A model generated the notes under the pieces. That model saw only the letters and a list, made by a program, of their open reading frames with translations. It was not told the origin of the DNA and searched no databases. A DNA stretch of 44,984 nucleotides, taken from assembly GCA_040752355.1 (NCBI GenBank), contig JBFMHE010000027.1, positions 1-44,984 on the forward strand. The letters are read 5' to 3'. Within the stretch, counting starts at the first letter, position 1; each line of letters begins with the position of its first letter. Made by a program: the position numbers and the translations under genes. This DNA is from Nitrospirota bacterium. Lineage in GTDB: Bacteria; Nitrospirota; Thermodesulfovibrionia; Thermodesulfovibrionales; Dissulfurispiraceae. Below are positions 1-44,984 of the stretch, one piece after another.

Positions 1-401
1 TGGGAGACCTCGCCGTCAACATAGCGGAGCGCGCCCTGGAGCTCAACGAGGAGCCGCTGCTGAAGCCCTACATCGATATTCCCCGGATGAGCCAGATCTC
101 GCAGGGCATGACGAGGGACGCCCTCGATGCCTTTGTGGAGCGGGACAAGCGGCTTGCGATGGACGTGATCATGCGGGACGATGAAGTGGATGATCTGAAG
201 CACCAGATCCTGCAGGAGCTGCTCTTCTTCATGGTGCAGGACCCGAGCACCGCGACGAGGGCGATGAAGATCAGCTTCGTGGCCCAGTATCTGGAGCGCA
301 TCGCGGACCACGCGACGAATATCGCCGAGATGGTCATCTACCTGGTGGCAGGCAAGATCATCCGCCACATGCAGCACCCCGAGGAAGAGACCGCGAAGTA
401 G
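1..401 (+). CDS. phoU: PhoU phosphate-signalling accessory protein (C-terminal part; 5' end outside window)
   Basis: The frame is open from the first bases (codon phase begins at position 3) to a TAG at 399-401, so only about 132 C-terminal residues are seen. The segment is all-helical. It contains the PhoU repeat signature near its end, including LERIADHATNIAEMV, and an earlier GDLAVNIAE copy of the same motif. PhoU is a cytoplasmic, metal-binding, three-helix-bundle repeat protein that links the Pst phosphate transporter to the PhoR kinase and represses the Pho regulon at high phosphate. The pst genes would be expected upstream, outside the window. The gene converges on the EAL-GGDEF gene with 24 bases between stop codons. 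Confidence 0.9.
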   Translation, partial: GDLAVNIAERALELNEEPLLKPYIDIPRMSQISQGMTRDALDAFVERDKRLAMDVIMRDDEVDDLKHQILQELLFFMVQDPSTATRAMKISFVAQYLERIADHATNIAEMVIYLVAGKIIRHMQHPEEETAK

Positions 402-425
402 TCACCGTCTCCCGGCCAGGAAGGC

Positions 426-2366
426 TCAGTCGATGATGTATGCGCTGCCTTGCTGCAGCTTGGCCGCCCTCTTAAGGTGTGAAAGCTGCTTCGATATGGC
501 GAGGTAGTCCTCTTTGTCACTGCTCGAGGTGACGGCCAGGGACACGGACGCAAGCGGAAACTGTTTCATAGTGTCATCCCTGTCCACCCCCTCGAAGTAG
601 CCCAGCTCCTTATCCTCATCGCTGTAAAGAGAGAGAATGGAATCGCTCAACCGCTTCGTAAACTGTGCAACGAATTCCTCCAGATTCTTGCGGCCTGTAT
701 CAGGCACGATAAAGACGAAGTCATCGCCGCCGATGTGGCAGACAAAGCCGTCGTTCCGGAAGCGCTCCTTGATTTCGCGTTCCATGCAGGAGCCCACGCG
801 CTTCAGCATGACATCGCCCGAGGCGAAGCCATAGTGGTCATTAAAGGCCTTGAAGTTGTCCAAATCGACATAGCCTACCCAGAACGGCGTTCCGGACTTG
901 AGCATGCCGTCGATCTTTTTCTCTACCGCCCTGTTGCCGGGGAGCCCGGTGAGCGGGTTGACCGAGACGCGGTCGAAATACAGCATGTCGCTCATCGATT
1001 TATACACGCTGTCCCGCGTGGCGTAGTACGCCGGCCTGCCTCCCTCCCTGATAACGACAATATCGCGGCTGCTGCTTTCGAAGAAGAGGTAGAGATCGAA
1101 GACACTCGGGGCTTCAAGGGGATATACGAGGGAATCGTCGAGGTGCTTCAGCCACTGGTAACGAGCCGCTGCGATCTGGTCGAAGGACCGGAAGTGGAGC
1201 AGATCCCTCATCACGGTATCGGATATGAACTCGAGGTACTCCAGCGTATTGAGCACGTAAGGACGTTCGGGGGTGTCGAGCAGTATGATCGAGCTGCTGG
1301 TCAGGAGGTCATGGATGAGCTTCTCCAGCTCGCGGAATTTCATCGATGTGTCGAGGACGATGACGGGGATTCTCCTCTTCAGATTTTTTCTGCCGTTATT
1401 GACGGTATGCGTATTCTTGAACGTTATCATCTTATCGAGGACCCTCTCGACCAGGTGCGTATCGGCGAGGCAGTTGGGCTCGAGGGGCTTTGCAAAGAAG
1501 TAGCCCTGGGCGAGATCGATGCCGAGATCGACGATATATTCGAGGTCCTCGGACATTTCCACGCCCTCGACGATTATGTACTTGCCGTTGGTGAAGCATA
1601 TATCCCGGATGGCGCGGATCATGTCGAGCTTCAGGTTGCTCTTGCTGATGCCGTGCACGAGCTCGCGCGGGATCTTCACGAAGTCCACGAAATCGACGAG
1701 TGCAAAAAGGAGACCCAATGAATTGTACCCCATCCCGAAGTCGTCCAGGGCGAGCCTGAACCCGGCATTCTTGTAATACAGGACGATCTCCTTTGCCTCC
1801 TCGATATCGAAGAGCTTCGCGGATTCCGTGATTTCGAGAACCACGCGGTCCCTGGTGAGCCCGGCGTTCTCGATGAACCGCGCGGTGAGTCCTGCACCGA
1901 AGTTCTCCGAGTGCTTCGTGTTGGGGGAGATATTGACGAAGAGGACGCTCTCGGGCTGTGCGAATGAGTTGATCACCGTCTCGCGGCAGGCCCATTCGAG
2001 CTCTCCCAAAAGGCCTATTTCAAAGGCATCTTCGAAGACCTTCAGCGGTGAATAGCCCTTCCCGGCAAGCGTGAAACGCGAGAGCCCTTCGAAACCGAAG
2101 ACCCGCTTTTCCTTCAGATCGATGATCGGCTGGTAGACGCTGCGGATATGCGTGCCTTTGCCGGTGAGCAGCTCAGCGACATACATCCGTGTCCTGAAGT
2201 CATGGGTATGGGTGATGTAGGGCTTCTTGTCGATCAGGACCGTCCACTCGGCGCTGTCCGGGTGCGAGAACAGCTCTTCGCGATGGGGGGAAAGGAGGTC
2301 CTCCTTCCTGACGATGGTAAACATTCCCCCGCATTCAGAGGGCAACTTTTTTTCCGGATTGTACAT
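426..2366 (-). CDS. EAL-GGDEF cyclic-di-GMP signalling protein
   Basis: A 646-residue soluble protein with the less common order EAL first (about 70-300) and GGDEF last (about 480-635), joined by a 170-residue linker of unknown fold. In the EAL domain the signature is EGLSR rather than EALxR. The metal and catalytic positions are otherwise visible: FVNISP, LEITES, LDDFGMG, VKIP, VEGVE and AQGYFF. The GGDEF site reads GGDDF, with DLDNFKAFND upstream, so it may be an active diguanylate cyclase or a GTP sensor. No clean RxxD inhibitory site precedes it. No membrane segment or signal peptide is seen. The start is supported by AAGGAG six bases upstream of the ATG. Whether synthesis or breakdown of c-di-GMP dominates cannot be told from sequence. 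Confidence 0.9.
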   Translation of the reverse strand: MYNPEKKLPSECGGMFTIVRKEDLLSPHREELFSHPDSAEWTVLIDKKPYITHTHDFRTRMYVAELLTGKGTHIRSVYQPIIDLKEKRVFGFEGLSRFTLAGKGYSPLKVFEDAFEIGLLGELEWACRETVINSFAQPESVLFVNISPNTKHSENFGAGLTARFIENAGLTRDRVVLEITESAKLFDIEEAKEIVLYYKNAGFRLALDDFGMGYNSLGLLFALVDFVDFVKIPRELVHGISKSNLKLDMIRAIRDICFTNGKYIIVEGVEMSEDLEYIVDLGIDLAQGYFFAKPLEPNCLADTHLVERVLDKMITFKNTHTVNNGRKNLKRRIPVIVLDTSMKFRELEKLIHDLLTSSSIILLDTPERPYVLNTLEYLEFISDTVMRDLLHFRSFDQIAAARYQWLKHLDDSLVYPLEAPSVFDLYLFFESSSRDIVVIREGGRPAYYATRDSVYKSMSDMLYFDRVSVNPLTGLPGNRAVEKKIDGMLKSGTPFWVGYVDLDNFKAFNDHYGFASGDVMLKRVGSCMEREIKERFRNDGFVCHIGGDDFVFIVPDTGRKNLEEFVAQFTKRLSDSILSLYSDEDKELGYFEGVDRDDTMKQFPLASVSLAVTSSSDKEDYLAISKQLSHLKRAAKLQQGSAYIID

Positions 2367-2782
2367 TCAGGTCTCCTTGTCTGCTCGTGCAAGAGCCCGG
2401 GCATCCGACGTCGCCTTTCTTCTCTCCGGCCAAGCACGGCGCCCTTACCCTAGCACAGCGCGGCAGCGACCGCAAGCCGATCTTTCATTCAATACCTCAT
2501 GACCGCCCATGGCAGGAGCCGATCAACCGCCTCTGCATCCCCGGTGAAGCATAAGGAGTACCGATGACATTTTTTTAACGTCGCCGTCATCATCCTGCAA
2601 CAGGGAGCGTGGTACCGTATCCCGAGTAGATGCAGGAGAACGGGCAGGGGCCTGTCACCTGCAGGATCAGGGGAGCGTTATCGGTGCCGTGAACTACAGC
2701 GCTGGGCACATGACGCGGGTTCCGGTCCATCGGGGGAGTTCGCACCACCCTATCCTGAATAGAAACGAGGAGGAAAAGAACG
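2367..2782. other. Intergenic region, 416 bases, between divergent genes
   Basis: No gene of convincing length or RNA structure is seen. Reading leftwards, CCGCAA/ACCCTA at 2470-2475 and 2447-2452 would give TTGCGG-N17-TAGGGT, a weak promoter for the EAL-GGDEF gene. On the plus strand a GAGGAGG ribosome binding site lies nine bases before the metallophosphoesterase start. A run of T at about 2573-2579 lies within a poor GATGAC/GTCATC inverted repeat. None of this is strong. Confidence 0.4.
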
Positions 2783-4498
2783 ATGAGCATGAGCAGAAGG
2801 GATTTTCTGAAGATCGGGGGCATCGGTCTCGCAGGCATGGCCATAGGCGGCCTGAACGCGCCCTTGTTTACTCCGCGGAGCGCTTTTGCTTCCGGTAATG
2901 CCTGGAGGTTCGGCGTTATGGCCGATACCCAGTGGCGCACGGGCTTCAACGCAGGAGGCGAACCCGCTTCATGCGCGGTCTCGATCATCAACGCACTGAA
3001 CCAGCAGTTCATCCAGCACGACGTGCGATTCGTCATTCAGGTAGGCGACCTGGTCGATAAGGAAACGGCGGATGGTACCTCTGCCGGCCCCCGCTCCCTT
3101 CCCACCAGGGCGAGCGCCGCTCAGGCGCTGTACGATGCCGGTATCGGATTCTTCCCGGTCCGCGGCAATCACGAAGGCAGTAAGACCGCGGCAGCGGAGA
3201 TTCCCTTCCTGTTCCCGCAGACGCTGGGCCTTGGGTCTTACGTTTTCGGCGCCCAGAATTTCCAGAGTCCTGTCATGCCCTCCACCGCTACCGACCCTCT
3301 CGGTGAGAGATTGAGAGGGCTGACCTATTCCTTTGATTATGAGAATGTCCGCTGCGTACTGATCGATCAGTTTACGAGAGCGGATGGCACTAGTTTCAAC
3401 AACAGCACTAATAACAACGCCGTCGATCAGGTGGATTGGGTCGACGCGATGCTTCGGTCCAAACCCTCGGACAGCCACGCCTTTGTCTTCTCGCACAAGA
3501 ACCTGATCGGACAGAACCACAAGGATGTCCTCTTCGGATCGAGCCTCACCTCGAATGCCGCTGCCCGTGATCAATTCATCAAGAGCCTCTGCGATAGCGG
3601 CGTGCGCCTGCACATGAGCGGCCACGACCATATGCACCACCGCTCCATCGTCAGGACCTCCGACGGCCTGTCCAGCGTGGGCCAGCTCATCTGCTCTTCG
3701 AACAGCTACAAGTTCTACATCCCGAGACCGGGCGATGACGGAAGGGAAACGCCGCTCCAGCAGGAGCTCTTCACCATCGGCTACTATATCGTTACCGTTG
3801 ACGGTCCCCGGGTCTACGTGGACTTTTATTCGTCGAGCCACGGCAGCAATTACGGTGATATCGATCTCATAACCCCTCCCGGTACATTCCCTTTCCATTT
3901 GCGCGAGACCTTCGGCTACAGTCTGAATGGCAGGCAATTCGAGGTCGCTCAGGGCGCCCCATACACCATCGTGGAGGACCGTTTTGAAGGAACGACTGCC
4001 AAGATTCTCGACGGCGTAAACGGCAATTCAGAAACCGATTATCTCAGCCGGCTCCTGACAAAGACCGTGAATACCGGATGGACCGTCCGCCCGGCCCAGG
4101 ATAACATCGCAAGCAATGTCCTCAGCCTGTGGGGTATGGCCGACAATCTGAGCCTCTGGGATGACCCGAACCGAGGGCTCGATCTCGTCGGGCTGATGCC
4201 CGATGCAGCCGAGAGCAAGGAGAGCGATGTTTACACCCTTGCCATGACCTACGAGGACGAAAGGCGCAACGGTTTGCACCTCGGCAACGGCGGTTTCCGC
4301 CTCGCGGCAAAAAATGCCGACGGCGCCTGGGTCAGGGCGGTGGATATGAACTTCGGCTATTTCAGGAAGAGATTCGCCAAAGGCCCCTGGAGACCCGGTT
4401 ATGAGCTCGGGACCTACGGCGTCGACACGAGCACAAAGACCGTGTGGGCGGTGATCAATTTCGATGGCGAATTCGCCGCTGTCCGGGATCTGGAATGA
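2783..4498 (+). CDS. Tat-exported calcineurin-like metallophosphoesterase
   Basis: A 571-residue protein starting with a twin-arginine signal (SRRDFLK, then a hydrophobic stretch ending in a likely SAFA cleavage site). It is probably folded and metal-loaded before export. The metallophosphoesterase motifs appear in order: MADTQ, GDLVD, RGNHE, SHKN and GHDHMHH. These supply the Asp, Asn and His ligands of a dinuclear metal site. The catalytic domain fills roughly residues 40-350. The last 220 residues form an extra, probably beta-rich domain that I do not recognise. GAGGAGG precedes the start; a second Met two codons later would do equally well. Substrate is unknown; phosphomonoester or phosphodiester hydrolysis in the periplasm is a family-level inference. 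It appears monocistronic. Confidence 0.85.
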   Translation: MSMSRRDFLKIGGIGLAGMAIGGLNAPLFTPRSAFASGNAWRFGVMADTQWRTGFNAGGEPASCAVSIINALNQQFIQHDVRFVIQVGDLVDKETADGTSAGPRSLPTRASAAQALYDAGIGFFPVRGNHEGSKTAAAEIPFLFPQTLGLGSYVFGAQNFQSPVMPSTATDPLGERLRGLTYSFDYENVRCVLIDQFTRADGTSFNNSTNNNAVDQVDWVDAMLRSKPSDSHAFVFSHKNLIGQNHKDVLFGSSLTSNAAARDQFIKSLCDSGVRLHMSGHDHMHHRSIVRTSDGLSSVGQLICSSNSYKFYIPRPGDDGRETPLQQELFTIGYYIVTVDGPRVYVDFYSSSHGSNYGDIDLITPPGTFPFHLRETFGYSLNGRQFEVAQGAPYTIVEDRFEGTTAKILDGVNGNSETDYLSRLLTKTVNTGWTVRPAQDNIASNVLSLWGMADNLSLWDDPNRGLDLVGLMPDAAESKESDVYTLAMTYEDERRNGLHLGNGGFRLAAKNADGAWVRAVDMNFGYFRKRFAKGPWRPGYELGTYGVDTSTKTVWAVINFDGEFAAVRDLE

Positions 4499-4517
4499 GA
4501 CCCCCGTCGGAGGGTCG

Positions 4518-4555
4518 GGTAAGGAGTCCGTGGTTAGCTCTGCGGACTCCTTACC
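4518..4555. terminator. Stem-loop between convergent genes
   Basis: Perfect 13-bp inverted repeat (GGTAAGGAGTCCG and its complement) with a 12-base loop, just after the metallophosphoesterase stop. It overlaps the last codons and stop of the convergent EEP gene. A smaller GACCC/GGGTC hairpin precedes it at 4499-4516. There is no U-tract on either side, so it could be a bidirectional transcript end or an mRNA 3' stabiliser rather than a classic intrinsic terminator. Confidence 0.6.
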
Positions 4556-5474
4556 GAAGGGAAGTTGCGGCGTTCGCGTCTAACGATACTTCGCGCAGAT
4601 AGACGGCAGCGACCACGGGCAGGTGGTCGGAGGCGATGCGGAGCAGCCGGGATGCCGGGACGTCCGCTGCATGCAGACGCTCCGAGGGCAGGACCCATAT
4701 CCGGTCCAGGGGAAGGAGGGGGAACGATGCAGGGTAGGAACGCATCGCGGCAACGGGCTTTCCCAACCGCTCATGCAGCCGCCGCAGCACGGGACTGCCG
4801 GGCAGCCAGCTGTTCATGTCGCCCATAACGATCAGCGGGGCTTCGGGACGCTCCGGCAGGATTTCGAGGAGGCGGTCCACCTGGCGGCTCCGCTCCACCG
4901 GCCAGAGGCCGAGATGCGTGGCCACCACGCGCACGGTCAGGTCACCGATCTTGATGTCCGCGTCGATCACGCCTCGCGGCTCGAACGCGCCGAGGCTGAT
5001 ATCGTGGAACCGCACTGCGGTGATCGGGAAGCGGCTGAGCAGCGCATTGCCGTAGTCGCCGTCCTTTTTGCGTTTCGTGGGCCCGGCGACCGCCATGTGC
5101 ATGCCGGTCTTTTCCGCAAGGTAACGCACCTGGGCCGAGGCGGCGTCACCCGGGTCGGAGAGGACCTCCTGGAGCGAGATGATATCAGCGTCGAGCGAAC
5201 GGAGCACCGCCGCGATGCGTTCGGGATCTCTCCGGAAATCCATCCCCGTGCACTTATGGACATTGTAAGAGGCGATACGGAGGGGACGCTCTCCCTGCGC
5301 GGTCGCTTCCCAGAGAGCGGCAAGCGGGGCGGGATCGCGGCACGTCCACCGCTCCGTACATGCCTCCTGCGGACCGAGCGCCACGGGCTCCCTGGCAGGC
5401 ATCAGATCCTGGATACCGGCTGTGGTGAAAAAGGAGCTTGCCAGGAGGAGGATGGTCAACAGGGCTGCCGGCAT
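4551..5474 (-). CDS. Endonuclease/exonuclease/phosphatase (EEP) family protein, YbhP-like
   Basis: A 307-residue protein with a hydrophobic N-terminus (about residues 3-20) that looks like a signal peptide or anchor. The EEP fold motifs are RIASYNVHKCTG (metal-binding Asn), ISLQEV (metal-binding Glu), GDMNSW (catalytic Asp-Asn) and SDHLPVVA (Asp-His pair). The family hydrolyses phosphodiesters in nucleic acids or phospholipid headgroups. The neighbour on the same strand is a ClsB-like phospholipase D. In E. coli, ybhP (EEP) and clsB are likewise adjacent, so a role in phospholipid metabolism at the envelope is the better guess than DNA repair. The gene lies 123 bases downstream of the phospholipase gene and may be cotranscribed. 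The stop codon lies inside a strong stem-loop. Confidence 0.8.
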   Translation of the reverse strand: MPAALLTILLLASSFFTTAGIQDLMPAREPVALGPQEACTERWTCRDPAPLAALWEATAQGERPLRIASYNVHKCTGMDFRRDPERIAAVLRSLDADIISLQEVLSDPGDAASAQVRYLAEKTGMHMAVAGPTKRKKDGDYGNALLSRFPITAVRFHDISLGAFEPRGVIDADIKIGDLTVRVVATHLGLWPVERSRQVDRLLEILPERPEAPLIVMGDMNSWLPGSPVLRRLHERLGKPVAAMRSYPASFPLLPLDRIWVLPSERLHAADVPASRLLRIASDHLPVVAAVYLREVSLDANAATSLR

Positions 5475-5597
5475 CTACGAGGTCCTGCTCGGGAAAGGTG
5501 ATGACTGCGAAATCGTGCGGTACGGCGACATTGCCTTTCTATTATACACCAGGAGGGGAGGGGCATGTTCGCCGGGGGAGAACGCACGGGCCGCGCT

Positions 5598-7016
5598 CTA
5601 AAGCACGCGCAGGAAGAGAGAGCTGAACCACTCCACGAGCCGGGGGAGGAGCGGCCGCGCCTGCCACTCCTCGGGAAGTATCTGCTTCGACTCCCTGAGA
5701 TCGCCGGCAAACAGCGCTTCCATCTCGGCCCCGAACTCCCGGCTGAGGATCACCGCGTTCACCTCATCCATTCTCACGAGGCTGATATGGTCGAGGTTGG
5801 TAGACCCTATCGTGGACCACACCCCGTCGATGACCGCGGTCTTGGCGTGCAGTATCATGCCCTGCCGCTCGTAGATCTTGACCCCTGCGTCGAGAAGCGC
5901 GGAGTAGTAGTACCTTCCCCCGTGTACGGCGATCATGTTGTCGGTGACGCCCGGCACGATGAGGCTGATATCCACCCCCCGCGCGCTCGCTTCCTTCAGC
6001 GCCTTCAGCAGCTGCCGGTCGGGGATGAAATAGGCGTTCGTCAGACGGATGGAGGATGCGGCGTGCTCTATGGCGGAGAGGTACAGGAGGTGGGCGGTCC
6101 CGTACCCTTTGCGCCGGGGTGAGCTGTCGATCACCCGGACCAGGTCGTTCCCTTTATGCTCCGGCTGGGGGAAGTAGCGCCTCAGCGGCAGCTCCGGGCC
6201 GTTCTGCTCGCGCCAGATATCGAGAAAGAGCTTCTGGAACTCCGCTGCCGCCGGACCCTCTATCCGCACGTTCGTATCGCGTTTTTCGAGAGGCGCGCCC
6301 CTCGAGGCGATCCCGAATGCAAAGGACGGCTGGGCGCAGATATCCGCTATATTGGTGCCGCCGGTAAAGGCGACCTCCCCGTCCACCACGAGGATCTTCC
6401 GATGGTCCCGGTGCGTGATCCGCAGGAGCCCGGCGGGATTGCGCAGGCTGACGGGGTTGAACTCGACCGTCCTGGCCCCGGCTGCGCGCAACGGTGCGAA
6501 GAACTCCGAAGGGGTCTTGAACGACCCGAGGCCGTCGATGATGAGATTCACCTGGACGCCCTCGGACTGCTTTTCGAGCAGGAGATCTGCGAACTCGCTG
6601 CCCACCTCGTCGTCGCTGAAAATGAAGGTCTCGAGGTTGACGTGGTCTTTTGCATCCGCTATGGCGTCCAGCATCGCGTCGAAGGTGACGGGGTCGTCTT
6701 TCAGCAGGGTCGCCCTGTTGCCGCTGACGAGCACCCTGCCGCTCACCAGCTCCATCACCTTGATGTGGCGCTCCAGGATATCGGTCGGCACTCCCTCCTT
6801 GCGGAGCTGCTGCAGGGCGGCCCGCCGCTCTTTCGGGGACAAGGGGCCCTGCGCACCGACAATGAGCGGAAGACCCTCGAATTCGGGGAGTCGGTCGAAG
6901 AGCGCCTCTGCATCGGGCAGGGTTGCACATCCCGAAGCGGCAAGCAGCAAAAGAGGTATAACCGTGGCGGCGAGGATGCTCCTCGCCGCATCCTGTTTAA
7001 CGAATGGGGTGCGCAC
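5598..7016 (-). CDS. Phospholipase D family lipoprotein, cardiolipin synthase-like
   Basis: A 472-residue protein with two HxKxxxxD catalytic motifs: HRKILVVDG followed by GGTN near residue 215, and HAKTAVIDG followed by GSTNLD near residue 400. Together these form the single active site of the phospholipase D superfamily. The N-terminus has a lipobox (LAASGC), so the mature protein is probably lipid-anchored facing the periplasm, unlike classic multi-pass ClsA. Cardiolipin synthases join two phosphatidylglycerol molecules, or phosphatidylglycerol and phosphatidylethanolamine, by phosphatidyl transfer. The ClsB/ClsC type is the closest by architecture and by the adjacent EEP gene. The start is GTG, with AGGA eight bases upstream. 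It could also be a phospholipase or phosphodiesterase with another substrate. Confidence 0.85.
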   Translation of the reverse strand: MRTPFVKQDAARSILAATVIPLLLLAASGCATLPDAEALFDRLPEFEGLPLIVGAQGPLSPKERRAALQQLRKEGVPTDILERHIKVMELVSGRVLVSGNRATLLKDDPVTFDAMLDAIADAKDHVNLETFIFSDDEVGSEFADLLLEKQSEGVQVNLIIDGLGSFKTPSEFFAPLRAAGARTVEFNPVSLRNPAGLLRITHRDHRKILVVDGEVAFTGGTNIADICAQPSFAFGIASRGAPLEKRDTNVRIEGPAAAEFQKLFLDIWREQNGPELPLRRYFPQPEHKGNDLVRVIDSSPRRKGYGTAHLLYLSAIEHAASSIRLTNAYFIPDRQLLKALKEASARGVDISLIVPGVTDNMIAVHGGRYYYSALLDAGVKIYERQGMILHAKTAVIDGVWSTIGSTNLDHISLVRMDEVNAVILSREFGAEMEALFAGDLRESKQILPEEWQARPLLPRLVEWFSSLFLRVL

Positions 7017-7357
7017 GTGGTCGTTCCTGGCGGTTCCGCCTGAAGTATGGTGAGGGACTCCTTCTCAAACTATACTGCTCTTCCCTGCGGAACTCAATAC
7101 AGCCACGCCCGCCTCTCGCGTGCGAGGGAGACCGCGCAGCGGCGCGCCGGGTCGGGGTGTTGCGTTTCGTTCTTTTTTATGGTCAAATTTAAAGAGAGGC
7201 TTTCTTCTCGTGCTCTTCCTCCTGTCTTCTCTCCGTGCAGGCCTGTCGACAAAAGAGTGCCCTCATCATAATCTCTCCGCGCTGAGAACGCAGGTGCGCA
7301 GGAGGGGCTTTCCGCAGCAGAGACGCGCAATGACTATCAGGGGAGGTACTGAAGACC
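7017..7357. other. Intergenic region, 341 bases, between divergent genes
   Basis: It lies between the phospholipase D gene (minus) and the PEP-CTERM gene (plus). I see no RNA gene, no sigma-54 -24/-12 element and no clear consensus promoter. An AT-rich stretch at about 7167-7195 is the likeliest promoter area for the plus-strand gene. The short open frames here have no coding character. Confidence 0.4.
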
Positions 7358-7921
7358 ATGAAACGATCACTAATGCTCACCCTTATGCTGCTCTGCCTTC
7401 TTGTTTCGGCTGCGTGGCCGGCGCCGGTTACGATCACGGTGGGAAGCGACCCGCTCTGGACCGACACCGGGATCGTCGCCAGGCCCAATGATGCAGTCGC
7501 CATCGATCATATCTCGGGCGGCTGGACCTGGGCGGACTGGAACGAAGACGCCCCGCTCTCCGGCCCCCGGGGGAGTGCGCAGCCGGGGCTGACCTGGGAT
7601 GAATGGATCCGGAACGGGCAGCACGGCCAGCTCATAGGGTACATCGGGACAGACGACCCGAACGCCTTCCCGCGCACCGTGAAGCAGGACAGCAGCGGGC
7701 TGTTCGTGGTGGGTGACGGCGTCGAGTTCCTCAACAGGCTCACCGGAAAGGTATGGCTCGGGTTCAACGACGACTACTCGAACGACGCCTGGGTCGACGA
7801 CAACAGCGGGTCGGTGGTGGTCTCCCTCGACATCACCCCTGTTCCCGAGCCCTCGACGCTGCTCTTGTTCGGAGCAGGCCTCGCCGGTATCGGCCTCGCA
7901 TTGCGCCGATTCAGAAAATAG
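7358..7921 (+). CDS. PEP-CTERM sorted protein with LecA-like lectin domain
   Basis: A 187-residue exported protein: a signal peptide (about 1-22), one beta-rich domain, then a C-terminal PEP-CTERM tail (VPEPSTLLLFGAGLAG, a hydrophobic helix and basic RRFRK). That tail is cut by an exosortase as the protein is passed to the surface or exopolysaccharide. The middle resembles PA-IL/LecA galactose lectins. It begins WTDTGIV, has a GPRG element, and near the end shows WLGFNDD followed by DDNSGSVVVSLD. In LecA the equivalent YND...NNSGSF loop binds calcium and sugar. The resemblance is by eye. GGGAGG lies 11 bases before the ATG, a little far. No exosortase gene is in the window. The gene converges on hgcB with 32 bases between stops. 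Confidence 0.8.
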   Translation: MKRSLMLTLMLLCLLVSAAWPAPVTITVGSDPLWTDTGIVARPNDAVAIDHISGGWTWADWNEDAPLSGPRGSAQPGLTWDEWIRNGQHGQLIGYIGTDDPNAFPRTVKQDSSGLFVVGDGVEFLNRLTGKVWLGFNDDYSNDAWVDDNSGSVVVSLDITPVPEPSTLLLFGAGLAGIGLALRRFRK

Positions 7922-7953
7922 CAGACTGACGCATTCTCTTCAGCCGCTGCGTA

Positions 7954-8256
7954 TCAGCAGCAACTGCCGCCCTTGGTATCGCTGCTGCCGCTGCAGCCGC
8001 AGGAAGGCTCGCCGCCGGTGATGATGCTGTTGATGAGGGCAGCGGCGCAGCCTACCCCTTTTTGCACGCGCAGCGCACCGGACGGGCAGTTGCTCACACA
8101 GGCGCCGCATTCCATGCACCGGTCCCGGTCGGTGACGACCGCTCGTTTATCGCGAATAACGAAGACCGCGTGCGGGCAGACCTCGGTGCACCTGCCGCAT
8201 CCCGTACAATGTTCGGGAGACAGTTCGAGGCTTGCGACATCCAGAAGGTATTTCAT
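7954..8256 (-). CDS. hgcB: HgcB, ferredoxin of the mercury-methylation pair
   Basis: About 100 residues with two [4Fe-4S] motifs, CTGCGRCTEVCP and CMECGACVSNCP. These are followed by an isolated Cys (KGVGCAAA) and a C-terminal vicinal pair (GGSCC). That set of features separates HgcB from ordinary 2[4Fe-4S] ferredoxins. HgcB is thought to reduce the HgcA corrinoid to Co(I) and to handle Hg(II) with its extra cysteines. I chose the ATG at 8256: it forms an ATGA overlap with the hgcA stop and has GGAGG five bases upstream. The frame also has an ATG four codons earlier, but that ATG is part of the ribosome binding site. Last gene of the apparent arsR-acr3-hgcAB operon. Confidence 0.93.
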   Translation of the reverse strand: MKYLLDVASLELSPEHCTGCGRCTEVCPHAVFVIRDKRAVVTDRDRCMECGACVSNCPSGALRVQKGVGCAAALINSIITGGEPSCGCSGSSDTKGGSCC

Positions 8257-9392
8257 AGTATCCTCCATTGATCGAGCTTGAATACGAGCAGGAGAACGAA
8301 CGAGACGATCGAAAAAACTATGTAGAGCGGCAGCGCGACCTTCAGCTCCTTCCTGACCCCCGACATGCCGGTGAAGGTGGTCGAGCCCGTGAACTGGAGC
8401 GCGATGTAGGAGCCGGCGAGAGGGAAGAAGAGGTATGCGGCGGCCAGCAGTATGCGGTCCATCTGATGGAACGCATCGAAGAGGTTTGCGTTCACGGAAA
8501 GGAAGACGGTGACCACTCCCGCGATCCAGCCTTTGGCGGCGAATGACCTGAAAGGGATATACGGGAGGAGGAGCGGGGTGAAAAAAGCGCCGGCTGCAAC
8601 TGCCAGCACGCCGAGCAGCAGGAAGGGCAGCCCGCCTGCCAGGGCATCGCTGAAGAGGATGCCGGACGGCCGGAGTCCGAAGAGAACGAGGATGAGCAGG
8701 GCGAACCAGGGGAACTTCTTCATCGCGGGAATGACTTCCATCGGGGTGAGGACCAGCCTGTCCAGGAAGGTGAAGCGGACCGTACGCATTTCTGGCGAGG
8801 CCTTACAGCCGGCCTCGAGATAGGCGGGGATGTCCTTCGCATCGACAGGTCCGTAAAGGACCCTGAATCCCGATCTCTTGCTCACCGCATGCGCGCTGAT
8901 CCCCGGCGCCCCGAGCTGCGGCACGATGACTCTCTTATGCCCGACGACCCTTTCGAGCCCCGTAACCGCAATGCGTCGTATCAGCTCCTCTGTCCCGAAC
9001 GTGCCCTTTCCGGCGGCACACCACACGTTGATGCCTCTCGTGTCGAGGACGAGGATCCAGGCATTCGATCCCTTCACTGCGCGGCGGAGCATGTCGAAGC
9101 TGAGCTTGTAATTGGCGCTTGCGAGGACTTCCGAGCTGTTATCCGGCGTGCCGATTGCGTAGAGGCCCGGATCGATTGTATAGTCGTTCCTGTAGGCGCT
9201 GGTCCTGCATTTCACCTCCCCCCAATAATCCGTCCGCGACCACTCGCCCGATATCCGCGGAACGGGCCCCGCCGGGGTCGTCAGCGTACCGATCATCCAT
9301 TCCGGTTTCTTCTTTTGCGCTCCGGTGCAGCACGATGTCGACCCAGCGCCACGATCCTCTTTCTTTGTAAGCTGCAGCTTTATATCAGTCAT
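8253..9392 (-). CDS. hgcA: HgcA, corrinoid protein of mercury methylation
   Basis: A 379-residue protein with the strictly diagnostic cap-helix motif NVWCAAGK at residues 122-129 (DNA 9006-9029), whose Cys125 would be the lower ligand of cobalt. The N-terminal half is the corrinoid domain shared with the CdhD/AcsC corrinoid iron-sulfur protein. The C-terminal part (about 225-375) has five hydrophobic helices, as in known HgcA. HgcA transfers a methyl carbanion from methyl-cob(III)alamin to Hg(II), giving methylmercury. It is longer than the roughly 340 residues of Pseudodesulfovibrio HgcA. The extra length is an N-terminal extension with a Cys pair (STSCC, residues 21-22). It starts 22 bases after the metallophosphoesterase gene and overlaps hgcB by ATGA, which suggests cotranscription and coupled translation. 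Confidence 0.95.
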   Translation of the reverse strand: MTDIKLQLTKKEDRGAGSTSCCTGAQKKKPEWMIGTLTTPAGPVPRISGEWSRTDYWGEVKCRTSAYRNDYTIDPGLYAIGTPDNSSEVLASANYKLSFDMLRRAVKGSNAWILVLDTRGINVWCAAGKGTFGTEELIRRIAVTGLERVVGHKRVIVPQLGAPGISAHAVSKRSGFRVLYGPVDAKDIPAYLEAGCKASPEMRTVRFTFLDRLVLTPMEVIPAMKKFPWFALLILVLFGLRPSGILFSDALAGGLPFLLLGVLAVAAGAFFTPLLLPYIPFRSFAAKGWIAGVVTVFLSVNANLFDAFHQMDRILLAAAYLFFPLAGSYIALQFTGSTTFTGMSGVRKELKVALPLYIVFSIVSFVLLLVFKLDQWRIL

Positions 9393-9414
9393 ATCCGGAC
9401 CACGCCCCTTCTTC

Positions 9415-10137
9415 TTATCTCCCTTGCCTTAGCCTCTCCGCAAAATAGGGAGGCAAGCCTCGTTCTATAATTGCTGAAGCGGTCTTTTCGACATCATAGG
9501 GGACTCTTACAAATTCACTTTTTACCGTATCCTGATCCTGTGCTATCTCGACCATGGTGATGCAGGTCCTCGGGTCGCCGTCCTTCGGCTTCCCGACGCT
9601 TCCGGCATTTATGAAGACCTTGCCCCCGATATCTTTCCGGTACGGTTTATGGGTATGCCCGTAAATGAGGATGTCGGCATCCGCCTTCTCCGCCATCTCC
9701 TCGAAGAACTTTTCCGGCCGCTCTTCATACCAGTAGAGATTGTTTTTCTTCGGGGTTGCATGGAAAATGATTACCTTTTTGCTGCCGACCGTTAAGGATA
9801 TTTCAAACGGCAGCGTTCTCATGTACTCTTTGCTTTCTGGAGATGCGTGCTTTTTTGTCCATTCGAAGCCCAAAGACGACACTTCGGCCTGAACCGGATC
9901 TTCGTATGCGCATCCGCAATGCTCCCGGTCGTTTCCCACCGTTTCGTCATAGTTGCCCTGCACGCCGCTGATCTCGTGCTCGATGAGGAAGTCCACTGCC
10001 TCGTTTACGAAGGGTGCATATCCCCCGAGGTCGCCGAGATGATATATCCTCTCGGCGCCGCGGGCAACGGCCTCCTTATAGGCGGCCTTTAGCGCCTCCA
10101 GGTTTCCGTGGATATCTCCCATAATCCCGATCCTCAT
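9415..10137 (-). CDS. YfcE-like calcineurin superfamily phosphodiesterase in the ars-hgc operon
   Basis: About 240 residues with a complete small metallophosphoesterase set: GDIHGN at the N-terminus, GDLGGY, GNYD, a His in IIFHATP, and GHTHKPY near residue 170. These bind two divalent metals. Relatives (MJ0936, YfcE) hydrolyse phosphodiesters in vitro and physiological substrates are mostly unknown. I chose the ATG at 10137 because GGAGGGACA sits directly upstream and the protein then begins at the first beta strand (MRIGIMGDIHGN). The frame is open 12 codons further upstream, without support. The gene lies between acr3 and hgcA with short gaps (68 and 22 bases), so it is probably on the same transcript. 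Why it is there is unknown. Confidence 0.85.
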   Translation of the reverse strand: MRIGIMGDIHGNLEALKAAYKEAVARGAERIYHLGDLGGYAPFVNEAVDFLIEHEISGVQGNYDETVGNDREHCGCAYEDPVQAEVSSLGFEWTKKHASPESKEYMRTLPFEISLTVGSKKVIIFHATPKKNNLYWYEERPEKFFEEMAEKADADILIYGHTHKPYRKDIGGKVFINAGSVGKPKDGDPRTCITMVEIAQDQDTVKSEFVRVPYDVEKTASAIIERGLPPYFAERLRQGR

Positions 10138-10205
10138 TGTCCCTCCGGCCCGCTCCCGCGAGCTGCCGTGCACGCCTGTTTCCGCTCGTCATCCATAGGT
10201 GCAGT

Positions 10206-11285
10206 TCAGAGAGGGGCCGTATCCTTTACTCTGCAATAGTCCACCGTGAAGTACCGTTTCTGGAAATACTTCGCTACAGTGACGAGCCCTATCAGGACCG
10301 GCACCTCGACCAGCGGACCTATGACCGCAGCAAAGGCCGCCCCTGAATTGATGCCGAACACCGCTATGGCCACCGCAATGGCGAGCTCGAAGTTATTGCT
10401 CGCCGCCGTGAACGAGAGCGTCGCGGTCTTCTCGTAACCGGTCCCGATCCTATGTCCCATGTAAAACGAGGCCAGGAACATGACCACGAAATAGACGAGC
10501 AACGGAACGGCGATGCGGACGACATCAAGGGGAAGTCTCACGATGTAATTGCCCTTCAGGGAGAACATGACGACGATCGTAAAGAGCAGCGAGATGAGAG
10601 TAACCGGGCTTATTTTCGGGATGAACACCTGCTCGTACCACTGCCGTCCTTTCGTCTTCAGCAGCATAAAGCGGGTGAGCATGCCGGCGATAAAGGGAAT
10701 GCCCAAATAGATGAAGACGCTCTCGGCGATCTGGCCGATGGTCACCTCGACGACTGCTCCTTCGAGCCCGAACCAGGTCGGGAGGACCGTGATAAAGACA
10801 TAGGCATATACGGAAAAGAAGAGCACCTGGAACAGGGAATTGAAGGCGACCAGGCCCGCAGCGTACTCCGGGTCGCCGCAGGCGAGGTCGTTCCATACAA
10901 TGACCATGGCGATGCAGCGGGCCAGGCCGATCATGATGAGCCCGACCATGTACTCCGGATAGGAGCTGAGAAAGACGATCGCAAGGACGAACATCAATAT
11001 GGGACCTATTATCCAGTTCTGGATAAGTGAGAGGCCGAGGACTTTTTTATTCCTGAATACCTCGCCGAGCTCCTCGTATTTGACCTTCGCGAGCGGCGGA
11101 TACATCATCAGGATAAGCCCGACGGCAATGGGTATGTTGGTGGCGCCTACCTGAAAGCGGTTTATGAATTCTTCTGTTCCGGGAATGAAATACCCCACGC
11201 CGACGCCGAGGGCCATTGCCGCAAATATCCAGACGGTCAGATAACGGTCTATAAAGGAAAGCCTTCTCCCCACGGTATCAGCCAT
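10206..11285 (-). CDS. acr3: ACR3-type arsenite efflux permease
   Basis: A 359-residue, strongly hydrophobic protein with about ten predicted membrane helices. It matches the ACR3 family of the bile/arsenite/riboflavin transporter superfamily. Visible family features are [15 protein letters not shown] near the first helices, the essential Cys in GLARCIAMV on the fourth helix, and a conserved Glu near [15 protein letters not shown]. It exports arsenite (and possibly antimonite) from the cytoplasm by exchange with protons, with no ATPase partner needed. No arsA or arsC is seen, so the cell would depend on ArrA or an arsC elsewhere for arsenate reduction. It lies 27 bases downstream of arsR. Confidence 0.95.
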
Positions 11286-11312
11286 CGCCTTTCACCCCTT
11301 GCCGGTATTCCC

Positions 11313-11693
11313 TCAGCCTCTCCCGCAGCATGCGGTTTTCCTCTTTATAGGGACGACTGTTCCCTTTGCGTCTTTGCCCTTGAGGAATGCTTCGAGTCTC
11401 TTTTTGTCCTCACGAACATCATTGTCCGAAATTCTCTCAATCACCGAAAGGACCAGGAACCGTTTGAACAGGTCTGAGTCGTCGATGCTGTAGTGAATCC
11501 ATTTGCCCTGCTTGCGGTCCCTGATCAGCCCCGCCTCCTTCAGGATTTTGAGGTGGAACGATATCTTGGGCTGAATCGTATCGATTGCGGCGACAATATC
11601 GCAGACGCAGAGCTCGCCGTGCTCGAGCAGCTTCACGATCCTGAGCCGCGTCTCGTCGGAGAGGGCTTTAAAAATGTCCGTTAAGTCCTGCAC
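11313..11693 (-). CDS. arsR: ArsR/SmtB family arsenic-responsive repressor
   Basis: A 126-residue winged-helix protein. The N-terminal half carries the ArsR signature: FKALSDETRLRIVKLL, then ELCVCDIV, then the recognition helix QPKISFHLKILKEAGLI. The CVC pair in ELCVCDIV is the thiolate As(III)/Sb(III) site of ArsR proteins. Binding there releases operator DNA. An unusual extra Cys pair (ACCGRG) lies at the C-terminus and may be a third ligand source. The start is GTG; AGGAG is present but 14 bases away. It is the first gene of an apparent five-gene operon ending with hgcAB, and a consensus promoter and palindrome lie about 40-90 bases upstream of it. Confidence 0.93.
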   Translation of the reverse strand: MQDLTDIFKALSDETRLRIVKLLEHGELCVCDIVAAIDTIQPKISFHLKILKEAGLIRDRKQGKWIHYSIDDSDLFKRFLVLSVIERISDNDVREDKKRLEAFLKGKDAKGTVVPIKRKTACCGRG

Positions 11694-11729
11694 GGCAGTT
11701 TGCGCTTCTCCTAAACGCAGAGGGAACTA

Positions 11730-11751
11730 TACATAAAAACTTTTTTATATA
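11730..11751. promoter_or_regulatory. Candidate ArsR operator
   Basis: A 22-bp AT-rich inverted repeat with ten-base arms (TACATAAAAA, two-base centre, TTTTTATATA) and one mismatch. It overlaps the last base of the -10 box and covers the expected transcription start of the ars-hgc promoter, the usual position for an ArsR repressor. Assignment to ArsR is inference from position. Confidence 0.65.
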
Positions 11752-11779
11752 ATATAACCGGAGCGGACGGTATTGTCAA
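11751..11779 (-). promoter_or_regulatory. Sigma-70 promoter of the arsR-acr3-hgcAB operon
   Basis: On the minus strand TTGACA (11779-11774) and TATATT (11756-11751) are separated by exactly 17 bases: a full consensus -35 and a five-of-six -10. The start would be near 11744, about 50 bases before the arsR GTG. No other good promoter is seen in the short gaps of the operon. The rest of the 358-base gap to the next gene holds a small GCGGC/GCCGC hairpin (11903-11917) and the sigma-54-like element listed separately. Confidence 0.8.
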
Positions 11780-11989
11780 CCGGGGGCAGGGATAACTATT
11801 GCAGGGTCTCCCCTTTAGCCCTGTTACGCACGCCTTTACTCTTGGTTATAGCTTAAAGTTTTGGCAATAAGCGCCGAAGAAATACTGACCACGTCTGTTT
11901 CAGCGGCATGTAGCCGCACGGTAGCGACAGGGCTTGGATATATAAACCAAACCGTATTTTTGCGGGGTGCCGTTTGAACAAGGATTCAT

Positions 11990-12005
11990 TGGCACGGCTT
12001 CGGCT
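11990..12005 (+). promoter_or_regulatory. Candidate sigma-54 promoter for the PstS-like gene
   Basis: TGGCACG, four bases, then CGGCT: the -24 element is perfect, and the invariant GG and GC are at the right distance, but the -12 TT is replaced. It lies 46 bases before the start codon. A lone TGTTAC half-site at 11822-11827 resembles the palindrome arms found upstream of arrA. Plausible only. Confidence 0.4.
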
Positions 12006-12051
12006 CTGAACGCAGTCGAGGGACAGTAGAAATGAGAGACAGGAGGATGGC

Positions 12052-12855
12052 ATGAGAAAGGTGCTCAGGAGTGTTCCGGTCGCAGGGGGGGCAATAGCGG
12101 GTGCAGTGATAGCGGTATTGCTGTTCGGAGGAGGGACTGCAGCCCAGGCGGAAGAGGTCAAATTGCATGGCTCGACCACCGTACAGAAGAGGGTCATGGA
12201 GCCGGGGAGGGAGGCCCTCGAGAAGGCGACGGGAATCAAGCTGATTCTTGTCGGCAACGGGACCGGCAACGGGCTCGAGGACCTTGTCAACGGCAAGTGC
12301 GATGCTTCCATGGCGTCTGAAGAGCTTGCCGACGCAGTTGCGAGCATGAAGGCTGCTTCCGGAAAGGATGCTCCGGCAGGCCTGAAGGAAAATGTCATCA
12401 CTTCCGATGGTATCAAGGTCATCGTCAATCCTTCAAATCCCGTAGCAAAGCTCTCGAAGGAGCAGTTGAAAGGACTCAACACCGGAAAGATCGCCAACTG
12501 GAAGGAAGTCGGCGGTCAGGATATGCCGGTCATGGTTATTACCTCACATCTCGGCTCTGCAACGAGAAAGGTCTTCCAGAAGATCATTATGGATGGCGAA
12601 CCATATGTAACGGGCGCTTTGGAGGTTGAGACGACACGAAAAGAGATCGACAACGTAGCGCAATTCCCCGAGGGCATCGGCGCAGTCAGCATGGGATTCA
12701 TCAACCTCCCGGGAAACAAGGAGAAGGTAAAGATCGTTGAGACCCAGGAAATCAGCAGGCCCCTCATGCTTATTACGAAGGGCGAACCGTCACCTGCGGT
12801 CAAAAAGGTGCTCGACTTCTTCAAGGGTGAGGGGAAGAAGTATATAAAGGATTAA
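12052..12855 (+). CDS. PstS-like periplasmic phosphate/oxyanion-binding protein (orphan)
   Basis: A 267-residue exported protein: a signal peptide with a long hydrophobic stretch ends near AAQA, residue 34. It is followed by a PBP-like domain with LHGSTTVQ, NGTGNGLEDL and TSHLGSATRKVF, the phosphate-type anion-binding loops of the PstS family. Such proteins bind phosphate, and some homologues bind arsenate or other oxyanions. No PstC, PstA or PstB gene is near, so it may feed a sensor instead of a transporter. The next gene is a chemoreceptor, separated by a strong hairpin. AGGAGG lies five bases before the ATG. It is divergent from the ars-hgc operon. A role as the ligand-presenting partner of the chemoreceptor is inference. 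Confidence 0.8.
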   Translation: MRKVLRSVPVAGGAIAGAVIAVLLFGGGTAAQAEEVKLHGSTTVQKRVMEPGREALEKATGIKLILVGNGTGNGLEDLVNGKCDASMASEELADAVASMKAASGKDAPAGLKENVITSDGIKVIVNPSNPVAKLSKEQLKGLNTGKIANWKEVGGQDMPVMVITSHLGSATRKVFQKIIMDGEPYVTGALEVETTRKEIDNVAQFPEGIGAVSMGFINLPGNKEKVKIVETQEISRPLMLITKGEPSPAVKKVLDFFKGEGKKYIKD

Positions 12856-12866
12856 AGCCTGCATGG

Positions 12867-12908
12867 CAATGCTCCTGCCCGGCAGCAGTCTGCAGGGCAG
12901 GAGCATTG
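12867..12908 (+). terminator. Intercistronic stem-loop between binding protein and chemoreceptor genes
   Basis: Perfect 14-bp inverted repeat (CAATGCTCCTGCCC and complement) around a 14-base loop, 12 bases after the stop codon. There is no U-tract, so it more probably protects the upstream mRNA end or attenuates read-through than fully stops transcription. It would favour more binding protein than receptor. Confidence 0.6.
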
Positions 12909-12942
12909 TCTCCCCTGGCTCTGGAAGAAGCGGAGGGCGTTC

Positions 12943-15420
12943 ATGACCATACGGAAGAAGCTTTATCTCAATATCGGAGCGACCCTGACAGGCTTTGCGG
13001 TAATAGGCGTTGCCAGTCTTGTGGGAATAAAATTCGTCCAGAACAAACTCTCGCTGCTGACCGAGCGCTCGACACCCTATCAGTTGAAGACCGTCGAGCT
13101 CCAGCGGACGCTCCAGGAGCATACATCAAACCTCTTCAAAGTCGCTGCTTCGTCCTCGATCAGCGATTTCACTGCAACGAGGGCAGAGGCGGAAAAGACC
13201 CTTGCTGATGTAAAGAGGGTTTCCGGAGAGCTCGCTGCTCTGAAAGGAGGATCGGAAAGCCGGACAGGGGAGCTTGAGAGTATCACCAGTGAGATGTTCA
13301 AGACCACAGAGTTCAGGGTCAAGGCAGAGGATAGCGCAAGGGCTGCCGATAACCTGATGAGGGCGCGATTGCAGGACGTGTCCAAACGATTAAGAGACAT
13401 GGATGCTCTGGTAAAGAAAGGGCAGAAGAGCTCCATGGAGCAGGTTTTGTCGTCGCATGACAACAGAGATAAAATCACGCACAGAGTGAAGAATGTCCAG
13501 ATCGTCGTTAACGCGATAAAGGATCTCAAACAGTCAATAACGGAGATAGCCGCTGCCGAGAATAAGACCGCCGTAACGGTCGCACAGAGCAAGTACAACG
13601 GAGCAGCGCGATGGATAACCCAGAGCGCCCTGGTCAGGTCGGAGGGCGGGAGCGGCGCGGTCAAGGAACTGCTCGACGGGATTGCGGATGTATCCAGGAG
13701 CGTTACCGGTCCGCAGGGATTGATCGAGCTTAAAAATTCGTTTCTGATCAGGCCGGATGAAGAGGCCAAGAAGAAGTTTGCATCGACGATGACCTTTGTC
13801 ATGCAGAAGCTCTCCCAGTTGACCGTTATCGTTGCCGAGATCGATGAGAAATCAGCAGAGCAGTTCAACGCAGAGAATGCGAAGTTCAGCGACTCCCTCA
13901 AGAGCTCGAACGCCGCTACGGATATGCTGGCGCTGAACAGCGAGCTCCTCTCGCTCGGCTACGATATCAAGGTTTTGACAAAGGAGCTCTTCAGCGCAAG
14001 GATCCTTCAGGAGCTGGACCGGGTGACGGATGAGATGCGAAGAAAGTTCGACACCATCGGCGCCGTCCAGAAGAGGGTGGGCGATCTGCTGTCGTCGGCA
14101 AAGCGGGCCGAGGAGACCAGCCTCATAAAGGGAGTCTCTGCTTCTCTGGGCGAGATCAGGGGACTGCTGCTGGCGAAGGGGGGCGTCGTAGAAGAGCTCC
14201 GGAATGTCCTTACGGTCACCCAGCAGGCCGTAGCGCTCAATGAGAAGCTTAAGACGCTGATAGCCCATCAGCGGGAAGAGGGCAGGAGGGGCGTTACCGC
14301 AGCGCAGGGCGAACAGGAGAAAGCGGTGAGATCGGTAAATGCGATCGTGAGGACCTTTGTCATGGGAGTAATCGTGATTGTTATCGCAGTGCTTGTCGCC
14401 GGCGTGCTCTTCAGCAAGATGCTCGAGCGCTCAATAACCGCTCCTGTAAAAGAGCTGACCACCATGGCTGAGGCGTTCGGGAACGGAGATCTGGGCGTCC
14501 GGCTCGATGAATCGAGAAAAGATGAGTTCGGAACCCTTGCCTCCCATTTCAACCAGGCTACAACAAGGTTAAAAGAGATGACCACGCATATACGGGAGAT
14601 CATCAATGATCTTGCGACAAACTCGAAGGTGCTCGCCTCTATCTCGGAAACGCTTGATAAAGGGGCGACGGAACAGGCATCCCAGACCGAACAGTCCGCT
14701 GCGGCGATGACCGAAATGTCCCAGACTACTCTTGATGTTGCAAAAAACGCAGCGAATACGGCAGAAGCGGCGCAGAAGATGAAGGGCACTGCGGAGCATG
14801 GAAAAGAGTCGATGGATACCACCATGAACGAGTTAGTGAGCTTTGCCGATACCGTCAAGGAGTCTGCCGCAATGGTGGAAGCCCTGGGACAGAAATCCGA
14901 TGAGATAAATACCATTGTAGTCCTCATCAAAGAGATCGCCGATCAGACCAATCTCCTGGCGCTGAATGCCGCGATCGAGGCAGCGAGGGCAGGAGAGCAG
15001 GGGCGCGGGTTCGCTGTTGTCGCCGACAGCGTACGGCAGTTGGCAGAGAGGACAACGGTCGCTGCGGATGATATCGGCCGCACCGTAGGGACCATGCAGA
15101 AAGAGGTGAGCAAGTCGGTCGGCTTCATGAGAGAGGAGAGGGCTTCGATCGAGAGAGTGCTTGGGAATGTAAAGAGCACCTTGAGCGCGATGGATGAGAT
15201 CGTGAGTTACGTGGGACAGGTTTCGGATATGGTCCAGAGGATTGCGGCCGCAACGGAGGAACAGTCTTCGGCATCCGAGGAGGTCTCGCACAATATGGAA
15301 AACATTGCAGTGATAACAAGGAATCTGAGCAATTCCATTGCCGAAATAAGAAGGGCATCGGACGAGCTTTCCCGGCATGCAGGCGAGCTTGATTCTACCT
15401 CCTCGTGGTTTAAAGCGTGA
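12943..15420 (+). CDS. Methyl-accepting chemotaxis protein with large helical sensor region
   Basis: An 825-residue receptor: membrane helix 1 at about 11-32, then a very long (about 430 residues), mostly helical extracytoplasmic region. Membrane helix 2 is at about 463-490, with a HAMP domain following, then the cytoplasmic signalling coiled coil. The hairpin tip is the standard EIADQTNLLALNAAIEAARAGEQGRGFAVVADSVRQL family signature (split here only for recognition). It would signal to CheA/CheW. The sensor region is about twice the usual size and lacks an obvious Cache or PAS domain. It resembles stacked four-helix bundles. GGAGG precedes the ATG by six bases. The PstS-like protein next door is a candidate ligand carrier. 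No CheR-docking pentapeptide is seen at the C-terminus. Confidence 0.92.
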   Translation: MTIRKKLYLNIGATLTGFAVIGVASLVGIKFVQNKLSLLTERSTPYQLKTVELQRTLQEHTSNLFKVAASSSISDFTATRAEAEKTLADVKRVSGELAALKGGSESRTGELESITSEMFKTTEFRVKAEDSARAADNLMRARLQDVSKRLRDMDALVKKGQKSSMEQVLSSHDNRDKITHRVKNVQIVVNAIKDLKQSITEIAAAENKTAVTVAQSKYNGAARWITQSALVRSEGGSGAVKELLDGIADVSRSVTGPQGLIELKNSFLIRPDEEAKKKFASTMTFVMQKLSQLTVIVAEIDEKSAEQFNAENAKFSDSLKSSNAATDMLALNSELLSLGYDIKVLTKELFSARILQELDRVTDEMRRKFDTIGAVQKRVGDLLSSAKRAEETSLIKGVSASLGEIRGLLLAKGGVVEELRNVLTVTQQAVALNEKLKTLIAHQREEGRRGVTAAQGEQEKAVRSVNAIVRTFVMGVIVIVIAVLVAGVLFSKMLERSITAPVKELTTMAEAFGNGDLGVRLDESRKDEFGTLASHFNQATTRLKEMTTHIREIINDLATNSKVLASISETLDKGATEQASQTEQSAAAMTEMSQTTLDVAKNAANTAEAAQKMKGTAEHGKESMDTTMNELVSFADTVKESAAMVEALGQKSDEINTIVVLIKEIADQTNLLALNAAIEAARAGEQGRGFAVVADSVRQLAERTTVAADDIGRTVGTMQKEVSKSVGFMREERASIERVLGNVKSTLSAMDEIVSYVGQVSDMVQRIAAATEEQSSASEEVSHNMENIAVITRNLSNSIAEIRRASDELSRHAGELDSTSSWFKA

Positions 15421-15491
15421 GTGGTACCGCCGGATCATGCGCCTCTTGCTTCCTTAAGGGTAAACGTATTCTGCGAAAGGAGAGTAAAAGA

Positions 15492-16433
15492 ATGAAGATC
15501 GCACGGTATGTGTTTTTCCTAGTTGCAGCAACCGTTCTGTTGACCGCATCATCTGCAGTGGCCGGTATGCTGGTAAGCGCCGAATGGCTGAAGGAGCGCC
15601 TCGGCGACAGAAGCATCCGCATCGTCGATGTGTCGAACAAGCCGGATACGTACGGGAAGGGGCATATCCCCGGCGCCGTGCAGGTCAAGCGGTACCTCGA
15701 TCTCGGCAACACCGATGCCGTACCGCCGACCCTCTATCCTACACGGGAGCAGTTCGAGCAGCTCATGTCGAGGCTCGGCATCGACAAGGGGACGACGGTA
15801 GTGGCGTACGACGACACCTACGGTCTCTTTGCGAGCAGGTTCCTTGTGATAATGGAGTACTACGGGCACCCTGTCGGCAAGCTGAAGCTCCTCGACGGCG
15901 GATCGGTCCGCTGGAAGGCGCTCGGCTATTCCCTCGACAAGGACGCCGTTTCCGTAAAAAAGACGAAGTACAACGTCAGAAATGAGGAGATAAGGCGCGA
16001 CATGATAATAACCTGGAGCGATATCTACAGGGATGTGGTGAACGGCGCGAAGCCCGATGTCGTGCTCCTCGATGTACGGCCGGCAGCCGAATACAACGCC
16101 AAGAATATCCGCTCCATACGGGGCGGCTACGTCCCGAAGGCGATCAATGTCACCGGTTCGGAGGCGAACAAAAAAGAGGAGCATGTCTTCAAGCCGGTGG
16201 AGGAGATCAGGAAGATGTACGAGGAGAAGGGCATCACCCCGGACAAATCGATCTATGAGTACTGCCATAGCGGCGACCGCGCAGCGCATGCCTACATGAC
16301 ATTGAAGCACCTCCTCGACTACAAAAACGTGAAAGCGTATGACGGCGGATGGATCGAGTGGTCGACGATCCTTTCCCTGCCTGCCGAAGGCCAGGTGTGG
16401 CTCTGGGAGGCCCCTCCGCAGGAGAAGAAGTAG
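15492..16433 (+). CDS. Exported two-domain rhodanese (thiosulfate/3-mercaptopyruvate sulfurtransferase type)
   Basis: A 313-residue protein with an N-terminal signal peptide (ending near AVAG, residue 25) and two rhodanese domains. The N-terminal domain (about 30-155) has Asp where catalytic Cys would be (VVAYDDTYG), the usual structural domain. The C-terminal domain (about 165-305) has the active loop YCHSGDRA with the catalytic Cys. Such enzymes move sulfane sulfur from thiosulfate or mercaptopyruvate to thiol acceptors or cyanide, here in the periplasm. I chose the ATG at 15492 because AAGGAG lies nine bases upstream and the signal peptide follows at once. The open frame extends 25 codons further back without support. 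A link to arsenic or sulfur chemistry of the locus is suggested only by position. Confidence 0.88.
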   Translation: MKIARYVFFLVAATVLLTASSAVAGMLVSAEWLKERLGDRSIRIVDVSNKPDTYGKGHIPGAVQVKRYLDLGNTDAVPPTLYPTREQFEQLMSRLGIDKGTTVVAYDDTYGLFASRFLVIMEYYGHPVGKLKLLDGGSVRWKALGYSLDKDAVSVKKTKYNVRNEEIRRDMIITWSDIYRDVVNGAKPDVVLLDVRPAAEYNAKNIRSIRGGYVPKAINVTGSEANKKEEHVFKPVEEIRKMYEEKGITPDKSIYEYCHSGDRAAHAYMTLKHLLDYKNVKAYDGGWIEWSTILSLPAEGQVWLWEAPPQEKK

Positions 16434-16437
16434 CTGT

Positions 16438-16515
16438 CGCCCGGCGCCGGACAGTAAGTACAACGAACGAGGAAGGGGGCGTCCCCTTCCTCGTTCGTGT
16501 TTTCGGCGCCGGGCG
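16438..16515 (+). terminator. Nested double inverted repeat; intrinsic terminator of the rhodanese gene
   Basis: The inner element is a perfect 16-bp stem (16463-16478 with 16483-16498) on a GCGT tetraloop followed by G and TTTT, a strong rho-independent terminator. It is enclosed by a second perfect 12-bp pair, CGCCCGGCGCCG at 16438-16449 and its complement at 16504-16515. The two stems are stacked in one 78-base structure beginning four bases after the stop codon. Confidence 0.85.
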
Positions 16516-16518
16516 CCC

Positions 16519-16548
16519 TTGCTACGGAGGGCGGCGTAAGAGTACAAT
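16519..16548 (+). promoter_or_regulatory. Candidate sigma-70 promoter of the sensor operon
   Basis: TTGCTA and TACAAT with an 18-base spacer, directly after the rhodanese terminator. The first in-frame ATG (16554) lies five bases after the -10 box, so that start would need a leaderless transcript. Otherwise translation begins at GTG 16617 or ATG 16620 on a leader of about 60 bases. Confidence 0.6.
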
Positions 16549-16619
16549 AAAAAATGCCCGAGCTCCGGCGCGCCCGCCAGGAAGGCAGGAAGTCCAGGAA
16601 AAATGAGGCGAGCAGCGTG

Positions 16620-18326
16620 ATGGCAGCGAGATTCCCCGCCATAGTTTCTTTGTTGCTGACAGCAGTGTTTCTGATTGTCTTCCTGCCGCACGAGGGGTCT
16701 CCCCGCCAGAAAGAGCCGATGAAGATCGGCGTCTCCTCGATGATCACCCCGGTCGATACGGTCAAGTACTACCAGGAAATCATCGATTACATAGGCGAGC
16801 AGATCAGGAAGCCGGTGCGGATGGTGCACCGCCGCACGTATGGCGAGATGGATGCGCTGATCGAGCGGGGCGACGTGAAGATCGCTTTTGTCTGTTCCGC
16901 CTCATATGTCATGAACCGGAAGGACTTCGGCGTAGAGCTTCTGGCAGCGCCGAGCGTCAACGGCAAGGCGGTCTACCATTCCTATATAATCGCCCATAAG
17001 GACAGCGCCCTGCGCTCGTTCACCGGGCTCAAGGGCAAGACCTTCGCCTTTACCGACCCCAAATCCAACTCGGGATATCTCTATCCCGTCTACCTGCTGA
17101 AAACCATGGGCACGGCCCCCGAAAAGTTCTTCAAAAAATACAACTACAGCTACAGCCACAATAAGTCGGTCGAGCTCGTCGCAAAAAAGCTGGCGGATGC
17201 CGCCGCGGTCGACAGCCTTGTCTATGACTACATGCTGAAAAAGGGGTCTCCCTACGCACAACAGGTAAGAGTCATCAAACGCTCTCCTCCCTACGGCATC
17301 CCGCCCGTCGTCGTCTCCCGCGACATCGACCCTGCGTTGAAAGAAAAGATACGGAACGTCCTGCTGACCATGCACAAGACGCCGAAGGGGAAGGCGATTC
17401 TCGACGCGATGATGATAGACGGGTTCGTGAAGATGGCGGACAGCGCCTACGACTCGATCCGGAAGATGGAGCGAGCCCTTGCCGCCGATGCGAATGATAC
17501 GCTGCGGATGAGCAGCTCCCGGACGATCCGCTTCGGGGTGATCCCGAGGGATAACCCCCGCATCCTCTATGAGAAATATCAGCCCCTGCTCGATTATCTT
17601 GCGAAGAGAACTCCCCATATCTATGAGCTCGTTCTCAAGAGGACCTACGAGGAGACGGTGCAGGGGCTCGGTAATGGGGAGATCGACGTGGCCCTGCTCG
17701 GCCCGCTCACCTACCTCGAAGCCCGCGCACGGTACGGCGTCTCGTGCATCCTGAGACCGAAGGGCATCGACGGCAGCGCAACCTACAGGAGCGTCATTGT
17801 CACGAAAAAGGACGCCGATATAGCTGCCATCTCCGAACTGAAGGGCAAGCGGGTTGCCTTTGCCGCTGTCAAGTCGACCTCGGGCAATCTTATTCCCCGC
17901 TATCTTCTTGCGAATTCGGGGATACACCTCAAGGATCTCGAACGCTACACCAACTTCGACTACCACGACTCCGTGGTCAAGGCGGTGTTGAAAGGGCAAT
18001 ACCATGCCGGCTCGGTGAGGGATTCGGTTGCGCAGAAATATGCGAAGCTCGGCATTAAAGCAATAGCCGAGTCCGAAACCGTGCCGACGGGGCCGCTCGT
18101 TGCAGGACCTGCAGCGCCGTTGCAGGCCATCGGCGCTATCAAGACAGCGCTGCTCGAGCTCGATCCGCGCAACAGCCGCCACAAGGCGATAACGGACCGG
18201 CTCGATGATGACCTGAGATACGGCTTTGTCGAAGCCTCGGATAACGACTATCTGGGGATACGGGAGCGGATCAATGCGATTCCCCAATCGTGCGGAAGAA
18301 GCTGCCATCCGAACGTGCGGCTATGA
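16620..18326 (+). CDS. Periplasmic sensor binding protein with two PhnD-type domains, AioX/ArxX-like
   Basis: About 568 residues: a signal peptide or anchor (about 4-24), then two complete PhnD-family solute-binding domains in tandem. The first begins KIGVSSMITPVD; the second, about 310 residues later, begins RFGVIPRDNP. Domain 2 has the family loop DVALLGPLTYLEA. Domain 1 has KIAFVCSASYVM at the same place, putting Cys92 (codon 16893-16895) in the ligand cleft. PhnD-type proteins that work with a histidine kinase and an NtrC-type regulator include AioX, which senses arsenite and signals through AioS and AioR. The gene order here is the same, and an arr operon follows. Phosphonate transport is unlikely, as no permease or ATPase is present. 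The start is uncertain (16554, 16617 or 16620). It ends in an ATGA overlap with the kinase. Confidence 0.8.
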   Translation: MAARFPAIVSLLLTAVFLIVFLPHEGSPRQKEPMKIGVSSMITPVDTVKYYQEIIDYIGEQIRKPVRMVHRRTYGEMDALIERGDVKIAFVCSASYVMNRKDFGVELLAAPSVNGKAVYHSYIIAHKDSALRSFTGLKGKTFAFTDPKSNSGYLYPVYLLKTMGTAPEKFFKKYNYSYSHNKSVELVAKKLADAAAVDSLVYDYMLKKGSPYAQQVRVIKRSPPYGIPPVVVSRDIDPALKEKIRNVLLTMHKTPKGKAILDAMMIDGFVKMADSAYDSIRKMERALAADANDTLRMSSSRTIRFGVIPRDNPRILYEKYQPLLDYLAKRTPHIYELVLKRTYEETVQGLGNGEIDVALLGPLTYLEARARYGVSCILRPKGIDGSATYRSVIVTKKDADIAAISELKGKRVAFAAVKSTSGNLIPRYLLANSGIHLKDLERYTNFDYHDSVVKAVLKGQYHAGSVRDSVAQKYAKLGIKAIAESETVPTGPLVAGPAAPLQAIGAIKTALLELDPRNSRHKAITDRLDDDLRYGFVEASDNDYLGIRERINAIPQSCGRSCHPNVRL

Positions 18327-19825
18327 ATCCTGTTGCTGCTGCGGCGAAAGACACCGGGAGCGTCTTCAGACGCCGCCTCGGCCGGCTTACGCTCCAGTCG
18401 AAGTTCATTCTGATCACCGCGGTCGCGATCATCCTGTTCATGACCGTTATGGGATATGTGGCGGTCGAGAGGGAAAAATATCTCATGTACGCGGAGATCG
18501 AGAAGAAGGGACGGCTGCTCGGCGAGACCCTCGCCATCCCCATTATCAACGACCTCATCTACGAGAAGCTGGGGCTCGTCGAGGAGGGCGGGTTGATCGA
18601 CAACTACCTTATGGAGATATTCAGCCGGAAGGATGCGGACCTGCTGTATATCGCGATCCTCGACGAGGAGGGAAAGGTGATCTCCCATAACGATATTACC
18701 GAATACGGCAAGCGCTATACCGACAGCCTTACGAGGAAGGCGGTGCAGGCAAGCCGGATCGTCGTACAGCAGTCTTCCGCAAAGGGCCATGACGCCCTCG
18801 ATTTCGGCGTCCCCCTGCTGATCGGCAATAAGCGGTGGGGCACCCTGAAATTCGGTCTCTCCCTTGAGGCGGTGGAGCAGGAGATCGCGGGTATGGTGAG
18901 GACTATCGTCGTCGTCACGCTCGTCCTGATCGGGACCGGTTTTGCAATGATCCTTCTTCTGAGCAGGCGTTTTATAAGGCCCATAACCCACCTTGCGAGC
19001 ACGATGGAGAGGACAGGAGCCGATTTCCTTGACGCCAAGGTCGAAGTAAAGGGGCATGACGAGCTCGCCGTGCTCGGCGAGCGGTTCAACAGCATGATCG
19101 AGAGAATAAAGCAGGCGAACGAAGAGCTTAAAAAGGCGCACGAGAAGATGGTCCAGTCCGAAAAGCTCGCCTCCCTCGGCATTCTCGCTTCAGGGGTCGC
19201 GCATGAGATCAACAACCCCCTTGGCGGGCTCTTCAATTGCCTCGGTATACTCAAACAGAACGATAATCCGGCGTTCAGGGAGAAGTACCTCGGCCTTATC
19301 AACGAGGGGCTCGGAAGAATAGAGAGCACGGTTAACAAGCTGCTCTGGATGTCGAGGAAAGCGGAGCATGCCCCCGTTGCTGTTGCCATGAGGAACGCCG
19401 TGGAGAGTGTTTATTCCTTCATTGAGTACAAGCTGATAAAGGGCCGGGTTGTCTTTGTCAATGAGGTGCCCGCCGACCTGCACTTCCTGTTCGATATGCA
19501 CGACCTGCAGCAGCTGCTGCTCAATCTCTTCATCAATGCCGTCCATGCCATGGAGCAGGGGGGCACGCTCACGGTCAGGGGCCGCAGGGACAGCGGAGCA
19601 GTTACGATAGAGGTCATCGACACCGGCTGCGGCATCGCCCGGGAGCATCTCGGCAGGATATTCGATCCCTTCTTCACGACCAAGCCCCCCGGCGAGGGCA
19701 CGGGGCTCGGCCTCTGGCTGACCTACGAGATCGTCAGGAACTACAAGGGAGACATCTCCGTCGAGAGCGAAGTCGGCAAAGGCAGCACGTTTACCGTACG
19801 TATTCCGGAGCAGACGCCGCTATGA
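18323..19825 (+). CDS. Membrane sensor histidine kinase, AioS/ArrS-like
   Basis: About 500 residues. A first membrane helix (about 25-47) is followed by a periplasmic sensor domain of about 145 residues, probably a single Cache-like fold. A second membrane helix lies near 195-215, then a HAMP domain. HisKA has the phosphoacceptor in GVAHEINNPLGG, and the HATPase domain has NLFINAVHAM, DTGCGI and GTGLGLWL. It would autophosphorylate and pass phosphate to the downstream regulator. The ATG at 18323 overlaps the stop of the binding-protein gene (ATGA); a GTG 11 codons earlier is also in frame. The periplasmic domain is the expected docking surface for the two-domain binding protein. Gene order and overlaps make a three-component system very likely; the arsenic ligand is inference. 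Confidence 0.88.
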   Translation: MNPVAAAAKDTGSVFRRRLGRLTLQSKFILITAVAIILFMTVMGYVAVEREKYLMYAEIEKKGRLLGETLAIPIINDLIYEKLGLVEEGGLIDNYLMEIFSRKDADLLYIAILDEEGKVISHNDITEYGKRYTDSLTRKAVQASRIVVQQSSAKGHDALDFGVPLLIGNKRWGTLKFGLSLEAVEQEIAGMVRTIVVVTLVLIGTGFAMILLLSRRFIRPITHLASTMERTGADFLDAKVEVKGHDELAVLGERFNSMIERIKQANEELKKAHEKMVQSEKLASLGILASGVAHEINNPLGGLFNCLGILKQNDNPAFREKYLGLINEGLGRIESTVNKLLWMSRKAEHAPVAVAMRNAVESVYSFIEYKLIKGRVVFVNEVPADLHFLFDMHDLQQLLLNLFINAVHAMEQGGTLTVRGRRDSGAVTIEVIDTGCGIAREHLGRIFDPFFTTKPPGEGTGLGLWLTYEIVRNYKGDISVESEVGKGSTFTVRIPEQTPL

Positions 19826-21159
19826 AGAAGACGGTTTTTCTCATTGAGGACGACAAATTGATGAGGGTTACGCTTGAGGATGCCCTCAGGGCGGCAGGCT
19901 ATGAGGTCGCGTCCTTCGATGCCGGGACCCCGGCGTTGCATGCGTTTAAGGACGCCCCCTGCGATATCGTCATTACCGACGTCAGGCTGCCGGACCTCGA
20001 TGGCCTCGATGTCCTCAAGGAGGTTACGGAGACGAGCAGGGTTCAGGTCATCATCATGACCGCCTTCGGGACCATCAAAGACGCCGTTGAAGCGATGAAG
20101 CTCGGCGCCTTCGATTATATAACGAAGCCCTTCTCTCTCGATGAATTCCTGCTGATCATCGAGCGGGCGCTGGAGGTGCAGCGGCTCAGGGAGGAGAACA
20201 TACGGCTGAAGAGGGATATCAGCCGCTGCTACCGCTCCCCGAACATAATCGGTGAGAGTGAGGCGATGAAGAGAGTCCTCTCGCTCATCGATAGGGTCGC
20301 TGCCGCCGACTCGACCGTGCTCATCCTCGGCGAAAGCGGGACCGGTAAGGAGCTGGTGGCAACGACGATCCACTACCAGAGCGCGCGGAAAGACGGACCG
20401 CTCATAAAGGTCAACTGCGCAGCCCTCCCGGAAGGCCTTATCGAGAGCGAGCTGTTCGGGCACGAGAAGGGCGCGTTTACCGGCGCGATCAGGAAGAAGC
20501 CGGGCAGATTCGAGCTCGCCGGCGGCGGCACCATCTTTCTCGACGAGGTCGGCGACCTTCCGCCTGCCGCACAATCGAAGCTCTTGCGGGTGCTGCAGGA
20601 GAAGTCGGTCGAGAGGATCGGCGGTACCGAAACGGTCACCGTGGACGTGAGGGTGATTGCCGCGACGAACAAGAATCTCGAGGAGGAGGTGAAGAGCGGG
20701 CGGTTCAGGGAGGACCTCTACTACCGGCTCAATGTGATACCCGTAACCATTCCTCCGTTGCGGGAGCGGCGGGAGGATATTCCTTATCTCATCGACCATT
20801 TCATGAATCAATGCAAAAGCAGGCGGCGGAGCCCCGTCCGCTTTTCAAAGGACGCGCTCGATGCGCTCATGAGCTATGATTACCCGGGCAATATACGGGA
20901 GCTCGAAAACATTCTCGAGCGGTGCATTACCCTGTCGGCTTCCGATACCATCGGGAAGGAGGACCTGCCCGCTCCTCTCGTGAAGGGCGCTCATCCCCAG
21001 AGGCGCCTTGCTCTCTCAGCAGTGACTGCCGGGGCTGAAAAGGAGCATATCAGCAGGGTGTTGAGGGAAGCGGGAGGAAATAGGACCAGGGCGGCCGAGA
21101 TGCTCGGCATCAGCAGAAAGACCCTCTGGGAAAAGATGAACGCCTACGAGTTGAGCTGA
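19822..21159 (+). CDS. NtrC-family sigma-54-dependent response regulator, AioR/ArrR-like
   Basis: A 445-residue protein with three domains. The receiver (1-120) has phosphoacceptor Asp in VITDVRLPDLDG and switch residues in IIMTAF and ITKPF. The AAA+ domain (about 140-370) has Walker A GESGTGKE, the sigma-54 contact loop GAFTGA, Walker B IFLDEVGD and an arginine finger region. The C-terminal Fis-type helix-turn-helix has RTRAAEMLGISRKTLWEKM. When phosphorylated it would bind enhancer sites and drive open-complex formation by sigma-54 RNA polymerase. The ATG overlaps the kinase stop (ATGA). Two palindromes immediately downstream, before arrA, are the obvious candidate enhancers. Confidence 0.93.
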   Translation: MKKTVFLIEDDKLMRVTLEDALRAAGYEVASFDAGTPALHAFKDAPCDIVITDVRLPDLDGLDVLKEVTETSRVQVIIMTAFGTIKDAVEAMKLGAFDYITKPFSLDEFLLIIERALEVQRLREENIRLKRDISRCYRSPNIIGESEAMKRVLSLIDRVAAADSTVLILGESGTGKELVATTIHYQSARKDGPLIKVNCAALPEGLIESELFGHEKGAFTGAIRKKPGRFELAGGGTIFLDEVGDLPPAAQSKLLRVLQEKSVERIGGTETVTVDVRVIAATNKNLEEEVKSGRFREDLYYRLNVIPVTIPPLRERREDIPYLIDHFMNQCKSRRRSPVRFSKDALDALMSYDYPGNIRELENILERCITLSASDTIGKEDLPAPLVKGAHPQRRLALSAVTAGAEKEHISRVLREAGGNRTRAAEMLGISRKTLWEKMNAYELS

Positions 21160-21166
21160 TAGAGGA

Positions 21167-21187
21167 GCGCCCCTCCCCTCAGGGCGC
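21167..21187 (+). terminator. Weak stem-loop after the response regulator gene
   Basis: GCGCCC and GGGCGC separated by nine bases, seven bases after the stop codon, with no U-tract. It is a possible end of the sensor operon, but weak. Confidence 0.35.
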
Positions 21188-21277
21188 GCTTGGACGTACG
21201 ATACACCCGATCACTCCCTTTCATCTGCCCGCCGTTGCACCTTTGCCCCTGTCTGCCTTATCATGATTGCCCAAAAA

Positions 21278-21295
21278 TGTTACTTTTTTGTAACA
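21278..21295. promoter_or_regulatory. Distal enhancer palindrome, copy 1 (TGTTAC-N6-GTAACA)
   Basis: Perfect six-base arms around a six-base T-rich centre. The same arms and spacing recur at 21369-21386. The two copies are 91 bases apart, centre to centre, in the 400-base gap between the sigma-54 regulator and arrA. Likely binding sites for that regulator. Confidence 0.7.
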
Positions 21296-21368
21296 ATTCG
21301 GGCTTTGTCCCTGCATAGGCTGTTTCTGATTGAAAAATAACGGTAAAACGTATTCAGTGTAATGATGT

Positions 21369-21386
21369 TGTTACGTTTGGGTAACA
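21369..21386. promoter_or_regulatory. Proximal enhancer palindrome, copy 2 (TGTTAC-N6-GTAACA)
   Basis: Second perfect copy, with centre GTTTGG instead of TTTTTT, so only the arms are conserved. That is what a protein-binding palindrome should look like. It ends 40 bases before the candidate -24/-12 promoter. Confidence 0.7.
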
Positions 21387-21426
21387 GAATGTTTTTCTAA
21401 AGCAAACAATATCAATAGCTTATAGA

Positions 21427-21442
21427 GGGCATGAATATTGTT
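21427..21442 (+). promoter_or_regulatory. Candidate sigma-54 promoter of the arr operon
   Basis: GGGCATG, four bases, TTGTT: it matches the TGGCACG-N4-TTGCW consensus at nine of twelve positions with exact spacing. The -12 GC is GT, which is a real weakness. It lies downstream of both palindromes and about 118 bases before the arrA start, leaving a leader that contains the hairpin at 21503-21527. Confidence 0.45.
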
Positions 21443-21502
21443 TAAGTTTATAGGGTTTATTTCGATCTTAACCATATGTGAAAGGAAAGAAGAGTTGCAG
21501 AT

Positions 21503-21527
21503 CGGGCATGGCACGAGGCGATGCCCG
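21503..21527 (+). promoter_or_regulatory. Leader hairpin before arrA
   Basis: CGGGCAT and ATGCCCG pair around an 11-base loop in the presumed 5' leader, 33 bases before the start codon. It contains a TGGCACG that looks like a sigma-54 -24 element, but the -12 GC is one base too far away. Function unknown. Confidence 0.35.
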
Positions 21528-21559
21528 GAGCGCATCACTAATCACGATTGGAGGGAATG

Positions 21560-24139
21560 ATGAAGATCAAGAGAAGGGATTTTCTCAAGGCGGGTGCTGC
21601 TCTCGGAGCAGTCGCTGCAGTAGGCGCGCCGACGTTGAACGCCTTTGCAAAAGCCCCTGAAGGCAAGGCGGCCGTGGGCGAGGAGCCGGGCAGATGGATA
21701 CCCTCGACCTGCCAGGGCTGTACCCAGTGGTGTCCGGTTGAGTTCTTCGTCCAGAACGGAAGGGCGGTCAAGGTGCGCGGCAACCAGCTGAGCAAGGCGA
21801 ACAACGGCTACTGCTGTCCGAGGGGGCACCTCATGCTCCAGCAGCTCTACGATCCCGACCGGATCAAGGTGCCGATGAAGAGGACCAACCCGCAGAAGGG
21901 CAGAGGCGTCGATCCGAAGTTCGTCCCGATCACCTGGGACGAGGCCCTGGATACCATAGCGGATAAGATGATGGAGCTCAGGAAGAACAGCGAGCCCCAT
22001 AAATTCATGTACGTGAGGGGCCGCTACTCGCCGACTTCCACCGATATCGCCTACGGCACCGTGGGCAAGGTCTTCGGCTCCCCGAACAGTTTCTCCCACA
22101 GCGCGATCTGTGCCGAGGCCGAAAAGATGGGCCCCGGGTACACGGAGGGCTTTTTCGGCTATCGTGATTACGATCTGGCCCGGACGAAGTACCTCATGAT
22201 CTGGGGGTGCGACCCCCTCAGCTCGAACCGGCAGGTGCCGAATACCATCAACAAGTTCGGCGACCTCCTCGACAGGGCCACGGTAGCGGTGGTCGATCCG
22301 CGGCTCTCGGCCTCGGCTGCGAAGGCCCATGAGTGGCTCCCGATCAAACCGGGAGAGGACGGCGCCCTCGCAACAGCCATCGCGCATGTGCTGCTCACCG
22401 AGGGGCTCTGGCACAGGGAGTTCGTCGGCGACTTCAAGGACAAGAAGAACCTCTTCAAGGCGGGGAAGACCGTCGATGAGTCGGCGTTCGAGGAGAAATA
22501 TACGCATGGCCTGGTGAAGTGGTGGAATATCGAGCTCAAGGACAGGACGCCCGCGTGGGCCGCAAAGGTGACCTTGATTCCCGAAGAGCAGATCATAAGG
22601 GTCGCGAAGGGCATGGGCAAGGCGGCGCCGAACGTCGCTGTCTGGCTCGGCCCGGGTGCGGCGATGTTCCCGCGGGGCACCTACGCCTCGATGGCGGTGC
22701 ACGCGCTCAACGGGCTCCTCGGCTCCGTGGACAACGAAGGCGGCACCCTGAGAGCGGTCAAGGTGCCTTCCAACAAGTTCCCCAAATTCGATGCGTATCT
22801 CGACGAGACCGCGAAGAAGTTCGGCAAAGAGAAGAAGATCGACGGACGGGGCAGCAAGGATATGCCCGCCATGATGGGCGCGAAGCCGGGCAACGGCGTG
22901 GTCACCAACAATATCGCCAACAGCCTTCTGGCGGGCAAGCCCTACGATATCAAGATGGCGATTATGACCTGGAACAACTTCAACTTCTCCTGCACCGGCG
23001 CCGACCGGTGGGACAAGGCCATGGCGAAGATGCCTTTCTTCGTCCACGTTGTCACCAACCCGTCGGAGATGAGCCAGTTCGCCGACCTCATCCTGCCCTC
23101 GACCTTTGCGCCTGCGGAGAAACTTTCCGTTATCACGAACATGGCGAATCTCCACGCCCATATGTCGATACAGCAGCCGGTGGTGAAGAGGATGTGGGAC
23201 ACGAAAGACGACGAGACCGAGATCATGTGGCTGCTCGCCGAGAAGCTGAAGGCGAAGGGCTTCCCGAACCTTTATGACTACTTCTCGAAGGAGTTCAAGG
23301 ACCCCGAGACCGGCGCGACGCCGGCCGATGCAAAACAGTTCGCCGAAATTGCCGCAAAGATCAGCAGCAGCGCGGTCTGGAAGCCGAAGGAGCCCCTCAA
23401 GGGCGACAGGATCGATGGCTGGGAGGATTTCAAGAAGAAAGGCATCTACAACACCGAACCGTACCAGTTCAGGAAGCTCTGGGGCAAGTTCGGGAAAGAG
23501 GTGGAGAAGGACGGCAAGAAGACGATAGAGGGTACGGTCACCTTCAAGTTCGAGTTCTACAGCGAGACCCTGAAGAAGGCCCTTGCCGAGCACGCCGAAA
23601 AGCACAAGACTACCATCGACGAGGTGCTCCAGACATGCAACTACATCGCCCGGGGCGAGCAGGCCTTCGTTCCCCATTATGAGCCGCCCAGGAGGTGGGG
23701 CGACGAGAAAGAGTATCCCTTCACCTTTATCGATTACAAATCGAGGCTCAACAGGGAGGGGAGAAGCCAGAACGCGACCTGGTACCAGGAGTTCAAGAAG
23801 GTCGATGTGGGCGATGTGAGCTGGGATGACGTGGTGAAGATCAACCCTGCCGACGCCAAGAGGCTGGGGATAAAGAACGGCGATACGGTGAAGCTCACCT
23901 CCCCGACGGGCAGCATCGTCGCTACGGCGCGGCTCTGGGAGGGTGTCCGCCCGGGGACCGTGGCAAAATGCTACGGCCAGGGCCACTGGGCGTACGGCCG
24001 CGTTGCCGCCAAGGACTACCATGCGTTCACGCCCCGCGGAGGCAACAACAACGAGCTCATGCCCGACGACTACGACCGCCTGAGCGGAAGCACGGCGCGG
24101 AACGGCGGCTTCACCGGCGTCAGGATCGAAAAGGTATAG
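21560..24139 (+). CDS. arrA: ArrA, dissimilatory (respiratory) arsenate reductase catalytic subunit
   Basis: An 859-residue DMSO-reductase family molybdopterin enzyme with a Tat signal (KRRDFLKAG, cleavage near AFAKA). The N-terminal [4Fe-4S] motif is CQGCTQWC with a later Cys in YCCPRGHL. The Arr/Arx signature region runs RGRYSP, then FSHSAICAEAEKMG, then YTEGFFGYRDYD. It supplies the Mo-ligating Cys, a Lys five residues after it and the Arg-Tyr pair of the arsenate pocket. RGRY is the ArrA form; ArxA arsenite oxidases carry GRGWG. It would reduce periplasmic arsenate to arsenite with electrons from ArrB. GGAGGG sits four bases before the ATG at 21560; a TTG and another ATG just upstream are poorer starts. 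Other oxyanions (selenate, polysulfide) cannot be excluded without a tree. Confidence 0.85.
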   Translation: MKIKRRDFLKAGAALGAVAAVGAPTLNAFAKAPEGKAAVGEEPGRWIPSTCQGCTQWCPVEFFVQNGRAVKVRGNQLSKANNGYCCPRGHLMLQQLYDPDRIKVPMKRTNPQKGRGVDPKFVPITWDEALDTIADKMMELRKNSEPHKFMYVRGRYSPTSTDIAYGTVGKVFGSPNSFSHSAICAEAEKMGPGYTEGFFGYRDYDLARTKYLMIWGCDPLSSNRQVPNTINKFGDLLDRATVAVVDPRLSASAAKAHEWLPIKPGEDGALATAIAHVLLTEGLWHREFVGDFKDKKNLFKAGKTVDESAFEEKYTHGLVKWWNIELKDRTPAWAAKVTLIPEEQIIRVAKGMGKAAPNVAVWLGPGAAMFPRGTYASMAVHALNGLLGSVDNEGGTLRAVKVPSNKFPKFDAYLDETAKKFGKEKKIDGRGSKDMPAMMGAKPGNGVVTNNIANSLLAGKPYDIKMAIMTWNNFNFSCTGADRWDKAMAKMPFFVHVVTNPSEMSQFADLILPSTFAPAEKLSVITNMANLHAHMSIQQPVVKRMWDTKDDETEIMWLLAEKLKAKGFPNLYDYFSKEFKDPETGATPADAKQFAEIAAKISSSAVWKPKEPLKGDRIDGWEDFKKKGIYNTEPYQFRKLWGKFGKEVEKDGKKTIEGTVTFKFEFYSETLKKALAEHAEKHKTTIDEVLQTCNYIARGEQAFVPHYEPPRRWGDEKEYPFTFIDYKSRLNREGRSQNATWYQEFKKVDVGDVSWDDVVKINPADAKRLGIKNGDTVKLTSPTGSIVATARLWEGVRPGTVAKCYGQGHWAYGRVAAKDYHAFTPRGGNNNELMPDDYDRLSGSTARNGGFTGVRIEKV

Positions 24140-24157
24140 GGAAGGAGGAGACGATAG

Positions 24158-24955
24158 ATGCCTAGATACGGAATGGTAATCGATCTGCAGAAGTGTGTCG
24201 GCTGCGGCGCCTGCGCCGTGGCCTGCAAAACCGAGAACAACACCCAGGACAGGGCAAAGGGACAGACCTTCAACTGGGCCGACTTTATCATGAAGGAAGA
24301 GGGGAAGTTTCCCAACGTGAAGTTTACGGCGATGCCGGTGCTCTGCAACCACTGTACTGACGCGCCGTGCGTCAAGGCATGCCCGGTCACGCCGAAAGCC
24401 ATGTTCAAGACAAAAGAGGGCATCACCATGCACAACGACGAGCGCTGCATCGGCTGCCGCAGGTGCCAGAGGGCATGCCCCTACAGCTCGGAGAATGTGG
24501 AAAAGAGCGCTGCGGCCTACAGCGTCATCAGCTTCAACGATTTCTCCGATGAGGTGCACCCAATGTACAGGGATGGCAAAGAGCTGATCAAGGGCTGCAC
24601 CGCCTCCGGAGCTGAAGTAGCGAAGGCAGCAGGGGAGGTGCCGCCGTACCGTACGCTTTATAAACACCCCGACTACGACAGCGTCCGGAGAAAAGGGGTC
24701 GTGGAAAAGTGCATCTTCTGCGAGCACCGGGTGAAGAACGGCGAACTGCCCTACTGTGTTGTCTCCTGCCCTGCAAAGGCGAGGATATTCGGCGACCTCG
24801 ACGATAAGAGCAGCGAGGCTGGCAGGCTGCTGCAGAAGCATAGGGCGGTTGCCCTGAAGAACAATAAAGGCGAGCGCCTGAAGAGCGGCGAAAAGGGCAC
24901 GAGGCCCAACATCTACTACATCAGGAGCTTCAGGGCCGAAGCGAAAAGAGCATAA
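24158..24955 (+). CDS. arrB: ArrB, four-cluster iron-sulfur electron-transfer subunit
   Basis: A 265-residue ferredoxin-like protein with four Cys motifs: CVGCGACAVAC, CNHCTDAPCVKAC, CIGCRRCQRAC and CIFCEHR followed by CVVSC. This is the DmsB/PsrB/ArrB pattern for four [4Fe-4S] clusters. It starts 18 bases after arrA, with AAGGAGG nine bases upstream of the ATG. It has no signal peptide of its own, so it should be carried out with ArrA by the Tat system. It would pass electrons from the quinol pool to ArrA. No NrfD-type membrane anchor (ArrC) is encoded nearby, as in Shewanella, where a separate cytochrome such as CymA feeds ArrAB. Confidence 0.9.
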   Translation: MPRYGMVIDLQKCVGCGACAVACKTENNTQDRAKGQTFNWADFIMKEEGKFPNVKFTAMPVLCNHCTDAPCVKACPVTPKAMFKTKEGITMHNDERCIGCRRCQRACPYSSENVEKSAAAYSVISFNDFSDEVHPMYRDGKELIKGCTASGAEVAKAAGEVPPYRTLYKHPDYDSVRRKGVVEKCIFCEHRVKNGELPYCVVSCPAKARIFGDLDDKSSEAGRLLQKHRAVALKNNKGERLKSGEKGTRPNIYYIRSFRAEAKRA

Positions 24956-24960
24956 TCGCG

Positions 24961-25006
24961 AATCCGGGGAGCGGGTCGGCGCCGCTGCAGCCCCGCTCCC
25001 CGGATT
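24961..25006 (+). terminator. Stem-loop between arrB and the chaperone gene
   Basis: Perfect 15-bp inverted repeat (AATCCGGGGAGCGGG and complement) with a 16-base GC-rich loop, five bases after the arrB stop, with no U-tract. It probably stabilises arrAB mRNA or attenuates transcription so that less chaperone than enzyme is made. Confidence 0.6.
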
Positions 25007-25050
25007 CTCTGAGAGAGGGATCGTGAAAAAAACGCGTGCGCGAGGTGTCC

Positions 25051-25707
25051 ATGGGTGATGAGGAATTCATCATGCAAGAGAGGGGGAGGCGCGACTGTTA
25101 TCGGCTGCTCGCGGCCTGTTTCTATCAGCCGTCAAAGGAGCTCTTCCTGCAGGAGGATCTTTTTACTACGCTTGCCGGGCTTTTGAACCGGATCTGCCCT
25201 CAGGCAGCCGTGCATGCTGCTGCCATGGGCGAAGCGTTTGCACGGTATGACCACGGGGAGCTGCTGGTCGAGTATGCGCGGCTCTTTATCGGGCCGTATG
25301 GATTGCAGGCCCCCCCTTACGGTTCAGTGTATCTGGATGAAGGGAAGGGCGTGATGACCGATTCCACAGTCGAAGCGGTCAGGATGTATCGGACGGAAGG
25401 GCTCTCCATGGATGAGGACTTCAAGGAGCTGCCCGATCACCTTACTGTTCAGCTCGAATTCATGTATTATCTTGCCTTTAACGAGGTGAGGGCTTTGGAG
25501 AATGCCGAGACCGGGACCGCCCGGCAGTTCTCGGAGAAACAGCAGCGCTTTCTGAAAAGATTTCTCGGCGCGTGGGTTCCCCGCTTTTGCGGGCGCATAA
25601 AGGATGGCACGGAGAATACCTTCTATCGTTCCCTTGCCGAGTGCCTGGCCGTTTTTATCGAACATGAGCTCAGGGTAAGCACTGCGCCGGAGGCGTTAAA
25701 GTCGTAG
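25051..25707 (+). CDS. arrD: ArrD/TorD-family molybdoenzyme maturation chaperone
   Basis: About 218 residues, all-helical. It carries the TorD/DmsD signature EYARLFIGP, followed by PPYGSVYLDE, and a later PDHLTVQLEFMYYL. Family members bind the Tat signal and apo form of their molybdoenzyme, keep it from early export and help insert the cofactor. I chose the ATG at 25051 with GAGG five bases before it; a GTG at 25036 is in frame but its nearest GAGGGA is too far away. It follows arrB after the hairpin and lies 11 bases before the next gene. The expected client is ArrA. Confidence 0.88.
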   Translation: MGDEEFIMQERGRRDCYRLLAACFYQPSKELFLQEDLFTTLAGLLNRICPQAAVHAAAMGEAFARYDHGELLVEYARLFIGPYGLQAPPYGSVYLDEGKGVMTDSTVEAVRMYRTEGLSMDEDFKELPDHLTVQLEFMYYLAFNEVRALENAETGTARQFSEKQQRFLKRFLGAWVPRFCGRIKDGTENTFYRSLAECLAVFIEHELRVSTAPEALKS

Positions 25708-25718
25708 AGAGGCAAACG

Positions 25719-26702
25719 GTGCTCAAGGAAAAAGTGTTTGACAGCGTAGTGAATGGTGAGAGCCGCATCGCGGTCGACCGGTCACGGTGCTTGAGAATGC
25801 GCTTCAACGAGTGCTCGTGCAGCCGGTGCAGCGAACAGTGCCGTTCCGGGGCGCTGGTCATAGGTGACGCCCTCCGGGTGAAGGAGCGTGCGTGCACGGG
25901 ATGCATGCTCTGTGCGGCGGCGTGCCCTTCGGACTGCTTTACCGTAACCGGCCTCGATTTTTACTCGCTCGTGAACAGGCTCAGGAAAATACCGGTTCCT
26001 GTCCTGGGCTGTAAGGCGCGGCCCGATCTCCCTGCCCATGAGAGGACCTTCTGCATGGGTTTTTTATCGGAGGAGCATCTGATCGCCCTTGCAGTGTTCA
26101 TGAAGGCGCCGCTCCAGATCAATCTCACCGGGTGCGCGGCATGCGGGAACGGCTTCATACGTGCGGCGCTGAAGGGGAGACTGCAGGCTGTCCGTGAAAG
26201 GACATCGCTCGTTCTTATGGATAAGATCGTGCTGGTCGGCGATGCCGCGCTCCTGGAGTACCGGGAGGTATCCTATGACCGCCGGGGATTCTTCAGGGCG
26301 CTGAGGGATCTTACCTTCGTGCATGCTGCCGGGCTTTTCGAAGAGGAAGCGGCAGGAGGCAGCGAGCAGGCATATTCGGCCAAAGCGGTGCCCCTCAAAC
26401 GGGAAATGCTGAACAGGGCGGTGGGCGTGCTTCCCGAAGAGCACGCCCGGGAGGTGCTGAACGCGTATTACTATTCGGTTCTGATCGGCGACAGCTGCAC
26501 GAAGTGCTTCGCCTGCGTAGGGATGTGTCCGACCGGAGCCTTGAGGAGTGCATCGGGACGACCCGGCCCGGCCCTGATTTTCACCAGCGCTCTCTGCAGC
26601 GGCTGCGGGCTGTGCGAAGCGTTCTGCTCTTGCGGCGCGCTTCACGTTGCACGGGGATTCAACCGCCGGGGCACCTCTGCCCCTGGAGAAACAGGCTCTT
26701 AA
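25719..26702 (+). CDS. Multi-cluster iron-sulfur protein of the arr operon, function unknown
   Basis: A 327-residue Cys-rich protein, with no signal peptide or membrane helix. It has two ferredoxin-type ends and a different middle. The N-terminal part has CSCSRCSEQC and CTGCMLCAAACPSDC. The middle (about 90-150) has spaced Cys in VLGCKA, RTFCMGF and LTGCAACGNGF. The C-terminal part has CTKCFACVGMCP and CSGCGLCEAFCSCG. At least three or four [4Fe-4S] clusters seem possible; the first motif has an irregular spacing. The start is GTG with AGAGG six bases upstream, 11 bases after the chaperone gene. It may supply electrons or assist maturation of ArrA from the cytoplasm. I do not recognise a characterised family. 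Confidence 0.75.
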   Translation: MLKEKVFDSVVNGESRIAVDRSRCLRMRFNECSCSRCSEQCRSGALVIGDALRVKERACTGCMLCAAACPSDCFTVTGLDFYSLVNRLRKIPVPVLGCKARPDLPAHERTFCMGFLSEEHLIALAVFMKAPLQINLTGCAACGNGFIRAALKGRLQAVRERTSLVLMDKIVLVGDAALLEYREVSYDRRGFFRALRDLTFVHAAGLFEEEAAGGSEQAYSAKAVPLKREMLNRAVGVLPEEHAREVLNAYYYSVLIGDSCTKCFACVGMCPTGALRSASGRPGPALIFTSALCSGCGLCEAFCSCGALHVARGFNRRGTSAPGETGS

Positions 26703-26718
26703 CGCCGCGCCCTCTTTA

Positions 26719-26748
26719 TTGCAATTCCCTTTTTCAGCATAGTACAAT
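26719..26748 (+). promoter_or_regulatory. Candidate sigma-70 promoter of cysM
   Basis: TTGCAA and TACAAT with an 18-base spacer, ending 29 bases before the cysM start. An ATTCCCT/AGGGAAT inverted repeat (26725-26757 region) brackets the -10 box. Confidence 0.6.
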
Positions 26749-26777
26749 CGAGGGAATAAACAGCGGCAAGGAGCGTC

Positions 26778-27686
26778 ATGGGAATTCTCGATTGCATCGG
26801 CAGTACCCCGCTCGTCAGCATAGAGGGCATGAACCCCAATCCGAAGGTCAGGCTCTTCGCCAAACTGGAAGGGAACAACCCCGGGGGGTCGGTAAAGGAC
26901 CGCGTAGCCCTGTATATGGTCGAGGCCGCGGAGCGCGAAGGAAGGCTCACGCGCGACAAGATAATCCTCGAGGCCACCTCGGGCAATACCGGGATCGGGC
27001 TCGCGATGATCGCCGCGGCGAAGCGGTACCGGGTCAAGCTGACGATGCCGGCCTGCGTCAGCGTCGAGCGGCGGAAGGCGCTCGAGGCCTTCGGCGCAGA
27101 GCTCATCCTGAGCCCGTCCGAGGAGGGCACCGACGGCGCGATCCGGCTTGCGCACAAGATACTCGCCGAGGCGCCCGACCGCTACTTCATGCCCAACCAG
27201 TTCGACAATCCTGCGAACATCCAGGCGCACTACGAGACGACGGGGAGAGAGATATGGGAGCAGACCGGGGGCGGCGTTACCCACTTCATCGCAGGGATGG
27301 GCACGACCGGCACCCTGATGGGCGCCGGCAAGCGGCTCAAGGAATATAATCCGGGTGTTGCGATCGTCGGCGTCGAGCCGGTCAAGGGGCACCGGATCCA
27401 GGGGTTGAAAAATATGTCCGAAGCGATCGTGCCGAAGATCTTCGCTCCGCTGCAGCTCGACGAGCGGCATGTGGTGAACGACGAGGAGGCCTTCGATGCC
27501 ACGCGGATGCTCGCGATCAAGGAGGGCATCTTCGTCGGCATGTCGAGCGGCGCTGCAATGCATATCGCCCAGAAGCGCTCGAGCGAGCTGCGGGAGGGTG
27601 TGATCGTCGTCCTCTTTCCCGACCGCGGGGACCGGTATCTCTCGACGGCCCTGTTCACGTCGGTCTGCGGCAAGTGTCCTCCCTGA
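26778..27686 (+). CDS. cysM: Cysteine synthase (O-acetylserine sulfhydrylase B type)
   Basis: A 302-residue fold-type II PLP enzyme. The cofactor Lys lies in GGSVKDR, the substrate loop is TSGNTG, the phosphate-binding loop is GMGTTGTLMG, and GMSSGAA lies near the C-terminus. It forms cysteine from an activated serine (O-acetyl- or O-phosphoserine) and sulfide or thiosulfate. The short length and lack of the CysK C-terminal lid favour the CysM type. The last residues carry CGKC, an unusual Cys pair. AAGGAG lies four bases before the ATG, and a promoter is visible upstream. A sulfur-assimilation gene beside a thiol-demanding arsenic/mercury region is suggestive but may be chance. Confidence 0.92.
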   Translation: MGILDCIGSTPLVSIEGMNPNPKVRLFAKLEGNNPGGSVKDRVALYMVEAAEREGRLTRDKIILEATSGNTGIGLAMIAAAKRYRVKLTMPACVSVERRKALEAFGAELILSPSEEGTDGAIRLAHKILAEAPDRYFMPNQFDNPANIQAHYETTGREIWEQTGGGVTHFIAGMGTTGTLMGAGKRLKEYNPGVAIVGVEPVKGHRIQGLKNMSEAIVPKIFAPLQLDERHVVNDEEAFDATRMLAIKEGIFVGMSSGAAMHIAQKRSSELREGVIVVLFPDRGDRYLSTALFTSVCGKCPP

Positions 27687-27733
27687 GAGCGGGCTGATTC
27701 TCTTCTTTACTGCGGCGCAGGACGTCTCCCCAT

Positions 27734-27762
27734 AAAAAAGCAGACCCCTGAGGGGTCTGCTT
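27734..27762 (-). terminator. Intrinsic terminator of the cold-shock gene
   Basis: Perfect stem GCAGACCCC / GGGGTCTGC (27740-27748 and 27752-27760) on a three-base loop. The A-run 27734-27739 reads as six U on the minus strand, giving a classic rho-independent terminator. Two further A-T pairs extend the stem. It may also end cysM transcripts from the other side. Confidence 0.85.
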
Positions 27763-27808
27763 CGGTTCAACAGATTGTGGCGATTTCTGGCGAGGATGAG
27801 GCGGCGTA

Positions 27809-28009
27809 TCAGCTCTTCGTTACATTCGCCGCCTTGGGGCCCTTGGGACCGTCGATGACTTCGAAGCTCACCGTCTGGCCCTCGGCAAGGGATTTGAATC
27901 CATTGCCCTGAATCGCCGAGTAGTGGACAAATACATCGGCGCCGTTGTCACTGGTGATGAATCCGTACCCCTTGGCATCGTTGAACCACTTCACCGTCCC
28001 GTTCATCAT
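27809..28009 (-). CDS. csp: Cold-shock domain protein (CspA family)
   Basis: About 66 residues, a single cold-shock domain. RNP1 is KGYGFI and RNP2 is VFVHY, after the family start NGTVKWFN. It binds single-stranded RNA/DNA and unwinds mRNA secondary structure. AAGGAGG lies nine bases before a pair of ATG codons (28009 and 28006). The frame is open eight codons further back, but that segment contains the ribosome binding site. A leader of over 100 bases lies upstream, as is typical of csp genes. Confidence 0.93.
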
Positions 28010-28120
28010 ACTGCACTTCCTCCTTGCTGACATGAGTTCTTAGGATTGCAGAGCTGCACCCCTACTGCCGCAAGGCTGAAAACCCTGCGGTAAACGATAA
28101 AGACTCTGAGTTTCAGATAA

Positions 28121-28149
28121 AGTATTGCACAAAAAAAAGGGGAGGTCAA
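28121..28149 (-). promoter_or_regulatory. Candidate promoter of the cold-shock gene
   Basis: On the minus strand TTGACC (28149-28144) and AATACT (28126-28121) are 17 bases apart, and TGC precedes the -10 as an extended element. The leader would be about 105 bases. Just upstream, two near-copies of GAAATTTTCGA lie in tandem (about 28150-28175). Confidence 0.5.
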
Positions 28150-28211
28150 GAAATTTTCGAGAAATTTTTCGAAGAGGGGTAACGGCGGTGCGGCGGCTGT
28201 TTTGAGGGCGG

Positions 28212-29594
28212 TTAGCGAACGAAAATGAGCTGCAGATCCATGACATTGGTGCCGGTCGGCCCGGTGATGAGCAGCTCCCCGGTCGTCTTGAAGAACGTAT
28301 AGGAATTGTTGTTCCCGAGGAAGGTCCCGGCGTCGAGCCCTGCGGACAGCCCCCTCGACACGGTGGCGCCGTCGACGACCGCTCCGGCAGCATCGGTCGG
28401 GCCGTCGGTGCCGTCCGTCCCGGCCGAAAGGAGCGTAATGCCCTCGACGCCCGCGACCTCGATGGCAAAGGCGAGGGCGAGCTCCGTGTTCCTGCCGCCG
28501 CGGCCGCTGCCGGTGACGGTCACCGTTGTTTCGCCGCCCGAGATCAGGCAGAGCGGACAGTCCGCGCCGCTGCGGCGCAGGGACGCCTGCGCTTCCCGCG
28601 CTGCTCTCGCGAGCCGGCGGCCCGCCTCCCGCGCCTCGCCCGAGAGCTCCGAAGAGAGGAGGGCGGTCTCGAGGGAGAGCGCGGCGGCTTTTTCCGCGAC
28701 GGCGTCGAGGGCTTTTTTATTGCTGCCGATGACGATATTCTCGACGCGCCCGAACAGGGGATTTCCCGCTTTCGGTGTTTCGGGCCAGATCCCCGACACC
28801 CCGCGGTAGATGATCTCGAGCGCCACCTGCGGCGACCGCTCCATGAGCATGTATTTGTCCAGCACCGCGAGGGCATCCTGGTAGATCGTGGGGTCGGGAG
28901 CGGTCGGACCCGAGGCGATGACATCGAGCTTGTCGCCGATGACGTCGGAGAGGATGAGGGTTACGACCCGGGCCGGCGCAGCGAGCTCGGCGAGACGGCC
29001 GCCCTTTACGCGCGAGAGATGCTTCCTGACGGTATTGAGCTCGTCGATGGTTGCGCCGGCCTTGAGCAGCAGGTCGGTGACCGCCTGTTTCTCGGCGAGC
29101 CCCATTCCGTCGTAGGGCGCGACGCAGAGCGCCGAGCCGCCGCCCGAGATGAGGCAGAGGACGAGCGTCCTTTCATCGGCCCGCTGGAGCAGGGAGATGA
29201 TCTCCTCGGCGCCGCGGACGCCGTTTTCGTCCGGGACCGGGTGGCCCGCCTCGAAGACCCGGATCCCCCCTGGCCCGATCCCCCCTGGCCCGATCCCCCC
29301 TGGCCCGATCCCCCCTGGCCCGATCCCCCCTGGTATGAACGGGGCGAGGCAGTGGCCGTACTTGGTGATGACCACGCCGTCGGTGATGAGGCCGGGGAGC
29401 ATATCCTCGACAGCCTTTGCCATGGGACAGGACGCCTTGCCGAAACCGATCACCACCAGCCGCTCGAACCCGCCGCCGTTGTATGCAGCGCGCAGGGTCG
29501 CTTCGTACCGGCGCACCGCCTCGTACGGATCGACCGCATGCAGCGCTGCATGGAAGAGATCGGCAAGGATGTCCCGCGGCGGGCGATGGGTCAT
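28212..29594 (-). CDS. Glycerate 2-kinase (GckA/TtuD type, DUF4147-MOFRL)
   Basis: A 460-residue protein. The N-terminal DUF4147 domain has GFGKASCPMAKA, EAGHPVPDENG and the nucleotide/glycerate loop SGGGSALC. The C-terminal MOFRL domain has ISGGETTVTV, GRGGRNTELALA and SAGTDGTDGPTDAAGA. It phosphorylates D-glycerate to 2-phosphoglycerate using ATP. It is odd in one respect: the loop just before RVFEAGHP holds five tandem GPGGI-like pentapeptides encoded by a 15-bp minisatellite. No ribosome binding site precedes the ATG, and a TATAAT box ends only six bases before it, so the transcript may be leaderless. Glycerate is also the acceptor unit of glucosylglycerate, possibly made by the neighbouring glycosyltransferases. 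Confidence 0.9.
   Translation of the reverse strand: MTHRPPRDILADLFHAALHAVDPYEAVRRYEATLRAAYNGGGFERLVVIGFGKASCPMAKAVEDMLPGLITDGVVITKYGHCLAPFIPGGIGPGGIGPGGIGPGGIGPGGIRVFEAGHPVPDENGVRGAEEIISLLQRADERTLVLCLISGGGSALCVAPYDGMGLAEKQAVTDLLLKAGATIDELNTVRKHLSRVKGGRLAELAAPARVVTLILSDVIGDKLDVIASGPTAPDPTIYQDALAVLDKYMLMERSPQVALEIIYRGVSGIWPETPKAGNPLFGRVENIVIGSNKKALDAVAEKAAALSLETALLSSELSGEAREAGRRLARAAREAQASLRRSGADCPLCLISGGETTVTVTGSGRGGRNTELALAFAIEVAGVEGITLLSAGTDGTDGPTDAAGAVVDGATVSRGLSAGLDAGTFLGNNNSYTFFKTTGELLITGPTGTNVMDLQLIFVR
29262..29333. repeat. 15-bp minisatellite inside the glycerate kinase gene
   Basis: Four perfect head-to-tail copies of GATCCCCCCTGGCCC (29262-29321) and a fifth partial copy of 12 bases. 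The unit length is a multiple of three, so copy-number change adds or removes one GPGGI pentapeptide without shifting the frame. All copies are identical, which implies recent expansion. Confidence 0.97.
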
Positions 29595-29600
29595 GACTCA

Positions 29601-29606
29601 ATTATA
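29601..29606 (-). promoter_or_regulatory. -10 box of the glycerate kinase gene, leaderless arrangement
   Basis: A perfect TATAAT on the minus strand lies six bases before the ATG. Initiation at the usual distance falls on or next to the start codon. No convincing -35 is seen at 16-18 bases, and no Shine-Dalgarno sequence is present. Confidence 0.55.
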
Positions 29607-29638
29607 CACGCAACGGCGCCGCACATGACAGGAGCCAA

Positions 29639-29666
29639 TTGCACTATTTCATCGTTTTGCTATACT
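29639..29666 (+). promoter_or_regulatory. Promoter of the radical SAM gene, leaderless arrangement
   Basis: TTGCAC and TATACT with a 16-base spacer; the -10 ends six bases before the ATG and there is no ribosome binding site. It is back to back with the glycerate kinase promoter in a 78-base gap. Confidence 0.6.
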
Positions 29667-29672
29667 TTTAAT

Positions 29673-31076
29673 ATGTCTATCGAGACGGTCTCTTTTCTCG
29701 AGGTCAAACCTCCGGGACTCCATATATTCAGCAAATTTCCCATTCCGCGGCTCGGCGCTGTCCTGCTGGCGACACTCCTGCGCAACGAGGGGTACACGGT
29801 GAAGGTATTCGTCGAGGACATCGCGGAACCGGACTGGGCCTTCATTCACCGCTCCGACCTCGTCTGCATATCGACGATCACCTCTACCGCCCCGCGTGCA
29901 TACCGCATCGCCGACAGCATACGGGAGCGGGGCATCCCGGTTGTCATGGGAGGGCCGCATCCCTCGTTCATGCAGGAGGAGGCGCTCCGGCACGCCGACT
30001 GCGTGGTGCGGGGCGAGGGCGATGAAACGCTCCCGGAGCTGCTCGCGTTCTTCGAGAACGGTACGCCCGCGCTCGACGCCATTCACGGCATAGCATACAA
30101 GGACGCTTCGGGGAGGGTGGTGGAGACGCCGCCGCGCCCCCTGCTCGCGGATTTGAACAGCCTGCCCGCGCCCGACCTCTCGCTCATCCATGGATGGAAG
30201 CCCACGCATATCTACCCGCTGTCGACGTCGCGGGGATGCCCTTTCAGCTGTACCTTCTGCTCGGTGATACAGATGTTCGGCAGGAAATACCGGTTCAGGT
30301 CCATCGAGAAGACACTGGAGGATATCCGCGGCGCGGTGGAGCGGAGCAGGGCGACCCTCTTTTTCGTGGACGATAACTTCGCCGCCCACAGACCGAGGGC
30401 AAAGGCGATACTGAAGGGAATGATCGCGGGGGGGCTGCGTCATGACTGGTCGGCGCAGGTGCGCACCGATGTCGCAAAGGATCACGAGCTCCTGCGCCTG
30501 ATGGCCGACTCGGGATGCCACACCCTCTATATCGGGTTCGAGTCGGTCAACCCCCGGACGCTCGCCCTTTACGACAAGCGGCAGACCCTCGATGAGATCG
30601 TGTCCTGCATAAAGGCGGTCAGGTCGCACGGTATCGCCATCCATGGCATGTTCGTGCTCGGCGCGGATACGGACACGGCGGAGACGATCGGGCATACGGT
30701 ACAGTTCGCCGTCGATCTCGGGATCGATACGGTGCAGTTCATGCCGCTCACCCCCGTGCCCGGGACGCCGGTTTTCGAGGAGATGGCGCGGACCGGCAGG
30801 CTCCTGCATACCGACTGGAGCAAGTACGATATGCATCATGTCGTCTTCCTCCCCGCGCAGATGCGGCCCGAAACGCTCCAGATAGAGTCGTTGCGGGCCA
30901 TGGAGCGGTTCTATTCATGGGGCTATATCCTGCGGCGCCTGGCCCGCCTGGACCTCCACTATACGATTCTGGGGCTTTACGGCAATCGCGCGGTGAAGCG
31001 CGCGATGGAGGCGGCCCGGTCGTATATCGAGCATCTCCGGACCGTTCCCCCGCCGCTCACGGCGTGCAGCGAGTAA
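29673..31076 (+). CDS. B12-binding-type radical SAM protein
   Basis: A 467-residue protein: an N-terminal Rossmann-like cobalamin-binding-type domain (about 1-140) with GGPHPSF and VVRGEGDETLPELL. It is followed by a radical SAM core with the cluster motif CPFSCTFC at about residue 190. The later elements RATLFFVDDNF, IGFESVNPRTL and FMPLTPVPGTPVFE are typical of the BchE/HpnJ-like class. The canonical DxHxxG cobalamin motif is not seen, so B12 binding is uncertain. Substrate cannot be predicted; relatives methylate or cyclise unactivated carbons in lipids, cofactors and natural products. The frame is open 218 codons upstream across the kinase gene, but the ATG at 29673 is set by the promoter and by domain alignment. 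The gene starts the long plus-strand series through 40818. Confidence 0.87.
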   Translation: MSIETVSFLEVKPPGLHIFSKFPIPRLGAVLLATLLRNEGYTVKVFVEDIAEPDWAFIHRSDLVCISTITSTAPRAYRIADSIRERGIPVVMGGPHPSFMQEEALRHADCVVRGEGDETLPELLAFFENGTPALDAIHGIAYKDASGRVVETPPRPLLADLNSLPAPDLSLIHGWKPTHIYPLSTSRGCPFSCTFCSVIQMFGRKYRFRSIEKTLEDIRGAVERSRATLFFVDDNFAAHRPRAKAILKGMIAGGLRHDWSAQVRTDVAKDHELLRLMADSGCHTLYIGFESVNPRTLALYDKRQTLDEIVSCIKAVRSHGIAIHGMFVLGADTDTAETIGHTVQFAVDLGIDTVQFMPLTPVPGTPVFEEMARTGRLLHTDWSKYDMHHVVFLPAQMRPETLQIESLRAMERFYSWGYILRRLARLDLHYTILGLYGNRAVKRAMEAARSYIEHLRTVPPPLTACSE

Positions 31077-31118
31077 TTGACCGGCACTGCAACATGCTCT
31101 TCGCACGAGGAGAGGGCC

Positions 31119-32366
31119 ATGACGGATTTCTACCAGACGGGCGTCGTCGCCACCTTCCACCGGCTCGGTGCGGTCGCTCTCGAGCGCATCGAATCGGAGC
31201 TGGCGTGGCATTGCCGGGAACGGCCGATCGCCCTGGTGCTGCCTTCTCTCTACAGCGAGCTGCAGGGAGAGGCGCTCAAGGGGATACTCAGGGAGCTCCC
31301 CTCGGCCGGCTACATCAAGGAGATCATCGTCACTCTCGGGCCGGCAACGGAGGAGGAGTTCACCCATGCGCAGCAGTTCTTCTCCGATCTTCCCCAGAAG
31401 ACGCGGATCATCTGGAACACGGGACCGAGGATCGATGCGGTCTACAAGGCGATAGAGTCCGAGGGGCTGCCTACGGGAGAGCACGGCAAAGGACGCTCGG
31501 TATGGATGGCCTGCGGCTACGTGCTTTCGCAGCAGGAGTTCCATGCCGTCGCCTTCCACGACTGCGACATTCTTACCTATGACCGGAACCTGCTCGCCCG
31601 CCTCTGTTACCCGGTGGTCAATCCCAACCTCGATTACGATTTCTGCAAAGGATATTACAGCAGGGTTACGGACCGGATGCACGGCAGGATGACACGGCTT
31701 CTCGTGACCCCGCTCGTACGCTCCCTCCAGAAGATCTTCGGCCACCATCCCCTCCTCGTCTTTTTCGACAGCTTCCGCTATCCCCTCGCCGGGGAGTTCT
31801 CCATGGACAGCAACCTGGCGCGGGTCAGCAAATTCCCCGGGGACTGGGGGCTCGAAATGGGCGTGCTCGCCGAGGTCTACCGGAATACCTCGATCCGGAG
31901 GGTCTGCCAGGCCGATCTCGCGGAGAACTACGAGCACAAGCACCAGAAGCTCTCGCCCGAGGACGAGACGCAGGGACTCCACAAGATGGCGGTCGATATC
32001 TGCAAATCCGTCTTCAGGACGCTCGCCGCAGAGGGGCTCGTCTTCTCCGAGGGACTGTTCAAGACCCTGCTCGCCACCTACGCCACGACAGCGCAGGACA
32101 TGCTCAAGCGCTATGAAGACGACGCCGCGATAAACGGGCTGTTCTTCGACCGGCACCAGGAGAGCCTCGCGGTGGAGACCTTTACCAAGGGGATAAAGAA
32201 AGCGGCGAGGATCATCATGGATGACCCTCTCGGCGTTCCGCTCATTTCGAGCTGGGACAGGGTGACTGCGGCCATCCCCGATATCCTCTACCGGCTCAAG
32301 CGGGCGGTAGAGGAGGATAATGCGGCCGTCGCACTTGCTACAGAACAGCTTGCCTCCAGGAGGTAG
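31119..32366 (+). CDS. GT81-like glycosyltransferase (glucosyl-3-phosphoglycerate synthase type)
   Basis: A 415-residue GT-A enzyme. The metal/nucleotide motif is DCD in AFHDCDILTYDR, preceded by GKGRSVWMACGY. A long acceptor region (FCKGYYSRV, RMTRLL, PLAGEFSMD, WGLEMGVLAEVY) follows the pattern of GpgS, which transfers glucose from a nucleotide sugar to 3-phosphoglycerate in glucosylglycerate synthesis. No dedicated phosphatase is seen beside it. GAGGAGAGGG precedes the ATG; the frame continues 14 codons upstream without support. The stop codon is overlapped by the ribosome binding site of the next gene, so translation is probably coupled. The exact acceptor is uncertain. Confidence 0.75.
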   Translation: MTDFYQTGVVATFHRLGAVALERIESELAWHCRERPIALVLPSLYSELQGEALKGILRELPSAGYIKEIIVTLGPATEEEFTHAQQFFSDLPQKTRIIWNTGPRIDAVYKAIESEGLPTGEHGKGRSVWMACGYVLSQQEFHAVAFHDCDILTYDRNLLARLCYPVVNPNLDYDFCKGYYSRVTDRMHGRMTRLLVTPLVRSLQKIFGHHPLLVFFDSFRYPLAGEFSMDSNLARVSKFPGDWGLEMGVLAEVYRNTSIRRVCQADLAENYEHKHQKLSPEDETQGLHKMAVDICKSVFRTLAAEGLVFSEGLFKTLLATYATTAQDMLKRYEDDAAINGLFFDRHQESLAVETFTKGIKKAARIIMDDPLGVPLISSWDRVTAAIPDILYRLKRAVEEDNAAVALATEQLASRR

Positions 32367-32369
32367 GGC

Positions 32370-33062
32370 ATGGAGACCGCAACCAAACCCTTCGAGTTCA
32401 GGCAGTGCATTACCATCCTGAAAGCAACCGGGAGGAAGGCGAAGAACCTCCGGGAGCTGCGGGACGTACTCGCCGTGATCAACACCGAATCCATATTCCA
32501 TCACGTGTACCAGTATTTCCTGAAAGGCCACATCCTCGAATATACGAACGACTTCGCCCAGTGGGCGGGGATAGTCCTGGAAGAGCGGGCGCTCTCGGAG
32601 CAGCTCTCGAATATCGACCCGTTCGCCTTCGACACCACCGATGCGCTCCGTCATGAACTGGTGGAGGTCGTCGATCGCTATCTCCGTACGTTCCCGGACC
32701 CCGGCGACGTGCTGCCGGGAGAGGAGTTTTTCTTCAACCAGACCGTCACCCTCATCTTCCCGTCAGATATACGGGCGAAGAACCTCGCCGAGTTCCTCAT
32801 CGCCATGCGCTACATCGACGGCAGCTCCATCTACTACCACTTCTACGAGGCGAGGACGCGTCTCGGCAGCAGGATGGACGACTTCGCGAAGTGGTTCGAG
32901 GAGGTCCTGGGCAAGCAGGAACTCGCGCAGCGGCTGCGCTCCGTCGACCTCTTCATGCACTCCATCGAGGGGATACGGGAGCACATCATCGAGGCGGTCG
33001 AGGAAGAGGTCAGGAGAGGCATGTACGGAGCGCTGAAGGAGACCCCTGCGCTTGCCCGGTAA
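32370..33062 (+). CDS. DUF5752-like protein with internal duplication
   Basis: A 230-residue soluble, helix-rich protein made of two related halves (about 8-108 and 122-220). Each has the pattern F-x-Q-T/C-x-T-L/I, then AKNL-x-E, then SI-x-HH/YH-F/VY, then a DFA-x-W motif. In the first half these are KAKNLREL, SIFHHVY and DFAQW; in the second RAKNLAEF, SIYYHFY and DFAKW. Conserved His and acidic residues in both copies suggest a ligand or metal site, but no activity is known to me. The start has AGGAGG six bases upstream, and this overlaps the preceding stop codon. It sits between two sugar-osmolyte glycosyltransferases and probably serves the same pathway. Confidence 0.75.
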   Translation: METATKPFEFRQCITILKATGRKAKNLRELRDVLAVINTESIFHHVYQYFLKGHILEYTNDFAQWAGIVLEERALSEQLSNIDPFAFDTTDALRHELVEVVDRYLRTFPDPGDVLPGEEFFFNQTVTLIFPSDIRAKNLAEFLIAMRYIDGSSIYYHFYEARTRLGSRMDDFAKWFEEVLGKQELAQRLRSVDLFMHSIEGIREHIIEAVEEEVRRGMYGALKETPALAR

Positions 33063-33098
33063 GCGCGGGATAGGGGGCACGACAAAGGAGGGATTACC

Positions 33099-34310
33099 AT
33101 GCTTGACCAGTATGCCGGCATAGCGCCCAAGGCTGACCTGATGCTCCTCGAGCAGCTCGGGGAGGAGCTGCAGGGCAGGTCGTTCCTGCATGTCAACTCG
33201 ACCCGCGCCGGCGGCGGCGTCGCCGAGATACTGCAGCGGATGCTCCCGATCCTCACTGCCATCGGCATCGACGCCCGCTGGGAGGTGATCGAGGGCGACG
33301 CGAGCTTCTTCGATATGACCAAGAAGATGCATAACGCCCTTCAGGGCACCCCCGAGACGATAACGGGGACCATGTGGGAGCACTACGCCGATGTCAACAG
33401 GAGGAACGCGGAACGGCTCGACCTCGACGCCGATGCCGTCATCATCCACGATCCGCAACCGGCGGCATTCATCGATTTCAAGCGGGAGGGGTGGTGGATC
33501 TGGCGGTGCCATATCGATGTGTCGAACCCGGTGCGCGAGGTTGTGGACGGCATCGTCCGCTACGCGCGGCGGTACGACGCCGCGGTCTTTTCGGTCGCGC
33601 GGTTCGCATGGGCGATGGGCACCGATGAGTTCATCATTCCGCCGTCCATCGACCCTCTCAGCGATAAGAACAGGGAGATGGACGCCACCGAGATCCGCCT
33701 GGTCCTCGACCGGCTCGGGATACCCACGGACCGTCCGATCGTCCTGCAGGTCTCCCGCTTCGACAGGTTCAAGGACCCGATCGGCGTGATTCAGGCCTAC
33801 CGCATGGTCAAGAAATACAACGACTGCATCCTCGTCCTCGCCGGCAGCCCCGCCACGGACGACCCCGAAGGAGAGGTGGTGCTCAACGAGGTGAGGGAGT
33901 ATGCTGCGGACGACCCGGACATTTATATCCTGCTCCTGCCTCCCTTCAGCGACCTCGATATCAACGCGCTGCAGCGCAGCGCCACCGTCATCCTCCAGAA
34001 GTCGCTCAAGGAGGGGTTCGGCCTGACGGTCTCGGAAGCGATGTGGAAGGGGAAGCCGATCATCGGCGGCGCGGTGGGCGGCATTCCGCTCCAGATCGTC
34101 CACGGCGTCACCGGGTTCCTCGTCCATTCGGTCGAAGGCGCCGCTTTCCGGATACGGCAGTTCCTGAACAACCCGGCAATGGCGCGGCGCATGGGCGAGC
34201 GGAGCAGGGAGTATGTGCGCGAGAATTTCCTCATAACGCGCCAGACACGGGACTATCTTTCGGTGTGGTATACGCTCGAAGCGGGAAGAAAGACGGTCAT
34301 CGAGGTCTGA
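33099..34310 (+). CDS. treT: Trehalose glycosyltransferring synthase (TreT-type GT4)
   Basis: A 403-residue GT-B retaining glycosyltransferase. The N-terminal domain opens with LHVNSTRAGGGVAEIL and has FFDMTKKMHNALQG and IIHDPQPA. The C-terminal nucleotide-sugar domain has QVSRFDRFKDP and the E-x7-E motif in EGFGLTVSEAMW. These are TreT features. TreT makes trehalose reversibly from glucose and ADP- or UDP-glucose. GlgC, encoded 3 kb downstream, would provide ADP-glucose. AAAGGAGGG precedes the ATG. Trehalose phosphorylase and other GT4 synthases are related, but the N-terminal motifs favour TreT. Confidence 0.88.
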   Translation: MLDQYAGIAPKADLMLLEQLGEELQGRSFLHVNSTRAGGGVAEILQRMLPILTAIGIDARWEVIEGDASFFDMTKKMHNALQGTPETITGTMWEHYADVNRRNAERLDLDADAVIIHDPQPAAFIDFKREGWWIWRCHIDVSNPVREVVDGIVRYARRYDAAVFSVARFAWAMGTDEFIIPPSIDPLSDKNREMDATEIRLVLDRLGIPTDRPIVLQVSRFDRFKDPIGVIQAYRMVKKYNDCILVLAGSPATDDPEGEVVLNEVREYAADDPDIYILLLPPFSDLDINALQRSATVILQKSLKEGFGLTVSEAMWKGKPIIGGAVGGIPLQIVHGVTGFLVHSVEGAAFRIRQFLNNPAMARRMGERSREYVRENFLITRQTRDYLSVWYTLEAGRKTVIEV

Positions 34311-34344
34311 CATCCGCGCGTTTCCGTCTCATCATACGGGAGGG

Positions 34345-37300
34345 ATGACTATCGCTACGCCGGATCCGTACGAAACGAGAATACCCGTCTCAACCTATCG
34401 GCTCCAGTTCAACTATCAATTCACGTTCGCCGACGCGCGGAAGATCGTCGGGTACCTCTACGACCTCGGCATCAGCGATATCTACGCCTCTCCTTACTTC
34501 AAAGCGAAGAAGGGGAGCCTCCACGGCTACGATATCGTCGATCCCAATACGCTGAATCCCGAGATCGGCACCGGGGAGGAGTACGACGAGCTCGTCCGGG
34601 CCCTGCAGGAGCGCGGGATGGGCCAACTCCTCGACATCGTTCCCAATCACATGTGCGTCACCGGCGAGGAGAACGCATGGTGGATGGATATCCTCGAGAA
34701 CGGCCCGAGCTCGCGCTATGCGGAGTTCTACGATATCGACTGGAACCCCGTAAAAAAGGAGCTTTACCGCAAGGTCCTCCTGCCCTTCCTGGGAGATCAG
34801 TACGGGAGGGTCCTCGAACGGCAGGAGCTGCTGCTCCATTTCGACCACGGCGCCTTCTTCGTCACCTACTACGAAAACAAGTTTCCGCTCAACACCAGGA
34901 CCTGTCTCTTCATTATCAGTTATCGCCTCGACGACCTGAAGCAGCGGCTCGCGGAGGACGACGAAGACCTCATCGAGCTCCTCAGCATCGCGACCGCCCT
35001 GCAGCACCTCCCCTCGTACGACGAGAAGAGCGACGAGAAGGTGGACGAGCTCTACCGGGAGAAAGAGATCGTCAAGAAGCGGCTCTGGACTCTCTACTCC
35101 CGGAGCGAAGCGATCCGGCGCTTCATCGATGAGACGGTCCGGCTCTTCAACGGACAGAAGGGCGACCCGTCGAGCTTCGACCCGCTTCACGCGCTGCTCG
35201 AACAGCAGCCGTACCGCCTTACCCATTGGCGCGTGGCGACCGACGAGATCAACTACCGCCGCTTTTTCGACATCAACCAGATCGCCGGGGTGAGAATGGA
35301 GAGCATCCGGGTGTTCAACGAGACCCACCGGCTCACCCTCGCGCTCGTGGGGAGCGGGAAGGTGACGGGGCTCCGCGTCGATCACCCCGACGGGCTCTAT
35401 AACCCTTCGGAATATTTCCGCTGGCTCCAGAAAGGCTGCTTCATAAATATGAGGGGCGCGCTGCTGGGAGACCCGAAAGCTCCGCTCCCGCTCTCGCTCG
35501 ATAATCACGAGGCCGGCCCCGCGAACGAGCCCCTGCGCCGCTACGAGGAGATCCTGCGCGAGCGCCCCGATTACAAGCCGTTCTACATCGTCGGAGAGAA
35601 GATCCTGACCAAGGGAGAGCGCATGCCCGAGGACTGGCCGATCTTCAGCACCACGGGATATGTCTTCATGAACTCGCTCAACGGCATCTTCGTCGCGACC
35701 GAGCACGCGCGGGATTTCGATCTCCTGTATGAGCGGTTCATCAAGGAACGGAAATCGTTTCCCGATATCGTCTACGAAAAGAAGAAACTGATCATGCAGG
35801 TCGCGATGTCGAGCGAGGTGAACACGCTCGGCTATCGCCTCAACTCCCTTGCGGAAAGCGACCGCCACACCAGGGATTTCACCCTCAACAGCCTCATCGG
35901 CGCCATCGTGGAGGTGATCGCGTTCTTTCCCGTTTACCGGACCTATACGAACACCTGCGAGGTGAACGAAACGGACCGGCGGTACATCGAGATCGCGGCA
36001 GCCAAGGCGAAGCGGAAGAACCGTGCGATCAGCGAATACATCTACGATTTTCTCAGGGATGTCCTCCTGCTCAGGTTTCCCGAAGACTTCACCGAGCAGC
36101 AGAAGCAGGAATGGCTCTACTTCGTCACGAAGTTCCAGCAGCTGACCGGCCCGGTCATGGCGAAGGGGCTCGAGGATACGTCGTTCTATGTCTACAATCG
36201 CCTCGTCTCCCTTAACGAGGTGGGCGGCAGCCCGGACCGCTTCGGGATCCCCCTCGAGACCTTTCACGGTCAGAACCTGGAGCGTATCAAGTACTGGCCC
36301 CATGCGCTGATCGCGTCGTCGACGCACGACGCGAAGCGGAGCGAGGACGTGCGGGCGCGCATCAACGTGCTTTCGGAGATCCCCGCCGAGTGGCGGGCAG
36401 CGCTCGTGAGGTGGAAGCGCTTCAACAGAAAGAGGAAGCCCGTCGCCGAGGGCAGACCGGTACCGGACCCCAACGATGAGTACCTGTATTACCAGACCCT
36501 CGTCGGGGCCTGGCCCTTCGGCACGCTGGATGAGGCCGGCTACGGGGCGTTCACGGCGCGCATCAAGGAATACATGCTCAAGGCGGTGCGGGAGGGAAAG
36601 GTCAATTCGAGCTGGATCAACATGAACGGACCCTACGAGGACGCCCTGATGACGTTCGTCGACGCCACGATGGACAATGCCCCGGACAACGAATTCAGGA
36701 GGGATATCGAGGCGTTCCAGAAGGTGATTGCCGCATACGGCATATTCAACTCCCTTTCACAGACCGTGCTGAAGATAACCTCCCCCGGCGTGCCCGATTT
36801 CTATCAGGGCACCGAGCTCTGGGCCCTCAGCCTCGTCGACCCCGACAACCGCCGGCCGGTCGACTACGGGGTGCGGGCGCGCATGCTCGCGGAGCTGAAA
36901 GCGAGAGAGGAGGAGGATATCCCCGGGCTGCTCGGGGAGTTGCTCGCTTCTGTCGAGGACGGGCGGGTGAAGCTCTTCGTCACCCGCAAGGCGCTCACCT
37001 ACCGGCGGGACCGGAGTGACCTCTTCGCACGGGGTGAGTATGTCGCCCTCCATGCCGTAGGGGAGAGGGCGGACCACCTCTGCGCCTTTGCCCGACGGCT
37101 CGAGACGCTGACCGCCCTTACCATAGTCCCGCGCTTTGTCACCCGGCTGGCGGCCCCCGGGAAAGGCCCGCCCCTCGGCGAGAGGGTGTGGGGGGAGACC
37201 GCGGTCGTGCTCCCCTTCGACAAGGGGGAGACGCCGTACCGGAACCTGTTCACCGGCGAGATCGTGCGCGCCCGCGAGCACAACGGCGCCGCAGCGCTGC

Positions 37301-37356
37301 TCCTGCGCGACGTGCTCGCACATTTCCCTGTGGCCCTCCTGGAAAGGAGTGTATAA
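34345..37356 (+). CDS. treY: Maltooligosyltrehalose synthase
   Basis: A 1003-residue GH13 enzyme, at the long end for the family. N-terminal STYRLQFNYQFTF and DIYASPYFKAKKGSLHGYD are TreY hallmarks. Further conserved regions are LDIVPNHM, the nucleophile Asp in GLRVDHPDGLYNP, the acid/base Glu in IVGEKILTKGE, and STHDAKRSEDVRAR. It converts the reducing end of glycogen-like glucans to a trehalose unit. The partner hydrolase TreZ is not encoded in the window. The start ATG follows GGGAGGG with almost no spacer, an unusual arrangement, but no better start is seen. It lies 34 bases after treT. Confidence 0.93.
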   Translation: MTIATPDPYETRIPVSTYRLQFNYQFTFADARKIVGYLYDLGISDIYASPYFKAKKGSLHGYDIVDPNTLNPEIGTGEEYDELVRALQERGMGQLLDIVPNHMCVTGEENAWWMDILENGPSSRYAEFYDIDWNPVKKELYRKVLLPFLGDQYGRVLERQELLLHFDHGAFFVTYYENKFPLNTRTCLFIISYRLDDLKQRLAEDDEDLIELLSIATALQHLPSYDEKSDEKVDELYREKEIVKKRLWTLYSRSEAIRRFIDETVRLFNGQKGDPSSFDPLHALLEQQPYRLTHWRVATDEINYRRFFDINQIAGVRMESIRVFNETHRLTLALVGSGKVTGLRVDHPDGLYNPSEYFRWLQKGCFINMRGALLGDPKAPLPLSLDNHEAGPANEPLRRYEEILRERPDYKPFYIVGEKILTKGERMPEDWPIFSTTGYVFMNSLNGIFVATEHARDFDLLYERFIKERKSFPDIVYEKKKLIMQVAMSSEVNTLGYRLNSLAESDRHTRDFTLNSLIGAIVEVIAFFPVYRTYTNTCEVNETDRRYIEIAAAKAKRKNRAISEYIYDFLRDVLLLRFPEDFTEQQKQEWLYFVTKFQQLTGPVMAKGLEDTSFYVYNRLVSLNEVGGSPDRFGIPLETFHGQNLERIKYWPHALIASSTHDAKRSEDVRARINVLSEIPAEWRAALVRWKRFNRKRKPVAEGRPVPDPNDEYLYYQTLVGAWPFGTLDEAGYGAFTARIKEYMLKAVREGKVNSSWINMNGPYEDALMTFVDATMDNAPDNEFRRDIEAFQKVIAAYGIFNSLSQTVLKITSPGVPDFYQGTELWALSLVDPDNRRPVDYGVRARMLAELKAREEEDIPGLLGELLASVEDGRVKLFVTRKALTYRRDRSDLFARGEYVALHAVGERADHLCAFARRLETLTALTIVPRFVTRLAAPGKGPPLGERVWGETAVVLPFDKGETPYRNLFTGEIVRAREHNGAAALLLRDVLAHFPVALLERSV

Positions 37357-37501
37357 TTTAAGTAACGCGCAGGGGAAACTCCGGGACATCCTGAACGTCA
37401 ATGCCTGAGAGCCCCTGATAAATTAAAGGTTTGGAGTTGAGCGAGCATACTGTGCCTCATCCGACTCCCTCTGCTCATTCCGTTAGACGCTCTTAACCCC
37501 C

Positions 37502-38740
37502 ATGGTGGATCATATGGCCCATCCGAAGATTCTCGCTTTTGTTCTGGCCGGCGGCAAGGGAGAGCGGCTCTTCCCGCTCACCGCCTTTCGCTCCAAGCCG
37601 TCGGTGCCGTTCGGCGGCCGCTATCGCATCGTCGATTTCGCCCTCAGCAATTTCATCAATTCCCATATCTATTCGCTCTACCTCCTCGTGCAGTACAAGT
37701 CGCAGTCGCTCATCGAGCATGTGCGGCAGAACTGGGTCCTGTCCTCGATCATCGGCAGCCACTTCGTCACCGTCGTTCCTCCGCAGATGCGGATGGGGCC
37801 CGAGTGGTTCCAGGGGACTGCGGATGCGGTCTTCCAGAACATCAACCTCATCCGCGAGCATAACCCGGAGCTGGTGGTCGTCTTCGGGGCGGACCATATC
37901 TACCGGATGGACATACGCCAGATGATCGACTTCCACCTCGCGAACGATGCGGTCGTCACCGTGGCGGCCCGGCCGGTGCCGCTCGATCAGGCCTCCTCCT
38001 TCGGCATCATCAAGGCGGACGCCGACCGCCGCATCACCGGCTTCGAGGAGAAGCCGAAGAAAGCGACCCCCATGCCCGGCGACCCCGGCAGGGCATACGC
38101 CTCGATGGGCAATTATATCTTCCGCACCGAGGTGCTGCTCGACTCGCTCGCCAAGGCGCAGCGAAAGAAGCAGCACGATTTCGGGGCTCACGTGATCCCC
38201 GGCCTCCTCGAGACAGGAAGGGTCTTCGCCTATGATTTCGCTACGAACACCATCCCCGGGACCATGCCCTACGAGGAGAAGGGCTACTGGCGCGATGTCG
38301 GGACCATCCCCGCCTTTTTCGACGCCCATATGGACATGCTGGGCGAGACGCCGACCTTCCAGCTCTACAACAGGCGCTGGCCGATTCACCCCATCATCCA
38401 CGAAGGGCCAGCATCGCGTATCCTCCGGGGCGATATACGGAACAGCGTCGTCGCGGAGGGGGTGATCATCCACAAGGCTAAGATACGCAACTCCGTCATC
38501 CGGAGCGGCGTCATCATCGAGAACAATGTCAGCATCGAGGACTGCATTATCATGGATGATGTGGTGCTCAAGGAAGGGTGCCGTCTGCACCGGGTCATTG
38601 TCGATAAGTTGAATGTCATCAAAGAGCACGAGCAAATCGGCTTCGACCGCGATAAAGACCGGTTCCATTGTCATATCGACCCCTCGGGCATCGCTGTCGT
38701 CCCCAAAGGCGGCCTGCTGATAAAGTCGCCGCGAAAGTAG
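37502..38740 (+). CDS. glgC: Glucose-1-phosphate adenylyltransferase
   Basis: A 412-residue nucleotidyltransferase. The N-terminal pyrophosphorylase domain has FVLAGGKGERLFPLT, the substrate loop GTADAVFQN, GADHIYRMD and GFEEKP. The C-terminal part is a left-handed beta-helix with hexapeptide-type repeats (NSVVAEGVII, NSVIRSGVII). It makes ADP-glucose and pyrophosphate from ATP and glucose 1-phosphate for glycogen, and here probably for TreT. Two starts are possible: ATG 37502 has a poor site; ATG 37514 has GGTGG five bases upstream. The 145-base gap before it holds a loose GGAGTTG/CGACTCC hairpin and no clear promoter. Confidence 0.93.
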   Translation: MVDHMAHPKILAFVLAGGKGERLFPLTAFRSKPSVPFGGRYRIVDFALSNFINSHIYSLYLLVQYKSQSLIEHVRQNWVLSSIIGSHFVTVVPPQMRMGPEWFQGTADAVFQNINLIREHNPELVVVFGADHIYRMDIRQMIDFHLANDAVVTVAARPVPLDQASSFGIIKADADRRITGFEEKPKKATPMPGDPGRAYASMGNYIFRTEVLLDSLAKAQRKKQHDFGAHVIPGLLETGRVFAYDFATNTIPGTMPYEEKGYWRDVGTIPAFFDAHMDMLGETPTFQLYNRRWPIHPIIHEGPASRILRGDIRNSVVAEGVIIHKAKIRNSVIRSGVIIENNVSIEDCIIMDDVVLKEGCRLHRVIVDKLNVIKEHEQIGFDRDKDRFHCHIDPSGIAVVPKGGLLIKSPRK

Positions 38741-38776
38741 CTCCTCCTGCACCATCATGCCGCACAGGAACGATCC

Positions 38777-40039
38777 ATGGCAGACAGCGCCTTACTGAGA
38801 AAGGAGATCAAGGAGCGGATACGGGAGATCGGCGAGGCGGAGATCGCCGTCGGCATCCCGAGCTACAATAACGCCCATACCATCGGACATGTGGTGCGGG
38901 CGGTGCAGGCGGGGCTGGCCAAGTACTTTCCGACGAGGAGGGCGGTGCTGATCAACTCGGACGGAGGCTCCACGGACGGGACCATGGAGATCGTCGAGGA
39001 GACGACGATCGAAGACCTCCAGTCCATTCTCCTGGCTCACCGCGTCGAACCGGTGCTGAAGATAGCAACCCCGTACCATGGAGTCCCCGGCAAAGGGAGC
39101 GCGTTCCGGACGATCTTCGAAATCGCGAGCGCGCTCAAGGTGAAGGCCTGTGCGGTCATGGACTCCGATCTGAGGAGCATCGCCCCCGAGTGGATCGAGC
39201 TCCTGCTCAAGCCGATGATCGAGGGAGAGTTCGACTACGTGGCTCCCCTCTACCACCGCCACAAGTACGACGGCACCATCACGAACAGCATCGTCTACCC
39301 TCTTACCAGCGCCCTCTACGGAAAACGGGTGCGGCAGCCCATCGGAGGGGATTTCGGCATGTCCGGCCGGCTCGTCGATTTCTATCTCTCCAAAGAGGTG
39401 TGGGAGAGCGATGTGGCGCGGTACGGTATCGACATCTGGATGACCACGACCGCCATCGCCAACGGGTTCCGGGTCTGCCAGTCCTTCCTGGGCGCAAAGA
39501 TACACGACCCGAAAGACCCCGGCGCCGATTTGAGCGCCATGCTCTACCAGGTGGTCGGCTCTGCCTTCGACCTCATGGAGACCTACGCTTCTGTCTGGTC
39601 CCGGGTGACCGGCTCGGAGCCGGTGCCGACCTTCGGGTTCCAGTATACGGTGGGGCTCGAACCCATTGCGGTCAATGTCGACCGGATGATCGACAAGTTC
39701 CGCCTCGGCGTCGAGGAGCTTGCGGGGGTATGGAGAGGGGTGCTCAGCGGGCGTATCATGCAGTTTCTCACGGAGGTCGACACCTCGTCCAGAGACCGGT
39801 TCCACATCCCCGATGAGCTCTGGGCGGATATCGTCTACAGTTTCGCCCTCGCCGAGCACCGCAATGTCATAAACAAGGGTCATCTGCTCAAGTCGCTCAC
39901 CCCCCTCTACATCGGGAGGACGGCATCCTTCGTGCTCGAGACGCTCGAGAGCGATGCACGGGCGGTAGAGGCGAAGATCGAGGCCCTGCGCGCAGTGTTC
40001 GAGCAGAAGAAAGAGGCGTTCGCGAGGGGGTGGGGCTGA
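38777..40039 (+). CDS. GT2/GT78-like glycosyltransferase (glucosyl- or mannosylglycerate synthase-like)
   Basis: A 420-residue GT-A enzyme. It has IAVGIPSYNNAHTIG at the N-terminus, a nucleotide-binding INSDGGSTDGT, GKGSAFRTIFEIA and the metal motif DSD in VMDSDLRSI. A helical C-terminal third of about 170 residues follows. The arrangement resembles mannosylglycerate/glucosylglycerate synthases, which glycosylate glycerate directly. The loop IGGDFGMSG is a likely acceptor site. Cluster context (TreT, TreY, GlgC, the GT81-like gene and a glycerate kinase) supports a compatible-solute role. It starts 36 bases after glgC with AGGA seven bases before the ATG. Sugar and acceptor are not certain. 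Confidence 0.72.
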   Translation: MADSALLRKEIKERIREIGEAEIAVGIPSYNNAHTIGHVVRAVQAGLAKYFPTRRAVLINSDGGSTDGTMEIVEETTIEDLQSILLAHRVEPVLKIATPYHGVPGKGSAFRTIFEIASALKVKACAVMDSDLRSIAPEWIELLLKPMIEGEFDYVAPLYHRHKYDGTITNSIVYPLTSALYGKRVRQPIGGDFGMSGRLVDFYLSKEVWESDVARYGIDIWMTTTAIANGFRVCQSFLGAKIHDPKDPGADLSAMLYQVVGSAFDLMETYASVWSRVTGSEPVPTFGFQYTVGLEPIAVNVDRMIDKFRLGVEELAGVWRGVLSGRIMQFLTEVDTSSRDRFHIPDELWADIVYSFALAEHRNVINKGHLLKSLTPLYIGRTASFVLETLESDARAVEAKIEALRAVFEQKKEAFARGWG

Positions 40040-40116
40040 CGGGGCACGCGGGGGCGCGGCACCGCTCAGCAGAGCGGGACGTACCGATACGTCGATAGCA
40101 GGGAGAGGAGGCGATA

Positions 40117-40818
40117 ATGGGAGACGTGGTTGAGAGAGTGCTCATCGAGCCGGTCAGGGCCTTCGGCGCCAAGATCATGCAGTTCCTTCCTAACCTTTTC
40201 TCTGCGCTCTTCATCCTGATCATCGGGTTTCTTGCGGCCTGGGCGGCGCAGTTCCTCCTTGCCCGGCTGTTCAGGACGCTCAATATCGACAAGTTTTCGG
40301 AGCGGTCGGGCGTGAACAGGATCATCGTCAGGAGCGGCATACGGGAGCCCTTCTCGCTCATCCTGGCGCAGTTCGTCGGCAGCCTCGTGCTCCTCGCCTT
40401 CGCCATCGTGGCGATGGGGACCCTGAATGTCCCGGCGATAGAGACGGTGCTCCAGAAGTTCTTTCTCTATCTCCCGAACATCTTCGTCGCCTTCCTCCTG
40501 ATCCTTTTCGGATACCTGTTCAGCAACTTCTTCGGACGCGCCGCGCTGATCGCCTCGGTCAATGCAGGGGTGCGGACAGCGGGGATGATCGGGAGGCTGG
40601 TCAGGATGGCGATCCTCCTCTTCTCGCTCGCCGTAGCCCTCGAGCAGCTGGGGATCGGGCGGACCACCGTCGCCATAGCCTTTGCCGTGCTCTTCGGCGG
40701 CGTCGTCTTCGCCCTTGCGCTCGCCTTCGGCCTGGGGGGCAAAGAGCTGGCCAAATCCTACCTCGAGAGCAAAGTGTTCAGGGAGGAGCGGGAGGACGAC
40801 GATATCGAGCATATGTAA
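40117..40818 (+). CDS. Small MscS-related protein with conserved TM-helix repeats
   Basis: A 233-residue membrane protein with four or five hydrophobic helices (about 25-48, 85-105, 120-140, 160-180, 190-212). It contains the MscS-type pore-lining pattern at the C-terminus (FALALAFGLGGKELAKSYLE) and the TM_helix repeat FSALFILIIGFLAAW. Such CmpX-like proteins are small mechanosensitive-type channels lacking the cytoplasmic MscS vestibule. An osmotic-relief function fits a cluster that makes trehalose and probably glycosylglycerate. GAGAGGAGG precedes the ATG. It converges on the HD-GYP gene with ten bases between stops. Confidence 0.82.
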   Translation: MGDVVERVLIEPVRAFGAKIMQFLPNLFSALFILIIGFLAAWAAQFLLARLFRTLNIDKFSERSGVNRIIVRSGIREPFSLILAQFVGSLVLLAFAIVAMGTLNVPAIETVLQKFFLYLPNIFVAFLLILFGYLFSNFFGRAALIASVNAGVRTAGMIGRLVRMAILLFSLAVALEQLGIGRTTVAIAFAVLFGGVVFALALAFGLGGKELAKSYLESKVFREEREDDDIEHM

Positions 40819-40828
40819 GCCGGACCGG

Positions 40829-41917
40829 TTACTGCTCCTGGATACTTCCCTCGGAGAGGCGATAGATGTCGTCGAAGACAGGGGCGACCTCGGTGAACGC
40901 CCTGAGCACGGCGGGGTCGAAGTGGCAGGGCAGGGTCCTGCCGTCGCCTTCCGTGATGATGCCGAAGGCCTCACCGTGGCTGAGGGGCGCCTTGTAGGGA
41001 CGCTTGCTCCGCAGCGCGTCGTACTGATCGACGAGCATGATGATCCTCCCTTCGACCGGGATATCCTCTCCCTTCAACCCCCGCGGATATCCGGTGCCGT
41101 CCCACCGCTCGTGGTGGTTCAGGGCGATGGAGGCCGCCATCCTGATATTGTCGTGGGACGAGTTGGCGAGCATGTCATGCCCGATGGTGGTATGGGACTT
41201 CATGAGCTCGAACTCCTCCTTCGTCAGCTTGTCCGGCTTCAGGAGAATGCTGTCCGGGATGCCGATCTTGCCGAGATCGTGCATCGCGCTGGCGAAGGAG
41301 ATGGTCTCGACAAAGTTCAGCGTCATGCCGAGGGCCTCGGCCAGTTTGTTCGAGTAGAGCCCTATTCTCGAAATGTGGGTGCCCGTGTCGGTATCACGGT
41401 ACTCCGCTACCGCGGTCAGGCGCTGGATGATCTCCTTGTTGAGGGCGCGGACTTCGGTGAGCGCCCTCGCCAGCTCCTGGGTCTTCTGTTCCACCATGTT
41501 TTCGAGCTGCAGCGTGTAGTTCCTCTCGATTTGTACGAGGCGGCCGTATTCGAGGGCCTTTCCTATGGTATGCATGAGGTACTCGGTCGCAAAGGGCTTG
41601 ATGATGAAATCGAAGGCGCCTTTCCGTATGGCGTCGACGGCGGTATTGAGCTCGGCATATCCCGTCATGAGGATCACGGGGATATCCGGGTAGACGCGGT
41701 GGAGCTGTTCGAGGAGGTCGAGCCCCGACATGACCGGCATCCTGATGTCGGTCAGGACGACATTGACCGGATGGTCTTTGCAGAGGGTGAGCGCCTGCCT
41801 GGGATTGATACAGGCGATAGCGGTATAGCAGTGTGCTTCGATGAGCGTTGCTACGGTGCTGAGGACGTAGGGGTCGTCATCGACGACCAGTACCGTTCCC
41901 GCGCTATGCGATGACAT
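40829..41917 (-). CDS. Response regulator with HD-GYP cyclic-di-GMP phosphodiesterase domain
   Basis: About 362 residues. The receiver domain (about 8-125) has phosphoacceptor Asp in [14 protein letters not shown] short coiled-coil linker ([12 protein letters not shown]) follows. The HD-GYP domain (about 165-345) has the complete metal and GYP set: [30 protein letters not shown] and [11 protein letters not shown]. It should hydrolyse c-di-GMP when activated by phosphorylation, as in RpfG. I chose the ATG at 41917, with GGAGAGG eight bases upstream; ATG 41938 is an alternative, and the open frame extends far beyond. A TATAGT box lies just upstream of 41938. It follows cheB on the same strand after a gap of about 130 bases. 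Confidence 0.9.
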
Positions 41918-42050
41918 CCGAACGACCTCTCCTTCCATGACATCCCCTATACTATATACCATAACCGGCTCTTTAATAAATACGCCGCCCCGCCTGCCGG
42001 GTCGGCCCTGTCTCCGGTGAGGCGTCGTCGCCTTGCTTCGCCGCAGCGCT

Positions 42051-43647
<1,597 letters not shown>

Positions 43648-43651
<4 letters not shown>

Positions 43652-44523
43652 CCCTGCCTCCGGTAGACAGTCGGCGCCGCCGAGACGAGCGGCACGTTGA
43701 GGCCGTTCAGCGTCTCCGAGTGGCCCATGAACAGATACCCCCGTGGCCCCAGGTGGCGGCAGAACTTGTTCAGGAGCCGCTCCTGGGTGGGCCGGTCGAA
43801 ATAGATTATTACGTTCCTGCAGAAGATGACATCGATAGGCTCGCGGAACCCGAAGTCCTCGTCCATGAAGTTCAGTCTCCGGAACTTCACCGTCTCTCTC
43901 AGCTCGGGTACCACGCGCACCAGCCCCTTGCTCCTGTCCTTGCTCCTGAGGAAGTACTTCTGGAGCAGGGCGGGCGCAACGGGCTCGACGCGGTCTGCCT
44001 CGTAGATGCCGGTCTTTGCCTTCTCGAGCACCCGGGTCGAGATATCGGTGGCGAGGATCGTGAAGGAGAATCCGCGGTACTGCTCGGCGAACTCGCTCAG
44101 CACGATGGCGAGGGTATAGGGCTCTTCACCGCTGGAGCATCCGGCGGACCAGACCGTGAGCGTGCGCTCCGTGCCGGCGCCCTCGGAGCGGATCAACTGG
44201 GGGAGGGCCGTCCTGGTGAGATAGTCGAAGTGGGTGGGCTCGCGAAAGAAGTCGGTCTTGTTCGTGGTGACCATATCGATCATGGAGACCATCTCGCGCT
44301 CGACTCCTTCGGGACTGAAGAGGTAGTCGCAATATTCGGCAAAACTGCGCAGGCCCAGGCTGCGCAGCCGCTTCTGGAGGCGGGCCTCCAGCATGGTCTT
44401 CTTCGACGGCGGCATCTTGATGCCGCACTCGCCATAAATGAACTCGCTGAGCCGCTTGAAGTCCTTTTCGGACATGGCTGCCGTACCGATGCCCCGCACG
44501 GGATGAGTGCTCTCTGTTTCCAT
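43648..44523 (-). CDS. cheR: Chemotaxis protein methyltransferase
   Basis: A 291-residue protein: an N-terminal helical CheR_N domain (about 18-75), then the SAM-dependent methyltransferase domain with VTTNKTDFFRE, the SAM loop SAGCSSGEEPYTLA, ATDIS and CRNVIIYFD. It methylates glutamates in receptor signalling domains using S-adenosylmethionine. The ATG at 44523 is followed by a second Met at residue 17, which aligns better with shorter CheR proteins. It lies 18 bases after the receptor gene. Confidence 0.95.
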
Positions 44524-44541
44524 GGTCCTCGCCGTTATCCT

Positions 44542-44984
44542 TCAGAACCGTTCGAACTCGTCGTCCTGTGCGGCGCCTGAGCCGTTGCCGTTTCCAAGGC
44601 TCAGTGCTACTCCGGAGTTTTTCACCGGCCTCACGGTGTATCCCGTAGAGGCAATCTTAGCCCTGGCAGCAGCCCTCTTTGCCGGTGCACCCTCAACAGT
44701 ACGGAGCTGTGCCGCACCCCTGCTGCTATCACTGACTTTGAAGAAGGCGATGGCGCTCTGGAGCTGCTCGGCCTGGGAGGCGAGCTCTTCCGAGGTCGAG
44801 GCCATCTCCTCGGACGCCCCTGCATTCTGCTGGATGACCTGATCGAGCTGCTGGATCGCCTTGTTGATCTGCTCGGCCCCGGCGTTCTGTTCGCTGCTTG
44901 CCGCCGTGATCTCCTGCACCAGCTCCGCCGTCTTCTGGATGTCGGGGACCAGCTTCTGGAGCATCTCGCCGGCTGCCTCCGCCA
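44542..44984 (-). CDS. Methyl-accepting chemotaxis protein (C-terminal part; 5' end outside window)
   Basis: About 146 C-terminal residues are seen, with the frame open through the window edge. The coiled-coil methylation helix appears as [19 protein letters not shown] and [19 protein letters not shown]. It is followed by a flexible Ala/Lys/Ser tail and an acidic C-terminus ending EFERF. That end fits the aromatic-x-x-aromatic pentapeptide that tethers CheR and CheB in receptors such as E. coli Tsr and Tar. With cheR, cheD and cheB next on the same strand, this is probably their main client receptor. Its sensor region is not visible. Confidence 0.9.

Follow-up and report, generated by a model that had tools for sequence, protein, structure and literature searches.

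We find, in an uncultured Nitrospirota bacterium, an apparently intact hgcAB gene pair that very probably makes up the final two genes of a jointly transcribed operon for arsenic resistance under the control of ArsR. Microbes produce methylmercury by means of hgcAB, the two known genes for its formation; here the pair lies within a window—the whole stretch of 44,984 nucleotides that was analysed—corresponding to one entire contig of a 3.57-Mb assembly, with a rated completeness of 100% and contamination of 0.38%. As a variant, the operon context is useful; the hgcAB pair itself is ordinary. The features on which this reading is built are collected in Table 1.

Table 1. Features of the operon and its upstream region, in window coordinates and in order of transcription (MPE, metallophosphoesterase).
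Feature	Position	Strand	Basis
sigma-70-like promoter, TTGACA-17-TATATT	11751..11779	minus	upstream of arsR; 11/12 consensus matches; consensus match only
imperfect inverted repeat, TATATAAAAAAGTTTTTATGTA	11730..11751	minus	adjoins -10 box; weak candidate ArsR operator
arsR, ArsR/SmtB-type repressor	11313..11693	minus	NF033788, 102 bits (cut-off 55)
acr3, arsenite efflux permease	10206..11285	minus	TIGR00832, 466.7 bits (cut-off 282.8)
MPE, YfcE-like, calcineurin-type	9415..10173	minus	TIGR00040, 74.9 bits; Metallophos_2, 98.9 bits
hgcA	8253..9392	minus	NCBIfam NF040863, motif, alignment, AF2 model, PDB matches
hgcB	7954..8256	minus	NCBIfam NF040864, Cys positions, ribosome-binding site

The hgcA reading frame encodes a protein of 379 amino acids and contains neither an internal stop codon nor a frameshift. 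Its match to the curated NCBI equivalog for HgcA reaches 402.1 bits against a cut-off of 275 (E = 1.7e-120) and that of its partner to the HgcB equivalog 121.9 bits against 99 (E = 7.5e-36); both far exceed chance expectation. The ‘cap-helix’ signature of HgcA, N(V/I)WCA(A/S)GK with the Cys serving as lower ligand, is seen as NVWCAAGK at residues 122–129, with the Cys at position 125; N122, V123, W124, C125, A126, G128 and K129 show no variation across 48 aligned relatives, and the pattern N-x-W-C-x-x-G is kept in all 122 distinct HgcA loci compared. Hydropathy analysis gives approximately five hydrophobic segments from residue 219 onward, in keeping with an AlphaFold2 model (mean pLDDT 88, pTM 0.82) that predicts a corrinoid domain and then, past residue 216, a membrane domain of five long helices (217–239, 247–274, 284–301, 313–332 and 343–375); the first 23 residues are of low confidence in this model. 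Compared against the PDB, the model most resembles the integrative HgcAB model 9a0b_A, which it matches over near its whole length (Z 19.8, 319 residues), followed by the large subunits of the corrinoid iron-sulfur protein (CFeSP) over ~125 residues, lower matches dropping to Z 6.7. The N-terminal extension of HgcA (residues 1–40; window 9273–9392) also carries a vicinal Cys pair, C21–C22, and a pair of this kind is present in the N-terminal extension of 65 of the 122 loci, their start positions being approximate.

For hgcB, the longest open reading frame begins at 8268, four codons ahead of a second Met (ATG, 8256–8254). The latter appears the best start, because a GGAGG lies just 5′ of it and because it creates an ATGA overlap of 4 nt with the hgcA stop codon. 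Numbered from this Met, HgcB is a protein of 100 amino acids, uninterrupted by stop codon or frameshift, with two CxxCxxCxxxCP motifs that supply the Cys residues for 4Fe-4S clusters (17/20/23/27 and 47/50/53/57), an isolated Cys (C70), two further Cys in the tail (C86 and C88) and a terminal pair (C99–C100); together with the adjacent hgcA, these are the features that define the HgcB class. The preliminary description of this DNA had picked out NVWCAAGK, the five-helix membrane domain, the Cys arrangement of the ferredoxin and a pair of genes with nothing broken, all of which hold; the ATGA overlap that it described is right if HgcB begins at the second Met. What stood was the identity and intactness of the pair, what it missed were the three co-oriented genes upstream and Cys21–Cys22 of HgcA.

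As the corrinoid domain of HgcA is homologous to CFeSP, and as the only Pfam match is to CdhD (PF03599, 34 bits), we considered whether the window protein might instead be the gamma subunit of CFeSP (AcsC/CdhE) or another CdhD-family corrinoid protein, taking no part in mercury methylation. The chance of this is next to negligible: the CFeSP gamma model gives only 65.2 bits against a cut-off of 306, compared with 402 for the HgcA equivalog, and the likeness between the two proteins, ~27% identity over ~125 residues of a shared corrinoid-binding fold, does not extend to the cap Cys or the membrane domain, both found in the window protein and both lacking in CFeSP gamma. The genome moreover has an AcsC of its own, encoded by a distinct gene on a different contig, and where HgcA reads NVWCAAGK this protein reads SVLTGWAAGK. 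In a paralogue tree of HgcA, CFeSP gamma and fused HgcAB-like proteins of Nitrospirota (drawn up without named, experimentally confirmed methylators) CFeSP gamma splits off with full support, with the window protein positioned inside HgcA, in a starred clade of 13 rows, and apart from the fused HgcAB-like rows. Profile, motif and tree thus refute the CFeSP gamma identity; the grouping with CdhD/AcsC-type proteins lacking the cap Cys, which the preliminary description had named as the outcome that would overturn its assignment, is not what we see, and the profile searches and the tree with fused proteins and paralogues that it proposed as checks both came out in favour of HgcA. Somewhat less remote, yet still very improbable, is a fused or divergent HgcAB-like paralogue, a class for which mercury activity is unproven: such fused proteins do occur in the same order (L201, L202), and the HgcAB_like model awards the window HgcA 192.2 bits, but this lies below the cut-off of 285, hgcA and hgcB are two separate genes rather than one fusion, and the tree clusters the protein with HgcA, a set of results that disfavours the fused identity. 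The fused HgcAB-like proteins L201, L202 and L203, from other families of the order, have the cap motifs NVWCAAGG, NVWCAACG and NVWCGSAG, respectively. As judged from their sequences, HgcA and HgcB are a genuine and apparently intact pair.

Moving upstream from hgcA, the three further genes share its orientation, giving the order arsR-acr3-MPE-hgcA-hgcB. Spacing within the unit is tight (arsR–acr3, 27 nt; acr3–MPE, 32 nt; MPE–hgcA, 22 nt; then the overlap of hgcA with hgcB), from which we infer that all five genes are most likely co-transcribed. The encoded ArsR has an ELCVCD motif and a C-terminal Cys pair and is co-oriented with an ACR3 permease that scores above cut-off—the combination that characterises an arsR-acr3 operon—with acr3 being the single match in the whole genome. 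The inverted repeat beside the promoter is a weak candidate for the ArsR operator, because it is A/T-rich and not common to the arsR upstream regions of relatives; those with a promoter before arsR lack the same repeat. No match to HgcC (NF040962), the product of the gene usually found upstream of hgcAB, scored above cut-off anywhere in the genome and, with no HgcC encoded, this hgcAB may be regulated otherwise than its counterparts in most relatives. Scans of the window for tRNA genes and Rfam families gave no matches. Elsewhere in the window, a gene for a PEP-CTERM protein (7358–7921, plus strand) is convergent with hgcB, and a trehalose/glucosylglycerate-type solute cluster (29019–40039) includes a malto-oligosyltrehalose synthase, TreT-like and GpgS-like glycosyltransferases and a B12-binding radical SAM protein (29019–31076).

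No 16S rRNA gene was found in the MAG, and the host was therefore placed by rpoB, which identifies it as a member of the Nitrospirota: identity is 83% to the Nitrospirota MAG AS27yjCOA_151, 66–76% to most other Nitrospirota compared and 58–67% to the principal matching pieces from other phyla. Both the malto-oligosyltrehalose synthase and the metallophosphoesterase of the hgcAB contig have close matches in Nitrospirota, so its binning looks sound. HgcA above cut-off is encoded by 12 of the 31 genomes of the host's family and by 55 of the 396 sampled Nitrospirota genomes; with so many sampled carriers, and with Nitrospirae hgcA reported earlier (PMC7438021; PMC10349881), the range of the mercury-methylation trait is not extended, contrary to what the preliminary description had suggested for a host outside the best-known methylators, and the pair is ordinary for the phylum. 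The window HgcA shares only 53% identity with its counterpart in the genome nearest by rpoB (L024; rpoB 83%), but in the HgcA tree it sits in a 22-row clade of its own order (support 93/92). Given this placement we do not claim that hgcAB entered the host by horizontal transfer, which accounts for the data no better than differential loss or older HgcA lineages do. One genome (G360) has two hgcA copies (L141, L147), on separate contigs, with nearly identical core proteins. With the Nitrospirota hgcAB described earlier from metagenomes and MAGs (PMC7438021, PMC10349881) the locus has its phylum and broad HgcA lineage in common; what sets it apart is the ars cassette, most of the Nitrospirota loci that we sampled having instead HgcC or no recognised regulator upstream.

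The arrangement recurs. The identical order arsR-acr3-MPE-hgcA-hgcB is present in G226 (family f9), acr3-MPE-hgcA-hgcB in G461 (family f12) and arsR-acr3-hgcA-hgcB, with no MPE between, in G376 (family f9); a second family of the order thus keeps the five-gene unit, and a third keeps acr3-MPE-hgcAB. The HgcA sequences of G226, G376 and G461 group together in a single clade (99/100), with the window HgcA nearby in the same 22-row clade. Eight further loci of the order have acr3 (and arsR, where the stretch reaches) followed by MPE, with no hgcAB in the stretch read, and one more has a rearranged acr3/MPE version, hgcAB being likewise absent from the stretch read. The YfcE-like MPE partners acr3/arsR independently of hgcAB at L172, L175, L177, L178, L179, L189, L190, L194 and L195. 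Of the 122 hgcA loci, 14 have an ArsR gene on the same strand no more than 2.6 kb upstream and 28 have HgcC there, but none has both (hypergeometric probability of no overlap 0.02, relatedness of the loci being ignored); because of this, the ars cassette at our locus seems to stand in for HgcC. That hgcAB can lie beside acr3 or arsR is already published (PMC7438021), and the loci in Fig. 6 of McDaniel et al. 2020 are similar in that hgcAB is flanked by acr3, arsC, arsM or arsR; they differ from the complete, co-oriented five-gene unit described here, with its YfcE-like phosphoesterase and its conservation in a second family. In the literature searched we came across no account of this precise unit, no paper connecting hgcAB with ArsP and none on HgcC by that name. 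At two other loci (L101:5027–7000 and L148:11528–13137) hgcAB or arsR is accompanied by an ArsE-type thioredoxin and by a SaoE-like permease that scores below cut-off, the permease adjoining hgcAB in L101 and lying near it in L148. Such permeases occur near 10 of the 122 hgcAB loci and are a lead for organometal export; as a methylmercury exporter the permease is a lead only, and its gene is absent from the arsR-acr3-MPE-hgcAB operon.

What does the arsenic context mean for hgcAB? It might be a chance neighbourhood, hgcAB having come to lie 3′ of an ars cassette from which transcription simply reads through into it, with no functional link between the two. Many relatives carry the cassette with no hgcAB adjacent to it; the G+C content of hgcAB is 0.607 against 0.53–0.55 for the ars genes; and the recurrence may be one event, in that a single assembly for the window, G226 and G461 was not rejected (AU p 0.44 for HgcA, 0.476 for MPE); for the group linked to ars, the trees neither establish nor reject a single origin. 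Against this, three families retain the arrangement even though their sequences have diverged, and Spirochaetota and Bacillota show ars-hgcAB links of other layouts; on balance we regard mere proximity as unlikely. Alternatively, this could be a genuine HgcAB with another native job, such as a step in the handling of arsenic or soft metals, mercury methylation being a side activity. This would agree with the placement of hgcAB in an operon with the genome's only acr3, an arrangement repeated in other families, and with the ArsR regulation of hgcAB published for ND132, as cited in PMC10349881, yet most sampled Nitrospirota hgcAB loci have no ars gene nearby, and the invariant HgcA residues are identical in those ars-free loci; we consider it improbable.

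Returning to our reading of hgcAB as an ArsR-controlled pair, the best-studied point of comparison is HgcAB of Pseudodesulfovibrio mercurii (Desulfovibrio desulfuricans) ND132, for which essential-residue data are available (PMC7305189). HgcA of both organisms has the cap-helix Cys motif and the corrinoid and five-helix membrane domains, and HgcB of both is a dicluster ferredoxin with an isolated Cys and a terminal Cys pair; in both, the genes are adjacent and associated with an ArsR-type regulator. The hosts belong to different phyla, however, and acr3 and the metallophosphoesterase lie between arsR and hgcA here; the N-terminal HgcA extension with its Cys pair is a further difference. By analogy with studied homologues, the methyl group of methyltetrahydrofolate would pass to the corrinoid of HgcA, held from below by Cys125; the 4Fe-4S clusters of HgcB would reduce the cobalt; the terminal Cys pair and Cys70 of HgcB would hand on Hg(II) or CH3Hg+; and methylmercury would then exit the cell. 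Another contig (C7) carries a carbonyl-branch Wood-Ljungdahl cluster with the genes for AcsA, AcsB, AcsC, AcsD and an AcsE-type methyltransferase, which amounts to CODH, ACS, the two subunits of CFeSP and a protein of the methyltetrahydrofolate:corrinoid methyltransferase type; the host thus plausibly has both methyltetrahydrofolate and a donor methyltransferase at its disposal. ArsR would be freed by As(III), or by a comparable metal that binds thiols, and the arsenite pump and HgcAB would then be co-expressed, a step suggested by the gene order and by the published ArsR–hgcAB case in Pseudodesulfovibrio. From the intact pair it is fair to infer that the host probably methylates mercury; the presence of hgcAB genes need not imply activity.

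The gene pair adds one Nitrospirota carrier to the many already known. The conserved arsenic-operon context is the more useful point, as it makes the question of what hgcAB natively does, and how it is regulated, accessible to test through one prediction: arsenite should induce hgcAB in this lineage. Taken to its full extent—HgcAB as a functional part of an arsenite-responsive arsR-acr3-MPE-hgcAB operon, arsenic as the trigger for methylmercury production, and a native role that may cover thiol-binding metals and metalloids beyond mercury—the idea is speculative, and we judge it unlikely as a whole. Which organisms carry hgcAB, and what triggers it, decide where toxic methylmercury forms; if the idea is true, arsenic exposure would turn on methylmercury production in this Nitrospirota lineage.
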